Below, in pieces: positions 1-64,000 of a DNA stretch of 64,000 bases. This stretch comes from Actinokineospora diospyrosa (lineage in GTDB: Bacteria; Actinomycetota; Actinomycetes; Mycobacteriales; Pseudonocardiaceae), in contig NZ_JAMTCO010000014.1 of the NCBI RefSeq assembly GCF_024171925.1, positions 84,058 to 148,057 on the forward strand, in the 5' to 3' direction. Position 1 is the first letter of the stretch. Each line of letters starts with the position of its first letter. Position numbers and translations under genes: made by a program. The notes beneath the pieces are model-generated. The model was not told the origin of the DNA. It searched no databases and worked only from the letters and a program-made list of their open reading frames with translations.

Positions 1-1098
1 GGCGTCGACCTGTTCCTGGTCGACTCGACCAACGCCGAGGTGCCCGGGTTCGTCATCTCCGAGCGCGAGATCGGCCCGGTCATCGACGGGGTCATCGCGC
101 GCGCCGGGCAGCGGGTCATCGTGGCCTGCTTCGCCAGCCACGTGCACCGGGTCCAGCAGGTGCTCGACGTGGCCGTCGCGCACGGCCGCCGGGTCGCGCT
201 GGTGGGCCGCTCGATGGTGCGCAACATGGGCATCGCCGCCGACCTCGGCCTGCTGTCGGTGCCGCCCGGGTTGCTGGTCAACCTGGACGAGGCGATGGCC
301 ATGCCCGAGGACAAGGTGCTGTTCGTGTCCACCGGGTCGCAGGGCGAGCCGCTCTCGGCGCTGTCGCGGATGGCGCGCGGCGAGCACCGGCAGATCTCCA
401 TCCGGCCCGGCGACACCGTCATCCTGGCCAGCTCGCTGATCCCGGGCAACGAGAACGCGGTGTTCGGCGTGGTCAACGGCCTGGTCCGGCTCGGCGCGCA
501 CGTGGTGCACCAGGGCAACGCCAAGGTCCACGTGTCCGGGCACGCCCCCGCTGGCGAGCTGCTCTTCCTCTACAACGCGGTCCGCCCGAGCAACGTCATG
601 CCGGTGCACGGCGAGTGGCGGCACCTGCGGGCCAACGCGGAACTGGCGGTCAAGACCGGGGTACCGGCCGACCACGTGGTGATCGCCGAGGACGGCGTCG
701 TGGTCGACCTGGTCGACGGGCGCGCCGCGATCACCGGCCGGGTCGAGGTCGGCCACGTCTACGTCGACGGCCTCTCGGTCGGCGACGTCGGCGAGTCCAC
801 CCTGTCCGACCGGCTGGTGCTCGGCGAGGGCGGCTTCATCGCGATCACCATCGTGGTCGACTCCACGACCGGTCGCGCGGTCTCCCCGCCCACCGTCTCC
901 GGCCGCGGCTTCTCCGACGACCCCAAGGCCCTCGACGACGTGGTGTCGCTGGTGGAGATGGAGCTGTCGCACACCGAGTCCGAGGGCATCACCGACACCC
1001 ACCGCATCGCCCAAGCGGTCCGCCGCGTCGTGGGCCGCTGGGTCGCCGACACCTACCGCCGCCGCCCCATGATCGTCCCCACGGTCATCCCGGTCTGA
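1..1098 (+). CDS. rnj: Ribonuclease J, C-terminal part (5' end outside window)
   Basis: The frame is open from base 1, so the gene is truncated by the window edge and its N-terminal metallo-beta-lactamase half is missing. What remains is the beta-CASP domain (FVSTGSQGEPLSALSRMA, near base 330) and the C-terminal part with the late metal-binding motif VSGHA and MPVHGEWRHLRANAE around bases 530-640, followed by the C-terminal domain. RNase J is a cytoplasmic 5'-3' exo- and endoribonuclease for mRNA turnover and rRNA maturation. In mycobacteria it lies a few genes from ftsK, as here, which supports the call. The visible 365 codons are what remains of a protein normally about 550-560 residues long. 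No terminator was recognised after the stop. Identity is secure from motifs; the start cannot be seen. Confidence 0.93.
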   Translation, partial: GVDLFLVDSTNAEVPGFVISEREIGPVIDGVIARAGQRVIVACFASHVHRVQQVLDVAVAHGRRVALVGRSMVRNMGIAADLGLLSVPPGLLVNLDEAMAMPEDKVLFVSTGSQGEPLSALSRMARGEHRQISIRPGDTVILASSLIPGNENAVFGVVNGLVRLGAHVVHQGNAKVHVSGHAPAGELLFLYNAVRPSNVMPVHGEWRHLRANAELAVKTGVPADHVVIAEDGVVVDLVDGRAAITGRVEVGHVYVDGLSVGDVGESTLSDRLVLGEGGFIAITIVVDSTTGRAVSPPTVSGRGFSDDPKALDDVVSLVEMELSHTESEGITDTHRIAQAVRRVVGRWVADTYRRRPMIVPTVIPV

Positions 1099-1336
1099 CC
1101 CCGCCAGCCCGCTCAACCGATAGCCCGCCCCGCGTCGTGGCACACCTGACGCCGGGCGGGCATCCGGACCTCGGACGGGGAATCGATCGGCCGCCCGCTT
1201 TCGCGGACGGCTGGGGAGATCCGTTGTGCCTGGAATCCGTTGTGTGCCTGGAAGCTGCCGGTCGCGCGGGCTCGGGGCGTGGCACGCTCGGTGCCGGGTG
1301 TGGGCAGACGGCCCGCTGACGGAGGGGGATCGGGCG

Positions 1337-2302
1337 ATGACGACAGGGATGAACCGGCGGGCGGCGCTGGGGCTGGGGGCGGCCGCGGTGGCCGTGGTGG
1401 GGAGCGGGACGCCCGCGGCGGCTGAGCCGTTCACGCCCTTCCCGGTGGGCACCACCCCGGCTCAGCTCATCCAGTGGGTCTACCTGCGCGAGACCCGCGC
1501 CGCCCGCGGCGCGTGGCAGTCGCTGATCACCCTCGGCGGCCAGGAGGTCGTCAGCGCGCGCGCCGACGACGTGGTCGAGGCCTACAGCGTCAACAAGGTC
1601 GCGGTGGCGGTCGCGGTGCTGGACAAGGTCGACCGCGGCCAGGCGGCGCTGACCCAGCGCCTGGAGGTCACCGCCGACATCATCAACACCGGCGGGGACG
1701 GCATCTTCCCGCTCGACGGCGCCTACCCCAGTTCGGTGACCCTCGGCCACGCCATCGCCCTGCTGCTCACCGTCTCCGACGACACCGCGAACCGGCTGGC
1801 CGGGCTGGTCACACCCACCACCGAGGTCAACGCCACCCTCGTCGCGAAGGGCTTCCCGAAGACCCAGGTGGTCGGCACCGCCAACCCGAACCGGTTCTAC
1901 CTGGGCAAGACCACGCCCCGCGAGACCCACGACCTGTTCAACGCCCTCGCCGCGGGCCGCCTGCTGTCCGCCACCTCGACGGCGTACCTGCTCAAGATCC
2001 TGCGCTCGCAGGCCGCCCACACCGACGGCGTCCGCCGCAACCTCTCCTCGGACGAGCGCGCCCGGGTGGCCACCAAAGCGGGCTGGTTCAACGACGGTCG
2101 CAACGAGGCGGGCATCGTCTTCGACGCCGCCGGGGCACCGGCCCTCACCTACGCCCTCTTCTCCCAGGGCGCGGGCGACCCCGCCGACTTCGGCGGCACC
2201 CACGCCGCGGTCAAGGCCCGGGCCACCCTCGGCCGCCCCTTCGTGACCGCCGTCCCCGCGCCCACCGCCCGCGCTGCCTACACCCCCACCAACGGCGGCT
2301 GA
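1337..2302 (+). CDS. Class A beta-lactamase-like serine hydrolase, probably exported
   Basis: A 321-residue protein. The ATG at 1337 was chosen because GGAGGGGG at 1321-1328 precedes it and the protein then begins with a twin-arginine-like leader (MTTGMNRRAALGLG) and an Ala/Val-rich core ending AAAEP near residue 33. The penicillin-recognising fold is indicated by S84-V-N-K87 (SxxK), an SDDTANRL segment in place of the usual SDN loop, and KAGWFND replacing the KTG triad. These substitutions resemble the divergent beta-lactamase-related family (Beta-lactamase2) rather than a classical resistance enzyme, so substrate and role in peptidoglycan or beta-lactam metabolism are unknown. It is transcribed alone, convergent with the SulP gene, with a strong hairpin between them. 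A longer start at 1226 is possible but would hide the leader. Confidence 0.82.
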   Translation: MTTGMNRRAALGLGAAAVAVVGSGTPAAAEPFTPFPVGTTPAQLIQWVYLRETRAARGAWQSLITLGGQEVVSARADDVVEAYSVNKVAVAVAVLDKVDRGQAALTQRLEVTADIINTGGDGIFPLDGAYPSSVTLGHAIALLLTVSDDTANRLAGLVTPTTEVNATLVAKGFPKTQVVGTANPNRFYLGKTTPRETHDLFNALAAGRLLSATSTAYLLKILRSQAAHTDGVRRNLSSDERARVATKAGWFNDGRNEAGIVFDAAGAPALTYALFSQGAGDPADFGGTHAAVKARATLGRPFVTAVPAPTARAAYTPTNGG

Positions 2303-2328
2303 TCAGCGGACGCTCCACTCAGGACAGA

Positions 2329-2364
2329 ACGGGGGCCCGGGGTCGGTCGACCCCGGGCCCCCGT
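2329..2364. terminator. Bidirectional intrinsic hairpin between convergent genes
   Basis: A perfect 16-bp stem (2329-2344 with 2349-2364) closes a 4-base GGTC loop. It sits between the stop of the beta-lactamase-like gene at 2302 and the stop of the minus-strand SulP gene at 2375. There is no U-tract on either side, which is usual for high-GC actinobacterial terminators. It can serve both transcripts. Confidence 0.75.
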
Positions 2365-2374
2365 GCCGGGTGGG

Positions 2375-4633
2375 TCAGCCGGTGAGCGCGGTGTCGGCCA
2401 AGGGGGCGATGCGGTCGCCGTCGAGCAGGAGCAGCGAGCCGGTGGGGATGTCGAAGAAGAGGCCGACCACCCGGACGCCGGTGTCGGCCACCTCGGGGAT
2501 CGCCCGCAGCTTCTCCTGCTGGACCGCCACGTTCACCATCGCCAGCCGGTCGACCTCCGACCAGCCCTCCTCGGCGGCGCGCTCGCCCAGCGGGTGCCCG
2601 GCGCGCAGCGCGGCCAGGCTCGGCTCGCCCCAGCGCAGCCACTGGCCCATCGGGTCGTCCTCGGCCAGGGTGGTGCGGTCGCCCAGCAGCGCGGCCATCC
2701 CGCCGCAGCCGGAGTGGCCGCAGACCACCAGGGTCGGCACCGCCAGGGCGCGGACCGCGTACAGCACGCCCGCGTGCACCGACTGGTCGCCGGACGGGCC
2801 GGGGTCGGGCACCAGGTTGCCCACGTTGCGGATGGTGAACAGGTCACCCGGCCCGGACGCGGTGATCACGTTCGGCACGATGCGCGAGTCGGCGCAGGTC
2901 AGGAAGACCGCGTGCGGGGACTGCGAGCCCGCGAGCTTGCGCAGGTGCGGGCGCAGCGCCGGTGCGCCGGTGCGGTGGTACTCGCGGGCGCCCGCCACCA
3001 GCGGGCGCAGGATGTGGTCCTCCGGGCCGATGGCGCGCTGGGTCGGGATCAGCAGCCGGTCCTCGGGCTCGGTGTCCTGCCAGTGCGACCACGGCGAGAA
3101 CCACCGGGGCAGGCCCTCGCGGCGGCGCGGGATGCTGCCGATCTCGTCGACCGCCACCGTCCCGCCGGTGTCCTCGTGCGAGCGCTGCCAGGCCGACAGG
3201 TGCTCGTAGGCGGCGTGGTCGAGGTAGTCCACGACCAGTTCCAGCTGCACCGCGCTGCCGTCGGGGACCTGGGTGAGCACCCGGGAGAGCCGGGGCACCG
3301 ACAGGAAGCTCAGCGTGCCCTCGACGATGACCGCGCACCGGGGCCTGCCGTCCTCGTCGGTGTCATCGCCGGTGCGCACCCGGACCCTGGCCCAGACGAC
3401 CCGGCGCAGCATGCCCAGCAGCGACACCGCGAGGCCGAGCAGCACGCCCTGCAGCAGGTCGAGCAGCACCACCCCGGCGATGGTGATCAGGTAGACGTGC
3501 AGGTCGCCGTGCTTGCGGGCCACCGCGATGTCGGCGGGGCGGACCAGCCGGACGCCCATCACGATCAGCAGCCCGGCCAGCGCCGCGAGCGGGACCTGTT
3601 CGACCAGGCCGACCAGCAGCACGGTGAACAGCAGCACCCAGATCCCGTGCAGCACGGCCGAGGCCCTGGTCCGCGCCCCCGCGCGGACGTTGGTGGAGCT
3701 GCGCACGATCACCCCGGTGATCGGCAGCCCGCCGAGCAGGCCGGAGGCGATGTTGGCCCCGCCCTGGCCCACCAGTTCCCGGTTCAGGTCGCTGCGGTGC
3801 CCCGGGCGCAGCTTGTCGACCGACACCGCCGAGAGCAGGCTCTCCACGCTCGCGATGATCGTCATCGTCGCCACGCCCACGGCGAAGGCGAACCACTGAG
3901 CGTCGGGCAGCTGCGGCAGCTGGATGGCCGAGAGCGGGTCGTCGGGCAGCGCCACGTGCGCCACGTCGAGCACCAGCAGCCCGCTGGCGACGGTCACCAG
4001 CACGATCGCGACCAGCGGCCCGGGCACGGCGCGCACCCTGGCGGGCATCCGCGGCCACAGCACGAGCAGGCCGATCACCACCAGCCCGGCCGCGGCGGCG
4101 GCCAGGTTCGTCGAGCCGGCGGTGGCGGGCAGGTCGCGCACGTTCTCCCAGGCGGTCGCCTCCGCCGCGCCGCCCAGGAGGACGTGCAGCTGGCCGAGGA
4201 CGATGGTCACGCCGATGCCCGCGAGCATCGCGTGGACGACGGTGGGGGAGATGGCGAGCGCGACGCGGCCGATCCGGCAGGCGCCGAGCACCACCTGGAG
4301 CACGCCTGCGAGGACGGTGATCGCGCAGGTGACGGCCCAGCCGAACTGGGCGACCAGCTCGGCGACGACCACGGTCAGCCCGGCGGCGGGGCCGCTGACC
4401 TGCAGGGGAGAACCGCCGAGGGATCCGGCGACGACGCCGCCGACGACGGCGGCGATGAGCCCGGCCATGACCGGGGCGTCCGAGGCGGCGGCGATGCCGA
4501 CCGACAGCGGGATGGCGACGAGGAAGACGACGAGCGAGGCGGACAGGTCGAACCGGGCGTCGGCGCGCAGCCAACGGCTGGCCCGGCGCAGCGGCGGCGC
4601 GTGTGCTGGACCGCTGGGGCGGAGCTGGCCCAT
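2375..4633 (-). CDS. SulP/SLC26 anion transporter fused to beta-carbonic anhydrase
   Basis: A 752-residue fusion. Residues about 25-400 form the multi-spanning SulP (SLC26) transporter. Residues about 415-490 form a degenerate STAS domain (VIVEGTLSFLSVPRLSRVL). Residues about 530-750 form a complete beta-carbonic anhydrase with the zinc and catalytic motifs CADSR (near 579) and GHSGCGG (near 639). The family suggests bicarbonate or sulfate transport coupled to CO2/bicarbonate interconversion at the inner membrane face; the substrate is inferred. Mycobacterium tuberculosis Rv3273 has the same architecture and similar length. The ATG at 4633 is preceded by AGGAGG on the minus strand. The upstream gap holds an AT-rich inverted repeat that could be an operator. 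Confidence 0.93.
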   Translation of the reverse strand: MGQLRPSGPAHAPPLRRASRWLRADARFDLSASLVVFLVAIPLSVGIAAASDAPVMAGLIAAVVGGVVAGSLGGSPLQVSGPAAGLTVVVAELVAQFGWAVTCAITVLAGVLQVVLGACRIGRVALAISPTVVHAMLAGIGVTIVLGQLHVLLGGAAEATAWENVRDLPATAGSTNLAAAAAGLVVIGLLVLWPRMPARVRAVPGPLVAIVLVTVASGLLVLDVAHVALPDDPLSAIQLPQLPDAQWFAFAVGVATMTIIASVESLLSAVSVDKLRPGHRSDLNRELVGQGGANIASGLLGGLPITGVIVRSSTNVRAGARTRASAVLHGIWVLLFTVLLVGLVEQVPLAALAGLLIVMGVRLVRPADIAVARKHGDLHVYLITIAGVVLLDLLQGVLLGLAVSLLGMLRRVVWARVRVRTGDDTDEDGRPRCAVIVEGTLSFLSVPRLSRVLTQVPDGSAVQLELVVDYLDHAAYEHLSAWQRSHEDTGGTVAVDEIGSIPRRREGLPRWFSPWSHWQDTEPEDRLLIPTQRAIGPEDHILRPLVAGAREYHRTGAPALRPHLRKLAGSQSPHAVFLTCADSRIVPNVITASGPGDLFTIRNVGNLVPDPGPSGDQSVHAGVLYAVRALAVPTLVVCGHSGCGGMAALLGDRTTLAEDDPMGQWLRWGEPSLAALRAGHPLGERAAEEGWSEVDRLAMVNVAVQQEKLRAIPEVADTGVRVVGLFFDIPTGSLLLLDGDRIAPLADTALTG

Positions 4634-4746
4634 GGCGGGACCTCCTGGGTCTGGTGAGGGTGATCGCGGGTCGGTCGAACCAGGGGCGGGGATCCGGCCC
4701 TAGTGAGCACATGGTGACCGATCGACCACGATGTGTCGCGTCCGTC

Positions 4747-4766
4747 AGGTAAACGACCCTTTACCT
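4747..4766. promoter_or_regulatory. Inverted repeat upstream of the SulP-carbonic anhydrase gene
   Basis: AGGTAAA-N6-TTTACCT is a perfect 7-bp inverted repeat of 20 bp total. It is AT-rich against a GC-rich background and lies about 114 bp upstream of the minus-strand start at 4633, in the only promoter region of that gene. It resembles a dimer operator. The binding protein is unknown, and no transcription factor gene is adjacent. Confidence 0.45.
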
Positions 4767-4837
4767 TTCTCGGTTCCGGTGACGGCGTGACAAGGCCCAC
4801 ATTCACTCGTCGGTGTGATTCCGACGTGACCGCGGTC

Positions 4838-5800
4838 TCATTCGGTGGGCAGTGGTTCTGCTGGTGTGACAGGGACGCGTGCGGCGAGTTGGACCAGCAT
4901 CGCGCCGGTCAGCAGCACGACCATGCCCGCGATCTGGGCCGGGGCGAGCACCTCGCCGAGCAGCGACCAGGCCAGCAGCGTGGCCACCACGGGCTCGGAG
5001 AGCGCGAGCACGCTGGCCACCGTCGAGGGCAGGTGGCGCAGAGAACTGGTGCTCAGGGCGTAGGCGATGGCCGTGCTGATCGCCGCGACGGCCACCAGCA
5101 GCCCCCAGATCGGGACCGCCGCGCCGCCGAGCAGCGCGGTGTCGTCGAGCTTGTCGAACGGCAGTTCCCACGGCGGCGCGACGACGAACAGGCCGACCGC
5201 GCCCACCGCCATGCCCCAGGTGACCATCCCGATCGGGTGTTGCTCACCGGCACCCTTCTCGCCGAGCAGGTAGTAGCCCGCCGAGCACAGCGCCGCACCG
5301 GCCCCGGCCAGCAGCCCGACCCCGTCCAGCCGCAGGCCCGACCAGACCTGCGCGACCAGGGCCAGCCCGCCCAGCGCCAGCCCGGTGCCCAGCCAGGACA
5401 GCGCGGGCAGCCGCACCCGGCGCACGAACCGCACCCACAGCGCGACCAGCACCGGCGAGGTGTACTCCAGCAGCATCGCGACCCCGACCGGCAGCCGAGA
5501 CACCGCGACGAAGAACAGGAACTGCACCGCCGCGACCCCGATGAGCCCGTAGGCGACGACGACCCGCCAGTGCTCCCGGCGGACCCGCAGGACGCGCGGG
5601 CGCACCACGGCCACCCCGACCAGCAGCATCAGCGCCGCCAGGCCCGCCCGCGCGCTGGCCACCTGCTCCGGCGCGAACCCGGCCTGCATCACCGGCTTGG
5701 CCAGCGGGCCGGAACTGCCGAACGCCGTGGACGCCACGAGGATGAACACGGTGCCGCGGCCGCGGTGCTGACTAACCGGCGTCGTCGTTTTGGTGGTCAC
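4838..5800 (-). CDS. EamA/DMT-family transporter
   Basis: A 320-residue membrane protein with about ten hydrophobic segments arranged as two EamA repeats (residues about 17-150 and 165-305). This is the drug/metabolite transporter fold, usually an exporter of amino acids or other small metabolites. The segment TAFGSSGPLAKPVMQAGFAP near the N-terminus and the LSEPVVATLLAW segment in the second repeat are typical. The start is a GTG at 5800. Just upstream, ACTGGC (5812-5817) and GCCAGT (5827-5832) form a short inverted repeat that might bind a regulator. No substrate can be read from sequence. Confidence 0.88.
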   Translation of the reverse strand: MTTKTTTPVSQHRGRGTVFILVASTAFGSSGPLAKPVMQAGFAPEQVASARAGLAALMLLVGVAVVRPRVLRVRREHWRVVVAYGLIGVAAVQFLFFVAVSRLPVGVAMLLEYTSPVLVALWVRFVRRVRLPALSWLGTGLALGGLALVAQVWSGLRLDGVGLLAGAGAALCSAGYYLLGEKGAGEQHPIGMVTWGMAVGAVGLFVVAPPWELPFDKLDDTALLGGAAVPIWGLLVAVAAISTAIAYALSTSSLRHLPSTVASVLALSEPVVATLLAWSLLGEVLAPAQIAGMVVLLTGAMLVQLAARVPVTPAEPLPTE

Positions 5801-5869
5801 GACTGGCAGTCTGTCCGAAGTCGACGGCCAGTGGTAGGACGTTTCCGGCCACCTGTCGGGTGCCCAGCG

Positions 5870-6694
5870 TCAGGGGCGCCACGGGCTGACCGAGTCGCAC
5901 GGCCGGGTCGGGTCGTGGAACTTGGGCGCGTCCAGCTCATCGGGGCGCAACGCCACCAGGTCGTCGGTGATCTGCCGCATGATCCGCGCGTGCGCGCGCA
6001 TCGCGTCGCCCGGCTTGCCCGCCGACAGGTCCGCCAGGTCGACCTCGCCGCCGAAGTGCACCTTGAACACCGGCCGCTTGCGCACCGCCCGGAAGAACGA
6101 GGTCACCAGCGGCTTGACGTCGGCTGGCCCGTTGACCACCTCGGTGCCCCAGCAGACGGCCTCGTGCGCGCCCCACTGGCTGACCGTCACCACCGGCACG
6201 TTCCCGTGCAACGCCATCCGCGCCGCCCCGGTCTTGCCGCGCTCCGGCCACAGCCCGGGGTCCCGGCTGACCCGGCCCTCGGGGTAGAGCAGCAGCGGCA
6301 CCCGCGCCGTGGTCAAGGTGTCGGTGGCCCGGCTGAACGCCTCGGCGATGTTGGCCTTGCCCCGGTCGACCCGCAGGTGCCCCGCCTTGCGCAGGAAGTA
6401 CCCGAGCACCGGCGCGTCCAGCAGCCCGGCGGTGAGCATGAACCGGGGCAGCAGGCCGATCTCGCGCATCGCGGCGATCATGACGAACGGGTCGAACATG
6501 CCGATGTGGTTGACCGCGACCAGCACCGGCCGCCCGCGCAGGTGCGCGGGGAACTCGCCGGTGATCTCGATCCGGCCCACCGAGCGCACCAGCGCGGTGT
6601 CGATCGCGCACATCGCCCGCCACACCGGCGGGGTCTGCGCGGGCCCGTCCTGGGCGCGCGACGGGCGGGGCGCGGGGCTGCGCAGCGCGGACAT
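5870..6694 (-). CDS. 1-acylglycerol-3-phosphate acyltransferase (PlsC-type)
   Basis: A 274-residue protein from the ATG at 6694; a longer frame begins at 6742, and an internal Met (CAIDTALVRSVG) is also possible. The PlsC acyltransferase signature is clear: NHIGMFDP (NH-x4-D) and later YPEGRVSR (the EGR motif). It would transfer an acyl chain to lysophosphatidic acid or a related acceptor at the membrane. The C-terminus is Asp/Pro-rich and ends DSVSPWRP. It is divergent from ftsK with less than 100 bp between starts, so the promoters must overlap. Several such paralogues are usual in actinobacteria, so the exact acceptor is uncertain. Confidence 0.88.
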   Translation of the reverse strand: MSALRSPAPRPSRAQDGPAQTPPVWRAMCAIDTALVRSVGRIEITGEFPAHLRGRPVLVAVNHIGMFDPFVMIAAMREIGLLPRFMLTAGLLDAPVLGYFLRKAGHLRVDRGKANIAEAFSRATDTLTTARVPLLLYPEGRVSRDPGLWPERGKTGAARMALHGNVPVVTVSQWGAHEAVCWGTEVVNGPADVKPLVTSFFRAVRKRPVFKVHFGGEVDLADLSAGKPGDAMRAHARIMRQITDDLVALRPDELDAPKFHDPTRPCDSVSPWRP

Positions 6695-6790
6695 GGCGTG
6701 AGCATCGCACGGGCGCGCGCGGGTGCCGGTGCGGGGGCGCACGGTGTGGCAAGCGCCGGGCGGGCGGCTCGCCCACTACCGTGTGATCCC

Positions 6791-9217
6791 ATGGCGAGCC
6801 GGACGACGACACCGAAGGGCAAGGGCGGGGCGCGCAAACCCGCCGCCTCCCGCGCTCCGGCCAAGCGCACCCCAGCGGCCCGCAAGGCGCCACCGCCGAG
6901 CAAGGGGGTCGTGGCCGCCGCCTGGGGCCTGCTCGCCAAGGGCGCGGGCTCGCTGGTCCGCGCGATCAGCCGCACCAAGGAGCTCGACCCCGCGCACCGC
7001 CGCGACGGCATCGGCTTCGCCCTGGTCGCCCTCGGGGTGATCCTCGGCGCCGCGGTGTGGTGGCACGTCGGCAAGGTCGGCGGCTACCTCGAGGACGGCG
7101 TGCGGACCGTGCTCGGCGCGATGACCGTGGCCATGCCGCTGCTGCTGTTCGTCCTCGGCGTCACCCTGATGCGCACCGACCCGCAGCCGGAGAAGCGCCC
7201 CCGCTACACCGTCGGCTCGCTGCTGCTCGCCCTCGCCCTGCTCGGCGTCCTGCACGTCTTCGCGGGCCAGCCCGTGGACAACGACGGCAGGATGTACGCG
7301 GGCGGCGCGCTGGGCTACCTGTCCGGCGGTCTGCTCGCCAAGGGCGTCACCGCCTGGGTCGCCATCCCGGTGCTGTTCCTGCTGCTGGGCTTCGGCGTGC
7401 TGGTGTTCACCGGCACCCGCATCCGCGACGTCCCCACCCGGCTGCGCGAACTCGGCCGCGACCCGCAGGACGCCGCCGACGGCGCCGACCTGTTCGACGA
7501 CGAGCCCGAGCTCGTGGAGCCCCCGCTCAAGCCGCGCAAGTCCCCGCGCCGCAAGGTCGCCAGCCAGGCGGAGGACACCGCCGAGCAGCCGCCGCTGCCG
7601 CTGGAGGAGCCCGCGCCAGCCAAGCCCGCGCGCAAGCGCCCGGTCGAGGTCAAGGAGACCCCGCAGGTCACCGAGCCCAAGCCGGACGAGAGCCTGATCT
7701 CGGTCACCCGGGTCGTCGACGGCGACTACACGCTGCCCGACCCGAACCTGCTCGTCGCCGGGGACGCCCCCAAGGCGCGCAGCAAGGCCAACGACACCAT
7801 GATCGAGGCCATCACCGGGGTGCTCGACCAGTTCTCCATCGACGCCCAGGTCACCGGGTTCACCCGGGGCCCGACGGTCACCCGCTACGAGGTGGAGCTG
7901 GGGCCGGGGGTCAAGGTCGAGAAGATCACCGCGCTGACCAAGAACATCGCCTACGCGGTGGCCACCGACAACGTCCGGCTGCTCGCCCCGATCCCGGGCA
8001 AGTCCGCGGTGGGCATCGAGGTGCCCAACGCCGACCGCGAGATGGTCCGCCTCGGCGACGTGCTGCGCTCCTCGACCGCGCTCGGCGACAGCCACCCCAT
8101 GGTGGTCGGCCTGGGCAAGGACATCGAGGGCCACATGATCACCGCGAACCTGGCCAAGATGCCGCACCTGCTGTGCGCGGGCTCGACCGGGTCCGGCAAG
8201 TCGAGCTTCGTCAACTCGATGCTGGTGTCGCTGCTGGCCAGGGCCACCCCGGACGAGGTCAGGATGATCCTGATCGACCCGAAGATGGTCGAGCTGACCC
8301 CGTACGAGGGCATCCCGCACCTGATCACGCCCATCATCACCCAGCCCAAGAAGGCGGCGGCCGCGCTGACCTGGCTGGTCGAGGAGATGGAGCAGCGCTA
8401 CCAGGACATGCAGGTCAACCGGGTTCGCCACATCGACGACTTCAACAAGAAGGTGAAGTCCGGCGAGATCACCGCGCCGCCGGGCAGCGAGCGCGAGTAC
8501 CGGCCCTACCCCTACATCCTGGCCATCGTCGACGAGCTCGCCGACCTGATGATGACCGCGCCGCGCGACGTCGAGGACGCCATCGTGCGGATCACCCAGA
8601 AGGCGCGCGCGGCGGGCATCCACCTGGTGCTGGCCACCCAGCGGCCCTCGGTGGACGTGGTCACCGGCCTGATCAAGACCAACGTGCCGTCCCGGTTGGC
8701 GTTCGCGACCTCGTCGCTGACCGACTCCCGGGTCATCCTCGACCAGCCCGGCGCCGAGAAGCTCATCGGCATGGGCGACGGGCTGTACCTGCCGATGGGC
8801 GCGGCCAAGCCGGTCCGGGTGCAGGGCGCCTACGTCAGCGACGAGGAGATCGCCGACATCGTGGCGTTCACCAAGGAGCAGGCGCAGCCGGACTACACGG
8901 CCGGGGTCACCGCGGCCAAGCCGGGCGAGGCCAAGGAGATCGACCCGGACATCGGCGACGACCTGGAACTGCTGGTGCAGGCCACCGAGCTGATCGTCAC
9001 CTCGCAGTTCGGCTCGACCTCGATGCTGCAGCGCAAGCTGCGGGTCGGCTTCGCCAAGGCGGGGCGGCTGATGGACCTGCTGGAGACCAGGGGCGTGGTC
9101 GGGCCGTCGGAGGGCTCCAAGGCCCGCGAGGTGCTGATCAAGCCGGACGAGCTGGAGAACGTGCTGTGGACACTCCGGGGTGGACCGTCCGCTGTGGAGG
9201 ACGAGGACGCCGAGTAG
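6791..9217 (+). CDS. ftsK: DNA translocase FtsK/SpoIIIE
   Basis: An 808-residue septal DNA pump. The ATG at 6791 gives an N-terminus of basic Lys/Ala/Pro-rich sequence followed by about four membrane segments (residues about 72-215). An acidic and Pro-rich linker (about 220-310) precedes the RecA-like motor with Walker A GSTGSGKS (K470) and Walker B-like [12 protein letters not shown]. The gamma winged-helix domain for KOPS-like site recognition is at the C-terminus ([26 protein letters not shown]). The protein moves terminal chromosome DNA through the closing septum. In mycobacteria ftsK is followed by argA, pgsA, clgR and pspA, and the same block is recognisable here in rearranged form. The frame is open far upstream in other genes, but homology and the leader position fix the start. 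Confidence 0.96.
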
Positions 9218-9228
9218 GCCGTCCGCTC

Positions 9229-9244
9229 GGACCGGGGTCCTTTT
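9229..9244 (+). terminator. Short hairpin with T-tract after ftsK
   Basis: GGAC-CGGG-GTCC (9229-9240) is followed directly by TTTT (9241-9244), 12 bases after the ftsK stop. The stem is only 4-5 bp, so it is a weak candidate. The T-tract is unusual for this GC-rich sequence. Confidence 0.35.
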
Positions 9245-9365
9245 AGGTCTCGAACAGCTAACGACCCTCGCGAACCGCGGTATCCGGGGCCAGGGTTGGC
9301 CAGGGTACCGGCGGATGATTGCGCGCGCCCGCACCCCGGCGCGGCCTGAGGGAGGACCCAGCAGC

Positions 9366-9992
9366 GTGGACCCGTACGACTACAACTACACGACCACCGA
9401 GTTCCCGTGGGGCGTGTTCATCGCCGCCATGGTGGTCGGCCTGGCGTTCGCCGTCATCGGCGTCGTCGCGATGTGGAAGGTGTACACCAAGGCCGGGCAA
9501 CCGGGCTGGGCGGCGATCGTGCCGTTCTACAACACCTACGTCCTGCTCAAGATCGTCGGGCGGCCCGGCTGGTGGCTGCTGCTGCTGTTCATCCCGCTGG
9601 TCAACATCGTGATCCTGATCATCGTGATGGTCGACCTGGCCAAGGCGTTCGGCAAGGACGGCGGGTTCGCCGTGGTGCTGGTCCTGTTCAGCTTCATCGG
9701 CCTGCTGATCCTGGCGTTCGGCAGCGCGCGGTACGTGGGCCCGGTCGCCGACCCTGCCTTCGCGGGCGGCGGGTACGGCCCCGGCGGCGGCTACCCGCAG
9801 CAGGGCTACGGCGGTTACCCGCAGCAAGGCGGCTACCCCCAGCAGCAGCCCGGTTACCCGGTGCAGGGTGGCTACCCGCAGCAGCAGGGCTACCAGGGCG
9901 GTTACCCCCAGCAGCCCCAGCAAGGCGGGTATCCCCAGCAGCCCGGTTACCCGCAGCAAGGTGGCTACCCGCAGCAGCCGTACAACGGCTGA
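9366..9992 (+). CDS. DUF5684-like membrane protein with GYPQQ-repeat tail
   Basis: A 208-residue protein. The GTG at 9366 is preceded by GGAGGA at 9351-9356. Residues about 15-125 contain three to four hydrophobic segments, with the motif [22 protein letters not shown] typical of the small DUF5684 family found near or fused to signal peptidases. The last 75 residues are a low-complexity tail of GYPQQ-type repeats (about twelve), resembling tails that promote assembly or phase separation. The function is unknown. It is a single gene between ftsK and a lipoprotein gene, and a hairpin after it may stop transcription. Confidence 0.85.
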
Positions 9993-10014
9993 TCGACTAC
10001 TGGTGCAACCCGAT

Positions 10015-10044
10015 CCCTCACCCACACCGTCCAGTGGGTGAGGG
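10015..10044 (+). terminator. Hairpin abutting the next gene's ribosome-binding site
   Basis: CCCTCACCCAC (10015-10025) pairs perfectly with GTGGGTGAGGG (10034-10044), an 11-bp stem with an 8-base loop. It follows the GYPQQ gene and ends one base before the TGAGGA ribosome-binding site of the lipoprotein gene. It may be a terminator, or a structure that modulates access to that site. Confidence 0.55.
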
Positions 10045-10056
10045 TGAGGAGTGGCG

Positions 10057-10488
10057 ATGAAGATGAGTGCGATGACCAAGGTGCTCGTGGCGGTAGGCGC
10101 GCTGCTGATGCTGTCCGCGTGCGGCAAGGCCGCGAACGGCGCCACCCCCGGTGGGGGTGGCCCGGCGAGCACACCGCAGCCGACCGTGCAGGTAGGCCCG
10201 CCGCTGAACACCGAGTTCGACCTGGAGCGCGGCAAGTCCACCGCGCTGTCGGACTCCGATGTGCTTATCGCGTTCCGCGAGGTGTCGCAGGACAGCCGGT
10301 GCAAGCCCGGGCAGGCGTGCGTCTGGGAAGGTGACGCGACCCTGGAGCTGACCCTGGCGGGCTCCGCGGTCCAGGTGCACACGAACAAGCAGTTCCCCAC
10401 GGAGGCGGAGGCGGGCGGCTACAAGGTCAGCCTCGTCAAGCTCGACGTGCCCGGTGTGGTCGCCACGCTGGTCGTGCGCAAGGCGTGA
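10057..10488 (+). CDS. Small secreted lipoprotein
   Basis: A 143-residue protein with an N-terminal lipoprotein signal: a basic start (MKMSAMTK), a hydrophobic core and the lipobox LSAC near residue 20, so it should be lipid-anchored outside the membrane. The ATG at 10057 is preferred over the GTG at 10051 because GAGGA (10046-10050) then has normal spacing. A Gly/Pro/Thr linker follows the Cys. The folded part (about 45-143) contains two Cys in SRCKPGQACVWEGDATLEL, and short beta strands ending VVATLVVRKA. The family was not recognised. It stands alone, upstream of a strong shared terminator. Confidence 0.82.
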   Translation: MKMSAMTKVLVAVGALLMLSACGKAANGATPGGGGPASTPQPTVQVGPPLNTEFDLERGKSTALSDSDVLIAFREVSQDSRCKPGQACVWEGDATLELTLAGSAVQVHTNKQFPTEAEAGGYKVSLVKLDVPGVVATLVVRKA

Positions 10489-10494
10489 TCCCGG

Positions 10495-10526
10495 GGGTGT
10501 GATCGGGCGCGGGCCCGGTCACACCC
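10495..10526. terminator. Strong bidirectional hairpin terminator
   Basis: A 13-bp stem with one G-T wobble (10495-10507 with 10514-10526) and a 6-base loop lies between the convergent lipoprotein gene (stop 10488) and the phospholipase gene (stop 10542). It has no T-tract. Confidence 0.8.
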
Positions 10527-10541
10527 GCGGGTCGTCGCTGA

Positions 10542-10997
10542 TCAGCTGTTGCCGAACTGGCGGACCGCCGCGTAGTAGACGTCCGCGGTGCGGTTGCACG
10601 ACCAGTTGCCCGCGCAGATCGTGTAGAGGTCGGACTTGAAGTTGTTGTCGATCGAGAGCCGCGTGGTCTCGGTGAACCGGCCCTGCTTCTTGTAGTTGCG
10701 GTAGCCGAAGTCGTGCCGGTAGCAGGCCTTGACGAAGTTGAAGCCGAACGGGTTGTCGGGGGAGTTCGAGCACCCGTCGGAGGACCAGTCCAGCTGGGTG
10801 GCGTACGGGCGGTTCGCGCGCGTGGTCTGGAACTGGGTGAGGCTCTGCGAGAACAGGTAGCTGTCGGTGGTCGAGCGCAGCTGCGCCGGGCTCAGGTCCG
10901 CCGCGGCGACCCCGGCTCCGGTGACCAGGGCGGCGCTGACGGCGAACGTCGTGACGACGCCGCGGGCGGCGCGGCGCAGCAGGGTGGGGTTGGGCAC
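10542..10997 (-). CDS. Secreted prokaryotic phospholipase A2
   Basis: A 151-residue protein. The GTG at 10997 has GAGGAG about 8 bases upstream and gives a clean Sec signal peptide (LLRRAARGVVTTFAVSAALV, cleavage near residue 33, AVAAAD). The mature part contains CYRHDFGYRNY with the His95-Asp96 catalytic pair, the SDGCSNSPDNPFGFNF segment before it, and four Cys that can form two disulfides. This matches the secreted actinomycete phospholipase A2 family (PF09056 type), which releases the sn-2 acyl chain from phospholipids in a calcium-dependent way. The enzyme is expected to act outside the cell. An inverted repeat lies upstream. Confidence 0.92.
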   Translation of the reverse strand: MPNPTLLRRAARGVVTTFAVSAALVTGAGVAAADLSPAQLRSTTDSYLFSQSLTQFQTTRANRPYATQLDWSSDGCSNSPDNPFGFNFVKACYRHDFGYRNYKKQGRFTETTRLSIDNNFKSDLYTICAGNWSCNRTADVYYAAVRQFGNS

Positions 10998-11112
10998 GGC
11001 GGGCTCCTCGCGGGACGGGGACGCGGTCGGTGGGACAATTACGCACCGCCGGTCCCCGGTCCCGGCACCACCGTTCGGGCGATCCGGGTGGAACGCTCGG
11101 TGACCACGTGGT

Positions 11113-11133
11113 TTCCCTTGTCCGACAAGGGAA
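11113..11133. promoter_or_regulatory. Palindromic site between the MerR gene and the phospholipase gene
   Basis: TTCCCTTGTC-C-GACAAGGGAA is a perfect 10-bp inverted repeat around one central base. It lies 5 bases after the stop of the MerR gene and about 116 bp upstream of the phospholipase start, both on the minus strand. It could be a terminator for the first or an operator for the second. Confidence 0.5.
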
Positions 11134-11137
11134 CCGG

Positions 11138-12088
11138 TCAACCCGCAGCTCCCCCTTGATCGGCGCCGGGTACCCCTGGTCGTCCACTGTGCTCACTGTG
11201 CTCGGTGAACTCACAGTGCTTGGTGGACTCAGTGTGCTCGGTCGGCCCCGGCTCGCTGACGCCGTCGAGGAAGCACTGGATCTCGGCCTCGCTCGGCGCC
11301 GGGTCGTCCGGTTCGTCGTGCGGCTGCGCCAGGACCGGCGGTGTGTGCTCGGCCCACGGCGCCTCGCCGTGGTCGGGCAGCAGGCCCTGCTGGGCGGCGA
11401 AGTTCTCCGCCGCGGCCCGGATCGCGTCGCGCAGCGCGCCAGCCACCACCGACTGGGCGGTCTCGGTCAGCTCCAGCAGCAGCGCGCGGACCTGCCCCAG
11501 TTGGTCCTCCTCGACCGCGTCGGCGGCCAGCGTCGGCCACAGGTGCTTCTCGAACAGCGCGGTGAAGTCGGCGGCGATCGCGGTGCTTGCGGCGTGCACC
11601 CGGTCGAAGGTGTCGAGCATCTCGGTCTGCGGGACCCGCAGCCGGGTCAACCGCAGGCCCGCCTCCGCCGCCCACCGCCGGGTGTGCGGCCAGCCGCGGC
11701 GCCAGCGCAGGATGCCCACCCTGGTCGCCCGCGCGACCAGGGTCGGTTTCAGCTGCCTGGCGGGCACCGTCGAGAGCAGTTCGCCGACCCGCAGCGGCAC
11801 CCAGTCGTCCGGCCCGCCCGCCCCGTCGAGGCCGAGCACATCGCCGACGCGGGCCCCCAGGTCTCGCGCGGCGATGAGCTCGGCTATCGCGGGCAGGGAG
11901 AAGCCGCGCTGCTGCAACCGGTGCACCAGGCCCAGCCGCTCGACGTGCGTGCTGTCGTAGCGGGCCGTGCGGCCCTGCCGCCGCGGCGCGTGCAGCAGGC
12001 CCTTGGTCTGGTACATGCGGATCGTGCTGGTCGGCAGGCCCGCCTCGGCGGCGAGCTGCTCGACGGTCAGCGCGGTGTCCCGTCCCAC
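11138..12088 (-). CDS. MerR-family transcriptional regulator
   Basis: A 316-residue regulator. The GTG at 12088 starts the protein just before the winged-helix segment LTVEQLAAEAGLPTSTIRMYQTKGLL; no clear ribosome-binding site precedes it. Residues 1-75 are the MerR DNA-binding domain, including the RYD segment and the helix VERLGLVHRLQQRGFSLPAI. The long helical C-terminal part (about 90-290) has no recognised ligand-binding signature and ends in an acidic, Thr/Glu-rich tail rich in TEHSE-type repeats. Ligand and targets are unknown. It is followed by the phospholipase gene in the same direction. Confidence 0.87.
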   Translation of the reverse strand: MGRDTALTVEQLAAEAGLPTSTIRMYQTKGLLHAPRRQGRTARYDSTHVERLGLVHRLQQRGFSLPAIAELIAARDLGARVGDVLGLDGAGGPDDWVPLRVGELLSTVPARQLKPTLVARATRVGILRWRRGWPHTRRWAAEAGLRLTRLRVPQTEMLDTFDRVHAASTAIAADFTALFEKHLWPTLAADAVEEDQLGQVRALLLELTETAQSVVAGALRDAIRAAAENFAAQQGLLPDHGEAPWAEHTPPVLAQPHDEPDDPAPSEAEIQCFLDGVSEPGPTEHTESTKHCEFTEHSEHSGRPGVPGADQGGAAG

Positions 12089-12150
12089 GATTCGATCATG
12101 GCCCGGGTCGGTGGCACGAGTCAAGACTCTTCGAGTGAACACTCGAAGAA

Positions 12151-12645
12151 TCAGAGCTTGAGCAGCATCCTGGTGTTGCCCAGGGTGTTGGGCTTGACGT
12201 ACTCCAGGTCCAGGAACTCCGCGACGCCCTCGTCCATCGACCGGCGCATCTCGGCGTACACCTCGGGGCTCACCGGTGTCCCGTCGATGGCCACGAAGCC
12301 GTGCCTGGCGAAGAAGTCGGTCTCGAAGGTCAGCACGAAGATCCGGCCGAGGCCCAGCTCGCGGGCGACCTCGATCAACTGGCGGGCCAGCACGTGGCCG
12401 ACCCCCTTGCCGCGCGCCCCGGGCGCCACCGCGATCGTGCGGATCTCGGCGATGTCCTCCCACAGCACGTGCAGCGCGCCGCAGCCGACCAGCTCGCCGC
12501 CCACCTCGGCCACCCAGAACTCCTGGATGTCCTCGTACAGCGTCACCAGTGGTTTCTCCAGCAGGACCTTGCCGACGTAGGTGTCGATGACTGCCTTCAT
12601 GGCGCGGACATCGGTCACCCGGGCCCGCCGTACCAGGGGGTTCAC
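12151..12645 (-). CDS. argA: Amino-acid N-acetyltransferase (ArgA type, GNAT)
   Basis: A 164-residue stand-alone GNAT enzyme. It closely resembles the mycobacterial N-acetylglutamate synthase Rv2747 in the segments LLEKPLVTLYEDIQEFWVAE, GCGALHVLWEDIAEIRTIAV, FVLTFETDFFARHGF and EFLDLEYVKPNTLGNTRMLL. It acetylates glutamate (or glutamine) with acetyl-CoA, the first step of arginine synthesis. The acetyl-CoA loop is GARGKGVGH. The GTG at 12645 is supported by the family's N-terminal VRRARVTDV segment; an internal ATG at 12600 would cut it. In mycobacteria the gene is next to ftsK and pgsA, as roughly here. Confidence 0.92.
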   Translation of the reverse strand: MNPLVRRARVTDVRAMKAVIDTYVGKVLLEKPLVTLYEDIQEFWVAEVGGELVGCGALHVLWEDIAEIRTIAVAPGARGKGVGHVLARQLIEVARELGLGRIFVLTFETDFFARHGFVAIDGTPVSPEVYAEMRRSMDEGVAEFLDLEYVKPNTLGNTRMLLKL

Positions 12646-12728
12646 AACGGCCCAACTTAGACCCCGCGACGCGGCGGCCCGGCCACGGGCAGAATCGACA
12701 CGCCTGCCGAACCAACCAGAGGAGTCCC

Positions 12729-13913
12729 ATGCGCGAGGCCGTGATCTGCGAGCCGCTCCGCACCCCGGTCGGCCGCTTCGGCGGTGTGTTCACCGGGGTC
12801 GGGGTCACCACCCTCGCCGCGGCCGTGCTCGGCGAGCTGGTCCGGCGCACCGGCGTCGACCCCGCCCTGGTCGAGGACGTCGTGTTCGGCCAGTGCCACC
12901 CCAACGGCGACGCCCCCGCGCTCGGCCGGGTCGCCGCGCTGGACGCGGGCCTGCCGATCTCGGTGCCCGGCACCCAGGTCGACCGCCGCTGCGGCTCCGG
13001 CCTGCAGGCCGTCCTCGACGCCGCCATGCGCGTGCAGACCGGCGTCAACGACGTCGTGATCGCCGGTGGCGCGGAGAACATGAGCCAGGTCGAGTTCTAC
13101 TCCACGGCCATGCGCTGGGGCGTCAAGGGCACCGGGGTGGAACTGCACGACCGGCTGGCGCGCGCCAGGGTGACCGCGGGCGGGGTCAACCACCCGGTGC
13201 CCGGCGGCATGGTCGAGACCGCCGAGAACCTGCGCCGCGACTACGGCATCAGCCGCGCGGAGCAGGACGAGCTGTCCCTGCGCTCGCACCAGCGCGCCGT
13301 CGCCGCCATCACCGCGGGCCGCTTCGACGACGAGGTCGTCGCCGTCGGCGAGGTCACCCGCGACGAGCACCCGCGCGCCGACGCGAGCCTGGAGTCGCTG
13401 GCCAAGCTCAAGCCGATCATGCGCCGCCAAGACCCGGACGCCACGGTCACCGCGGGCAACGCCAGCGGCCAGAACGACGGCGCCGCCGCGTGCCTGGTGA
13501 CCACCCCGGAGCTCGCCGCCGACCTCGGCCTGCGGCCCTTCGCGCGGCTCGTGAGCTGGTCGGTGTCGGGGGTCGACCCGGCGCGGATGGGGCTCGGGCC
13601 GGTCCCGGCCACGGCGCGGGCCCTGGAGCGGGCAGGCCTGACGCTGGCCGACATCGACCTGATCGAGCTCAACGAGGCGTTCGCCGCACAGGTCATCGCG
13701 GTCACCCGGGAGTGGAACTTCAAGGACGCCGACTGGGACCGCACCAACGTCAACGGCTCCGGCATCTCGCTCGGGCACCCGCTGGGCGCGACCGGCGCGC
13801 GCGTCCTGGCGACCCTGCTGCACCAACTCCGCCGCGCCGACGGGCGCTACGCGCTGGAGACGATGTGCATCGGGGGCGGCCAGGGGCTCGCCGCGGTCTT
13901 CGAACGGGTGTGA
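12729..13913 (+). CDS. Acetyl-CoA acetyltransferase (thiolase)
   Basis: A 394-residue thiolase of normal length. The nucleophile is C88 in DRRCGSGLQ. The C-terminal motifs NVNGSGISLGHPLGATGAR (catalytic His) and CIGGGQG (second Cys) are intact, as is LNEAFAAQ. It condenses or cleaves acyl-CoA units (beta-oxidation or acetoacetyl-CoA metabolism). The ATG at 12729 follows AGAGGAG at 12718-12724. It is divergent from argA with about 80 bp between them and stands alone, so the pathway cannot be read from the neighbours. Confidence 0.94.
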   Translation: MREAVICEPLRTPVGRFGGVFTGVGVTTLAAAVLGELVRRTGVDPALVEDVVFGQCHPNGDAPALGRVAALDAGLPISVPGTQVDRRCGSGLQAVLDAAMRVQTGVNDVVIAGGAENMSQVEFYSTAMRWGVKGTGVELHDRLARARVTAGGVNHPVPGGMVETAENLRRDYGISRAEQDELSLRSHQRAVAAITAGRFDDEVVAVGEVTRDEHPRADASLESLAKLKPIMRRQDPDATVTAGNASGQNDGAAACLVTTPELAADLGLRPFARLVSWSVSGVDPARMGLGPVPATARALERAGLTLADIDLIELNEAFAAQVIAVTREWNFKDADWDRTNVNGSGISLGHPLGATGARVLATLLHQLRRADGRYALETMCIGGGQGLAAVFERV

Positions 13914-13986
13914 TCACCTCGCCGGTGCCTGGTCTGTGCCGCTGCGCGCTGACCAGGCTCTGCGCGATTCTCTAGCCCGGAGCTTC

Positions 13987-14115
13987 ACCCGTTCCAGCGA
14001 CAGAAGTTATCCACATGTGGATCTTCGCTGCCCCGCTTCCAAGATCCACTGTCGGCGGGGCCTAGTAGACTGGCCCTGGGGCCGCCCCCCGGAGAGGGTG
14101 GGGGCTGCGCCCCCG
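13987..14115 (+). repeat. Dispersed 130-bp element, copy A, with DnaA box
   Basis: These 129 bases are about 90% identical by eye to the reverse complement of 25781-25911. A stretch of about 50 bases near its right end is essentially identical. It contains a perfect DnaA-box 9-mer TTATCCACA at 14007-14015 and a GC-rich hairpin (GGGGGC-TGC-GCCCCC) at its right end. It lies in the gap between the thiolase and the YjbR-family gene. No protein-coding frame is credible here. No transposase or target duplication was seen. Confidence 0.8.
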
Positions 14116-14324
14116 TCGCGTGTGTGTGCGCGCGGGGTGGGGGAGGGGCGGTAAGGCACCTGGCTCGGCGGGGGCAGGCCTTACGTTGGCGGGCGGGTTC
14201 TATAGGTCTGCGGGGCGGGGCCTTGCGTAGGTGAGGACAGGCCAAACCTGGCAGCGTTGCGCACTGCGGCAGAGGGCACGCGGCTCCTCGCACAGGGATC
14301 GGACAAGGATCGGGCAGAGCGGGG
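14116..14324. other. Noncoding gap, remainder
   Basis: This is the rest of the 410-bp gap between the thiolase and the YjbR-family gene. It holds G-rich sequence and a 7-bp inverted repeat GTAAGGC/GCCTTAC (14151-14157 and 14178-14184) with a 20-base loop. No gene or promoter was recognised. Confidence 0.5.
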
Positions 14325-14663
14325 TCAGGTCGCGTCGAACTCGGCGATCAGGCGGGCGGGGGCTCGGGCGCGCCAGGCTTCCAAGAGGATGTCCTCCAGG
14401 TCGGGCACCGCTATCTCCGTCAACCGCACCAGCACCGAGGCGTAGCCGTCGTAGTGCGGGGTGGTGAAGTAGCGCGCGGGGTCTTCGGCGATAAGAGCGT
14501 GCTTCTCGGATTCGTCGGCTACCCAGGCCACGAGGGTGGTGGGGTCCTTCAACCGGGCGAAAAGCTTGTCGCGCACTCGGAAGCCCGGGGTGCCGTAAGA
14601 GGGCTTCTCGGTCGTGCCAGGTAGTGCCAATGCGGCTGTGCGCACGTCGTCTTCGGTGACCAT
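14325..14663 (-). CDS. YjbR/MmcQ-family protein
   Basis: A 112-residue protein from the ATG at 14663; upstream in-frame sequence would overlap the rimO promoter. It matches the YjbR/MmcQ family (CyaY-like fold): start [38 protein letters not shown], then [14 protein letters not shown] and a C-terminal helix [17 protein letters not shown]. Family members are small DNA-binding-like proteins of unclear role. It is divergent from rimO with only about 75 bp between starts. Confidence 0.85.
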
Positions 14664-14737
14664 GGGGTCATCCTGTCCCGGACCCGGTCGGGAAGCACGT
14701 GTCCAACCCCTGGACACCGGGCGGTTACCCTTGCCCC

Positions 14738-16174
14738 GTGTCCTCTCCCACCACACCACGCCGTGTCGCCATGCTCACCCTCGGGTGCGCCCGCAACGAG
14801 GTCGACTCCGAGGAGTTGGCGGGTCGGCTGGCCGGGGGCGGCTGGGACTTGGTCGACGCCGAGGAGACCCCGGATGTGATCGTGGTCAACACCTGCGGGT
14901 TCGTCGAGTCGGCCAAGAAGGACTCGGTGGACACGCTGCTGGCCGCCGCCGACACCGGGGCCAAGGTCGTCGCGGTGGGGTGCATGGCGCAGCGGTACGG
15001 CACGGAGCTCGCCGAGAGCCTGCCCGAGGCGTCCGCCGTCCTGGGCTTCGACCACTACCCGGACCTGGCCGAACGGCTCGGCGACATCGTGGCGGGCCAC
15101 AGCATCCCCTCGCACGTCCCGGTCGACCGGCGCACGCTGCTGCCGATCTCGCCGGTGGAGCGCCAGCAGACCGACGTCACCGTGCCCGGCCACGCCTGGG
15201 GGCCGACGGTGGCCCGCAAGCGGCTCGACGACGGTCCGGTCGCCTCGCTCAAGATCGCCTCCGGCTGCGACCGGCGCTGCTCGTTCTGCGCGATCCCGTC
15301 CTTCCGCGGGTCGTTCGTCTCCCGCCTGCCGGACGAGATCGTGGCCGAGGGCGTGTGGTTGGCCAGGGAGGGGGTACGCGAGATTGTGCTGGTCAGCGAG
15401 AACTCCACCTCTTACGGCAAGGACCTCGGTCGTGAGCACGCGGGCCAGGGCGCGCTAGAGGCCGTCTTGACCCGTCTAGCGGACATCCCGGGCATAGACC
15501 GGGTACGCGTGTCGTACCTGCAGCCCGCGGAGACCCGGCCGAACCTGCTGCGCGCTATAGCCACCACGCACGGCGTCGCGGACTACTTCGACATGTCCTT
15601 CCAGCACTCCAGCGAGCCCGTCCTGCGCCGCATGCGCCGCTTCGGCAACACCGAGTCCTTCCTCGGCCTGGTCGAGCAGATCCGCGCGCTGTCCCCGGAG
15701 GCGGGCATCCGCAGCAACGTCATCGTCGGCTTCCCCGGCGAGACCGAGGCCGACGTCGACGAGCTCGCCCGGTTCCTCACCGAGGCCAGGCTCGACGCGG
15801 TCGGCGTGTTCGGCTACTCCGACGAGGACGGCACCGAGGCCGAGGGCCTCGACGGCAAGCTCGACGCGGACACCATCGGCGCCCGGGTCGCCCGGATCTC
15901 GGCGCTGGCCGAGGAGTTGACCGCCCAGCGCGCCGAGGACCGGATCGGCACCGAGGTCGTGGTGCTCGTCGAGCGCGAGGAGACCGACGACGAGGACTGC
16001 GTCGGCCGCGCCGCGCACCAGGCGCCCGAGGTCGACGGGGAGTGCGTGGTGCTCGACGGCGAGAAGTACGCCGCCGGGGACCTGCTGCGCGCCCGCGTGG
16101 TGGACACCGAGGGCGTCGACCTGGTGGTCGAGGTCATCGAGGTCGTCCCGCGCGCGAACCCGGGGCCGCAATGA
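14738..16174 (+). CDS. rimO: Ribosomal protein S12 methylthiotransferase RimO
   Basis: A 478-residue radical-SAM enzyme that adds a methylthio group to an Asp of ribosomal protein S12. The N-terminal MTTase domain has the three cluster Cys in [15 protein letters not shown] and GCMAQRYG. The radical-SAM motif C177-x3-C181-x2-C184 (CDRRCSFC) binds the second 4Fe-4S cluster, and a TRAM-like domain occupies about 415-475. The GTG at 14738 ([17 protein letters not shown]) fits the family better than the upstream ATG at 14699. The stop overlaps the pgsA start by 4 bases (ATGA), so rimO, pgsA and cinA form one translationally coupled operon. Confidence 0.96.
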
Positions 16175-16890
16175 GTTCGGCCGCGACCGGCGGCGACACC
16201 GTCGGCGGCGAGGACCGCGCCGAGGTGATGACCCCGCTCGTCCCCGACCCGGTCGACCTCACGACCGTCCCGCCGGTCGTCGCGGTGAACGCCACAGCCG
16301 TGCCCGAGTTGCCCGAGCCCACCAGGGTCCCGCTGCTGAACGTGGCCAACCTGCTCACCATGACCAGGCTGGTGCTGGTCCCGGTGTTCCTGGCCGCGCT
16401 GTTCACCGAGGACGGCACCGACACCACCTGGCGGCTGGTGGCGTTCGCGGTGTTCGCGCTGGCCTCCATCACCGACCACGTCGACGGCAGGCTCGCCCGC
16501 AAGCACGGCCTGATCACCGACTTCGGCAAGATCACCGACCCGATCGCGGACAAGGCGCTCACCGGCGCCGCCCTGGTCGGCCTCAGCGCGCTCGGCGAGC
16601 TGCCCTGGTGGATCACCATCGTCATCGCCGTGCGCGAGGTGGGCGTCACCCTGCTGCGCTTCTGGGTGATCCGGCACGGCGTCATCCCGGCCAGCCGCGG
16701 CGGCAAGCTCAAGACGCTCACCCAGGTCTTCGCCATCGGCGCCTTCCTGCTCCCGCTGCCGGACTGGATGAGCCCGGTCCCCTGGGTGTCGATGGGCCTG
16801 GCCGTGGTGCTGACCGTCGTCACCGGCGTCGACTACGTCATCCGCGCCGTCCGGCTGCGCGCCCGCGGCCTGCGCGCCACCGGCAAGTGA
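16171..16890 (+). CDS. pgsA: CDP-diacylglycerol-glycerol-3-phosphate phosphatidyltransferase
   Basis: A 239-residue membrane enzyme. The CDP-alcohol phosphotransferase signature is complete: D-x2-D-G-x2-A-R-x8-G-x3-D-x3-D, read as DHVDGRLAR followed by GKITDPIAD. It makes phosphatidylglycerol phosphate from CDP-diacylglycerol, the route to phosphatidylglycerol and cardiolipin. About 60 hydrophilic residues precede the first membrane segment, longer than usual; the ATG at 16171 is supported by its 4-base overlap with rimO. The stop overlaps the GTG of cinA (GTGA). Confidence 0.95.
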
Positions 16891-17360
16891 CCCCGGCCCA
16901 GGTCATCGCCGCCCTCAAGGCGGCGGGGCAGACCGTCGCCGCGGCCGAGTCGCTCACCGCGGGCCTGGTCACCGCCACCCTCACCACCGTCCCCGGCGCC
17001 AGCGCGGTGGTCCGCGGCGGCCTGGTGGTGTACGCCACAGACCTCAAGGCCACCCTCGCCGGGGTCGACCCGGCCCTGCTCGCCGCCCGCGGCGCGGTGA
17101 ACGCCGAGGTGGCGGCCCAACTCGCCGCGGGAGCCCGCACCCGCTGCGGCGCCGACATCGGCGTCGGCCTGACCGGCGTCGCGGGCCCGGACCCGCAGGA
17201 CGGCGTCGCCCCGGGCACCGTGCACATCGCCCTGGTCAGCCCGCGCGGCGAACTCCGCGAGCTGCTCGAGGTCCCCGGCACCCGGGAAAACGTCCGATCA
17301 GCGGCCGTCGCGGGCGTCCTCGCGCTCATCGGACGGGACCTCGGTACCCTTTCGGCGTGA
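16887..17360 (+). CDS. cinA: CinA C-terminal domain protein (NMN amidohydrolase type)
   Basis: A 157-residue protein consisting only of the CinA C-terminal domain (PncC type), which hydrolyses nicotinamide mononucleotide to the acid form. Characteristic segments are [31 protein letters not shown] and [25 protein letters not shown]. The N-terminal MoeA-like domain of longer CinA proteins is absent, as in many actinobacteria. The GTG at 16887 overlaps the pgsA stop. Its position between pgsA and clgR is conserved in actinobacteria. Confidence 0.93.
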
Positions 17361-17392
17361 ACCCAGGGTCGCGCTCCGTGCCCGCCCAGGTC

Positions 17393-17406
17393 GTTCGCTC
17401 TTGGCG
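17393..17406 (+). promoter_or_regulatory. Predicted ClgR box upstream of clgR
   Basis: GTTCGC-TCTTG-GCG at 17393-17406 matches the published Streptomyces ClgR box GTTCGC-N5-GCG exactly. It is about 145 bp upstream of the clgR start, in the clgR promoter region, consistent with the known autoactivation of clgR. Neither a footprint nor expression can be seen from sequence. Confidence 0.65.
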
Positions 17407-17550
17407 GACTACCCGGGAAGTCGCTGCGCGCTGTCTGTTCCCGTGGGTAACGTTGTCGGTGTGACGGCTGCGCGCCGTCCCGCTCCGGCACCTGCTCCAG
17501 GGCGGGTGCGGGGCGCGGACCCGGGCCAGTCCGAGGAAGGGAGGTGCGCG

Positions 17551-18018
17551 ATGACCGTGCTGTTGCGCGAGGCGATCGGTGATCGGCTCCGACACGCCCG
17601 CACCAACCAGCGGCGCACGCTGCGCGAGGTCTCCCGCTCCGCGCGGGTCAGCCTCGGCTACCTCTCCGAGGTCGAACGCGGCCGCAAGGAGGCCTCCAGC
17701 GAGCTGCTGGCCGCCATCTGCGACGCGCTGGAGCTACCGCTGTCGGAACTGCTGCACAAGGTCGCCTCCGACATGGGCGCCCTCACCTCGGTCGAGCACG
17801 GCGTCCCCGACCGCGTGGGCCCGGACCCGGTGGAGAAGATCGAGGCCATGGACGCCCTGGCCCCCGACCCCGGCCCAGCCGTCACCGTGGAGGGCGGCCG
17901 CCTCCTGCCCGCCGTCATCGGCGAGAACCTGGCCGACCTGCGCATCCAGCCCGTCCTCTCGCACCGCATCGACCCCCCCATGACCAACGCCCACGCAGGC
18001 GCCGTCTTCGCCGCCTGA
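17551..18018 (+). CDS. clgR: Clp gene regulator ClgR (XRE family)
   Basis: A 155-residue regulator. The ATG at 17551 follows GGAAGGGAGGT at 17535-17545. Residues about 10-70 are an XRE helix-turn-helix ([39 protein letters not shown]) with the SYLSxVERG-like segment of ClgR. The C-terminus ends VFAA; in known ClgR proteins the Ala-Ala end is part of the ClpP degradation signal. ClgR activates clp proteases and, in mycobacteria, the psp genes. In mycobacteria pspA follows clgR directly, but here 1.2 kb of repeats intervene. Confidence 0.92.
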
Positions 18019-18146
18019 CCCAGGCTCCCCGCCCACTGCCCGGGACGCTCGGTGGCCTTTGGCTGCCTGCCCAGCACCACCTGTCGATCCTCGACGCGGC
18101 GCAGATCTCTAGGCGCCACGCGGACTGGCCACCCCACTTAGCTGGC

Positions 18147-18511
18147 TACGGGGCACTCGCTGGTGCCATCCCGGCCTCCGTCAGGTCTGCCCCAGCCCAC
18201 CTCCGGCCGACCAGCGGACACTCGGACCCGGCGGTGCCACCCGAGCCCCCGCTAGGTCCGCCCCAGCCCACAGTGCCAGCCCGTGGACAGTCGGACCCAG
18301 CGGTGCCAACTGGCCTTCCGTCAGGTCCGCCACAGCCCACCTGATCAGCACCTGGACACTCGGACCCCTGCGGTGCCAACCCGCCCCCCGTCAGGTCCGC
18401 CCTAACCCACCTTCCCAGCGCCTGGACAGTCGGAACGGCCGGTGCCATCTCAGCCCGTTCTCGGCTGTCCTGCCAGCCCAGCGCCTGGACAGTCGGAGTC
18501 GCTGGTGCCAG
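18147..18511 (+). repeat. 69-bp tandem repeat array (locus 1)
   Basis: Five to six diverged units, recognisable by GGACACTCGG or GGACAGTCGG at 18216, 18285, 18354, 18424 and 18487. The spacings are 69, 69, 70 and 63 bp. Each unit continues GCGGTGCCA and later GTCAGGTCCGCC. The array runs up to the palindromic element at 18514. A related array is at 43185-43631. No coding frame is credible. Confidence 0.85.
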
Positions 18512-18513
18512 GT

Positions 18514-18658
18514 GCTCGATGGGGTGGACCTGTTTTGTGTGGGGGGACGGCACCCGTAGCGTTTCCGCGCGGCAGGGCCAGTCTTTTGGGCCCCTGCTTT
18601 GCGGTTCTGCGTCGGGTGTCGTAGGGGCCCCGCACAAAACAGGTCCACCGCATCGAGC
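18514..18658. repeat. 145-bp imperfect palindrome, copy 1
   Basis: The outer arms (about 31 bp, starting GCTCGATGGGGTGGACCTG) match each other as inverted repeats with only a few mismatches. The inner arms pair less perfectly around CAGGGCC/GGCCCCTG. As RNA or cruciform it would form one long hairpin. Close copies are at 43632-43775 (same orientation) and 26242-26384 (opposite orientation). No transposase gene is nearby and no target duplication was seen. Confidence 0.85.
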
Positions 18659-18683
18659 TTTTCACCAAAATCGCGGATCGGGC

Positions 18684-18768
18684 GCCGAGGTCGCCGCTAG
18701 GCGACGAGGCCGTCCGATCCGGTGGCCGAGCTCGCCGCCAGGCGACGAGGCCGTCCACCGGAGCCGAA
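18684..18768. repeat. Two-unit 41-bp direct repeat
   Basis: GCCGAG(G/C)TCGCCGC(T/C)AGGCGA occurs at 18684 and 18725, 41 bp apart. Each unit contains a TCGCC/GGCGA mini-hairpin and continues CGAGGCCGTCC. Related sequence with a single unit lies near 43800-43845 in the second repeat locus. Confidence 0.65.
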
Positions 18769-18832
18769 GGCGGAGGCCCGAATCCCTTGCGACGCACTCC
18801 CAACCCCGGCCTACGCCAAGATCATCTACCGC

Positions 18833-18904
18833 AAGAGCCCCCGATATACAGCCTACCGAGCAGCACCGACAAATCGGACACCTCAACCAACCGCCTGTGG
18901 ATAA
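18833..18904 (+). repeat. 28-bp core plus DnaA box module, copy 1
   Basis: The core AAGAGCCCCCGATATACAGC, extending to CTACCGAG (18833-18860), is followed 63 bases after its start by TGTGGATAA at 18896-18904. That 9-mer is a perfect DnaA box (TTATCCACA on the minus strand). The same arrangement recurs three times at 43296-44227. This copy has no second box 19 bp later. Confidence 0.75.
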
Positions 18905-19125
18905 CTCCCACGGCAAGCCCCGCCAGCCCCCACCACCAGCGACCGCGCAGCGCCACCCAAGCGCCCACCGCAGGACCAGGGTCCGGGGATACCCCGAAGG
19001 CCAGTCCGCTTCCTCAGGGGAGATCCATGAGGTGATCCCTGATTTCTGCTGGGTCCGGTGGAACCGCCCGCACGCACCTGACACGATGGAACCCACAGAT
19101 GGGACCCCCTCCGCCAGCCGGGGGT

Positions 19126-19151
19126 GGAACCAACATAGGTGCCGGTCCGTT
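19126..19151 (+). promoter_or_regulatory. SigE-like promoter for pspA
   Basis: GGAAC at 19126-19130 and CGTT at 19148-19151 are separated by 17 bases, fitting the envelope-stress ECF sigma (SigE) pattern GGAAC-N16/17-(C)GTT. Predicted transcription would start about 60 bases before pspA. Psp genes are SigE targets in mycobacteria. This promoter would give pspA its own control, separate from clgR. Confidence 0.6.
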
Positions 19152-19218
19152 GCCGTGTTGTCGGCACGCGGGGTGAGCAGTGGAACCGGCAGAGGGATGA
19201 AGCAGGCGGAGGACGACG

Positions 19219-20061
19219 ATGGCCAACCCGTTCGTGAAGTTCTGGAAGTACCTCATGGCGTCGTTCTCGTCGAAGATCGATGAGCACGCCGACCCGAAGG
19301 TGCAGATCCAGCAGGCCATCGAGGAGGCGCAGCGGCAGCACCAAGCGCTCTCGCAGCAGGCCGCCGCGGTGATCGGCAACCAGCGGCAGCTGGAGATGAA
19401 GCTCAACCGCCAGCTCGGCGACGTGGAGAAGCTGCAGGCCTCGGCGCGGCAGGCGCTGGTGCTCGCCGACGAGGCGCGCGGCAAGGGCGACGAGCAGAAG
19501 GCGCAGCAGTTCGAGAACGCCGCGCAGGGCTTCGCGACCCAGCTGGTGACCGCCGAGCAGGGCATCGAGGACCTCAAGACGCTGCACGACCAGGCGTTGC
19601 AGGCGGCGGGGCAGGCCAAGCAGGCCGTCGAGCGCAACGCGATGGTGCTGCAGAACAAGCTGGCCGAGCGGACCAAGCTGCTCAGCCAGCTCGAGCAGGC
19701 CAAGATGCAGGAGCAGGTGTCGCGCTCGCTCAACCAGATGAGCGAGCTGGCCGCGCCGGGCAACACGCCCTCCCTCGAGGAGGTCCGGGACAAGATCGAG
19801 AAGCGCTACACCACCGCGCTCGGCTCGGCCGAGCTGGCGCAGAACTCGGTGCAGGGTCGGATGATGGAGGTCCAGATCTCCACCACCGAGCTGGCTGGCC
19901 AGTCCCGGCTGGAGCAGATCCGCGCCTCGATGGGCGGTGGCCCGGTCGGCCAGGTCACCAGCGGGCCTGCGGCGAACACCGCGGCGGCGTCCAACATCCA
20001 GGCCGAGATCCAGCAGCGGGTGGCCCAGGAGCAGAAGGCCAACCCGCAGGCCGGCTCCTGA
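19219..20061 (+). CDS. pspA: Phage shock protein A (PspA/IM30 family)
   Basis: A 280-residue protein starting at the ATG at 19219 after GGAGGAC. It begins [16 protein letters not shown], the amphipathic membrane-binding helix. The rest is almost entirely coiled coil (residues about 25-220, rich in Gln, Glu, Lys and Ala), with a Gly/Pro/Ala-rich C-terminus. This is the actinobacterial PspA known as the 35-kDa antigen (Rv2744c in M. tuberculosis). It binds stressed membrane from the cytoplasmic side and helps to maintain the envelope. It is followed 10 bases later by pspM, forming an operon. Confidence 0.95.
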
Positions 20062-20071
20062 GCGGGCCGCG

Positions 20072-20848
20072 ATGGGGCCGCGCAGACACGAGCTGATCAG
20101 GATGGGCGGCGAGCTGGTCGAGCAGTTGCGCGGCCCGTACGCCCAGCAGGTCCGCGAGGCCATCACCGGCTGGCGCGACCCCCGGGCCAAGGCCCTGCGC
20201 CAGCGCCGCCGCGCGCTGCGCCGGGCCCGGCTGTGGACCGCGACCGGCGTCACCACCGGCACCGGCGCGGTCGTGGTCGAGACCGCGGCCATCGCCCCCG
20301 GGGTCGCCGCCCCGGCGCTGATCGGGGCGGCGGTGATCTCCGGGATCGCCGCGATCACCACCGGGGTGCGCTCGTGGCGGCTGCACAAGCAGCCGCTGCC
20401 CGAGGGCCCACCGCCCCCGGTCGTGCTGCCCGGGCGCGGCTCGCAGGCCCGCGAACCCATGACCCGCCTCGCCGAGGCCGAGGACACCCTGCGCGAACTG
20501 CTCGCCCAGCTGTCCCGCGGCGCCCTGGTCCCGCCGGACGCGGTCACCGAGGCCCGCGACACCGGTGCCGAGGCCGCGGCGGCGTTGCGCGCCGTGGCCG
20601 CCAAGCTCCAGGTCGTCGAACGGGCCCGCGAACACGCCCCACCCGTGGAGCGCGGTCACCTGACCGAGGGCGTCCGCGCCCTGCGCGTGCAACTGGACAA
20701 CGGCCTCGACGGCTACGGCGGACTCGTCGCCGCGGCCGCCCGGGCCCTGGCGGCGAGCTCCGTGGCCACCCCCCGGCACGACCTCACCGACGCCACCGAC
20801 CGCCTCGCGGCGCTGGCCTCGGCCCTGCGCGACCTCTCCCGCGGCTGA
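20072..20848 (+). CDS. pspM: Phage-shock membrane partner PspM
   Basis: A 258-residue protein resembling mycobacterial Rv2743c (PspM). The N-terminal 50 residues are basic (MGPRRHELIRMGGELVEQLRG, later QRRRALRRARLW). Two hydrophobic stretches lie at about 50-90 (TATGVTTGTGAVVVETAAIAPG and LIGAAVISGIAAITTGV). The long C-terminal part is helical and charged. PspM anchors PspA to the membrane and adjusts its stress response. The ATG at 20072 follows pspA by 10 bases, so the two are co-transcribed. The third mycobacterial partner PspN was not recognised. Confidence 0.85.
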   Translation: MGPRRHELIRMGGELVEQLRGPYAQQVREAITGWRDPRAKALRQRRRALRRARLWTATGVTTGTGAVVVETAAIAPGVAAPALIGAAVISGIAAITTGVRSWRLHKQPLPEGPPPPVVLPGRGSQAREPMTRLAEAEDTLRELLAQLSRGALVPPDAVTEARDTGAEAAAALRAVAAKLQVVERAREHAPPVERGHLTEGVRALRVQLDNGLDGYGGLVAAAARALAASSVATPRHDLTDATDRLAALASALRDLSRG

Positions 20849-20920
20849 GCCGCGACCCCGAACCCGGCGCGGCCCCCCGAGGCGCCCGCCCGGCCACCGC
20901 TCAAGAACAAAGCCGCTGAG

Positions 20921-20948
20921 CAGCCCCCGAATCGAGCCTAGGGGGCTG
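20921..20948 (+). terminator. Hairpin after the psp operon
   Basis: CAGCCCCC (20921-20928) pairs with GGGGGCTG (20941-20948) around a 12-base loop, about 70 bases after the pspM stop. It has no T-tract. The surrounding 324-bp gap (20849-21172) holds nothing else except a degenerate DnaA-box pair. Confidence 0.45.
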
Positions 20949-20980
20949 GGCGGGCGTGGCGGGAGCACGCGGTCGCGATC

Positions 20981-21008
20981 TGTGGACGGCCACCGACGTT
21001 GTGGACAG
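20981..21008. other. Degenerate DnaA-box pair, 19 bp apart
   Basis: TGTGGACGG (20981) and TGTGGACAG (21000) each differ from TGTGGACAA at one or two bases. They start exactly 19 bp apart, the same spacing as the perfect boxes at 43.4-44.2 kb. No 28-bp core is seen upstream. Confidence 0.4.
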
Positions 21009-21172
21009 CTCGGGGTGCGGGTGCGGGTGCGGCCCGGGCTGGGCGCGGGCGCGGAGGACACGGTCGGTGATCAGATGCGTGATCGTCCTCACCTGTTCGG
21101 ACGCATCATGCGGGCGGTCCGCGTGCGTGTCACCCAGGACGACCGGAGCGCGCTGGCTGAGAGGGGAAGTCG

Positions 21173-21382
21173 ATGGACACCACCGGGATGCGCCGGACCG
21201 TGACCGCCGAGATCACCAGGATGGCCGACTACGAGACCGGGTTCTGGGCGATCGTCGACGGCATGGGGGTCGACCGCGGCCAGGCCGGGCGGATGCTGGA
21301 CGCGGCGGTGGACTGGATCGGCACCGGGCACGGCGCCACCAGCGACCCGTACGCCCTCGTGCTGTCCTGGATGCCGCGCTGA
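21173..21382 (+). CDS. Small hypothetical protein (69 residues)
   Basis: An ATG at 21173 follows GAGGGGAAG at 21161-21169, and the frame encodes 69 residues with mostly G or C at third positions. The protein has an N-terminal helix-like segment (RRTVTAEITRMADYETGFWAIVDGMG) and ends ALVLSWMPR. No family or motif was recognised, and it has no membrane segment or signal peptide. It stands alone between the psp operon and the uracil permease gene. It could be a spurious frame; the ribosome-binding site is the best argument for it. Confidence 0.5.
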   Translation: MDTTGMRRTVTAEITRMADYETGFWAIVDGMGVDRGQAGRMLDAAVDWIGTGHGATSDPYALVLSWMPR

Positions 21383-21521
21383 CCGCCGGTCACCGAATTC
21401 CCAGATCGTCGCAACTGACTAGGTCATCAGTGTGAATATCACGGTGTCGTATCGACTCGCCGACTACGTGCTGTGGCACCATGCACGGCAGTGAGTCGGG
21501 GGGCGGGTTCTGCGGGGCGGG

Positions 21522-22817
21522 GTGGAGGCGGCCTTGGCGTTGTGGTCGGTGCACGGTGACGGCCGCCGTGTGCGTGACGGCGCCGTCGTCGCCCCGGACG
21601 AGCGGCTGAGCTGGCCGCTGACCATCGGGTTCGGCGTCCAGCACGTCGCCGCGATGTTCAGCGCGACCGTGCTGGTCCCGGCGATCACCCAGTTCCCGGT
21701 GACCACCACCCTGCTGTTCTCCGGGGTGGGCACACTGCTCTTCCTGATCATCACCCGCAACCGGGTCCCGGCCTACCTCGGCTCCTCGTTCGCCTTCATC
21801 GGCCCGCTCAGCGCCGCCCAGCACCACGGCATGGCCGCGCAGCTGGGCGGGGTGCTGGTGGCGGGTCTGCTGCTGGTCGGCGTCGGGGTCGCGGTCAAGG
21901 CGCTCGGCGTCCGGCTGCTCGAATCGATCATGCCGCCGGTGGTGACCGGCGCGGTGATCGTGCTGGTCGGGTTGAACCTCGCGCCGACGGCCACCAAGGC
22001 GTTCGGCGACCAGCCGGTGCTCGCCGCGCTCACCCTCGCCGTCATCGTCGGCTGCACCGTCGTGGCCAAGGGCCTGCTGTCGCGGCTGTCGGTCCTGGTC
22101 GGCGTGCTCGTCGGCTGGGTGGCGGCCTGGGCGTCGGGCAACCTCGACGGCACCCGGCTCGACGCGCTCGCGCACGCCGCGTGGTTCGGGCCGCCGCAGT
22201 TCACCGCCCCGCAGATCCAGCCCTCGGTCATCCTGCTGGTCATCCCGGTGGTCATCGTGCTGGTCGCGGAGAACGTCGGGCACGTCAAGGCGGTCGCCGC
22301 GGTCACCGGGCGCGACCTGGACGGCTCGGTGGGCGACTCGCTCATCGCCGACGGCCTCGCCACCGTGCTGGCCGGGTCCGGCGGCGGGTCCGGCACCACC
22401 ACCTACGCGGAGAACATCGGCGTCATGGCCGCCACCCGCGTCTACTCGACTGCCGCCTACGGCGTCGCGGGCCTGACCGCGGTCCTGCTGTCGATGAGCC
22501 CGAAGTTCGGCGCCCTGGTCAACACCATCCCGGCCGGTGTCCTCGGCGGCGCCACGATCCTGCTCTACGGCATGATCGCCCTGGTCGGCGTGCGGATATG
22601 GCTGGCCGACCGGGTCGACTTCGCCGACCCGGTGAACCTGACCGTCGTCGCGGTCGCCGTGGTCGCGGGCGCGGGCAACCTCACCGTGCGCCTCGGTGAC
22701 GCCGTCTTCGGCGGCATCGCCTGGGGCGCGGTCGCCGTCGTCTGCGGCTACCCGCTGCTGCGCTGGTTGGCCAACCGCGGTGGCCGCGAGGTCAGCGGGC
22801 GTCGACCGCGCGATTGA
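21522..22817 (+). CDS. Uracil/xanthine permease (NCS2 family)
   Basis: A 431-residue protein with about fourteen hydrophobic segments. NCS2 motifs are clear: the segment [12 protein letters not shown] near the start, [18 protein letters not shown] (substrate-binding Glu region) and [21 protein letters not shown]. It imports uracil or a related base with protons. The start is uncertain: a GTG at 21522 or a TTG at 21534 that has GGAGG at better spacing. The gene overlaps the 3' end of pyrD by 26 bp on the opposite strand, pairing base salvage with de novo pyrimidine synthesis. Confidence 0.9.
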
Positions 22818-23844
22818 TCCGCCGCACCAGCGCCGGACCCTCGAAGACGAACCCCGTGTAGAGCTGCACCAGGCTGGCGCCCGCGTCGAGCATCCGCAGC
22901 GCCCCGTCCACGTCGAACACCCCGCCGACGCCGATGATCGGCAACGCGCCGCCGGTCTCGCGCGCCACCAGCGCCACGACCTCCCGGGACCGCTCGGCCA
23001 GCGGCCGCCCGCTGAGCCCGCCCGCCTCCTCGCCGGTCGGCGCCTCCGCCGCGGTCAAGCCCGCCCGCCCCAGGGTCGTGTTGGTCGCGATCACCCCGGA
23101 CACCCGGTGATCGGCGCAGACCTGCAACACCTCGCCGATGGCCTGGTCGGTCAGGTCGGGCGCGATCTTGACCAGCAGCGGCTTCACCGCGGCGCCGCCC
23201 GCGAGCCCGTCGGCCTCCCGGCGCAGCTCACCGACGAGCGCGTCGAGCGCCGCCCGGTCCTGCAGGCCGCGCAAGCCGGGGGTGTTGGGGGAGCTGACGT
23301 TGATCGCGAAGTAGTCGCCGTGCCGGTAGAGGGCCCGCAACGAGTGCCGGTAGTCCTCGACGGCCTCCTCCACCGGGGTGATTTTCGACTTGCCGATGCT
23401 GATGCCCAACGGGATCCCGACCGGCCCCAGCGCCGCCAGCCGCGCGGCGAGCGCGTCGGCACCGGCGTTGTTGAACCCCATCCGGTTGATGATCGCCTCG
23501 CTCTCGCGCAACCGGAACAGCCGCGGCCGCGGGTTGCCCGGCTGGGCGTGCCGGGTGACCGTGCCGACCTCCACGTGGCCGAATCCCAGGCCCGGCCAGG
23601 CGCGCAGCGCCCTGCCGTCCTTGTCCATCCCCGCCGCCAGGCCGACCACGCCCGGGAAGCGCACGCCGAACACGGTCCGCTCGGCCCGCGACCCGAACAG
23701 CCCGCGCAACCCCGAGACCGCGGGGCGGACGCCGCCGAGCCTGATCAACGCCGCCATGGTGCGCTCGTGGGCGATCTCCGGATCGCCGCCGCCGAGGGAG
23801 AACAGGGCGCGTCGGAGGAGTTGCTTGTAGGCCACGGCCACCAT
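22792..23844 (-). CDS. pyrD: Dihydroorotate dehydrogenase (quinone), class 2
   Basis: A 350-residue class 2 enzyme that oxidises dihydroorotate to orotate with a membrane quinone. The N-terminal extension ([28 protein letters not shown]) is the quinone and membrane region of class 2. FMN-domain motifs include [34 protein letters not shown] (catalytic Ser region) and [10 protein letters not shown]. The ATG at 23844 begins the family-conserved N-terminus; the longer frame from 23961 does not resemble it. The stop lies inside the end of the convergent permease gene. Confidence 0.94.
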
Positions 23845-24011
23845 CGTGTCATTGCCGAGGCGCCCGCCCGGTGGTGGGCGGCATCCGCTGCGCGGGCTCG
23901 ACTCGGTGCTCGATGAGGTGTTGACACCTGGCGTGCCGCAGGGGCCCGCGCGGCGGTCCACCCCGTCGAGCCCACCGCACTGCCCGCCGCACCGTGGACC
24001 ATGATGGCGGG

Positions 24012-24800
24012 GTGAGCGACGTGGACGAGCTGTACGGCCTGCCCAGGGAGGAGTTCGTCCCGGCCCGCCGCGACCTGGTCAAACGCCTGCGCGCGGCGGG
24101 GGACCGCGACGCCGCGGCGCGGGTTGAGAAGCTGCCCAAGCCCACCACCTCGGCCTGGCTGGTCAACCGCCTGGTCCGCACCGACCCGGCGGGCGTCGAC
24201 GACCTCGTGGCGCTGGGCGACGACCTGCGAGCCGCGCACACCCAAGCCGACGGTGCCCGCCTGCGCGAGCTCGCCAAGCGGCGCACTGAACTGGTCGCGG
24301 ACCTGGTGACCCGCGCGGGCACCGACCTCAGCGAGTCGATCACCCGCGAGCTCGAGGAGATGTTCACCACCGCCATCGCCGACGAGGCCGCCGCGGCCAC
24401 CCTGCGCGCGGGCCGCCTCGGGTCGGTCCGCGACCTGCAGGTCGAGCAGACCTGGCCCGGCCTGACCCTCGCCCCCGGGCCCACCGCCCCCGCGGCCTCG
24501 CCCGCCGCTCCCCGCCGCCCGGCGCGCTCCCGCTCCCGCGAGGCCCTCGCCGAGGCGAAGGCCCTGGTGAAGGACGCCGAGTCCCACCGCGCCGAGGCCG
24601 ATCGGGCGGTCACCGCCGCCGAGGACGCTGTGACGGCCGCTGAAGAACGGGTCCGCGAACTCAACGCCGAACTGGACGCCGCCGAACACGCGGAACTCGA
24701 CGCGCGCCGCGCCCTGCAAACAGCCCGCCGCGACGCCAAGGCGGCCGAGCGCACCGCGGGCCAGGCCTGGCGGAAGCTGCAGCAGGTCGAGGCCGAATAG
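24012..24800 (+). CDS. Hypothetical coiled-coil protein
   Basis: A 262-residue soluble protein of unknown function. The GTG at 24012 was chosen because the protein then begins [21 protein letters not shown], with sequence of coding character from there. Residues 1-140 are helical with a conserved-looking [14 protein letters not shown] segment. A Pro/Ala linker (about 155-180) leads to a strongly heptad-like coiled coil (about 185-262) rich in Ala, Glu and Arg. No catalytic motif or signal peptide is seen. It is divergent from pyrD with about 165 bp between starts. Similar uncharacterised proteins are common in actinobacteria. Confidence 0.75.
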
Positions 24801-24856
24801 GTTCCTCTGGGTGTCCGGGTCCTGGTCCCGGGCAGCAGACAGCCCCCGGGCGCGCT

Positions 24857-24880
24857 CCCCCCGACAAGGCGTGCGGGGGG
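24857..24880 (+). terminator. GC hairpin after the coiled-coil gene
   Basis: CCCCCCG (24857-24863) pairs with CGGGGGG (24874-24880) around a 10-base loop, 57 bases after the stop at 24800. It is one of several self-complementary GC tracts in 24801-24910. The rest of the 392-bp gap to 25192 shows no gene. Confidence 0.4.
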
Positions 24881-25192
24881 CCCGGGGCGGACTGGGTCCC
24901 GGGTGCCCGAGGGCTGGGTGACTGCCTGGTTCTCGCCGGACCACCCCGCCGATGCGGGGTGCCAACCGGCTCCATCGTTCTCGGATGGGTGGTCCTAGCG
25001 GACAGCCACCTCACGAGTCCTATGGGAATTCACCGGTGGACCACCTCCTCTCTCGTGTGACCACAACCTATGCGCCGCACCGGACACCGTTCAATCGGTT
25101 TTCCGGGCTCCCCCGTGCGGGTGATGCTAGGGTGATCCACCACAAACGCTCGGTGTGTGAATATCACTCACCGTTGGCGAAGGGGGCTCTCG

Positions 25193-25612
25193 GTGCGCGC
25201 TAGTGGGGACCATCCCGGCCGCATCGCCGTCGGGGTGGTGGTGGGGGCCACCGCCGCCGCGCTGTTCTACGAAGGCATCGCAGCGGCGCCACCGGGGGTC
25301 CGGCCCGCCGCGGAGTCCGTGTCGGAGCCCATCCCGGCTTCCGCCGAGGCCACCACTGCGCCTGTGTCGACACAGGGATCCACGCTGCCGGTCGTCTTAT
25401 CCACGTCCTTATCCCCAACGACAGCCCCGACCTCAACCACCTCGGCCACCTCGACGACGTCGACCACGCCCCCGGTCACCACCATCGCGCCAACAACCAC
25501 GACCACCGCGGTCCCCACCACAACGACCCGGTCGACGACAACAACCACCACGACGACTACGCGCCCGACCCGCACTACGACGCGCGAACCGTGTGGCCTG
25601 ATCTTCTGCTAG
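25193..25612 (+). CDS. Thr-rich, probably membrane-anchored small protein
   Basis: A 139-residue protein. The GTG at 25193 has AAGGGGG about 7 bases upstream; a GTG at 25157 is the alternative. Residues about 9-26 (RIAVGVVVGATAAALFY) form one membrane anchor or uncleaved signal. The remainder is Ser/Pro/Thr-rich, with long Thr runs in the last 70 residues, ending EPCGLIFC with two Cys. Such Thr-rich stalks are typical of O-mannosylated surface proteins in actinobacteria; this is an inference. No family was recognised. It is followed by about 880 bp of noncoding repeats. Confidence 0.6.
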   Translation: MRASGDHPGRIAVGVVVGATAAALFYEGIAAAPPGVRPAAESVSEPIPASAEATTAPVSTQGSTLPVVLSTSLSPTTAPTSTTSATSTTSTTPPVTTIAPTTTTTAVPTTTTRSTTTTTTTTTRPTRTTTREPCGLIFC

Positions 25613-25780
25613 CGGCCCAACTTCGGGCGTTGCGCCCTGCCGAGGCAGTGCGGTGGGCTCGATTTGCGCGGGGACCCTGCAACTCCTCTTAGCGCGCGTC
25701 CGCAACGCAGGGGCCCGCAAGCATGGCCAACTCCCCCCCCGCCCCCGCAAAGCATGGCCAGGCTCCCCACGCGCGCGGGT

Positions 25781-25911
25781 CGGGGGCGCAGCCCCCACCC
25801 TCTCCGGGGGGCGGCCCCAGGGCCAGTCTACTGGGCACCACCGACAGTGGATCTTGAAAGAGGGGGCGTGAAGATCTACATGTGGATAACTTTTGTCGCT
25901 GGAACGGGTGA
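25781..25911 (-). repeat. Dispersed 130-bp element, copy B, with DnaA box
   Basis: This is the inverted counterpart of 13987-14115, about 90% identical by eye. The perfect DnaA box reads TGTGGATAA on the plus strand at 25881-25889. It lies in the 880-bp gap 25613-26495, which has no credible gene. Confidence 0.8.
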
Positions 25912-26028
25912 ATGTCGGGGCGGAGAGGCTGCGGTGACCAGGGGAAACGGGCATTCAGCGGCTACGGCGGGCGGCTGCGGGTGAAACCGGCTCTCGGGTG
26001 ATCAAGTAGAGCGGGCCCGGAGTCGCGG

Positions 26029-26104
26029 CACGCCTGCGACCTGCCGCGAGAAACGTTGAGGGTGTTGTCCCAGCGCAGAACGAGTCCGCACAGTCCGAGC
26101 AGTT
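26029..26104 (-). repeat. Decayed arm of the palindromic element
   Basis: CTGCCGCGAGAAACG, then GTGTTGTCC and GCGCAGAACGAGTCCGC, resembles the right arm of the palindrome at 26242-26384 (CTGCCGCGAGAAACGCTACG and GCGCAAAACAAGTCCGCC). The left arm is not clearly recognisable, so this looks like an eroded copy. Just downstream, the phrase GCTGGGAGTGCGGT is repeated twice (near 26166 and 26225), each time followed by GGCTCGATGGGG. Confidence 0.5.
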
Positions 26105-26241
26105 GACGTGGTCGGGGGGCGTTTCGGCGGTGCGGCAGGCGGAGTGAGACGTGTGTCCACGCCGGAGCTGGGAGTGCGGTCGGCTCGATGGGGCCGAGCA
26201 TCGACGGGGTCCGGTCCGTGCCGGGGCTGGGAGTGCGGTTG

Positions 26242-26384
26242 GCTCGATGGGGCGAACTTGTTTTGCGCGGGGCCCTACAACACCCGTGGCAGGTCCGCAA
26301 AGCAGGGGCCGAAAAGCATGGCCCTGCCGCGAGAAACGCTACGGGTGCCGTCCCCCCGCGCAAAACAAGTCCGCCCCATCGAGC
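26242..26384. repeat. 143-bp imperfect palindrome, copy 3 (inverted)
   Basis: GCTCGATGGGGCGAACTTG at the left end pairs with the matching right end (CAAGTCCGCCCCATCGAGC). Its reverse complement aligns with copies 1 and 2, so it is in the opposite orientation. Unlike them it has no 69-bp array or DnaA-box core beside it, showing that the palindrome is a separate unit. Confidence 0.8.
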
Positions 26385-26495
26385 AAGAACAGGAGGCGGG
26401 GTTGGTGGGGGTGGGGGCGGGACGTGAGAGGTGGGGGTGAGCACGGCCGGCCCATTGAGCAGGAACAGGAGTGGGGGATGGGGGGCGGGGGTGGG

Positions 26496-27296
26496 CTAGT
26501 GGGCCACTGGGCCGGGTTGGCACACCGGGCAGAAGTAGGCGATCCGTTCTTGCACGTCAGAGCCCTGGGTGGCCGCCACGATCTTTCCGCCGCAGACCAG
26601 GCACGGTGTGGTCCTGCGGCCGTACACCCACAGCCGCCGGTCGCGGCGGGGGTCGCCGGTGGTTACCCGGTCGGTGGTCAACTTGTTGCGGTCCAACAGG
26701 TCCCGGCTCACCGCCACCGCTCGGTCCAGGTCCACATCGGACACCGGGGTCCACGGTGACACGCCGAGCACGAAGCAGATCTCGGCCTTGAACACGTTGC
26801 CCACGCCCGCCAGCACCCGCTGGTCCAGCAACGCCACCCCGATCTCGCGCGCCGGGTCGCTGCCCAGTCGCGCCACCGCCTCGGCGGCGTGGGTGGGGCC
26901 CCAGCGCGGGTCCAGCAGGTCCGGTCCCAGGTGCGCGACCAGCCGGTCCTCGTCGGGGGTCGCCACCAGGTCCATCTCCTGCAGCAGGAACCCGATCGCC
27001 TGCACGTCCTCGGTCATCAGCACCGCGCGGGCCTGGTGGGCGGGCCGCCGCCAGCGGGTCCGGGCGGCGGCGACCTGCCAGACGCCGTCCATCGCCAGGT
27101 GGCTGCGGAAGCTCAGGTTGGTCGAGAAGCGCAGGAACAGGTGCTTGCCGACCGTGCGGGTGCCCAGCACGGTGCGGCCCCGCAGCTCCACAGTGGACAG
27201 CCGGGGGTGGCGCAGCTCACCGCCGGTCAGCACCCGCGACACCAGCGCCTCCGCCAACACGGCGGCGGTGCGGTAGACGGTGTCGCCCTCGGGCAT
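26496..27296 (-). CDS. nei: Endonuclease VIII-type DNA glycosylase (Fpg/Nei family)
   Basis: A 266-residue base-excision repair enzyme. After Met removal the catalytic Pro1-Glu2 (MPEGDTVYR) would be exposed, which also fixes the ATG at 27296. The helix-two-turn-helix region has GVGNVFKAEICFVLGVSP, and the C-terminal zinc finger CLVC-GGK with CPVC is intact. The EGDT start is typical of the Nei/Nei2 branch rather than Fpg. It removes oxidised pyrimidines or related lesions. The start lies 4 bases after the stop of the ParA-like gene, so the two form a minus-strand operon. Confidence 0.92.
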   Translation of the reverse strand: MPEGDTVYRTAAVLAEALVSRVLTGGELRHPRLSTVELRGRTVLGTRTVGKHLFLRFSTNLSFRSHLAMDGVWQVAAARTRWRRPAHQARAVLMTEDVQAIGFLLQEMDLVATPDEDRLVAHLGPDLLDPRWGPTHAAEAVARLGSDPAREIGVALLDQRVLAGVGNVFKAEICFVLGVSPWTPVSDVDLDRAVAVSRDLLDRNKLTTDRVTTGDPRRDRRLWVYGRRTTPCLVCGGKIVAATQGSDVQERIAYFCPVCQPGPVAH

Positions 27297-27300
27297 CGGC

Positions 27301-28152
27301 TCAGTCGTCCGCGCTGTCGTCGGGGGACTCGTCGTCCGGCCAGGCGATGGCCTGGTGGCGGCCGCGGCCCCCGGTGCGCAGCACCCGCGCCAGCAGCAGG
27401 TTGAACGCCAGCGCCACCTCGCGCGCGCCCGGGGTGTGCCAGTGGTGGATCGGCAGGCACGCACCCTGCGCCTGCTGCACCGCCAGCCGGTCCGGCAGCG
27501 CGACCGGCATCACCAGCGACCCGAAGCTCTCCCGCAGCTCGGCGATGCGGAACTGGTGCTCGTAGGAGTGCGTGCGCACCTTGTTGACCACCACGCCCAG
27601 CGGCACCAGGTTCGGGTTCTGCTCGCGCCGGGTGTCCTCGACCGCCTCGAACGCCCGCTGCGCCCCGGACACCGCGTACATCGTGGGCTCGGTCACCAGC
27701 AGCGCGCCGTGCGCGGCCACCAGCGCCGACCGGGTCAGCCTGCCCAGCGAGGGCGGGCAGTCCAGGAGCACCAGTTGGTAAGGAAGCTCACCCTCGGCCA
27801 GCAGCGACCCCAGCTCCGCCAGCGCCCGGCCCAGCTTCTCCAGCCTGCGCAGCCCGGGATCGGGGTCGTTGAGCGATTCCAGCTCCTCCGAGCCGACCAG
27901 CACGTCCACCTCGTCGCCCCAGGCGCTGGGGGCGATCGCGGCGCGCAACACCGCGGGGCGCGGGGTCTCCAGCACGTCGGCCAGGGTGGCCTCGGTGTCG
28001 GCGGGGTCCAGGGTCGCGGTGGCGTTGCACTGCGGGTCGAGGTCGACCACCAGCGTGCGCGCGCCGCGGCGCAGGGCGGCCGAGGCCAGGCCGAGCGCCA
28101 CCGTGGTCTTCCCCACGCCACCCTTGAGGCTGAGCACTGCCACCGTTTGCAC
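27301..28152 (-). CDS. ParA/MinD-family ATPase (orphan)
   Basis: A 283-residue deviant Walker A ATPase: VAVLSLKGGVGKTT with signature Lys10 and Lys15, VVDLDPQCNAT (A' motif) and LVLLDCPPSLGRLTRSAL (Walker B). There is no ParB gene and no obvious parS (GTTTCACGTGAAAC) beside it, so it is an orphan rather than the chromosomal segregation ParA. The C-terminal extension is Asp-rich (WPDDESPDDSADD). Its GTG start at 28152 is only 28 bp from the divergent methyltransferase. The downstream partner is nei. The role is unknown; positioning or scaffolding is an inference from the family. Confidence 0.88.
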   Translation of the reverse strand: MQTVAVLSLKGGVGKTTVALGLASAALRRGARTLVVDLDPQCNATATLDPADTEATLADVLETPRPAVLRAAIAPSAWGDEVDVLVGSEELESLNDPDPGLRRLEKLGRALAELGSLLAEGELPYQLVLLDCPPSLGRLTRSALVAAHGALLVTEPTMYAVSGAQRAFEAVEDTRREQNPNLVPLGVVVNKVRTHSYEHQFRIAELRESFGSLVMPVALPDRLAVQQAQGACLPIHHWHTPGAREVALAFNLLLARVLRTGGRGRHQAIAWPDDESPDDSADD

Positions 28153-28186
28153 GACCTAGACCTTAGAGTCTCTACAGTTCGTGTCC

Positions 28187-28909
28187 ATGCGACCCGATGC
28201 TGTCCGCCGTGTGCTCGACGCCGAGCTGATCGCCGCGCGCGAGCGCCGAGGCGGGGCGCCGCGCGTCCTCGACGTCGGGGGTGGCAGCGGCGTGCTGGCC
28301 GTCCCGTTCGCCGTCGACGGCTGCTCGGTCACCGTGGTCGACCCGAGCCCCAACGCGCTGGCCACGCTGCACCGCCGCGCCCAGGAGGCGGGGGTGTCGG
28401 ACCGGATCACCGCCGTGCAGGGCGACAGCGACGTGCTCGGCGAGCTGGTCAAGCCCGCCTCGGCCGACCTCGTGCTGGCGCACGGGTTGCTGGAGTTCGT
28501 CGACGACCCGGTCGCCACGCTGTCGGCCATGGCCGGTGCGGTCGCCCCGGGCGGCGCGCTGTCGGTGCTGGTCGCCAACCGCTACGCCGCGGTGCTGCAG
28601 CGGGTGCTCTCCGGCAAGTTGATCGACGCGCGGCGGCTGTTCGACCACGAGACCGGGGCGCTGGGCGTGTCGGGGGAGGCGCTGCTGCGCCGGTTCGACA
28701 CCGAGGGCCTGCGCGCGCTGCTGACCGGCGCCGGGCTGACCGTCGAGCTGCTGCAGGGCCAGTCCGTGGTGTCCGACCTGGTCGGCGGCTCGGTCCTGGA
28801 GAGCAGCCCCGCCGCGGTCGAGGCGCTGGCGGAGCTGGAGGCGCTGGCCGCACTCACCCCGCCGCTGCGCGACATCGCCACCCGGCTGCACGCGGTCGGC
28901 CGCGGCTGA
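28187..28909 (+). CDS. Class I SAM-dependent methyltransferase
   Basis: A 240-residue protein. Motif I is VLDVGGGSGVLAVPFA, motif II is VTVVDPSPNAL, and motif post-III is LVLAHGLLEFVDDP, placing it in the SmtA/UbiE-like methyltransferases. The substrate is unknown. It starts at the ATG at 28187, or two codons upstream at the GTG at 28181. With so little space from the divergent ParA gene (about 30 bp) the transcript is probably leaderless, with TACAGT near 28173 as a possible -10. A dinB gene follows by 36 bp. Confidence 0.87.
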   Translation: MRPDAVRRVLDAELIAARERRGGAPRVLDVGGGSGVLAVPFAVDGCSVTVVDPSPNALATLHRRAQEAGVSDRITAVQGDSDVLGELVKPASADLVLAHGLLEFVDDPVATLSAMAGAVAPGGALSVLVANRYAAVLQRVLSGKLIDARRLFDHETGALGVSGEALLRRFDTEGLRALLTGAGLTVELLQGQSVVSDLVGGSVLESSPAAVEALAELEALAALTPPLRDIATRLHAVGRG

Positions 28910-28945
28910 GCGGGGACTGTCGGGGCGCTGTGGTTCGCTAAGCCC

Positions 28946-30220
28946 ATGGGGCGCAGCGGCGACCTGCCCAGGGGGCTCGTCGAGCGGTACAAGGCCGGAC
29001 CGGACGGGTGGCCGGACGACGCCGGGTGCCCGGTGCTGCACGTCGACATGGACGCCTTCTACGCCTCGGTCGAGATCCGCGAGCGGCCCGAGCTGGTCGA
29101 CCGGCCGGTCGTGGTGGGCGGGGTCGGCCCGCGCGGGGTGGTGTCGTCGGCGAACTACCTGGCCCGCGGGTTCGGGGTGCGCTCGGCCATGCCGACCAGC
29201 CACGCGCGCAGGCTCTGCCCGCAGGCGGTGTACCTCCCGCCGACCTTCGCGCTCTACCAAGAGGTGTCCGCCGCCGTGCAGGCGCTGTTCCGCGAGATCA
29301 CGCCGCTGGTGGAGCCGCTGAGCCTGGACGAGGCGTTCCTCGACGTCTCCGGGGCGCTGCGGCGGTTGCGCAGCACACCGGCGGGCATCGGCGCCGAGAT
29401 CCGCCGCCGGGTCCGCGCCGAGCAGGGGCTGGTGTGCTCGGTGGGGGTCGGGCCGACCAAGTTCGTCGCCAAGCTGGCCTCCGGGCTGGCCAAGCCGGAC
29501 GGCATGCTCGTCGTGCCCCGCGGGGAGATCACCGCGTTCCTGCACCCGCTGCCGGTGTCGGCGCTGTGGGGTGTGGGCAAGCGCACGGCCGAGCGGCTCG
29601 CCGACGTCGGCCTGGAGCGGGTGGCCGATGTCGCCGCCGCGCCGCTGCCCCGGTTGCGCAGACTGCTCGGCACGGCGATGGCCGAGCACCTGCACGCCCT
29701 CGCGCTCGGGCACGACAACCGCGCGGTGGTCCCGGACACCGCCGAGAAGTCCATCGGCGCCGAGGAGACCTTCGAGGTCGACCACTTCGACCGCGACCTG
29801 CTGCGCCGGGAACTGCTGCGGCTGGCCGAGCGCACCGCGGCCACCCTGCGCGACCGGGGCCTGCGCGGGCGCACCGTCTCGATCAAGGTCCGGTTCGCCG
29901 ACTTCACCACCATCAGCCGGTCCAAGACGCTGCCCGTGGCCACCGACGTGACCCAGGAGATCTACCGCACGGCCGCGCAGTTGCTCACCGAGCAGACCCC
30001 GCCCGGCGCGGTCCGGCTGATCGGCGTGCGGGTCGAGCAGTTGGGCACCGGCGGGGCCGAGCAGTTGCTCATCGACGCCCCGGCCCAGGGCTGGCGCGAG
30101 GCCGACCAAGCGGCGGACAAGGCGCGCACCCGCTTCGGCGCCGCCGCGATCCGACCGGCGGCGCTGCTGGGGGAGCGACCCGGCCGGGTCGGCCGGACCG
30201 AACCCCGCCCCGAGCGCTGA
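28946..30220 (+). CDS. dinB: DNA polymerase IV (DinB, Y family)
   Basis: A 424-residue translesion polymerase. Catalytic carboxylates are in LHVDMDAFYASVE and LSLDEAFLDV. The steric-gate region and the little-finger domain (about 265-390, GRTVSIKVRFADFTTISRS) are present. The N-terminus carries about 28 residues before the palm, as in mycobacterial DinB1. It extends mismatched or damaged primers in the cytoplasm. The ATG at 28946 follows the methyltransferase by 36 bp. No LexA box was identified upstream. Confidence 0.93.
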   Translation: MGRSGDLPRGLVERYKAGPDGWPDDAGCPVLHVDMDAFYASVEIRERPELVDRPVVVGGVGPRGVVSSANYLARGFGVRSAMPTSHARRLCPQAVYLPPTFALYQEVSAAVQALFREITPLVEPLSLDEAFLDVSGALRRLRSTPAGIGAEIRRRVRAEQGLVCSVGVGPTKFVAKLASGLAKPDGMLVVPRGEITAFLHPLPVSALWGVGKRTAERLADVGLERVADVAAAPLPRLRRLLGTAMAEHLHALALGHDNRAVVPDTAEKSIGAEETFEVDHFDRDLLRRELLRLAERTAATLRDRGLRGRTVSIKVRFADFTTISRSKTLPVATDVTQEIYRTAAQLLTEQTPPGAVRLIGVRVEQLGTGGAEQLLIDAPAQGWREADQAADKARTRFGAAAIRPAALLGERPGRVGRTEPRPER

Positions 30221-30370
30221 CCCCTACCCCTGGTCCCCCTGGCGGTCGTGGCGGTCGGTGACCGCTCGCCCACCGGCCGCGTCCGGTTCGTGCCAAGGCC
30301 ACCCCGGCGCCCACCCGCTCCGGTAGTCCAACTCGAGACCGAGTTGTCGATCACCGGAGGTAGCCCGCCG

Positions 30371-31336
30371 ATGAGCCGCACCCGCACCCTCGCCGCACTC
30401 GCCACCAGCACCGCGCTGGCGTGCCTCGCCCTGGTCCCGCTCGCGCCAGCCGCCCAAGCCGCGCCCGCCGCGGTCACCGACCTGGCGCTGGCCACCCGCT
30501 GGGCGCCGATCCACTACCAGGACACCGACTCCAGCGACTACGACGCCGACTACCTGACCAAGGTCGACTTCGACGGGGAGTGGAACACCCTCAACAACTG
30601 GGAGGCGCAGGACGACTCGCTCGCCCGCCTCACCGGCGCCGCCTACTTCTCCGTCGTGGAGACCGGCACCCACTGGTTCGTGACCTACTCCTTCTACCAC
30701 CCGCGCGACTGGGAGGACTTCCCCGACCCGCTCAGCCTCTTCACGCACGAGAACGACATGGAGGGCATCCTGCTCACCGTGCGCAAGGACGGCTCCACCT
30801 ACGGTGCGCTCGAAGCCATGGTCACCGTGGCGCACACCGACTTCTACTCCTACGTCCCCGCGGGCAGTCCTTACGTCAGCGGTCGCGAGAGCGTCGACGG
30901 CCCACTGCAACTCCAGACATACAACGGCGCCGCGCACCCCACGACCTTTCAGGAAGCCAAGGGGCACGGCATCTATGCCAAGAACGCTGACCACGCCCCG
31001 GACAGTGACGGCGTCGTCTACTACCCGAGCGGAACGGCAGAGGTACCGGCCAGCGGTACGGACAGCTTCGTCGGGTACACCCTGATCGACGTCTTCGCTG
31101 CTAGCGGGCTCTGGGCTCGCCGGGCCAACGCGGAGACCTTCGCCTCTTACGGCACCTTCCGCGGAGACAACGGCAAAGACAACGCCGCCAACGCGCCGTG
31201 GGGCTGGGACGACGGCAACGACGGCAGTGACATCCCCCGCGGTTTCCTCGCCACCGACCCCGCGTACCTGGTCACGCAGTACTTCAACGGCGAAGGCACC
31301 TTCTCCACCGCCTACACGCGAAATTCATACCGTTAG
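30371..31336 (+). CDS. Secreted protein, Vps62-like
   Basis: A 321-residue protein from the ATG at 30371, preceded by GGAGGTAG. A Sec signal peptide (TRTLAALATSTALACLALVP) is cleaved near APAAQA-AP (residue about 31). The mature part has the pattern WAPIHYQDTD, THWFVTYSFYHPRDW, HENDMEGILLTVRKDG and a late WGWDDGNDGSDIPRG, as in bacterial members of the Vps62-related or DUF946-like group. The function is unknown. The 3' half uses more A/T-ending codons than its neighbours. The next operon's SigF-type promoter begins right after the stop. Confidence 0.8.
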   Translation: MSRTRTLAALATSTALACLALVPLAPAAQAAPAAVTDLALATRWAPIHYQDTDSSDYDADYLTKVDFDGEWNTLNNWEAQDDSLARLTGAAYFSVVETGTHWFVTYSFYHPRDWEDFPDPLSLFTHENDMEGILLTVRKDGSTYGALEAMVTVAHTDFYSYVPAGSPYVSGRESVDGPLQLQTYNGAAHPTTFQEAKGHGIYAKNADHAPDSDGVVYYPSGTAEVPASGTDSFVGYTLIDVFAASGLWARRANAETFASYGTFRGDNGKDNAANAPWGWDDGNDGSDIPRGFLATDPAYLVTQYFNGEGTFSTAYTRNSYR

Positions 31337-31340
31337 GAGG

Positions 31341-31366
31341 GTTTGAGACCTCCCGGTAGCGGGTAA
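31341..31366 (+). promoter_or_regulatory. SigF-type promoter for the anti-sigma/sigma operon
   Basis: GTTT at 31341-31344 and GGGTAA at 31361-31366 are separated by 16 bases, matching the actinobacterial SigF pattern GTTT-N15/17-GGGTA. It lies about 140 bp upstream of the operon encoding the sigma factor, so autoregulation is likely. Confidence 0.65.
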
Positions 31367-31507
31367 CAAGCACCAGGGTCCTGCCCCGCGATCTTCTCGC
31401 TGTGGGGCGGGGTGGCCGAAGGCACGACCAGTGCGAATCCCACCCCGCTCCACATTTTCCCGTGTCGCGGTACGGTCCACCGCAGTGTCAGGACGGCAGG
31501 AGGAAGC

Positions 31508-31945
31508 GTGTCTGAGCTCGAAACCAGTCCGGTCACCCGCACCCACGGGGTTCGCGACGTCGAGGTCCGGGTGTGGGCCGATGCCGAGCAGGTCCCGCTG
31601 CTGCGGTCCTTCGCCGCCGACATCGCCATGCGGATGGACTTCGACCTCGACTCCATCGAGGACCTGCGGATGGCCGTGGACGAGGCGTGCTCGCTGCTGG
31701 TGCGCGCCGCCGCCCCCGACAGCGCGCTGCTGTGCTGGTTCGAGCCCGAGGAGCTGGGCATCCGGGTGCGCGTGCGGGTCGACGCCGAACACGGCGTCGC
31801 GCCCTCGAGCGACCCCATGGGCTGGCAGATCCTGACCGCGCTCGCCGCCACCGTCACCGAGTCGGTGGACGCCATCGACGGCGGCTATCGCATCAGCGTC
31901 GAACTGCTCGCCGTCCCGGGCCCCGCCGAGGTCGATCCCCGGTGA
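31508..31945 (+). CDS. Anti-sigma factor (RsbW/UsfX-like GHKL kinase)
   Basis: A 145-residue protein from the GTG at 31508, with AGGAGGAAG directly upstream. It has the short HATPase fold of anti-SigF proteins: the N-box DLRMAVDEACSLLVRAA (Glu in the DEAC segment) and a C-terminal strand pattern GYRISVELLAV. It would bind and inhibit the sigma factor encoded next (the UsfX-SigF arrangement of mycobacteria) and phosphorylate a STAS antagonist. The stop overlaps the sigma gene start by 4 bases, so they are translationally coupled. Confidence 0.9.
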   Translation: MSELETSPVTRTHGVRDVEVRVWADAEQVPLLRSFAADIAMRMDFDLDSIEDLRMAVDEACSLLVRAAAPDSALLCWFEPEELGIRVRVRVDAEHGVAPSSDPMGWQILTALAATVTESVDAIDGGYRISVELLAVPGPAEVDPR

Positions 31946-32724
31946 ACACGACCCCCGATCCGCAACGCCCGGCCGACAAGGGCGCGGACGGTCACGCCGA
32001 CCGGTTCCGCGAACTGGCCGCGCTCGACCCCGCCGACCCCAGACGGGCCGCGTTGCGCGGCGACCTCGTCGCCGACCACATGGACCTGGCGCGCAACCTG
32101 GCCCGCAAGTTCGACCGGCGCGGTGACCAGTTGGAGGACCTGATCCAGGTCGCCACCATCGGCCTGATCAAGGCGGTCGACCGGTTCGAGGCCGACCGGG
32201 GCAACTTCTACGCCTTCGCCATCCCCACCATCATGGGTGAGCTGCGCAGGCACTTCCGCGACACCGGCTGGGCCGTGCGGGTTCCCCGCCAGCTCAAGGA
32301 GTTGCACGTCACGGTGGCCGCGGGCCGCAACGAGCTGAGCCAGAAGCTGGGCAGGGCGCCCAAACCGAGCGAGTTGGCCGAGCACTTAGGGCTGACCAAG
32401 GAACAGGTGTACGAGGCGCTCGTCGCCAGCGCGGCCAAGCAAGGCACGTCGCTGGACGCGCGGCTGGCCGAGCCAGCCGGGGACCGCTTCGGCTACGAGG
32501 ACGACCGGCTCGCCGAGGTCGACAACCGCAGGGCACTGGGCCCGCTGCTGGCCGAACTGCCCGAGCGGGAGCAGAAGATCATCGTGCTCCGGTTCTTCCG
32601 CGGCATGTCGCAGGCCGACATCGCGCGCCGGGTCGGGGTGTCGCAGATGCAGGTGTCGCGGCTGCTGGCCAAGACGCTCGAGCGGCTGCGCGCCGCTCTC
32701 GGCGAGGACACCCTGGCGGGCTGA
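31942..32724 (+). CDS. sigF: SigF/SigB-type stress sigma factor
   Basis: A 260-residue group 3 sigma factor. Region 2 is DHMDLARNLARKFDRRGDQLEDLIQVATIGLIKAVDRFE with FAIPTIMGELRRHFRD. Region 3 follows (LKELHVTVAAGRNELSQKLGRAPKPSELAEHLGL). Region 4 is LPEREQKIIVLRFFRGMSQADIARRVGVSQMQVSRLL. The GTG at 31942 overlaps the anti-sigma stop. Assignment to the SigF group rests on the adjacent anti-sigma gene and the SigF-type promoter upstream. Confidence 0.93.
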   Translation: MNTTPDPQRPADKGADGHADRFRELAALDPADPRRAALRGDLVADHMDLARNLARKFDRRGDQLEDLIQVATIGLIKAVDRFEADRGNFYAFAIPTIMGELRRHFRDTGWAVRVPRQLKELHVTVAAGRNELSQKLGRAPKPSELAEHLGLTKEQVYEALVASAAKQGTSLDARLAEPAGDRFGYEDDRLAEVDNRRALGPLLAELPEREQKIIVLRFFRGMSQADIARRVGVSQMQVSRLLAKTLERLRAALGEDTLAG

Positions 32725-32754
32725 GGTGCGCCACCCGCTCGCCGCCACCCGCCC

Positions 32755-32780
32755 GGAAGTCTCCCGACCGGGAGGCTTCC
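32755..32780 (+). terminator. Hairpin terminator after sigF
   Basis: GGAAGTCTCCC (32755-32765) pairs with GGGAGGCTTCC (32770-32780), an 11-bp stem with one wobble and a 4-base loop. It lies 31 bases after the sigma gene and before the convergent whiB gene (stop 32885). No T-tract is present. Confidence 0.7.
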
Positions 32781-32884
32781 GCTCATCGGGTACTACCGGC
32801 TTCGCACTTCGCGCGCGCCTCCGCGGGCACGCGCGACCACCAGGAAAGCTGAGTTCTTCAGGAAGCCGTCGTTCAGGACACGCT

Positions 32885-33181
32885 TCAGGAAACGCGCAGT
32901 GCGCGCCTGCGCTGCGCGATCAGCGTCCGCCGCTCGCCCTCGCCCATCGCACCCCAGATGCCGTAGGGCTCCTGCACGGCGAGCGCGTGCTCGCGGCACT
33001 GCTGCAGCACCGGGCAGGCCCGGCACACGGCCTTGGCCCGCTCCTCGCGCGCGTGCCTGGCCGGGCCGCGCTCGGCGTCGGGGTGGAAGAACATCATGCT
33101 GTCCGACCCCCGGCACGAGCCGTTGAGCTGCCAGGCCCACTCGTCGGAGACGGGCTTCGGAAGACGGGTGATCTCGGCCAT
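32885..33181 (-). CDS. WhiB-family iron-sulfur regulator
   Basis: A 98-residue Wbl protein. The four cluster-binding Cys are C23, C53, C56 and C62 (NGSCRG and CRACPVLQQC). The turn GIWGAMGEGERR (G-I/V-W-G-G variant) and a basic C-terminus (AQRRRALRVS) follow. The ATG at 33181 has GAGGAGGTAAG upstream. WhiB proteins bind a 4Fe-4S cluster and act with SigA as transcription regulators; the paralogue cannot be named safely. A SigF-type promoter lies upstream on the minus strand. Confidence 0.93.
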   Translation of the reverse strand: MAEITRLPKPVSDEWAWQLNGSCRGSDSMMFFHPDAERGPARHAREERAKAVCRACPVLQQCREHALAVQEPYGIWGAMGEGERRTLIAQRRRALRVS

Positions 33182-33230
33182 GGCGCTTACCTCCTCGGTG
33201 CCCGCTCCGCACAGCGGGTTCGACCGGGAA

Positions 33231-33256
33231 CTACCCCCGGCTCCGACGGCCGAAAC
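33231..33256 (-). promoter_or_regulatory. SigF-type promoter for whiB
   Basis: Read on the minus strand, GTTT (33256-33253) and GGGTAG (33236-33231) are separated by 16 bases, the same spacing as the promoter at 31341. It lies about 50 bp upstream of the whiB start. Confidence 0.55.
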
Positions 33257-33395
33257 GGCCCAGGGCAACACCGGCCATCCGGCCCAAGCGAGCACCCGGC
33301 GGACGGCGCGTCCACCGGGCAGGCCATTACTGTGACCACGGCGTGGACGGCCGTGCGCGAGCGCGGCGACACGCCGCGGTGAGGAAGGACCGATA

Positions 33396-33722
33396 GTGGA
33401 GATCAACAGCGAGGGCACCGACCCGGTCGTCGTCTCGGTCACCGGTGAGGTTGACCTGGCCACCGCGCCCCAGTTGGAGCAGGCGCTCGACGCCGCGCTC
33501 GGCGTGGCGGGCAGCAGCGGCGTGCGGGTGGACCTCTCGGCGGTGGAGTTCATGGACTCGGCCGGGCTGCGGGTGCTCGTCGCCGCGCTGCGCAAGGCCG
33601 AGGACAGCGACCGCGCCCTGGTGCTCGACGCCCCGCACGAACGGGTGCGCCGGATCATCGAGATCACCGGTCTCGCCGAGGTGTTCGGCCTCGCCGGGTC
33701 CCCCGGTCAGGGCACGACCTGA
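33396..33722 (+). CDS. STAS-domain anti-sigma factor antagonist
   Basis: A 108-residue single STAS domain from the GTG at 33396, with GAGGAAGG upstream. The phosphorylation site region is VEFMDSAGLRVL with Ser55. Dephosphorylated antagonists bind GHKL anti-sigma kinases and release the sigma factor. Nearby genes encode a GHKL kinase and a PP2C phosphatase that could switch it. Confidence 0.92.
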   Translation: MEINSEGTDPVVVSVTGEVDLATAPQLEQALDAALGVAGSSGVRVDLSAVEFMDSAGLRVLVAALRKAEDSDRALVLDAPHERVRRIIEITGLAEVFGLAGSPGQGTT

Positions 33723-33731
33723 TCGGCGGCT

Positions 33732-33757
33732 GATTCACCCGACCGCCCCCGGGGTAC
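33732..33757 (+). promoter_or_regulatory. Possible SigF-type promoter upstream of the GHKL gene
   Basis: GATT (33732) and GGGTAC (33752-33757) are 16 bases apart, one mismatch from the GTTT-N16-GGGTA pattern. The predicted transcript start is close to the GTG at 33768. Confidence 0.4.
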
Positions 33758-33920
33758 CTCACCCGGCGTGAACACTGAGGTCGTGGCCGTGGCCCCCACC
33801 CCCAAGGGGCACGCTGTGGGAAGCGGTGGGGGTGGGCCGGTGCGCAGGGGCACCCGTGGTCCGGCCGCGGTGCGGTATCGATGGCGCGCAACCCGCGCTC
33901 GAGGGGTGGTGGCAGGTGAC

Positions 33921-34415
33921 GTGAGCGAGGCGGCGGCTACTGAACGGGTGCTCAGGCTGAGTACCCGGTTGCCACCGGCCACCACCTCGGCGGGGGAGGC
34001 CCGCGACTTCGTCGGCACCGCCCTGAGGTCGTGGTCGGTGGCCGAGGAGCTGGTGTGCGATGTCGTGTTGGCGACCTCCGAGTTGGTCACCAACGCCATC
34101 GAGCACAGCGGTGGCGACATCCGGGTCGAGCTGTCCCTGGCGGGGGGCCGGGTACTGCTGCGGGTCGGCGACGACGCCGAGGCGACGCCGGTGCGCAAGG
34201 CACCGAGCCTGCTCTCGGAGCGCAGCAGGGGACTGACCATCGTCGCGGCGATGAGCCTCGCCTGGGGGCACGAGCCAGACGGCGACGGCAAGTGGGTGTG
34301 GGCTGAGTTCGCGCAGGTGGGGGCCAACCTGAGCTCGGATGCGGGCGAGGACGTGCGTGGCGGAGCGAGCGGGTACGCGCGCGAGTCGGCGGCGTCCTTG
34401 TCGGGGGACAACTAG
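33921..34415 (+). CDS. GHKL serine kinase/anti-sigma factor (RsbW-like)
   Basis: A protein of 164 residues from the GTG at 33921. The frame is open from a GTG at 33768, but those first 51 codons have only about 73% G/C at third positions, like noncoding DNA here, whereas the rest is clearly higher. The HATPase N-box is VLATSELVTNAIEHSGG, with G-boxes LLRVGDDA and SRGLTIVAAMSLAWG. It would phosphorylate one of the two STAS proteins in the cluster. A Gly/Ser-rich C-terminal tail follows. If the 33768 start is used the transcript would be leaderless. Confidence 0.85.
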   Translation: MSEAAATERVLRLSTRLPPATTSAGEARDFVGTALRSWSVAEELVCDVVLATSELVTNAIEHSGGDIRVELSLAGGRVLLRVGDDAEATPVRKAPSLLSERSRGLTIVAAMSLAWGHEPDGDGKWVWAEFAQVGANLSSDAGEDVRGGASGYARESAASLSGDN

Positions 34416-34457
34416 TACGGTGGATCGCGTCAGCACTCGCCGAACGGGAAGCGTGGC

Positions 34458-35822
34458 GTGACCATGGCCGGACCGAAGTCGATCGCGGGGACCGCCCCGG
34501 CGGCCCCACCGCCGCTGGGCGCGCACACCGCGCACGCACCGACCGAGCACCAGTTGCTCGACCAGGCCAGGCAGCGCGCGTCCCTCGCCGGGGAGATCAC
34601 CAGCCAGCTGGCCGGGTCGCTGAACCTGCGCCGGACGATCCTGCGGTTGTTCGCGCTGATCACCCCGGAGCTGGCCGACTGGGCGATGCTCGCCATGGTC
34701 GACCACCGCACCGGCCGGGTCGCCCTGCACGGCGGCCACGACCACACCTTCGCCACGACGGTCGACCGCGACCGCACCGAGGACCTCGGCGTCGGCCGGG
34801 TGCTGCGCTCGGGGCAGAGCGAGTTGCTGCACGTGGCGCTGGCGCCGGAGGGGCAGACGCCCACCGCGGACGGCCTCGACAGCATGATCCCGCACGACGC
34901 GCTGCGCGCCGAGGCCACCGCGCTGCGGCCCGCCGACGTGCTGGGGCTGGCGCTGACCGCGCGGGGCACCACCGTCGGCATGCTCGTGCTGGTCCGCGGC
35001 GCCGGGCGCGGCTTCCCCGAGGACGACGTCGCGCTGGCCGAGCAGATCGCCGGTCGGGCCGCGATGGCGCTGGACTCCGCCCGGCTCTACGAGGACCGCA
35101 ACCGGGTCGCGTCGGTGCTGCAGGCCAGCCTGCGCCCGCCCGCGCTGCCGCGGGTGCCCGGGCTGCGGTTGGCCGCCCGCTTCCGCGCTGCGGCCGAGCA
35201 CCTCGACATCGGCGGCGACTTCTACGACGTGCACGGCTCCGAACGCGACTGGCTGCTGGCCATCGGCGATGTCTGCGGCAAGGGCGTCGAGGCCGCTGTG
35301 CTCACCGGTCGCGCTAGGCAGAGCATCCGCACCGCCGCGCACTTCGACCGCAGCCCGCGCGGGGTGCTGGCCGCGCTCAACGCCGTGCTCTACGAAGAGG
35401 AGTCGGACAAGTTCGTCACCGCCGTGTGCGCGCGGGTCCGCCCCGCCCCCGACAGCCGCACGGCCGAGGTCGACCTCGCCGCGGCGGGCCACCCGGCGCC
35501 GCTGGTGCTGCGCGCCGACGGCACCGTGGAACAGGTCGACGTGGCCGGGACCGTCGCCGGTGTGCTGCCCGAGGTCGGCTACCAGGAGACCACCATCGCG
35601 CTCGGGCCAGGCGACACGATGCTGATGTTCACCGACGGCATCTACGAGGCCCGCGGCCCCGAGGGCTTCTACGGGCTGGACCGGGTGATCGGCCTGCTGC
35701 CCGCCTACGCCGGTGCCGGGCCGGAGGCGGTCTGCGAGGCGTTGGAGCAGGACGTGGTCGAACACCTCGGCGGCCGCGCCCACGACGACATGGCCCTGTT
35801 CGCCGTGGCCTGCGGGAGGTAG
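34458..35822 (+). CDS. PP2C (SpoIIE/RsbU-type) phosphatase with GAF domain
   Basis: A 454-residue protein. Residues about 55-215 form a GAF sensor domain. Residues about 225-454 are a SpoIIE phosphatase with metal ligands in DIGGDFYDV, GDVCGKGVEAA, LMFTDGIYEAR and HDDMALFAV. It would dephosphorylate a STAS antagonist and so activate the sigma factor. No membrane segment is present. The start is the GTG at 34458 or the ATG at 34464. The stop is 7 bases before the B12-domain gene, so the two are co-transcribed. Confidence 0.92.
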   Translation: MTMAGPKSIAGTAPAAPPPLGAHTAHAPTEHQLLDQARQRASLAGEITSQLAGSLNLRRTILRLFALITPELADWAMLAMVDHRTGRVALHGGHDHTFATTVDRDRTEDLGVGRVLRSGQSELLHVALAPEGQTPTADGLDSMIPHDALRAEATALRPADVLGLALTARGTTVGMLVLVRGAGRGFPEDDVALAEQIAGRAAMALDSARLYEDRNRVASVLQASLRPPALPRVPGLRLAARFRAAAEHLDIGGDFYDVHGSERDWLLAIGDVCGKGVEAAVLTGRARQSIRTAAHFDRSPRGVLAALNAVLYEEESDKFVTAVCARVRPAPDSRTAEVDLAAAGHPAPLVLRADGTVEQVDVAGTVAGVLPEVGYQETTIALGPGDTMLMFTDGIYEARGPEGFYGLDRVIGLLPAYAGAGPEAVCEALEQDVVEHLGGRAHDDMALFAVACGR

Positions 35823-35829
35823 CGCGGCG

Positions 35830-36867
35830 GTGACAGTGCTCGACCCCGTTCTCGACGCCCTTGCCCGCTACGACGGCGCCCTCGCCTCGGTCGACGCCGA
35901 CAGAGCCGTCGACCTGGTGGAGGGCCTGCTCGACGACGGCGTGGACCCGGTCACGGTGCTGGTCGACGTCATCGCCTCCGCCCAGCGCACCGTCGGCGAC
36001 CGCTGGCAGCGCGGCGAGTGGACCGTCGCCGAGGAACACGCCGCCACCGCGGTGTCGGTGTCGGCCACCGAGGCCGTCGCCCGCCACGTCCGCCGGACCC
36101 CCGCGACCCGCGGCCGCGTCGTGGTCGCCTGCGCGGAACGGGAGTGGCACGCCCTCCCGGCCATGATCGTCGGCACCGCGCTGCGCGCCAACGGCTGGGA
36201 CATCACGCTCCTCGGCGCCTCGACCCCGCCGGTGCGGCTGAGCCAGTACCTGCACGACCTCGGGCCCGACGCCACCGCCGTGAGCTGCTCGGTCCTCGGC
36301 GCGCTGCCCACGACCCGCCGGTTCATCGAGGCCAGCACCGCCGCGGGGATCCCGGTCGTGGTCGGCGGCTCCGCCTTCGGCCCCGACGACCACCGCGCCA
36401 AAGCCCTGGGCGCCACGGCGTGGGCCTCAGGCGCCCGCGAAGCCGTCGCGGCCGTCCGGTCGTTGCCGACCGTCGTCCCCGCCGCCGACCCGGTGAACGG
36501 CTCCGCCGCCGCCGAGCAGGCCGCGATGGAACTGGCCCACCACCGGCTCGTCACCAGCCTGCGCGAACGCTGGTCGCTGGCCGCCCAGATCGTCACCACC
36601 GAACGCCTCCCGCTCGACAGCGTCCACTCCGTCGCCGCCGACGTGGTCAACCAGGCGCTGCACGCGGTCTGGGCCGCCCTGCTCACCGACGACCCGCGCG
36701 CCCTGTCGCACACGGCCGCCTGGGTGGCCGACCTGCTCGCCGCCCGGGCCGTCGAGCCGACCCTGGTCGGCGAACTGGGCCGCCTGCTCGCCCGGGACCT
36801 GCGCGACTACCCCCTCGCCAGGGCCCTCGTAGAACACCACTGGACAGCCACGACTGGATCCCGATGA
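35830..36867 (+). CDS. CarH-like B12-binding sensor protein without DNA-binding domain
   Basis: A 345-residue protein. Residues about 20-85 form the helical half of a cobalamin-binding unit with W59-x9-E69-H70, exactly the W-x9-EH motif of CarH/LitR adenosylcobalamin photoreceptors. Residues about 95-215 are the Rossmann half with E105-W-H107 in place of E-x-H-x2-G (the Gly is Pro110) and LLGASTPP. H107 could be the lower cobalt ligand. The C-terminal 120 residues are helical and unrecognised. There is no MerR domain, so any output must be through protein contact. The start is a GTG, 7 bases after the PP2C stop. The stop overlaps the next STAS gene (ATGA). Confidence 0.8.
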   Translation: MTVLDPVLDALARYDGALASVDADRAVDLVEGLLDDGVDPVTVLVDVIASAQRTVGDRWQRGEWTVAEEHAATAVSVSATEAVARHVRRTPATRGRVVVACAEREWHALPAMIVGTALRANGWDITLLGASTPPVRLSQYLHDLGPDATAVSCSVLGALPTTRRFIEASTAAGIPVVVGGSAFGPDDHRAKALGATAWASGAREAVAAVRSLPTVVPAADPVNGSAAAEQAAMELAHHRLVTSLRERWSLAAQIVTTERLPLDSVHSVAADVVNQALHAVWAALLTDDPRALSHTAAWVADLLAARAVEPTLVGELGRLLARDLRDYPLARALVEHHWTATTGSR

Positions 36868-37202
36868 CCGAGTTCTCCCACACCACCACCGAGACCCCCG
36901 ATCGCGTCGTCGTCAGCGTCACCGGGGAGTTGGACACCCACACCTCGATCGGGTTCAAGCAGGCCCTGCTGGACCTGGTGGCGGCGAACGAAGAGGTCGT
37001 GGTCGACCTGGGCGGCCTCACCTTCATCGACTCCAGCGGCCTGAGCGTGTTCATCGCCGCGCACAAGCGGACGCTGGGCCGCGACAAGCGGGTGCTGCTG
37101 GACCGGGTGCCCGGGTTCCTGGCGCGGATCCTCGCGATCACCGGTCTCGGTCAGGTCATCCCGGTCCTGGGTGCCGCCGAGAACGGGTTGCCCCAGCGGT
37201 AA
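36864..37202 (+). CDS. STAS-domain anti-sigma factor antagonist
   Basis: A 112-residue single STAS domain with the switch site LTFIDSSGLSVFIAAHK (one of the two Ser at 57-58). The ATG at 36864 overlaps the stop of the B12-domain gene by 4 bases, so synthesis is coupled to the sensor. It is the second antagonist in the cluster, and likely the one tied to the PP2C and B12 proteins. Confidence 0.92.
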   Translation: MTEFSHTTTETPDRVVVSVTGELDTHTSIGFKQALLDLVAANEEVVVDLGGLTFIDSSGLSVFIAAHKRTLGRDKRVLLDRVPGFLARILAITGLGQVIPVLGAAENGLPQR

Positions 37203-37275
37203 AACGCCATGCGGGGCGGCGCGGCCACCGGCTGTCGACCGCCGGCTACGTTCCCCGGGAATCCGATCTTCGGGG

Positions 37276-38744
37276 GTGTCGCGGGTGCAGCGCCAGACCT
37301 GGGCGGCCGGTGCGGTCACGGTGGTCAACATCGGGGTGGCGATCGCGGTCAACCTGCTCACCACCAACTGGAGTTGGGTGCTGTTCGCCCTGCTCGCTGC
37401 TCTTGGCGCGCTGTGGGCCGGTTTGGAGATCTGGCGTTCTTCCTCGCAGCAGCCTGGCCGAGTCGCCGCTGCGGTGCCTATAGGCGTCGACGGCTTCGTG
37501 CCGCGACCGGAGTTGACCGACCAGATCGTGCGAGCCCTGCTCTCTGGCGGTAAGAAGCGGGTCGGCATCACGACAACGCTGGCTGGCGCGGGCGGTTTCG
37601 GTAAGACGACCCTCGCCGCGGCGGTGTTGCCCTTGCCGCAGATCAAGACGGCGTTCCCGGACCAGTACTGGGTCACCGTCGGCCAGGAGATGCACGGCGC
37701 CGCGCTCGCCGACGCCGTCAACGACGTGATCGAGCAGGTGACCGGGCGCAGGCCCGGGTTCACCAGCCCCGAACAGGCCGGACTGCACCTGGCGGGTCTG
37801 CCGGGCGAGCGGAACCCGTTGCCGCTGCTCGTGGTCGACGACGTGTGGACTGCCGATCAGCTGCGGCCGTTCCTCAACGCGGCCCGGCACTGACAGCTCG
37901 GTTGTGGTCCACGACCCCGAGACAGCGGCACCCGTGACGACGTTGCGGTTCGGGCGCTATGCCCGAGGTCTGGCCGCGGTCGGGTCGGACACCCTGGTGG
38001 TAGGTGAGATCGAGGAGTTCTTCGTCTGCCACCGCAACGATTGGCGGGCGTCGCGGTCGGTGTTCCTCCCGGACGGCTGGAACGTGGCGGCTGTTGCCTC
38101 GGCCGCGGGCCTGGTCGTGGCGGTGGAGAGGCGAACGAACACCGCTGCGGGCGTGTGGGACATCGACCACTGGTCGTCGCCCACCTACGCGAAGATCTCC
38201 GAGGGCGTGCGGCAGCTACCGGGGCCACCTGCTCCACCAACCCGACCACGCCGCGGGGGTGCCCGCCGCGGGCCGACGGGATCATTGGCACTGGCCCCCG
38301 ATGGAACCTGGCTGGCGGTCCGCCACGGCCAGCGCCTCGACGTCGTGCACCCGCGGACCTGGGAACCACTCGCGTCGTGTGAGCCCGAGGCGGCCTTGCG
38401 GATGCTCCCGTCACCCGACGGGACACGGCTGTTGCTGCTGCTCACGCGACGGCGGGCACGCATGCTCGACACCGCCACCTGGCAAGTCGACGCCGGGTTC
38501 GGGACCGTTGAAGGGGCGGAGCGGTGGGAGGACATCGCCTGGTCGCCGGACAGCTCCATGCTGGCCACAGTCGCCAACGACCGCGCGGTGCGGGTGCACG
38601 ACAGCCGGGATTGGCGGGTCCTCGCGGAGTTCCCGGTCGACGGTGAGCTCAGCGCGATCACCTGGGTGACAAGCGAGCGGGCTCGTGGCGGTGGGTGGGC
38701 GCGGCGTGTACTGGCTGGCCTACACGCCGGGGGAGGGGCCCTAG
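37276..38744 (+). pseudogene. Decayed NB-ARC/WD40 STAND ATPase
   Basis: The first part (37276-37893) encodes a membrane segment and an NB-ARC P-loop (GAGGFGKTTLAAAV and LLVVDDVW). It stops soon after LRPFLNAARH, well short of a full NB-ARC. Another frame then continues from about 37880 (TDSSVVVHDPETAAPVTTL) with WD40-like repeats (LALAPDGTWLAV, IAWSPDSSMLATV, AITWVT). Further frame changes are needed near 38215-38285 and near 38690, after which the sensible end reads LVAVGGRGVYWLAYTPGEGP with a stop at 38742-38744. A large internal deletion plus several frameshifts explain this. Intact actinobacterial relatives are around 1,000 residues or more. Confidence 0.75.
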
Positions 38745-38816
38745 AAATGGCTCAGCGCCGACTCCAAGGTGCTGGGGTCGGCGCGCGGCCTGTGTGGGGG
38801 ACCTGCTGAGGGGTGG

Positions 38817-39227
38817 TTAACGCTCCTCGTCGAAGCGCTTCTTGAAGCGCTCCTCCATGCGTTGGGAGAACGAGCTCCGGCGGTGGTGGGCGGTCGCGCC
38901 GCCTCCCCCGCCGGGGGACTCTTGACCTGACTCCGGTTCGGAGCCGCCCTGGCGCAGGGCCGTCAGCGTCAGCAGAGCACCGACGAACATCACCAGGAAG
39001 CCGAGCAGGCTCACCACGGGGATACCAGCCGGTTTGAACGGCAGCATCACACCGAGCACGAGGAGGGCGACACCCAGCACGAACAGGGCGATGCCTTGCA
39101 GCCTGCGCCGTCGCGACGGCTTGCGCAGGCGGGCTCCTCGGACGGTGGAGGCGAACTTGGGATCCTCGGCGTAGAGCGCGCGCTCGATCTGGTCGAGCAG
39201 TCGCTGCTCGTGCTCGGAGAGTGGCAT
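38817..39227 (-). CDS. DUF3040 small membrane protein
   Basis: A 136-residue protein of the actinobacterial DUF3040 family. It starts MPLSEHEQRLLDQIERALYAEDPKFAS, which is highly characteristic. Two membrane segments follow (ALFVLGVALLVLGVMLPF and VVSLLGFLVMFVGALLTLTAL), then a Gly-rich, charged tail ending QRMEERFKKRFDEER. The ATG at 39227 has GGAGGAGGAA upstream. The role is unknown; in other actinobacteria members lie near the cell division cluster. Confidence 0.92.
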   Translation of the reverse strand: MPLSEHEQRLLDQIERALYAEDPKFASTVRGARLRKPSRRRRLQGIALFVLGVALLVLGVMLPFKPAGIPVVSLLGFLVMFVGALLTLTALRQGGSEPESGQESPGGGGGATAHHRRSSFSQRMEERFKKRFDEER

Positions 39228-39360
39228 ATGTTCCTCCTCCGGCACAGCGGTCGCGGGCGCCGGGCGATCACGGTTGCCGCCGGACCCGGCGGGCACCCCT
39301 CGGTGGAGGTGTCGCCTCCAGGATACGGGGCGTTTCCCCCCGCGACTACCCGATCCCGGA

Positions 39361-41358
39361 TCACGACGCGGTCGCTCTCCCGGAGTCCTCCTTCCGGGGT
39401 AGTCGATCCTGGTCGTGGCCGCGCTGCGCGTCCTGGCGATCTCGCTCGGCACCCGAGGCGATCGGCGCGGCGACCAGCGGGTCCGGGATGGCGAACGCCC
39501 CGACCAACACCGCCGCGTGCGGGCGGAGGTGTCGGCACAGGTCGTTCACCGCCCCGGTGACGGCCTTGGCCTTCGCGGTGCTCACCCGACCGTGGCCGAG
39601 GAACCAGTCCAGGTCGGCCTCGACGGTGCTGAGCACGTGCAGGTCGCAGACCCGGCCCAGCAGGGCGGCCGCGTCCGGGTCGGCGCACCGGTCGACCGCG
39701 GCGACGAACGCCTCCAGCACGACCCGCTCGATGTGCACCCGCGCTGCCCGCAGCACGTGGTCCTGCGCGGCGTTGAACACCTCGAACGCGTCCGCGCCCG
39801 GCTCGCCCGCGCGCCGCAACCGGCGCGCCAGCGTGTCGAGGACGTGCTTCTCCCGGTCTTCGAACAGCCGCAGGTGCCAGCCCCGGTCGAGCAGGTCGGC
39901 GTCCTCGTCCCGAGCGGTGACCGCACCCACCAGCCGTTCGATCAGCGACCGGGCCGCCGTGCGCTCGATCACCGTGCCGACGAACTGGTCGGCGATGAAC
40001 CGGGCCATCCCGACGCTGCCCAGCTCGTGCAGGTGCTGCTGGTAGCCGGTGAGCAGGCCCTTCGCGACCAGCTGGGACAGCACGGTGTTGTCGCCCTCGA
40101 ACGTGGTGAACACGTCCGTGTCGGCCTTGAGCTGGGGCAACCGGTTCTCGGCGAGGTACCCGGCGCCGCCGCAGGCCTCGCGGCAGGTCTGGATGGTGTG
40201 CGTGGCGTGCCAAGTCGTGGCCGCTTTGAGACCCGCGGCGCGTGACTCCAGCTCGCGTTGGCGGTGGTCGTCGGTGGTCAGCTCGTGGAGCGTGGTGACC
40301 AGTTCCTCTTGGGCGAAGTGCAGTGCGTAGGTGGTCGCCAGCGCGGGTAGGAGCTTCCGCTGGTGCGCCAGGTAGTCGAGCAGCACCACTTCGTCATCGC
40401 TGTCGGGCCTGGTGAACTGGCGGCGCTCTAGGGCGTATCGGATCGCGATCGTCAGGGCACTCTTGGTAGCGCTACCTGCCGCCCCCGCCACACTGATCCG
40501 CCCGCGGATAAGAGTGCCGAGCATCGTGAAGAACCGTCGCGAGTCACCCTCGATCGGACTGGAATACGTCCCGTCCTCGGCGACGTCGCCGTACCGGTTG
40601 AGCAAGGCATCCCGAGGTACGCGCACTTGGTCGAACCAGATGCGACCGTTGTCGACCCCGTTCAGTCCCGCCTTACGCCCGCAATCCTCGATAGTGATGC
40701 CGGGCAGCGTTAGCCCTGCCTCGTCGCGCAGCGGCACCAGGAGCGCATGCACCCCGTGCTCGGAACCCCCGGCGATCAACTGGGCGAACACGACCGCGAT
40801 CCGCCCGTCGCGGGCCGCGTTGCCGATGTACTCCTTGCGCGCCGCCTCGTGCGGGGTGTGGACGACGAACTCGCCGGTCGCCGGGTCGTAGGTCGCGGTG
40901 GTCCGCAGGTGCTGGACGTCGGAGCCGTGGCCGGTCTCGGTCATCGCGAAGCAGCCGGGCAGCCGCAGCTCGATGATGTCGCGCAGGTACCGGTCGTGGT
41001 GGCGCTCGGTGCCCAGCGCCTCGACCGCCCCGCCGAACAGCCCCCACTGCACCCCGGCCTTGACCATCAGCGACAGGTCGCCGAAGCCGAGCATCTCGAA
41101 CGAGGTCAGCGACCCGCCCAGGTCGCCCTCGCCGCCGTGGCTGACCGGGAAACCGACCCGGGGGTAGCCGGACTTGGCCAGCTCGTGCAGCTCGGCGAAG
41201 ACCTGCTCGCGGTGCTGCTCGGTGGTCAGGTCGTAAGTGGCGGGGGAGGGCAGCGCCGCCATCCGGACCCGGGCCTCGCGCCGGACGTGGGCCCAGCGGC
41301 CGTCGAGCAGGTCGGTCAACACCGCCGGTGCGACGGGTTGGCTGGCCGGGATGGGCAT
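39361..41358 (-). CDS. Acyl-CoA dehydrogenase/oxidase family enzyme
   Basis: A 665-residue flavoprotein, longer than a classical 380-residue acyl-CoA dehydrogenase and closer to acyl-CoA oxidase size. FAD and substrate segments include CFAMTETGHGSDVQHLRTTATYD, RGRISVAGAAGSATKSALTIAIRYALERRQF and CREACGGAGYLAENRLPQLKADTDVFTTFEGDNTVL. It removes two hydrogens from fatty acyl-CoA, giving the trans-2-enoyl-CoA. The ATG at 41358 is supported by GGAGGA upstream. The C-terminal 30 residues are hydrophilic and poorly conserved-looking. It is transcribed alone. Confidence 0.92.
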   Translation of the reverse strand: MPIPASQPVAPAVLTDLLDGRWAHVRREARVRMAALPSPATYDLTTEQHREQVFAELHELAKSGYPRVGFPVSHGGEGDLGGSLTSFEMLGFGDLSLMVKAGVQWGLFGGAVEALGTERHHDRYLRDIIELRLPGCFAMTETGHGSDVQHLRTTATYDPATGEFVVHTPHEAARKEYIGNAARDGRIAVVFAQLIAGGSEHGVHALLVPLRDEAGLTLPGITIEDCGRKAGLNGVDNGRIWFDQVRVPRDALLNRYGDVAEDGTYSSPIEGDSRRFFTMLGTLIRGRISVAGAAGSATKSALTIAIRYALERRQFTRPDSDDEVVLLDYLAHQRKLLPALATTYALHFAQEELVTTLHELTTDDHRQRELESRAAGLKAATTWHATHTIQTCREACGGAGYLAENRLPQLKADTDVFTTFEGDNTVLSQLVAKGLLTGYQQHLHELGSVGMARFIADQFVGTVIERTAARSLIERLVGAVTARDEDADLLDRGWHLRLFEDREKHVLDTLARRLRRAGEPGADAFEVFNAAQDHVLRAARVHIERVVLEAFVAAVDRCADPDAAALLGRVCDLHVLSTVEADLDWFLGHGRVSTAKAKAVTGAVNDLCRHLRPHAAVLVGAFAIPDPLVAAPIASGAERDRQDAQRGHDQDRLPRKEDSGRATAS

Positions 41359-41456
41359 GCGGGTCCTCCTCCAGCGGTGGGGTGCCTCGACGCTAGTGCG
41401 GTGACAGGTGGCGCGCCGGTTGTGCGGGACCGCGCCGGGTGCGATACCTATGGCCC

Positions 41457-42464
41457 ATGGACCCCGTCGCGGCGTTGAAGCAGATCGCGCTGTACCTGGA
41501 GCGCGCGGGCGAGGCGACCCAGAAGGTGCGCGCGTTCCGCCGGGCCGCCGCGCGCGTCGCCGAGATCGACGCCGCCGAACTGCGGGCCAGGGCCACCGCC
41601 GGGACGCTCACCGAGATCCCCGGCATCGGCAACACCATCGCCCTGGTCGTCGCCGAGTCGGTCCTGGGCGGCGAACCCAGCTACCTGGTCAAGCTCGCCG
41701 GGACCCAAACCGCCCCGGTCGCGGGCGGCGGCGCCCTGCGCGCGGCCCTGCGCGGCGACTGCCACACCCACTCCGACTGGTCCGACGGCGGCAGCCCCAT
41801 CCGCGAGATGGCGGAGGCGGCGATCGCGCTCGGCCACGAGTGGATCGTGCTCACCGACCACTCACCCCGCCTGCGCGTCGCCCACGGCCTCAGCGCCGAC
41901 CGCCTGCGCCGCCAGCTGGAACTGGTCGCCGAGCTGAACGTGGAGCTGGCGCCGTTCCTGATCCTCACCGGCATCGAGGTCGACATCCTGCTGGACGGGT
42001 CGCTGGACCAGGAGGAGGACCTGCTCGCCGAACTGGACGTGGTCGTCGCCAGCGTGCACTCGAAGCTGCGCATGCCCAAGGCCGAGATGACCGAGCGGAT
42101 GCTCACCGCCGTGGCCAACCCGCACGTGGACATCCTCGGCCACTGCACCGGTCGACTGGTCGTCGGCAAGGGCCGCCCGGAGTCGGAGTTCGACCCCAGA
42201 GCGGTGTTCTCCGCCTGCGCCGCCCACGGCGTCGCCGTCGAGATCAACTCCCGCCCCGAGCGCCTCGACCCACCCCGCCGCCTCCTGCGCGAAGCCGCCG
42301 ACCTCGGCTGCGACTTCGCGGTGAACACCGACGCGCACGCCCCCGGCCAACTCGACTGGCTCCCCTTCGGCTGCCAACGCGCCGAGGAGTGCGGCATCGG
42401 CCCGGACCGCGTGATCAACACCCGCACCGCCGACGAGCTGCTCACCGCCATCGCCGCGCGATAA
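41457..42464 (+). CDS. Helix-hairpin-helix plus PHP phosphoesterase protein
   Basis: A 335-residue protein equal to the ends of a PolX-type polymerase without the polymerase palm. Residues 1-75 form an HhH-type domain (GTLTEIPGIGNTIALVVAES). Residues about 95-320 form the PHP metal-dependent domain with CHTHSDWSDG, LTDHSPRL, VVASVHSKL, ILGHCTGR and NTDAHAP. The PHP site should bind two to three metals and hydrolyse a phosphoester; the substrate is unknown. The ATG at 41457 is close to a promoter-like TATG-rich sequence, so it may be leaderless. A MarR gene follows by 53 bp. Confidence 0.88.
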   Translation: MDPVAALKQIALYLERAGEATQKVRAFRRAAARVAEIDAAELRARATAGTLTEIPGIGNTIALVVAESVLGGEPSYLVKLAGTQTAPVAGGGALRAALRGDCHTHSDWSDGGSPIREMAEAAIALGHEWIVLTDHSPRLRVAHGLSADRLRRQLELVAELNVELAPFLILTGIEVDILLDGSLDQEEDLLAELDVVVASVHSKLRMPKAEMTERMLTAVANPHVDILGHCTGRLVVGKGRPESEFDPRAVFSACAAHGVAVEINSRPERLDPPRRLLREAADLGCDFAVNTDAHAPGQLDWLPFGCQRAEECGIGPDRVINTRTADELLTAIAAR

Positions 42465-42517
42465 CCGGCAACCGGGGATGGGGCCACCCACGCCGCCCCG
42501 TGTGCGAAAGTTGACCC

Positions 42518-42967
42518 ATGGCGCTGCGGCAGGTGGACGAGGTAGCCGAGACCGAGGTGGCCGCCCGAGCCCTGGGCCTGGTCCTCACCAGGGCGAACAC
42601 GGACGTGTACCCGAAGGTGCCGCCGATGCAGCTGCGCGCGCTGCACTTCGTGGAGTCCCTGGAACCGGTCAACCTGACCCGGCTCACCGAGGAACTCGGC
42701 ACCATCCCGTCCTCCACCAGCCGCCTCTGCGACCGCCTCCAATCAGCAGGCCTCCTCGACCGCCGCCCGGCCACCACCGACCGCCGCGAGGTCGAGATAG
42801 TCCTAACCCTCCCCGGCCGAGAACTCCTAGACCGCCTCCGAGCCGCCCGCCGAGCCGACCTGGCCCAAGTCCTAGCCGCCATGCCACCGCAATCCCGAGC
42901 CGCCCTCCTCCACGGCCTCCGCGAATTCACCGCCGCCTCTCAACACCGCTCCCCAGTCACCACCTAG
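42518..42967 (+). CDS. MarR-family transcriptional regulator
   Basis: A 149-residue winged-helix regulator. The recognition region is VNLTRLTEELGTIPSSTSRLCDRLQSAGLLDRR, followed by the wing TDRREVEIVLTLPGRELLDRL. The target and ligand are unknown. Toward the 3' end, codons ending CCTA and CGA become frequent, unlike the strongly G/C-ending first half, suggesting a weaker constraint or a different history. It borders the large repeat-filled gap. Confidence 0.9.
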   Translation: MALRQVDEVAETEVAARALGLVLTRANTDVYPKVPPMQLRALHFVESLEPVNLTRLTEELGTIPSSTSRLCDRLQSAGLLDRRPATTDRREVEIVLTLPGRELLDRLRAARRADLAQVLAAMPPQSRAALLHGLREFTAASQHRSPVTT

Positions 42968-43184
42968 CCCCCGGTTTCCTCTTTCGCCGAGGCCTTTCGC
43001 ATCCAGCCCCACCCGACCTCCTAGCTACCGGTCGCGTGCCTCTAGGGCCCCTCTCCTTTGATGCGGAGTCGACCCTCAGAAATCATCAACGCATTCCCCC
43101 TGCCCGACCCCGCCCCGCTTAAGCACCTCCGCGCGCCCCGAAGTCGTTGGCACCAATCCACCCCTCGACTCCGCTAGACATCAG
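42968..43184. other. Noncoding sequence, start of repeat gap
   Basis: This is the first part of the 1.27-kb gap between marR and tgpA. It shows no gene, hairpin or recognisable promoter. The rest of the gap is described as separate repeats. Confidence 0.5.
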
Positions 43185-43631
43185 GAGTCTCTGGTGCCAT
43201 CCCACCCTCCGCCAGGTCCGCCCCAACCCACCTAGCCGACCCCTGGACACTCGAAAGCCGCTGGGTTCTGCTTGCCCCGCAAGATCATCTGCCACAAGAG
43301 CCCCCGATATACAGCCTAACGAGGACCCTGACAGAACCGGGCCAGCGACCAATGCCTGTGGACAACAGAACACGTTGTGGACAACCGCCCACCAGCCCAG
43401 CCCCTGAACACTCAAAAGCCAACGTGTCAGCCCAACCCTGTCAGATCCGCCCCAACCCACCTGATCAGCCATTGGACACTCGGACCCGGCGGTGCCAACC
43501 CAACTGCCGTCAGGTCCGCCCCAACCCACAGTGCCAACCACTGGACAGTCGGACCCGTCGGTGCCATCCCAGCCCGCCCTCGTCAGCCCACTTTCCCAGC
43601 GCCTGGACAGTCGGAGTCGCTGGTGCCAGGT
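43185..43631 (+). repeat. 69-bp tandem repeat array (locus 2), interrupted
   Basis: Units are marked by GGACACTCG or GGACAGTCGG at 43245, 43474, 43543 and 43605. The last two intervals are 69 and 62 bp. The segment from about 43265 to 43400 is a core plus DnaA-box module that appears to interrupt the array. As in locus 1, the last unit starts 27 bp before the palindrome. Confidence 0.8.
43296..43384 (+). repeat. Core plus DnaA-box pair module, copy 2
   Basis: Core AAGAGCCCCCGATATACAGC to CTAACGAG (43296-43323) is followed by two perfect TGTGGACAA boxes (TTGTCCACA on the minus strand) at 43357-43365 and 43376-43384. The first box starts 61 bases after the core start; the two boxes start 19 bp apart. 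Confidence 0.8.
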
Positions 43632-43775
43632 GCTCGATGGGGTGGACCTGTTTTGTGTGGGGGAGCGGCACCCGTAGCGTTTCCGCGCGGCAGGGCCTGC
43701 TTTTGGGCCCCTGCTTTGCGGTTCTGCGTCGGGTGTCGTAGGGGCCCCGCGCAAAACAGGTCCACCGCATCGAGC
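43632..43775. repeat. 144-bp imperfect palindrome, copy 2
   Basis: It has the same orientation and nearly the same sequence as copy 1 (18514-18658), with the outer arms GCTCGATGGGGTGGACCTG and its inverse. After it, sequence related to 18659-18860 continues, so the whole block was duplicated together. Confidence 0.85.
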
Positions 43776-43929
43776 AAAGCTCGAAAGTCGCGGATCGGGC
43801 CCGATGTTGCCGCCAGGCAACGAGGCGTCCGATCCCGGGTCGCGATGCCGAAGGCGAGCCGACCCCGAAAGCCACCGAACCCCTTCCCCCGCACTCCCAA
43901 CCACGGCCTACGCCAAGATCAATCTGATC

Positions 43930-44020
43930 GAAAGCCCCCAAATACACAGCTTACCGTTCAGCGCCGACACAACGGGAGCGGCGAACGGAGCCTGTGGACA
44001 GCCAGAACCGTTGTGGACAA
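43930..44020 (+). repeat. Core plus DnaA-box pair module, copy 3 (diverged)
   Basis: A diverged core (GAAAGCCCCCAAATACACAG) starts at 43930. A one-mismatch box TGTGGACAG follows at 43993 (63 bases after the core start) and a perfect box TGTGGACAA at 44012, 19 bp later. Confidence 0.75.
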
Positions 44021-44060
44021 CCAAATCACCCACAACCAGCCCCGCATGATCAACTAAACC

Positions 44061-44227
44061 AAGAGCCCCCGATATACAGCCTACCGAGAACGCCCGACAA
44101 ACCGGAACCAGCGAACAACGCCCTGTGGGCAACCGAACCCGTTGTGGACAACCGAACGCGTTGTGGACAACCGAACGCGTTGTGGACAACTGAAACCGTT
44201 GTGGACAACAGAAGACGTTGTGGACAA
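44061..44227 (+). repeat. Core plus six-box DnaA array, copy 4
   Basis: The core at 44061-44088 is identical to that of locus 1. Boxes start at 44124 (TGTGGGCAA, one mismatch), then perfect TGTGGACAA at 44143, 44162, 44181, 44200 and 44219, every one exactly 19 bp after the last. All five perfect boxes are flanked as TTGTGGACAA, and the first four as GTTGTGGACAAC. The array ends 10 bases before the tgpA stop codon. Confidence 0.9.
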
Positions 44228-44237
44228 GCAGGGAGAA

Positions 44238-46631
44238 CTACTCCCCCCGTCCCTTCTTCCGAGGCGCCACAACCGATCGCGGTAGCAATCGTCCCCGCCA
44301 ATCCAGCGGCGACGATTTCCGCATCCCTGATACCACCTCATCGAACGCCCGTGCCAGTTCCGGATCCCGCTCCGAGCGTCCTCCATACCAAGACCGCTCC
44401 ACCGAGTTCACCACCGTCCGCAGGGCCTGCTTGCTCCCCTCATCCAGACTGTGCTCCTTGGCCAACCGCCGAGCCGCAGTCCGGACCGTGTCCGTGTCGG
44501 ACGTCTCTGCCCCGCGGTCCCAAGACTCCGCCATAAGCTCTGTCCACGCCGCAGTAGCGGCATCGTCCGGACCAGCCATGGCAGTCCTTCGCTGACGGCG
44601 ATACAAGTCGCGTACGGCAGCAGGGATTGCGGATAGCGCAAGAACCACGAACAACCCGCTGAGCCACCAAGAGAGCAGCGACAGCAAGAACACTCCAGCC
44701 AAGAATCCGGCTGTAAGAGCGAACGTGCGCGTGGATGAGATGCGGCGGGTGGTGGTGAGACTTACGAGCAGCACGGCGATAAGACCTAGGCCGATCCCTG
44801 CCCATGCCTGCCAGGGCCAACCCTGGTCGCCTTGGGCTCGTTGGCCTAGGTTGCCAGCTTGCTGGTCTGGGTCTGGGCGGTCGCTTCGGGGGGCGGCCGT
44901 TGTGGAGGCTGAGTTGCTTGGCAGCTTCTCGGTGCTCACGGTGGTTGACGGGCCGGTGCTGGGGTCGGCGCTGACGTAGGGGGGTTCGTAGGTGCGGCCG
45001 TCGGCCAGGGGGGTGGGGTCGAAGGTGACCCAGCCCTGGCCGGGGAAGAAGATCTCGACCCACGCGTGGGCGTCCTGGGTGGTGATGGAGCGGTAGTCAC
45101 CGGACAGGAAGCCCGCCGTGTAGCCGATGGCGACGCGGGAGGGGAGGCCCGCTGCTCGAGCGAGGATGGCCATCGCGGAGGCGTATTGCTCGCAGAAGCC
45201 GGTCTTGGAGTTGAACAGGAACTCCTTGAGCGCGTCCTCGTCGCTGGTCAGTGCCGTCTGGGTTTTGTACTGGAAGCCGTTGGACGTCTCGAAGTGCTTC
45301 TTGAGGGCCAGCGCCTTGTCGAACGCCGACGCCTGGCCGTTGGTGATCAGCTTCGCCAGGGTCACGACCTCCGGATCGATGCCGTCGGCCACCAGGTAGC
45401 CCGGGTCGATCTCGTCGTAGTCGCCCTCCGCCTGCCGCAACTGGTCGGCGGTCGGCTCGCTCAGGTCGGCGTCCTCGATGTAGCGGTCGAGCTTGCGCAT
45501 GCTGTGCGAGAACACCATGCCGCCCGCCTGGTCGTAGAACATGCCGTCGGGCAGGTCGCGCAGGTTGCGGGGGTTGCCGTAGATCGGCGCCCACAGGTCC
45601 TCGTAGTTGACCGGCTCGATCTCGATCCGGGTCTCCTGGCCGCCACCCCGGTCACCCGGCGCGGGCGGCATGCCGAGACCGGCCGGGACATCGCTGGGCA
45701 GGGCGTCGGCGGCGACCCAGCCGCCGTTGCGGTCGAAGCGGGGGAGGGTGATCGCGCGCAGGTAGCGGCTCTGGTTGCCCAGGCCGCGCACCCGCAGCAA
45801 CTCCACGTTGTTGCCCTGGTCGAGCATGCCGCGCAGCTTCGTGAACGGCTTCAACGCCAGACCACCGCCGCTGCCACCGCCGTTGCCGCCGCCCGGGAGG
45901 CTGCCGACCGTGCCGATGCCGGTGATCAGCGCACCCGCGAGCAGGCCGAGCGCCAGCGCCGAGGACACCATCACGACCGGCGACCCGACACCGGTCCCGG
46001 TGCTGGGCAGCGCGGGCCGGTTGCGCCACAACCGGTGCCGGTGCGTCCCGTCCACGGCCAGCAGCACCGCGAACGAACTCGCGCCCAGCACGAACGACCA
46101 CCAGGGCAGCAGCTCGTCGGCGAGCGAGGCGGGCACCGCGTAGACGCACAGCAGCACCAGACCGCACGCCGCCGGGGCGCCCGCAGCGACCGCCAAGGTG
46201 TCGACCAGCACCGCGACCAGCCCGATCGCGATTACTACCAGGCACAGCACCGGTCTCGTCTCGGCCACCGGCGGCACACCCGTGCGCACCGCCTCCACCG
46301 AGTCGCCCAGCACCGCGCCGAGATCGCTCAACGCCTCCGGGCCGGGGAAGATCCCCAGCACCCCGCTGTCGGTGAACAACGCGACCAGCAACAGCAGCAG
46401 CGAGAACAGCTGCGCGATGCCCACCACCAGCGTCGGCGCCCGCATCGCGCGCAGGCCGAGGCCCACCGCGGCCACCACGATCACCGCGATCCCGGCGTGC
46501 CCCAGCCAGCGCGCCCCCGAGATCACCCCGGAGAGCGCGGTCGAGGCGCACAACGTCGTCAGCGCGGCGACCACCGGGGTGACCGTGGTCGACCACTGCG
46601 CCTGCGCCGTCGGCACTGGTTGCTCGCTCAT
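44238..46631 (-). CDS. TgpA-type transmembrane transglutaminase-like protein
   Basis: A 797-residue protein. The N-terminal 240 residues have six or more membrane segments (DUF3488-type), then a large extracytoplasmic region. The transglutaminase triad is visible in TGFCEQYASAMAILARAAGLPSRVAIGY (Cys) and DAHAWVEIFFPGQGWVTFDPTP (His, Asp). A Ser/Thr/Pro linker, two further membrane segments and a cytoplasmic tail (about 680-797) follow. The biochemical role in actinobacteria is not settled. The ATG at 46631 overlaps the DUF58 stop, completing a moxR-DUF58-tgpA operon. The DnaA-box array abuts its 3' end. Confidence 0.92.
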   Translation of the reverse strand: MSEQPVPTAQAQWSTTVTPVVAALTTLCASTALSGVISGARWLGHAGIAVIVVAAVGLGLRAMRAPTLVVGIAQLFSLLLLLVALFTDSGVLGIFPGPEALSDLGAVLGDSVEAVRTGVPPVAETRPVLCLVVIAIGLVAVLVDTLAVAAGAPAACGLVLLCVYAVPASLADELLPWWSFVLGASSFAVLLAVDGTHRHRLWRNRPALPSTGTGVGSPVVMVSSALALGLLAGALITGIGTVGSLPGGGNGGGSGGGLALKPFTKLRGMLDQGNNVELLRVRGLGNQSRYLRAITLPRFDRNGGWVAADALPSDVPAGLGMPPAPGDRGGGQETRIEIEPVNYEDLWAPIYGNPRNLRDLPDGMFYDQAGGMVFSHSMRKLDRYIEDADLSEPTADQLRQAEGDYDEIDPGYLVADGIDPEVVTLAKLITNGQASAFDKALALKKHFETSNGFQYKTQTALTSDEDALKEFLFNSKTGFCEQYASAMAILARAAGLPSRVAIGYTAGFLSGDYRSITTQDAHAWVEIFFPGQGWVTFDPTPLADGRTYEPPYVSADPSTGPSTTVSTEKLPSNSASTTAAPRSDRPDPDQQAGNLGQRAQGDQGWPWQAWAGIGLGLIAVLLVSLTTTRRISSTRTFALTAGFLAGVFLLSLLSWWLSGLFVVLALSAIPAAVRDLYRRQRRTAMAGPDDAATAAWTELMAESWDRGAETSDTDTVRTAARRLAKEHSLDEGSKQALRTVVNSVERSWYGGRSERDPELARAFDEVVSGMRKSSPLDWRGRLLPRSVVAPRKKGRGE

Positions 46632-47893
46632 GTCCCGGCTCCCGCGATCATCGTGTCCCCGCGCCGGTTGCCCGTTCGGCAGACCCCGGCCCAGACCTGG
46701 GTCATCGGCGCGTCCGGCCGGGCGATCGTGACGCCCCAGCCCGCCCCGCTGAGCAGCGTCGCCGCCGCGGTCGGGTCCACCTCCGGGCCGTCGCCCGCGC
46801 CCCACGCCGGGGTGTCGAGCAGCACCGCGAGGCTGCGCGTGCCCCGGGTGCGGTAGCGGATGAGCTGGCTGACCGACTCCGGCGTCGCCGCGCCCAGGAT
46901 CGCGATCAGCTCCTGGCCGTGACCGGGGTCGGCCGGGCAGGAGATGTCGCGCTGGTGCACCGGCTGCAGCGCGGCCAGCGCGTCGAGCACCGCGTCGTCG
47001 CTGTGCGCGCCGTCGCCCGCGTCGCTGACCAGGACGCCGCCGGTCTCGGTGACCAGCCGGATCTGGTGGCCGTGCCGGTGCAGGTGCACGCAGACGCTCG
47101 CCGCGAAGGACACCGCCCACTCCAGGCTCGACCCGGCGCCGGTGCCGCGGTGCCCGCCGACCCGGCGGTCCAGCAGCACCGTCGTGCCGCCGCGCCAGGG
47201 GCTCTCCTCGACCCGGACCATCATCTCGTCGCGCTTGGCGGTCGAGCGCCAGTGCACCTTCCGCAGGTCATCGCCCTGCCGGTAGGGCCGCACCACCGCG
47301 TCGTCCTCGCCCTGGCCCGCGTTGAGCCGCACCGAGCCGTCGTCACCCGAGCCGAGGCCGGACCCGCCGGGTACCCCGGACAACCGCACCACCCTGGGCA
47401 CCACGACCAGCCGCGACGACCCAGCCAAGTCGCGCTCGAACTCGGCCAGGCCGAACGGGTCGGTGACCGTCGCCTTCAACGGCCCGATCTGCTGGATCCC
47501 GCGCAACATCGGCTGCAGCGTGTAACGCAGCTGCGTCCCGGTGTTGCGGGGGAGGTGCTCTATGAGGAACCGCGGCTTCCCGCCGAGCGCGTAAGGCACG
47601 CCGTCAGAGACAAGAAGGCCGACCGTAGGAAGCCTGCCCGTGCTCCGGACAGACAGCACTACCTCGGTGCGACCCCCCACCGGCACCCGCACAGGAGATA
47701 TGTGTCGCTGGGCGCTTAGCCCTACCCGCGAAACCGCGGTCAACACGCACACGAGCAGCGGTAACGCCACGACGAACACGGACACGCGCATCAGGTCGCG
47801 CTCGTTGAGCACGATCGAGCACAGCGCGGCGGCGAGCCCGGCCGCGATCAGGCACCGTCCACGGGTGGTCAGACCCGACAGGGCTCCGCGCAT
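46628..47893 (-). CDS. DUF58 domain protein
   Basis: A 421-residue protein with two N-terminal membrane segments (RCLIAAGLAAALCSIVL and VSVFVVALPLLVCVL). The DUF58 core has the signature VRPYRQGDDLRKVHWRSTAKRDEMMVRVEE, followed by a von Willebrand A-like fold. In the MoxR-DUF58-transglutaminase system it is thought to be a partner of the AAA ATPase at the membrane. The ATG at 47893 follows moxR by 10 bases; the stop overlaps tgpA. Confidence 0.92.
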   Translation of the reverse strand: MRGALSGLTTRGRCLIAAGLAAALCSIVLNERDLMRVSVFVVALPLLVCVLTAVSRVGLSAQRHISPVRVPVGGRTEVVLSVRSTGRLPTVGLLVSDGVPYALGGKPRFLIEHLPRNTGTQLRYTLQPMLRGIQQIGPLKATVTDPFGLAEFERDLAGSSRLVVVPRVVRLSGVPGGSGLGSGDDGSVRLNAGQGEDDAVVRPYRQGDDLRKVHWRSTAKRDEMMVRVEESPWRGGTTVLLDRRVGGHRGTGAGSSLEWAVSFAASVCVHLHRHGHQIRLVTETGGVLVSDAGDGAHSDDAVLDALAALQPVHQRDISCPADPGHGQELIAILGAATPESVSQLIRYRTRGTRSLAVLLDTPAWGAGDGPEVDPTAAATLLSGAGWGVTIARPDAPMTQVWAGVCRTGNRRGDTMIAGAGT

Positions 47894-47903
47894 CCGATGC
47901 CCC

Positions 47904-49085
<1,182 letters not shown>

Positions 49086-49560
49086 GCGACCTCCTGGTGT
49101 TCCTCGGCGGCAGTCCGCTCCCGCCGCCGCCCGGTCCGGGCGCGGTCGGGACGGCGCGCGGCGGCCCGCCCCCCACGTGCTCGCCCGCCACGCCAGCGTG
49201 GCCGCGACAGCCTGCCATGGAGTGTGTCAAACGAGGGCGAAGTACCCAACGGTTCGACCCGGCCAACCTGACCGGCGCCGAGGCCGCGCCCGGTCCGCGC
49301 CAAGGATAGGCCGCCCCCGCGGCCGGTGGCCCCCGCCGGGCGCCGCCGCCCGCCATGTGGATCTTGTCACGGGTCGGTGCGCGTGGGCGGACCGGGCGGC
49401 CCCGATCGTCCGGGTGGCCGCCGCGCCCACCCGCCGGGATGACACTCGGTGATCGATCGGCGACGGCGCGAGCGTTACCCGAATGGGTGAGTCCGCGCGG
49501 CGCCCCCACGGCGCCCCACCTGCGGGCCCCCGAGTTCCCCACATCACCCCACATATGGCG
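49086..49560. other. Noncoding gap between moxR and the dcw promoters
   Basis: This stretch lies between the divergent moxR and mraZ operons. It should contain the moxR promoter on the minus strand, but no clear -35/-10 pair was recognised. No gene is credible. Confidence 0.5.
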
Positions 49561-49587
49561 TTGACATGCGGTTCGGGCCGCTATAGC
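49561..49587 (+). promoter_or_regulatory. Housekeeping-type promoter upstream of mraZ
   Basis: TTGACA at 49561-49566 is a perfect -35 hexamer. TATAGC at 49582-49587 (15-bp spacer) or TAGCTG at 49584 (17-bp spacer) can serve as the -10. It would give a transcript with about 230 bases of leader before mraZ. Confidence 0.55.
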
Positions 49588-49723
49588 TGACCCATTTGTC
49601 CGTTATCAACGTCCATTGTGGCTCGTCCGGCGCGGGTGGGTCCCCACCACCCCCCACGGTGAACCCACCGGCCCTAGCTGCGGAAACGCGGATCGCCCCG
49701 GTCCGAATCCCGCGTGATTCGCG

Positions 49724-49765
49724 TTGACTGTGGTGAAAAGTGGGGTACTGTGGCGCCAAGTGGGG
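49724..49765 (+). promoter_or_regulatory. Second mraZ promoter overlapping four MraZ boxes
   Basis: GTGGTG (49730), GTGGGG (49740), GTGGCG (49750) and GTGGGG (49760) form four direct repeats with an exact 10-bp period, the pattern of MraZ operator boxes. A promoter, TTGACT (49724-49729) and TACTGT (49746-49751) with a 16-bp spacer, overlaps them. MraZ binding here should repress transcription of its own operon. Confidence 0.7.
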
Positions 49766-49819
49766 CAGACGGGGGCCTCATGGCCGATCCGTTCGGTTCG
49801 GTGGGGAGGTGGGTGTCGG

Positions 49820-50251
49820 ATGTTCCTCGGCACGCACACCCCCAGGCTCGACGACAAAGGGCGGCTCACACTGCCCGCCAAGTTCCGGGAAGCGCTCGCG
49901 GGTGGGTTGATGGTCACGAAGGGTCAGGATCACTGCCTCTACGTGTTCCCACGCGCGGAGTTCGAGGAGATGGCACGCAAGGTCGCCGCGGCCCCCCTGA
50001 CGAACGAGGCGGTCCGCGCCTACCAGCGGTACCTGTTCGCCGGAACCGACGAGCAGCGACCCGACGGGCAGGGGCGGATCGCGGTCGCGCCCGAACTGCG
50101 CAAGTACGCGGGACTCACCAAGGACTGCGTGGTCATCGGCGCGATCACCAGGTTGGAGATCTGGGACGCCCAGGCGTGGCAGACCTACCTGGACGAACAC
50201 GAGGACAGCTACTCCCAAGCCCGGGAGGAGGTCCTGCCCGGCGTGTTCTGA
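49820..50251 (+). CDS. mraZ: Division/cell-wall operon regulator MraZ
   Basis: A 143-residue protein of two AbrB-like repeats: [23 protein letters not shown] and, in the second half, [35 protein letters not shown]. The ATG at 49820 has GGGGAGGT at 49803-49810. MraZ is the first gene of the dcw cluster and a DNA-binding regulator of it. The boxes it should bind are just upstream. The 244-bp gap to rsmH is unusually long and holds short GTGTGTGAGG repeats but no recognised gene. Confidence 0.95.
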
Positions 50252-50495
50252 CGTGGGACGTGGAACGCGGGTGCCGTGAGGCCTCGGTCCGCTCGCCTTC
50301 GGCCCTGACACACCTTCCCCGGTGCCAGGTCCGACGAGCGGGCGGGGACCTGGCGGCACCCGGTCGCGTTCCGGGAGATGTGGTGCGGAGAGGGGTGGTT
50401 GCCATGGCGGCGCGGCGCGCGTCCGGTCGGTCTGGTCGCGTGCAGAGGTCTGGTCGCGTGTGTGAGGTCCGTGTGTGTGAGGCCGAGGTGAGCTG

Positions 50496-51452
50496 GTGAC
50501 CGAGCGCCCCCGTCACGACCCCGTTCTGCTGCGCCGGGTGCTGGAGTTGCTGCACCCCGCGCTCGCCGACCGCCCCGCCGTCCTGGTCGACGCCACCCTC
50601 GGGCTCGGCGGCCACTCCGACGCACTGCTCTCGGCCCACCCCCAGCTCACCTTGGTCGGCCTCGACCGCGACCCCAACGCCCTCGCCCTCGCGGGCGAGC
50701 GGCTCGCCCGCCACGGCGACCGGGTGCACCTCGTGCACACCGTCTACGACGGACTCCCCGACGCGCTGGTCGGCCTGGGACTGTCGCGTGTGGATGGCGT
50801 GCTGTTCGACCTCGGCGTGTCCTCGATGCAGCTCGACGTCGCCGAGCGCGGCTTCGCCTACGCCAAGGACGCGCCGCTGGACATGCGCATGGACCAGACC
50901 ACCGGCCCGACCGCCGCCGACGTGCTCAACGAGTACTCGGCCGGTGACCTCGCCAGGGTCCTGCGCGAGTACGGCGAGGAGCGCTTCGCCGCCCGCATCG
51001 CCCGCGCCGTGGTCGCCGAACGCGACCGCGAGCCGTTCACCACCAGCGCCCGGCTGGTGGAACTGCTCTACGCCGCGGTCCCGGCCGCGAGCAGGCGCAC
51101 CGGCGGCCACCCCGCCAAGCGCACCTTCCAGGCGCTGCGCATCGAGGTCAACGCCGAACTCGACGTCCTGCGCCGCGCCGTGCCCGCCGCGCTCGCCGCG
51201 CTGTCGGTCGGCGGCCGGATCGTCGTCGAGGCCTACCAGTCGCTCGAGGACCGGATCGTCAAGCGCGCGATCACCGACCTGGCGAGGTCGACCGCGCCGC
51301 ACGGCCTGCCCGTGGAGCTGCCCGAACACGCACCCCAGCTGCGCCTGCTCACCCGAGGCGCCGAGGTGGCCGACGAGACCGAGGTCGCCGCCAACCCCCG
51401 CGCGCAGTCGGTCCGACTCCGCGCAGCCGAACGCGTCCGGGAGGCCCCATGA
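50496..51452 (+). CDS. rsmH: 16S rRNA m4C1402 methyltransferase RsmH
   Basis: A 318-residue enzyme (MraW). SAM motif [50 protein letters not shown] and the RNA-binding segment [19 protein letters not shown] are conserved. It methylates N4 of C1402 in 16S rRNA. The GTG at 50496 has GAGGTGAG upstream. The stop overlaps the ftsL ATG by 4 bases. Confidence 0.95.
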
Positions 51453-52912
51453 CCGCCCCACCGAGCAGTACCGGCCGCCTGCCCGCCCAGTCCCGCCGCA
51501 CCGCCGACCCGGACGACCTCGTCGGCGGTACCGCCGCGCCCACCGAGCAGCGCCCCACCCGCCGTCCCCGCCGCACTGGAACCCCCAGCACCGATACCGA
51601 CCGCCCGACCGCGGGCAGCTCCCGGGTGGCCGACCCCGACACCACGGACCGGTCCCGTCGCGCCACCCGCCGCACCGCCGACCCGGCCGACCACGACGCC
51701 GGTACCGCCGAGCCGGACTCCGCGCGCCGTCCCCGCCGCTCCGCCACGCACAGCACCGACACCGACACCACGGACCGCGACCGGGCTGCCCGCCCCCGCC
51801 GCACCGGCGACGACCCGGCCGCCAAACCCCGGCGCCGGTCCACCCGGTCCGCGAGGTCCACCACGTCCGACAGGGGCACGGCGACCGGCAAGCCCACCGC
51901 GTCCGGCAGCCCCACGGTGACCGGCAGGCCCGCCAGGTCCAGCCAGCCCACCGCCTCCGGCAAGCCCGAGGCGTCCGGCAAGGCGACCACCACCGGCAGG
52001 GCCACGGCCACCGGTCGAGCCACCGCCACCGGCAGGCCGACCGCTTCCGGCACGGCAACCGCCTCAGCCCGCTCCGGCGGGCCCACCGCCCGGGCGTCGT
52101 CGTCCGGCAAGGCGTCGTCCGGCAAAGCCGCGCGCCCAAGCAGGTCCACGGCGTCCAGCCGCGCCGGGGCCGCCACCGCGGAGCCCGCAGGCCAGGTGGA
52201 CCTCCTCGAGGCCCCCACCAAGCCCCGCCGCGCCGACCGCACCGCGCAGCGCCCGCGCACGGCCGCCGCCGAACGCGCCTACGCGCGCCGAGCCCACCGC
52301 GACGGCGTCCGCCCGCACACCTCCTCCGCTGCCGCGGCGACGGAGGAAGCCAGCTCCGGCCGCGCCTCGTTCGTGGTCCTGATCATCGTTCTCCTCGCGG
52401 TCGGCGTGGCGGCCACCCTGTGGCTGACCACCCAGGCCATCGCCGACTCGTTCCGCCTCGAGTCCGCCAAGCGGGAAACCACCCGCCTCGCGGAGGAAGC
52501 CGCCCAACTCCAGCAGGACGTCACCCACCAAGAGGCCGCCCCTGCTCTCGCCGAGCGGGCCCGAGCCCTGGGCATGGTCCTCGCGGGCGACGCCGCCTGG
52601 CTCCGCCTCAAGCCCGACGGCACCGTCGAACTGGTCGGCACCCCCAAGGCGGCCGAGGCCCCCGCCCCGGCCGCCACCGCACCCCCCGCAGCCGACGCGG
52701 CGGTACCCCCCGCTGCCGACCCCGCCACGGGCCAGACCAACGCCGGTCAACCGAACACGGGCCAACAGCCCCCCGCAGCAGGCCAGGCGGTCCCCGCCCC
52801 CGGGCAGACCGCGCAGCCAGTCGGCCCCAACCAGCCCCGAATCGACACCGGCACCCAGCCCACCGAGGGCACGCCAGGCACCACCAACCAGCCACCGGCG
52901 GGCGGCGGCTGA
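51449..52912 (+). CDS. ftsL: FtsL-like division protein with a very long disordered N-terminus
   Basis: A 487-residue protein in the ftsL position. The FtsL-like core is short: one membrane segment at about 307-330 ([20 protein letters not shown]), then a coiled coil ([21 protein letters not shown]) and the segment [17 protein letters not shown]. About 300 residues before it are Arg/Thr/Ala/Ser/Gly-rich and disordered, with [15 protein letters not shown]-type repeats. The last 90 residues are Pro/Gln/Ala-rich. G or C at third positions is high throughout, so the long N-terminus is real coding sequence. FtsL is usually about 100-200 residues. ATGA overlap with rsmH. Confidence 0.8.
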
Positions 52913-55482
52913 TGCCCGCCCGCCGCTCGGCGACCGCGAGTCCGGAACCCCCCCGGACCAGGCACCGCCGAGCCGGGCGACCTGACTCCGCGTACCCGCC
53001 CGACCCACACAGCGCTGCCACCCCCCGCAGCGCCGCTGTTCCGAGCCCCACCCCAGCCGCCCTAACCGGCCGCGTGTTCGCGCCCATCGAGCCGGACACC
53101 GCGCGCCCCACCCGATCCAACGGCACCATGCCAGCCAATCCCAACTCGACCGGCAGCGACCAGACCGCTAGCCCCTGCAACGGTGCCGCCACCGAAATCG
53201 CTGCTGCCGCAAGCACCATGGCCAGCTACACCTGGCTGGCCACTCCTGGCCGGACCGCCAGCCCCCGACCCGCCAACACACACAGTGCCGGACCCGACAG
53301 CCGCGAAGACGCCGACACGAGAATCGACCGCGTGGCCGCCGCGGGCTTCGCGGTGGGCAGCACCCGGGAGGCTGCCGCCCCTGTCCGCGTCGGTCGTAAC
53401 TCGATCGCGAGCCCGCGTCGCGTCACCCGCCGCATCGGCGTGCACGACACCGGATCCGTCGGTCGTGAAGCCCCCGACACGGGAGCTGACCGCACGGCCG
53501 TCGCGGCGGGTAACACCCAGGTGGCTGTCACCTCTGGCTGGGTCGGCCGTAACTGGTTCGCGAGCCCGCGTCGCGCCACCCGCCGCGCCGGTACGCACGG
53601 CGCCGGATCCGTTAGCCGTGAAGTCCCCGGTACGAGTGCTGATCGCGTGGCCGCCGTGGGTTTCGCGGTGGGCAGCACGCGGATGTCTGTCGCCTCTGGC
53701 CGGGTTGGCTGTAACTGGTTCGCGTGCCCGCGTCGCGCCATCCGCAGCCTTGGCGTATTTAGCACCGCGCCCGTCAGCTGTGGGGCCCCTGGTACGAGAG
53801 TTGACCGCGTGGCCGCCGTGGGCTTTGCGGTGGGCGGCACTCGGGTGGCTGTCGCCTCTGGCTGGGTCGGCCGTAGCTGGTTCGCGTGCCCGCGTCGCGC
53901 CACCCGCCGCGCCGGTACGCATGGCGCCGGATCCGTCAGCCGAGAAGCCATCGCTACGAGAGCTGACTGCGTGGCCGCGGTGGGTAGCACGCGGGTGGCT
54001 GTCGCCTCTGGCTGCGTTGGTCGCGACTGGATCGTGAGCCCGCGTCGCGCCACCCGCCGCGTTGGCGTAGCTAGCACCGTGCCCGACGGTTGTGGAGCCG
54101 ACACGGGATCGGACGGCGTTTCGGTGGTGCGCGCTGCGATGGGCAGCACTGTGGTGGCTGGTCTTGCCACGGACCACGACCGGATCGCGAGTCCATGCCG
54201 CCCCCGCGCGGGAATGTGCGGCCTTGGAACGTCCGGCGCTGGTACTGACGGCGGCAAGGCCGCCAGTGCCGCAGTAGCGGGGAGCATTTGGGTGGTTGGC
54301 TCCGTCAGCAAAGACAGTGGCCGGGCCACGAGTCCTCGCTGCGGCACCCGGAGTTCCTGCGTGGGAGCGCACAGCACCGGGATGGCTAGTCGTGAGTGGA
54401 CTGTGAGCCCTCGTTGCGCTGGTGACGGCCTGGTGTCTGAATCTTGGCTGCAGTCGCCCCGCGTTTCCAGGTTCACTGTGTCTGGCCCGGCGACCACCGC
54501 TGAGGCCGTCGTGTCTCCTAGGGGTGGTGCGAGCAGGAGTAGCGCGGCCAAAGCCACGGTGTTCGGTAAGTCGAGCGCCTTCGATGGCATTGCGGTGACC
54601 AGCGGGCGGGCGCTGACCTGCCGAGCCGTGCTGCCGTGTGGGACGGCTGAAGTCCGGGCACTGCGGAGCTTGGGTGACGTGAGGCTTGGGTCGGTTGGCA
54701 AGCGGAGCATTCCTGGCGGCACCGCGATGGCTGGTAGGCGGGCTAGGTGTAGTTGGTTCACCGGCCGTTGGACTGCGCAGGTCGGCCAGGTCGGGGCTGT
54801 CCGTCTAACAGCGCCGCCCCATCGGGCTGTGCTGTCGCGTGGGGCGGCTGTAGTCCGGGTCCTGCGGGGTGTGGGTGCGGTGGGGCTCGGCGTTGGCAAG
54901 TGGAGCGTCGCTGGTGGCGCTGCGGTGACCCGTGGGCGGGCCAGATCTAGTTGGGCTACCGGTTGTTGGACTGGGGAGGTTGGCAGGGCCGGGGCGGTCC
55001 GCCTAACAGCGCCGACTCGTCGGGTTGTGCTGACTTGTGGGGCTGTGCTGTCGCGCGGGGCGGCTGTAGGCCGGGTATTGCGGGGTGTGGGTGCGGTGGG
55101 GGTTGGGTGGGTTGGCGAGTGGGGCGTTGCTGGTGTTGCGGTGGTTGGTGGGTGGGTTAGGTCTAGTTGGGGCACTGGCAGGTGGAGTGGGGGGATTGGC
55201 CAGGTTGAGGTGGTCGGCCGGGCTGTGTTGTCTGGGGGGACTGCTGTAGGTCGGGGCAGCGCGGGGGTTGGGCGTGGTGCGGTGGGGTTGGGGTGGGTTG
55301 GCAGGCGGAGCTCAGGGGTGTGGGGGTGCCTGGGTGGGACCAAGGCGGCAGGTGGGGGAGTGGGGGCTGGGCAGGCGGCGGTGAGTCGAGGTGGGGGCAT
55401 GGGGATGCGCAGGTACGGGGGCGGTCGGAGCGGGTTGGTGGTTTCGGCGGGACTAGTGGGAATGGTGGGCAGGGGACAGTGA
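52912..55482 (+). CDS. Unknown 856-residue repetitive frame between ftsL and ftsI
   Basis: The ATG at 52912 overlaps the ftsL stop (TGATG) and the stop at 55480-55482 overlaps the ftsI GTG (GTGA), so the frame is linked at both ends. The first half carries five repeats of about 50-54 residues containing (V/I)GRNWFASPRRATRR; the SPRR-coding sites start at 53411, 53564, 53726, 53888 and 54038, intervals 153, 162, 162 and 150 bp. The second half has repeats of 201, 216 and 180 bp. All seven intervals are multiples of three. However, G+C is 36/50 at each codon position in 53521-53670, unlike the strong third-position bias of real genes here. No known family, signal or membrane domain was recognised. 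It may be a translated spacer or noncoding. Confidence 0.4.
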   Translation: MPARRSATASPEPPRTRHRRAGRPDSAYPPDPHSAATPRSAAVPSPTPAALTGRVFAPIEPDTARPTRSNGTMPANPNSTGSDQTASPCNGAATEIAAAASTMASYTWLATPGRTASPRPANTHSAGPDSREDADTRIDRVAAAGFAVGSTREAAAPVRVGRNSIASPRRVTRRIGVHDTGSVGREAPDTGADRTAVAAGNTQVAVTSGWVGRNWFASPRRATRRAGTHGAGSVSREVPGTSADRVAAVGFAVGSTRMSVASGRVGCNWFACPRRAIRSLGVFSTAPVSCGAPGTRVDRVAAVGFAVGGTRVAVASGWVGRSWFACPRRATRRAGTHGAGSVSREAIATRADCVAAVGSTRVAVASGCVGRDWIVSPRRATRRVGVASTVPDGCGADTGSDGVSVVRAAMGSTVVAGLATDHDRIASPCRPRAGMCGLGTSGAGTDGGKAASAAVAGSIWVVGSVSKDSGRATSPRCGTRSSCVGAHSTGMASREWTVSPRCAGDGLVSESWLQSPRVSRFTVSGPATTAEAVVSPRGGASRSSAAKATVFGKSSAFDGIAVTSGRALTCRAVLPCGTAEVRALRSLGDVRLGSVGKRSIPGGTAMAGRRARCSWFTGRWTAQVGQVGAVRLTAPPHRAVLSRGAAVVRVLRGVGAVGLGVGKWSVAGGAAVTRGRARSSWATGCWTGEVGRAGAVRLTAPTRRVVLTCGAVLSRGAAVGRVLRGVGAVGVGWVGEWGVAGVAVVGGWVRSSWGTGRWSGGIGQVEVVGRAVLSGGTAVGRGSAGVGRGAVGLGWVGRRSSGVWGCLGGTKAAGGGVGAGQAAVSRGGGMGMRRYGGGRSGLVVSAGLVGMVGRGQ

Positions 55483-57587
55483 ACGGTGGGCGCGGTAAGG
55501 CGGGCGGCGGGCGGGGGAGTGGTGGTCACGGCCACGCCCCGACCGGGCGGGGTGCTGCGGGTGGGGAGCACCGGCGTCGGGTGACGACTTCCGGTGTGGG
55601 CAATGTCCGCCGGGGTGGTGGTTCCGGTGGGGGTGCGCACAGCTCGGGCGGGTCCAAGGCCAAGGCGACCGGTCGGCCCAAGGGGCAGGCTGGTGCGCAG
55701 GGGCCGTGGCGGGAGGGGATCTCGCCGGGGCGGTTGCGGCGGGTGACCAAGCGGGCGGCCGGCACCGATCACCGGGTGCGGGTGGTGGTGGTGCGGTTCG
55801 TGCTGATCGCCTCGCTCGTGGCGGCCGGGCTCAAGCTCGTCCAGGTCCAGGGGTTCGAGGCCGAGGCGCTGGCGGCGCGCGCGGAGAAGCAACGCCGGGA
55901 GACGCTGCCCATCCCGGCCACCCGGGGCTCCATTGTGGACCGCAACGGGGTGGAGCTGGCGTTCAGCGTCGAGGTGAAGGCGCTGGCCTACCGGCCCGTC
56001 GCGCAGCGCAAGCTGCTGGCCGACGAGGCGGCCAAGCCCCAGGCGAAGAACGTGGTGACCTTCGACGAGGAGACCGCCTCGATCGCCTCGGACATGGCCA
56101 GGATCCTGGGCACCCGGGTGTCCGAGCAGGACCTGTTGGCCAAGCTGCGCTCCGAGGACAAGTTCACCTACCTCGACACCGAGGTGGAGCCCGCCAAGGC
56201 GCGGGAACTGGTCAAGCTGCACCCCTCGCTCAACGTGGAGGACCGGGCCAAGCGCGAGTACCCCGGCGGGTCGCTGGCCGCCAACGTGCTCGGGTTCGCC
56301 AACTGGCGCACCGACGACCCGGACCCCAAGAAGCACAGCCTGCACGGCCTGTTCGGGCTGGAGAGCCTGCGCGACAACCAGCTCGCGGGCACGCCGGGCA
56401 GTCAGAAGGTCGAGACCGCCAGCGGCACCGACGTGGTGATCGCGGGCTCCGGCACCAACCTGCAGCCCGCCGTCGACGGCACCGACATCGAGCTGACCAT
56501 CGACGCCGACCTGCAGTACTTCGTGCAGCAGAAGGCGGCCGAGTACGGCAGGCGCAGCCAGGCCAAGAGCGTCAGCGTCGTGGTGATGGACGCCAAGACC
56601 GGGGAGGTCTACGCCCTGGCCAACGACAAGACCTTCGACCCCAACGCGCCGGGTGGCCTGGACGCCAAGCTGCTCAACGACCGCACGGTCACCACGCCCT
56701 ACGAGCCCGGCTCGGTCAACAAGATCGTCACGGCGATGGGAGCCATCGAGTACGGGGTAACCACCCCGGAGGCGGTGCACTCGGTACCCGGGTCGATCCA
56801 GGTCGCCGACCGCAGGGTCGACGACGCCTGGCCGCACGGCCGGATCAACTTGACGACCACCGGGATCTTCGCCAAGTCCTCCAACGTGGGCACGCTGATG
56901 CTGGCCGACGAGGTCGGTCAGGACCGCTTCGCCGCGCTGCTGGACAAGCTCGGCATCGGCAAGCGCACCGGTGTCGGCCTGCCCGGGGAGAGCCCGGGCA
57001 AGCTGCTGCCGCGCAACCAGTGGTCCGGCAGCACTTTCGGCAACCTGCCCATCGGCCAGGGCTTGTCGATGACCGTGCTGCAGATGGCCGGGATGTACCA
57101 GACCATCGCCAACGACGGCGTTCGCGTGCCGCCCAGGATCCTGCGCGCGAAGATCGCGCCGGACGGGACCCGGATCGAGGAGCCGCGACCCGAGGCGGTG
57201 CGCGTGGTGAGCCCGGAGACCGCGCGCACGACGCGCGACATGTTGCGCGCCGTGGTGCAGAAGGGCACCAACGGCAACAGCGGCACGGCGCCCGCCGCGG
57301 CGCTGACCGGTTACCAGATCTCCGGCAAGACCGGCACCGCGCAGCAGTACGACCAGGCGGCGGGCCGCTACAGCGACTCCAAGTACTGGATCACCTTCGC
57401 GGGGATTGTGCCTGCCGACTCGCCCCGGTTCGTGGTGGGCATGGTCTACGACACGCCCGCCTACTCCACTCCGGACGGTCACTCCGCCGCCCCGTTCTTC
57501 CACGACGTGGCCTCGTTCCTGACGCAGCGGTACTCCATCCCGCTGTCGTCTGCGCCCGCGCCGGTCGTGCCGCTGGTCGAGCCGTGA
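55479..57587 (+). CDS. ftsI: Septal peptidoglycan transpeptidase FtsI (PBP3/PBPB)
   Basis: A 702-residue class B penicillin-binding protein. About 95 Gly/Arg-rich residues precede the membrane segment (VVVRFVLIASLVAAGLKLV). The dimerisation region follows (RAEKQRRETLPIPATRGSIVDRNGVELA). The transpeptidase domain has S412-V-N-K415, the SSN motif in KSSNVGTL and KTGT (K617). It cross-links peptidoglycan at the septum. The GTG at 55479 has AGGGGAC upstream and overlaps the preceding stop. The C-terminus is short and has no PASTA domain. Confidence 0.93.
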   Translation: MNGGRGKAGGGRGSGGHGHAPTGRGAAGGEHRRRVTTSGVGNVRRGGGSGGGAHSSGGSKAKATGRPKGQAGAQGPWREGISPGRLRRVTKRAAGTDHRVRVVVVRFVLIASLVAAGLKLVQVQGFEAEALAARAEKQRRETLPIPATRGSIVDRNGVELAFSVEVKALAYRPVAQRKLLADEAAKPQAKNVVTFDEETASIASDMARILGTRVSEQDLLAKLRSEDKFTYLDTEVEPAKARELVKLHPSLNVEDRAKREYPGGSLAANVLGFANWRTDDPDPKKHSLHGLFGLESLRDNQLAGTPGSQKVETASGTDVVIAGSGTNLQPAVDGTDIELTIDADLQYFVQQKAAEYGRRSQAKSVSVVVMDAKTGEVYALANDKTFDPNAPGGLDAKLLNDRTVTTPYEPGSVNKIVTAMGAIEYGVTTPEAVHSVPGSIQVADRRVDDAWPHGRINLTTTGIFAKSSNVGTLMLADEVGQDRFAALLDKLGIGKRTGVGLPGESPGKLLPRNQWSGSTFGNLPIGQGLSMTVLQMAGMYQTIANDGVRVPPRILRAKIAPDGTRIEEPRPEAVRVVSPETARTTRDMLRAVVQKGTNGNSGTAPAAALTGYQISGKTGTAQQYDQAAGRYSDSKYWITFAGIVPADSPRFVVGMVYDTPAYSTPDGHSAAPFFHDVASFLTQRYSIPLSSAPAPVVPLVEP

Positions 57588-57626
57588 CGGGGCCGAACGT
57601 CCACCGAGGACGCTGAAGGCGGTGTG

Positions 57627-57666
57627 CGGGAGCGGACCCGGCGACCAGTCGGGCCCGCTCCCGTTT
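57627..57666 (+). terminator. Hairpin with short T-run after ftsI
   Basis: CGGGAGCGG (57627-57635) pairs with CCGCTCCCG (57655-57663), with an additional CCCG/CGGG inner pair, followed by TTT. It lies 40 bases after ftsI. It could partly separate ftsI from murE, though the operon is usually continuous. Confidence 0.6.
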
Positions 57667-57885
57667 GACGCGCGCCCGGCGCGCTGGATTGAGCTGAACA
57701 CCTGTTCGACTCTACGCCGATTCGACGGCCGCTGACCTGGGAAAACAAGCACCACTCGATCGTGTGATGGGGACCGCTGGATCGGGGTGGCGCGATCACT
57801 GTGCGCTCATCTACCGCATCCCGCCCGGGTCCCGCGATCGAGGGGCCGCGTGGTCGCCCTGCGTGCGCAGGTAGCCTTCCGCGAC

Positions 57886-59454
57886 GTGCCCGCCAAGCTC
57901 GAAGGCAAGGCTGTCACAGCGCCGCCTCGCCCCACCCGGATCCAGCCCGTTCCGCTCGCCACCCTGATCGCGCGCGCGGACGCGCGGCTCTCGGCTGGGG
58001 ACACCACATCGGACGCGGTGTCCGATGTGGCCGTCACGGGCGCGACGCTGCGCGCACAGCACGTCCTTCCCGGAGACCTGTTCGCCGCGCTGCTCGGTGC
58101 CCGCGCGCACGGTGCCGACTTCGCCGCCCAGGCGATCGCCGCCGGGGCCGTCGCGGTCCTCACCGACGCCGCGGGCGCTGATCGGCCCGCCGTGCGCGAT
58201 TCCGGTGTGCCGGTGCTCGTGCACCCCGACCCGCGTGCCGCGCTCGGCCCGCTCGCCGCATGGATCTATGGGGAGCCGTCGTTGGCGCTGAGCGTGCTCG
58301 CGGTGACCGGCACCTCCGGTAAGACCACCACCAGCCACCTGGTCGAGTCGGGGCTGGCAGCGGCGGGTCTGACCACCGGGCTGATCGGGACCGTCGAGAC
58401 CCGCATCGCGGGCAACCGGCTCGCCAGCGCGTTCACCACGCCCGAGGCCCCGGACCTGCAGGCCCTGCTGGCCGTCATGGTTGAGCGCGGCGTCACGCAC
58501 GTGCCGATGGAGGTCTCCAGCCACGCGCTGAGCCTGGGAAGGGTGGCTGGCACGCGGTTCGCCGTGGGCGCCTTCACCAACCTCTCCCAGGACCACCTGG
58601 ACTTCCACCCGGACATGGAGGACTACTTCCAGGCGAAGGCCCTGCTGTTCGACGGTCGTTCGACGGCCGAGGTTGTGTGTGTCGACCAGGACTGGGGTCG
58701 CAGGCTGGTCCATGAGGGCACGGTGACCGTGTCGACCACCGGCGAGGCCGACTGGACTGCGTCGAACGTGCGGGTCTCCCTCAGCGGCGAGCAGACCTTC
58801 TTGATCCACACACCCGGCGGAGCCCGCGTAGAGGCGACCCTGCCGATGCCGGGGACCTTCAACATCGCCAACGCGCTCGTCGCCGCTGCCATCCTGGACA
58901 AGGCAGGCATACCGATCGAGGCCATCGTCGATGGGCTCGCCCAGGTTCGGGTACCCGGCCGGATGGAGCGGGTCGCGCTAGGTCAAGACTTCACCGCGGT
59001 GGTCGACTACTCGCACAAGCCTGAGGCTGTCGCGCTAGCTCTCGACGCCATGCGGGCGCGCACTGACGGTCGCGTGATCGTTGTGCTCGGCTGCGGTGGT
59101 GACCGCGATACCGCTAAGCGCCCGCTGATGGGGGAAGCGGCCGCCCGGCGTAGTGACCTGCTTGTGGTCACCGACGACAACCCGCGAAGCGAGGACCCCG
59201 CCACCATCCGCTCGGCGATGCTCACCGGCGCTACCGGGGTACCGGCGGCCGAACGCGGCGAGGTCGTCGACATCGGTGATCGCAGGCGCGCCATCGCCAC
59301 CGCTGTGGCCAACGCGCGCTCCGGCGACGTGGTGGTCATCGCGGGCAAGGGCCACGAGACCGGCCAAGAGGTCGCGGGCGTGGTCCACCCCTTCTCCGAC
59401 CGCGACGAGCTCGCCGCGGCCATCCGCGAGCGACTGGGGACGGTGGCTGAATGA
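57886..59454 (+). CDS. murE: UDP-MurNAc-L-Ala-D-Glu:meso-DAP ligase MurE
   Basis: A ligase of 522 residues from the GTG at 57886; the frame is open from 57787 and no good ribosome-binding site decides between them. ATP site VTGTSGKTTTSHLVE, the central MEVSSHALSLGRV and LSQDHLDFH segments, and the DDNPRSEDP motif are clear. DNPR indicates specificity for meso-diaminopimelate rather than lysine. It adds the third residue of the stem peptide. The stop overlaps murF by 4 bases (ATGA). Confidence 0.93.
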   Translation: MPAKLEGKAVTAPPRPTRIQPVPLATLIARADARLSAGDTTSDAVSDVAVTGATLRAQHVLPGDLFAALLGARAHGADFAAQAIAAGAVAVLTDAAGADRPAVRDSGVPVLVHPDPRAALGPLAAWIYGEPSLALSVLAVTGTSGKTTTSHLVESGLAAAGLTTGLIGTVETRIAGNRLASAFTTPEAPDLQALLAVMVERGVTHVPMEVSSHALSLGRVAGTRFAVGAFTNLSQDHLDFHPDMEDYFQAKALLFDGRSTAEVVCVDQDWGRRLVHEGTVTVSTTGEADWTASNVRVSLSGEQTFLIHTPGGARVEATLPMPGTFNIANALVAAAILDKAGIPIEAIVDGLAQVRVPGRMERVALGQDFTAVVDYSHKPEAVALALDAMRARTDGRVIVVLGCGGDRDTAKRPLMGEAAARRSDLLVVTDDNPRSEDPATIRSAMLTGATGVPAAERGEVVDIGDRRRAIATAVANARSGDVVVIAGKGHETGQEVAGVVHPFSDRDELAAAIRERLGTVAE

Positions 59455-60914
59455 TCACGTTGACCCTGCGGGAGGTCGCCGACGCCGTCGGCGGCACCCT
59501 GCACCAGGCGGACCCCGAAGCGGTGATCACCGGGACGGTCGAGTTCGACTCCCGCGAGATCACCCCGGGCGGGCTGTTCATCGCCCTGCCCGGCGACAAG
59601 GTCGACGGCCACGACTTCGCCGCTAAGGCGATCGAGTCGGGCGCTGTCGCCGTCCTCGCCGCACGGGAGGTCGACGCCCCCTCGGTGATCGTGCCTCCGG
59701 TGTCTGAGGCGCACACCCGCTCGGTAGCGCTAACTGGTGACAAGGACGGTTCTGGCGCGGCGGTCCTCGCGGCTCTCGGCAGTCTCGCCCGGTACGTCGC
59801 CGACAAGCTCACGGCCAGTGGTCTGACGATCGTCGGTGTCACGGGATCTTCGGGTAAGACCTCCACGAAGGACCTCATCGCCCAGGTGCTGGCCCCGCTT
59901 GGCCCCACCATCGCTCCTCCAGGATCCTTCAACAACGAACTCGGCCACCCCTGGACCGTGCTGCGAGCGGACGAGCGCACCAAGCACCTCGTGTTGGAGC
60001 TGTCCGCGCGCGGGCCGGGCCACATCGCCGCGCTGTGTGACACCGCTCCGCCGCGTATCGGGGCCGTCCTCAACGTCGGTACCGCGCACCTAGGTGAGTT
60101 CGGCAGCCGTGAGGACATCGCGCGTACCAAGGGCGAGTTGGTGGAGAAGTTGCCCGAGGACGGGGTGGCGATCCTCAACGCGGACGACCCTCTAGTGGCC
60201 GCGATGGCCTCTCGCACCAAGGCACGGGTCGTACTCGTCGGTGAGGCCGAGTCCGCTCACGTGCGCGCTGTCGACATCGTCCTCGACGATCAGGCTCGCG
60301 CCAGCTTCCTGCTGCGCACCCCTGTAGGCGAGGCTCAGGTCTCTCTTGGACTGCACGGTCTCCATCACGTGGGCAACGCCCTTACCGCCGCCGCAGTGGC
60401 TCTTGAGCTGGGTGCGACGGTGCAAGAGGTGGCGGACAGCCTCAGCGACGCGCAGCGGGTCTCCGCGCGACGGATGGAGGTCGTGACCCGCGCTGATGGC
60501 GTCACCATCGTGAATGACGCGTTCAACGCCAACCCCGAGTCGATGCGCGCGGCGCTCAAGACGTTGGCAACGATGGCCCGGTCAGGCAACCGCCGCCGGT
60601 CCTGGGCCGTCCTCGGGGTGATGGGCGAGCTAGGCGACGAGTCCGTGCGGGCGCACGACGACATCGGCAGGCTCGCCGTTCGACTGGACATCAACCGCTT
60701 GGTGGTCGTCGGCGAGCAGGCTCGCGCGATGCACCAGGGGGCGAGCCTGGAAGGCTCGTGGGGAGAGGAGTCGGTGCTGGTGCCGGACGTCGATGCCGCG
60801 GTGGCGCTGGTGCGCGCCGAATTGGCCCCCGGTGACGTAGTGCTCGTGAAGGCGTCGAAGGTGGCCGCCCTGTGGCGGGTCGCCGAGGCGCTGCTGGCGG
60901 AGGACACCCGGTGA
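59451..60914 (+). CDS. murF: UDP-MurNAc-tripeptide-D-Ala-D-Ala ligase MurF
   Basis: A 487-residue ligase with ATP site [21 protein letters not shown], the [14 protein letters not shown] and [14 protein letters not shown] segments and [19 protein letters not shown]. It adds D-Ala-D-Ala to complete the pentapeptide. The ATG at 59451 overlaps murE. The stop overlaps the GTG of mraY. Confidence 0.95.
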
Positions 60915-61996
60915 AAAGCATCCTGATCGCGGCGGCGATCGCCATGGTCATCTCGATCCTGCTGACCCCTTACCTGATCCGGGTCTTCTCCCGGCAGGGC
61001 TTCGGGCAGGAGATCCGCGAAGAGGGCCCCGAGGGCCACAAGAGCAAGCGCGGTACGCCCACCATGGGCGGCGTGGCGATCATCATCGCCATGTGGGCCG
61101 GTTACGGCACCTCGCACATCGTCAACGCCTGGTCCGGGCGCGGTGATTCACCCACCGCCTCCGGTCTGCTGGTGCTGATGCTGGCCACCGGGTTGGGCCT
61201 GGTCGGCTTCCTGGACGACTTCATCAAGATCCGCAAGCAGCGCAACCTCGGCTTGAACAAGACCGCGAAGATGGTCGGTCAGCTCGTCGTGGCGATCGCG
61301 TTCGCGATCCTGGCGCTGCGCTTCCCCGACGAGCGGCAGCTGACCCCGGCGTCGGACAACCTGTCCTTCGTCCGTGACATCACCATCGTCTCCTTCGGCG
61401 GCATCGGCTTCATCGTCTTCTGCTACCTGGCCGTGTCGGCCTGGTCGAACGCGGTGAACTTCACCGACGGCCTCGACGGCCTCGCCGGTGGCTCCTCGGC
61501 GATGGTCATGGGCACCTACGTGGTGATCTCGTTCTGGCAGTTCAGCCACGACTGCTCGCGGGTGGCCGAGCCCGCCTGCTTCGACGTGCGCGACCCGCTG
61601 GACCTGGCGATCGTGGCCGCCGCCGCGATGGGTGCCTGCATCGGCTTCCTGTGGTGGAACGCGGCACCGGCCAAGATCTTCATGGGCGACACCGGCTCGC
61701 TGGCGCTCGGCGGCCTGGTCGCAGGCCTGTCCATGGCCACCCGCACCGAGCTGCTGATGATCGTGATCTCCGGCCTGTTCGTGGTCGAGATGGTCTCCGT
61801 GGTGCTGCAGATCGCGATCTTCCGCACCACCCGGCGGCGGTTGTTCCGGATGGCGCCCTTCCACCACCACTTCGAGTTGGCCGGGTGGGCGGAAACCACG
61901 GTCATCATCCGGTTCTGGCTGCTCGCGGGCGTGTGCGCGATGTTCGGCCTCGGCCTGTTCTACGCGGACTGGCTCGCCCTCGGTGGCGGGGTGTGA
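60911..61996 (+). CDS. mraY: Phospho-MurNAc-pentapeptide translocase MraY
   Basis: A 361-residue polytopic enzyme with about ten membrane segments that makes lipid I. Conserved cytoplasmic motifs are [32 protein letters not shown] (Asp pair), [25 protein letters not shown] and the HHHFE loop ([11 protein letters not shown]). The GTG at 60911 overlaps the murF stop by 4 bases, and the stop overlaps murD. Confidence 0.96.
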
Positions 61997-63408
61997 CCGG
62001 GACCTTCGCGGGCCTGGTCACCGGACGCGTGCTGGTGGCGGGCGCCGGGGTGACCGGGCGGTCCGTCGCCACCGCGCTGGTGGAGATGGGCGCGGAGGTC
62101 ACCGTCACCGACGGCAACGCCGAACGGCTGGCTGAGCTGGCCGACACCGGCGCCACGTTGGTACCTGGGCTGACAGAGCCACCTGAGGGAACCTCCCTCG
62201 TGGTGACCAGCCCGGGGTGGAAGCCGACCAGTCCGCTGTTGGCGTCAGCGGTCGCCGCGGGCATAGACGTGGTTGGTGAGATCGAGCTGGCGTGGTGGAT
62301 GTCGGAGCGGTTGCCGCAGCCACCCGCGTGGCTCGTGGTCACGGGCACCAACGGCAAGACCACGACCGTTGGCATGCTCGCCGAGATCCTTCGGGCTGGT
62401 GGGCACAACGCGATCGCTTGCGGCAACGTAGGCCTAACGGTGATCGACGCGATCCGCGCTGGACATTCGGTACTCGCGGTAGAGCTGTCGAGCTTTCAGT
62501 TGCACTGGCAGCGCTCACTGCGTGCCCATGCCGCCGTTGTGCTCAATCTCGCCGAGGACCACCTCGACTGGCATGGCTCTATAGAGGAGTACGCCAAGGC
62601 CAAGGGCCGGGCCTACGCCGGTGCCAAGGTCGTGGTGCGCAACATCGCCGACGAGTGGTCGACCAACCTGGCCGCCGAGCACGAAGGCACCCCGGTGGGG
62701 TTCGGGCTCGGCGTCCCGCGTCCCGGCGAGCTCGGTCTGGTCGAGGACCTTCTGGTGGACCGGGCGTTCGTCGAGGACCCGGCCGCCCAAGCGGAGGAAC
62801 TCGCCGAACTCGCGGACCTCAACGTGCTTGGCTCGCACAACGTCGCCAACGCTCTTGCCGCCGCCGCGCTCGCCCGCGCCTACGGGGTGTCACCAGAGGC
62901 CGTTCGCGCGGGTCTGCGCGCGTTCCAACCGGGTGCGCACCGGGCAGTCCACCTCGGCGAGGTCAACGGCGTCTCTTACGTCAACGACTCCAAGGCGACC
63001 AACCCGCACGCGGCGGGTGGGTCTTTGCTCTCGTTCGAGTCCGTGGTGTGGATCGCCGGTGGTTTGCTTAAAGGCGCGACCGTGGATCAGCTGGTCGAGG
63101 CGGTCGCCGGGCGGCTGCGCGGTGTCGTGCTGCTGGGCGCCGACGCCGACGTGTTCGCCGCCTCGCTGGCGCGACACGCCCCGGATGTCCCCGTGCGGCG
63201 GGTGGCCTCGGGAGACCATGACCCCATGATCGCAGCGGTCAGCGCGGCAGGCGCCATGGCACGTCCGGGTGATGTCGTGCTGCTCGCGCCCGCTGCCGCC
63301 TCCATGGACATGTTCCGCGACTACGCCCACCGAGGGGACACCTTCGTCGCGGCGGTCGCCCAGTTCGCCCAGGTTGGCGAGGACGACGGCGCTACCGGGG
63401 TGCGGTGA
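61993..63408 (+). CDS. murD: UDP-MurNAc-L-Ala-D-Glu ligase MurD
   Basis: A 471-residue ligase. The N-terminal Rossmann domain starts [23 protein letters not shown]. The ATP site is [17 protein letters not shown], with [21 protein letters not shown] and [13 protein letters not shown]. It adds D-Glu to UDP-MurNAc-L-Ala. The GTG at 61993 overlaps mraY by 4 bases; the stop overlaps the ftsW ATG by 1 base (TGATG). Confidence 0.95.
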
Positions 63409-64000
63409 TGGCCGCCCACGATACGGCCACCGCCCCGAGCGCAGCGGCTGCGCGGACGCAGAGGGCTCCTAGGCGGGCCCACGCCGTTCGCACCGCGCTC
63501 ACCGCCTGGCTGGGGCGTCCGCTGGCCTCGTTCCACCTGGTTCTGGCCGTGTTCGGTTTGCTCACCGTGCTCGGCTTGGTGATGGTGCTGTCAGCGTCGT
63601 CCGTGGTTTCCCTCAACACACCAGGGTCCGGGCTCTACACGGTCTTCAAGAAGCAGCTGCTGTATGTCCTGATCGGCACGGTGCTGTTCTGGATAGGCCT
63701 GCGCGTTCCTCTTGAACGCATTCGAGCCATGAGCCCCACCGCGCTCGCGATCAGCATCTTGCTGCTGATCGCCGTTCTTACACCGCTCGGCACCACGCTG
63801 AACGGCACGCAGAGCTGGTTCAAGTTCGGGCCCTTCTCCTTCCAGCCCGTCGAGGTCTGCAAGCTCGCGTTGGCGCTGTGGGGCGCGCACGTGCTGGTGC
63901 TTAAGAGAGCTGTTCTGCACCGGTACCGCCACCTACTGGTGCCTGTCGTGCCCGTCGCCCTGCTGATGTTCGCGCTGGTCATGCTGCAGCCTGACCTCGG
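63408..64000 (+). CDS. ftsW: FtsW/RodA/SpoVE-family glycosyltransferase, N-terminal part
   Basis: The gene runs off the window; 197 residues are visible. A 40-residue Ala/Arg-rich cytoplasmic leader precedes the first membrane segment (FHLVLAVFGLLTVLGLVMVLSAS). The SEDS family is shown by LNGTQSWFKFGPFSFQPVEVCKLALALWGAHVL. FtsW polymerises septal glycan with FtsI, encoded upstream. The ATG at 63408 overlaps the murD stop by one base. Confidence 0.93.
   Translation, partial: MAAHDTATAPSAAAARTQRAPRRAHAVRTALTAWLGRPLASFHLVLAVFGLLTVLGLVMVLSASSVVSLNTPGSGLYTVFKKQLLYVLIGTVLFWIGLRVPLERIRAMSPTALAISILLLIAVLTPLGTTLNGTQSWFKFGPFSFQPVEVCKLALALWGAHVLVLKRAVLHRYRHLLVPVVPVALLMFALVMLQPDL

Follow-up and report, generated by a model that had tools for sequence, protein, structure and literature searches.

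The putative DnaA-box array lies on the minus strand between two convergent genes of the window, as we call the whole 64,000-nucleotide stretch of DNA analysed. The array is three units in a composite repeat of about 1 kb, with one unit expanded. From left to right, the composite consists of unit B1, repeats of about 69 bp, a 146-bp palindrome, a conserved stretch, unit A and unit B. The features of the locus are as follows.

42518-42967, plus strand: MarR family gene (Pfam), left neighbour of the composite
43193..44227, minus strand: whole composite repeat, between convergent genes; its blocks are found again in this order at many sites of the examined sequence
43274..43384, minus strand: unit B1; boxes 43376-43384 and 43357-43365; TAGGCT 43313-43318; RecA-NDp-like stretch with spacer 7, one base off register
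43387..43628, no strand: imperfect tandem repeats of about 69 bp; further partial copy at 43193-43253
43631..43776, no strand: 146-bp palindrome; 32-nt arms, 91% complementary; folding z-score -9.57
43777..43915, minus strand: conserved stretch downstream of unit A, recurring in the own genome
43930..44020, minus strand: unit A; boxes 44012-44020 and 43993-44001 (CTGTCCACA); RecA-NDp-like GTGTCGGCG (2 mismatches) 43962-43970; 8 nt; TAAGCT 43948-43953
44061..44151, minus strand: unit B; boxes 44143-44151 and 44124-44132; RecA-NDp-like TTGTCGGGC (2 mismatches) 44092-44100; 8 nt; TAGGCT 44078-44083
44143..44227, minus strand: array; boxes 44143, 44162, 44181, 44200 and 44219 in exact 19-bp steps; expanded outer box of unit B
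43357, 43376, 44012, 44143, 44162, 44181, 44200 and 44219, minus strand: exact TTGTCCACA boxes
43993, minus strand: one-mismatch box CTGTCCACA
44124-44132, minus strand: one-mismatch box TTGCCCACA, inner box of unit B
44238-47120, minus strand: TgpA-type transglutaminase gene (Pfam), right neighbour of the composite

The box array and its composite setting

The ten boxes described by the initial annotation, eight exact TTGTCCACA and two one-mismatch boxes in 43357..44227, were all found in place on the minus strand in 19-bp steps. At up to one mismatch, TTGTCCACA had 20 matches in the window, compared with 6.7 expected. The largest count among 100 dinucleotide shuffles was 12 and none of the 100 reached 20, so the reported excess over chance is clear. 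Ten of the 20 matches are the boxes named above, and those at 14007, 18896, 21000 and 25881 come from further members of the element family. This short non-coding stretch carries high-affinity-type boxes beyond chance, as a DnaA-box cluster does. TTGTCCACA appears in a table of PMC4285127 as the high-affinity DnaA box of Streptomyces coelicolor and Mycobacterium tuberculosis, in agreement with its earlier naming as a Streptomyces-type DnaA box.

The period of the array is 19, and its six consecutive boxes follow each other in steps of exactly 19 bp. The array is the longest regular box run in the 1,015,643 bases of this genome that were examined, part of which were chosen because they bear boxes. 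Three other runs of at least three boxes (up to one mismatch) were present in these bases, with 3, 3 and 6 boxes, and the steps of the other six-box run were uneven (17-19). The initial annotation had seen no dnaA nearby, and the gene was located on a different contig. Its product has the usual ATPase and HTH domains, and the gap after dnaA holds one exact and four one-mismatch boxes.

The conserved stretch at 43777-43915 gave 44 matches at at least 40 places of the own genome when the best 40 of 226 candidates were scored. The idea of a structured RNA following unit A was rejected, with a z-score of -0.40 against shuffles for the minus-strand fold of 43777-43915 (plus strand, -2.72). A longer transposon sharing the palindrome arms was also rejected: with up to two mismatches and up to 3 kb between arms in the examined sequence of the genome, 20 of 21 arm pairs were 126-130 bp apart and one 660 bp, and 24 arms were partnerless. 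A second, partial composite was found in the window at 18157-18905, and the 146-bp palindrome occurs by itself at 26239-26385.

In the 0.3 to 3.6 kb seen on the far side of nine TgpA orthologues from the same genus, neither the composite nor a MarR gene was found. The composite at this site is thus lineage-specific, as far as seen, and it may sit at a rearrangement. Two of the nine orthologue loci have one exact box. At one of these two (L265), a one-mismatch box lies beside the exact box, near a different promoter-like sequence. Downstream of the TgpA orthologue in the relative G100, at L270 (about 1570-1720), there is a palindrome like the 146-bp one (CGATGGGGTG..CACCCCATCG), so the 146-bp palindrome may be an independent repeat.

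Direct 19-bp repeats would also be found in an iteron array at the origin of an integrated plasmid or other replicon. With MarR and TgpA-transglutaminase genes as neighbours, and with the same units at many other sites of the genome, such an origin is scarcely credible.

Architecture of the units and the RecA-NDp motif

Each unit, read on the minus strand, has the order box, 10 nt, box, about 38-41 nt and TANRCTG. As judged from sequence, the element consists of one or two DnaA-type boxes and, at this distance of about 38-41 nt, the -10-like hexamer TANRCTG; its other main form adds a GC-rich hairpin just after. In a set of 74 A/B units picked only by their -10/GGGG part, box 2 (the 10-mer TTGTCCACAG, at least 7 of 10 positions matching) ended 37-40 nt before the TA of TANRCTG in every case, and box 1 lay exactly 19 bp upstream of box 2 in 68. 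The two boxes averaged 1.89 and 1.76 bits of information per base, compared with 0.91 for the spacer and 0.72 for the sequence following box 2. The boxes are thus conserved, with about twice the information, while the neighbouring spacers drift.

The hairpin type has the form TAGRCTGG-nnn-CGGGGnCGCCCCCC..GGGTGGGGG and occurs twice in the window, at 14066 and 25830. The A/B type (TARRCTGTRTAT..GGGG) occurs in the window at 44083, 43953, 43318 and 18855, and a third kind of unit (TAGGCTCGATTCGGGGG) at 20940. The two hairpin-type units (14007-14110 and 25780-25890) are in opposite orientations about 11.8 kb apart, and have a single TTATCCACA, TAGACTGG and a GC hairpin. We infer that the hairpin form is the ancestral one. 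Elements with a -10 plus hairpin had an exact box within 90 nt in 39/39 cases in the window's genome and 62/62 in other genomes, counts in which many elements had been retrieved by box-containing queries.

The GC hairpin showed no covariation and no compensatory change across its 5 pairs, and a structured RNA at this position was rejected. A small ORF after the hairpin was rejected as well, because the frame, judged by eye, is not kept. The search of 2.1 kb of the window against Rfam 15 at E up to 5 returned a single match of 16.3 bits, compared with a gathering score of 45, so no known RNA family reached its gathering score; ten loci of relatives gave 0 matches.

RecA-NDp, described as tTGTCRgtg - 8 nt - TannnT (PMC5656591), is the PafBC-dependent, LexA/RecA-independent DNA-damage promoter of mycobacteria according to the parts of PMC5656591 and PMC6789036 consulted. 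Most units of the window's genome have the same exact register at up to two mismatches: with spacer 8, the motif was found in 81 of 110 A/B and 23 of 39 hairpin-type units. At any other spacer it was found in at most 11 (A/B) and 4 (hairpin-type) units. Within a 400-kb stretch chosen regardless of boxes, 10 of 15 A/B units had it. Units A and B of the window carry the motif in register with 2 mismatches each, and B1 is out of register. The copies belong to an amplified family and are not independent of one another; the counts for the window's genome therefore overstate the evidence for selection there.

The promoter motif tTGTCRgtg - 8 nt - TAnnnT is present in this genome; in other genomes, just 2 of 62 units had it at spacer 8. 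We call TANRCT a -10 mainly because its register matches this independently defined promoter. TTGACA at spacers 10-21 occurred in 1/39 hairpin-type units, 0/110 A/B units and 0/62 units of other genomes, and no consistent -35 was found outside the window's genome. Apart from being rare elsewhere, the motif differs from mycobacterial RecA-NDp promoters in that the units are preceded by DnaA-type boxes and followed by no evident gene. At L121 of the relative G115, two tandem in-register RecA-NDp motifs precede a DUF222 gene, which suggests that HNH-type genes of this sort may be regulated by DNA damage.

Copies in this genome and in relatives

Across the 8.11-Mb genome, TTGTCCACAAC occurs 236 times and the reversed control 0 times. 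The 19-bp two-box pattern TGTGGACA-N9-GTTGTGGACAA was found at 166 places (control 0), a count to which one array contributes several matches. The stricter TTGTGGACAAC-N8-TTGTGGACAA has 7 occurrences genome-wide, 4 of them within the window array. The 400-kb stretch chosen regardless of boxes, on another contig, contained 63 TT[AG]TCCACA boxes, compared with 1.5 expected under a first-order Markov model; 39 of the 63 have a recognisable family anchor at most 200 nt downstream, and the other 24 lie elsewhere. Hairpin-type units also form small arrays in this genome, at L206:8589-9415 and in L202, L209 and L210, with spacings of about 250 to 870 bp, often about 350. Some units of these arrays have TTATCCACATGTGGAT and the RecA-NDp motif in register.

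The initial annotation would have given up its reading if many other intergenic repeats had as many boxes, which is so in part: the two-box pattern is at 166 places, yet no other regular array in the bases examined is as long. Its proposal was a single dedicated DnaA-titration locus (datA/DARS-like). The length of the run is in favour of this, as are the eight exact boxes compared with one in the gap after dnaA. The array is, however, one of many copies, no composite was seen in the sequence covered beyond the nine same-genus TgpA orthologues, and dnaA is on a different contig; we regard a single titration locus as very improbable. The array is the locally multiplied end of a small promoter-like element, present at well over a hundred sites in this soil bacterium and also in relatives, and so looks like part of a genome-wide circuit, or of a repeat derived from one.

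The two-box pattern was present in 34 of 200 genomes of the family, the window's genome included, and the 33 others had 1-10 copies each. In nine other genomes of the same genus, 0-7 copies were found, compared with 166 here. Of 200 genomes of the order, 24 matched a profile of 15 hairpin-type units (E <=1e-4), with the best 19 candidates scored per genome and E-values that are rough. Twenty of these genomes belong to the same family; the four outside matched weakly (best E 2.6e-5 to 6.0e-5), as did two of the 20 inside. When the best 150 candidates were scored, 150/150 passed in the window's genome, 17 in G085 and 12 in G034.

A scan for the -10 and hairpin half in a collection of 84,980 species, from which the records of the window's genome were perhaps excluded, gave 30 stretches, all in Pseudonocardiaceae genera. 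They are distributed as follows.

Amycolatopsis: 13 stretches
Goodfellowiella: 10 stretches
Kutzneria: 5 stretches
Umezawaea: 1 stretch
Kibdelosporangium: 1 stretch

An exact box was present within 95 nt upstream in 30 of 30 stretches, compared with 0 of 100 control windows. The box pair was inverted in all 13 Amycolatopsis copies; the Goodfellowiella copies had a direct exact pair (6/10) or a single exact box (4/10). At six orthologous loci of the genus g16, which we take to be Amycolatopsis by the sequence of these loci, the downstream coding sequence aligns and the element, here with a direct pair, is nearly invariant, and the upstream sequence is far more diverged; a seventh sequence in this alignment is not orthologous.

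For 20 copies outside ORFs with both neighbours called by a GC-frame method, the neighbours were convergent (+-) in 11, ++ in 4, -- in 4 and -+ in 1. The right-hand gene is antisense to the promoter-like unit in 15 of the 20 (11 +-, 4 --), so no product is evident. A common neighbour gene family in relatives was rejected: of ten proteins, nine fell in unrelated families and one had no match. DUF222/HNH homing genes were also rejected as owner of the element, which is not their leader; the window's genome has no DUF222, and one relative showed a partial association. In G029, a unit lies within about 0.6 kb at 4 of 8 DUF222 loci. Seven of 10 DUF222 loci examined in G034 have one exact TTGTCCACA about 210 bp upstream of the domain, and the -10/hairpin was absent in the five inspected. 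The 50 DUF222 matches of G034, many of equal open-frame length, represent a family expansion.

The family could be a selfish, non-autonomous modular repeat (BIME/BOX/MITE-like), whose boxes would be sites at which the amplification machinery recognises or recombines the DNA, or would be carried along neutrally, DnaA playing no part. This agrees with the recurrence of the 43777-43915 stretch, with the modular order of tandem repeats and palindrome, with the jump in copy number from 0-7 in nine same-genus genomes to 166, and with the absence of composite and MarR gene in the 0.3 to 3.6 kb covered beyond the nine TgpA orthologues. A purely selfish repeat, however, would hardly persist as a simple form in five named genera and stay nearly invariant at six orthologous loci, or keep its boxes while the adjacent spacers drift. 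We consider this explanation unlikely, though worth keeping in view.

The position of the copies relative to dnaA was followed in two related genomes of one genus. G085 is one contig of 9.49 Mb with dnaA at 7.708-7.709 Mb, and the best 11 of its 17 matches lie between 6.33 and 8.17 Mb. The mean distance of these 11 to dnaA was 340 kb, compared with 2372 kb expected, and 0 of 200,000 uniform simulations equalled this. In G054, dnaA lies at C4:4.073-4.074 Mb and the best 7 of 10 matches at 3.71-4.66 Mb, i.e., -0.37 to +0.59 Mb from dnaA. Every listed copy of the two genomes (best 11 of 17 and best 7 of 10) is thus within 1.4 Mb of dnaA. The clustering may reflect conserved core genes near oriC, and the two genomes share ancestry within their genus. 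A sparse, even sampling of G085 (50 windows of 20 kb) contained 1 element, 1.38 Mb from dnaA. In the window's genome, where 135 listed of 150 scored matches were merged to 66 sites, 5 sites lay within 170 kb of dnaA compared with 2.3 expected (P 0.08), and clustering was not significant.

Candidate function and known systems

The comparisons document how the element is built and at what fixed distances, that it is dispersed and conserved in place (one locus, one genus) and that, in this genome, it carries the RecA-NDp motif in register. DnaA probably binds the boxes, given their identity, the A/G exchange at position 3 and the freedom of orientation: pairs that are direct in some copies and inverted in others suit a protein that reads each box alone. 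The boxes might instead be operators of another regulator, reading a direct or inverted repeat with 19-bp spacing and working with PafBC, and their likeness to DnaA boxes a coincidence; the initial annotation had also allowed for another binding protein. GTTGTGGACAAC is near-palindromic, the 19-bp spacing is very regular in the window's genome and the context is promoter-like, all of which would suit such a regulator. However, the exact 9-mer equals the DnaA box published in PMC4285127, in the part consulted, with an A/G exchange at position 3; inverted pairs in 13/13 Amycolatopsis and direct pairs in 6/10 Goodfellowiella copies fit a reader of single boxes; and the gap after dnaA contains boxes of the same kind. 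Another regulator is rather improbable.

With moderate confidence, we interpret the array as the upstream end, expanded here, of a single copy of a promoter-like non-coding element that is dispersed in Pseudonocardiaceae, has been amplified in this genome and may act as a DnaA-bound sink and transcript gate. DnaA binding would sequester the initiator and gate a short transcript starting after the -10. Each unit would be a small initiator sink joined to a promoter that fires according to DnaA and, in this species, PafBC. The transcript of a hairpin-type unit would enter the hairpin and be very short, or run antisense to the 3' end of the neighbouring gene; the hairpin may also terminate a convergent neighbour gene. 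The hairpin-less derivative (types A and B) would have been amplified in this lineage inside the modular repeat of about 1 kb, an amplification that looks like that of a non-autonomous repeat. The outer box of unit B would then have multiplied in 19-bp steps, most simply via slipped-strand or unequal recombination.

The suggestion of the initial annotation that this is a replication-control locus stands in part. Box identity, A/G interchange and the direct and inverted pairs fit DnaA, and the elements listed for two genomes from a single related genus are placed around dnaA; the idea of a single dedicated datA-like locus falls away, and no significant clustering was seen here. A role of the element in replication control is possible but doubtful. 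We speculate that a genome-wide network of DnaA-box promoter elements in Pseudonocardiaceae may couple initiator availability, and here a DNA-damage signal through PafBC, to short hairpin or antisense transcripts made in bursts, and would titrate DnaA at the same time. It would lie near the origin in one genus and be dispersed in this genome, where amplification to hundreds of boxes would demand a retuning of initiation; this whole scheme is an unlikely one. If DnaA binds the units, the hundreds of initiator-binding sites outside oriC in this genome would let the initiator-titration model be tested in a natural setting. The DNA-damage motif, being in register, would in that case tie the control of replication to the PafBC response within a single repeated cis-element.

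Like datA and DARS of Escherichia coli and other non-oriC clusters, the locus is a non-coding DnaA-box cluster outside oriC. The datA locus lies near oriC according to the part of PMC5742627 consulted, which the listed copies around dnaA in two genomes of one related genus resemble. However, datA is a single chromosomal locus, whereas the element consists of numerous two-box units, scattered over the genome, that have a -10-like motif and a hairpin. DnaA is known as a transcriptional activator or repressor (PMC8203912, in part), but, unlike at DnaA-regulated promoters, the promoter-like unit itself is the repeated element here. We infer that it may work like known non-oriC DnaA-box loci and DnaA-regulated promoters without being datA.

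In copy number and modularity, the element resembles interspersed mosaic repeats. With BIMEs and REPs, as far as described in the consulted part of PMC2817692, it shares more than 100 copies, a composite, modular build and species-specific amplification. Like these abundant repeats, the composite lies outside genes, a placement established for the window copy. The conserved part here is the box pair with the promoter-like motif and, unlike in REP/BIME, not a REP palindrome. A search of the open-access literature, with most subscription papers outside its scope, found no description of such an element. Long tandem repeats are also present in the window at 53348-54099 and 54628-55043, with periods of 162/324 and 198 bp.
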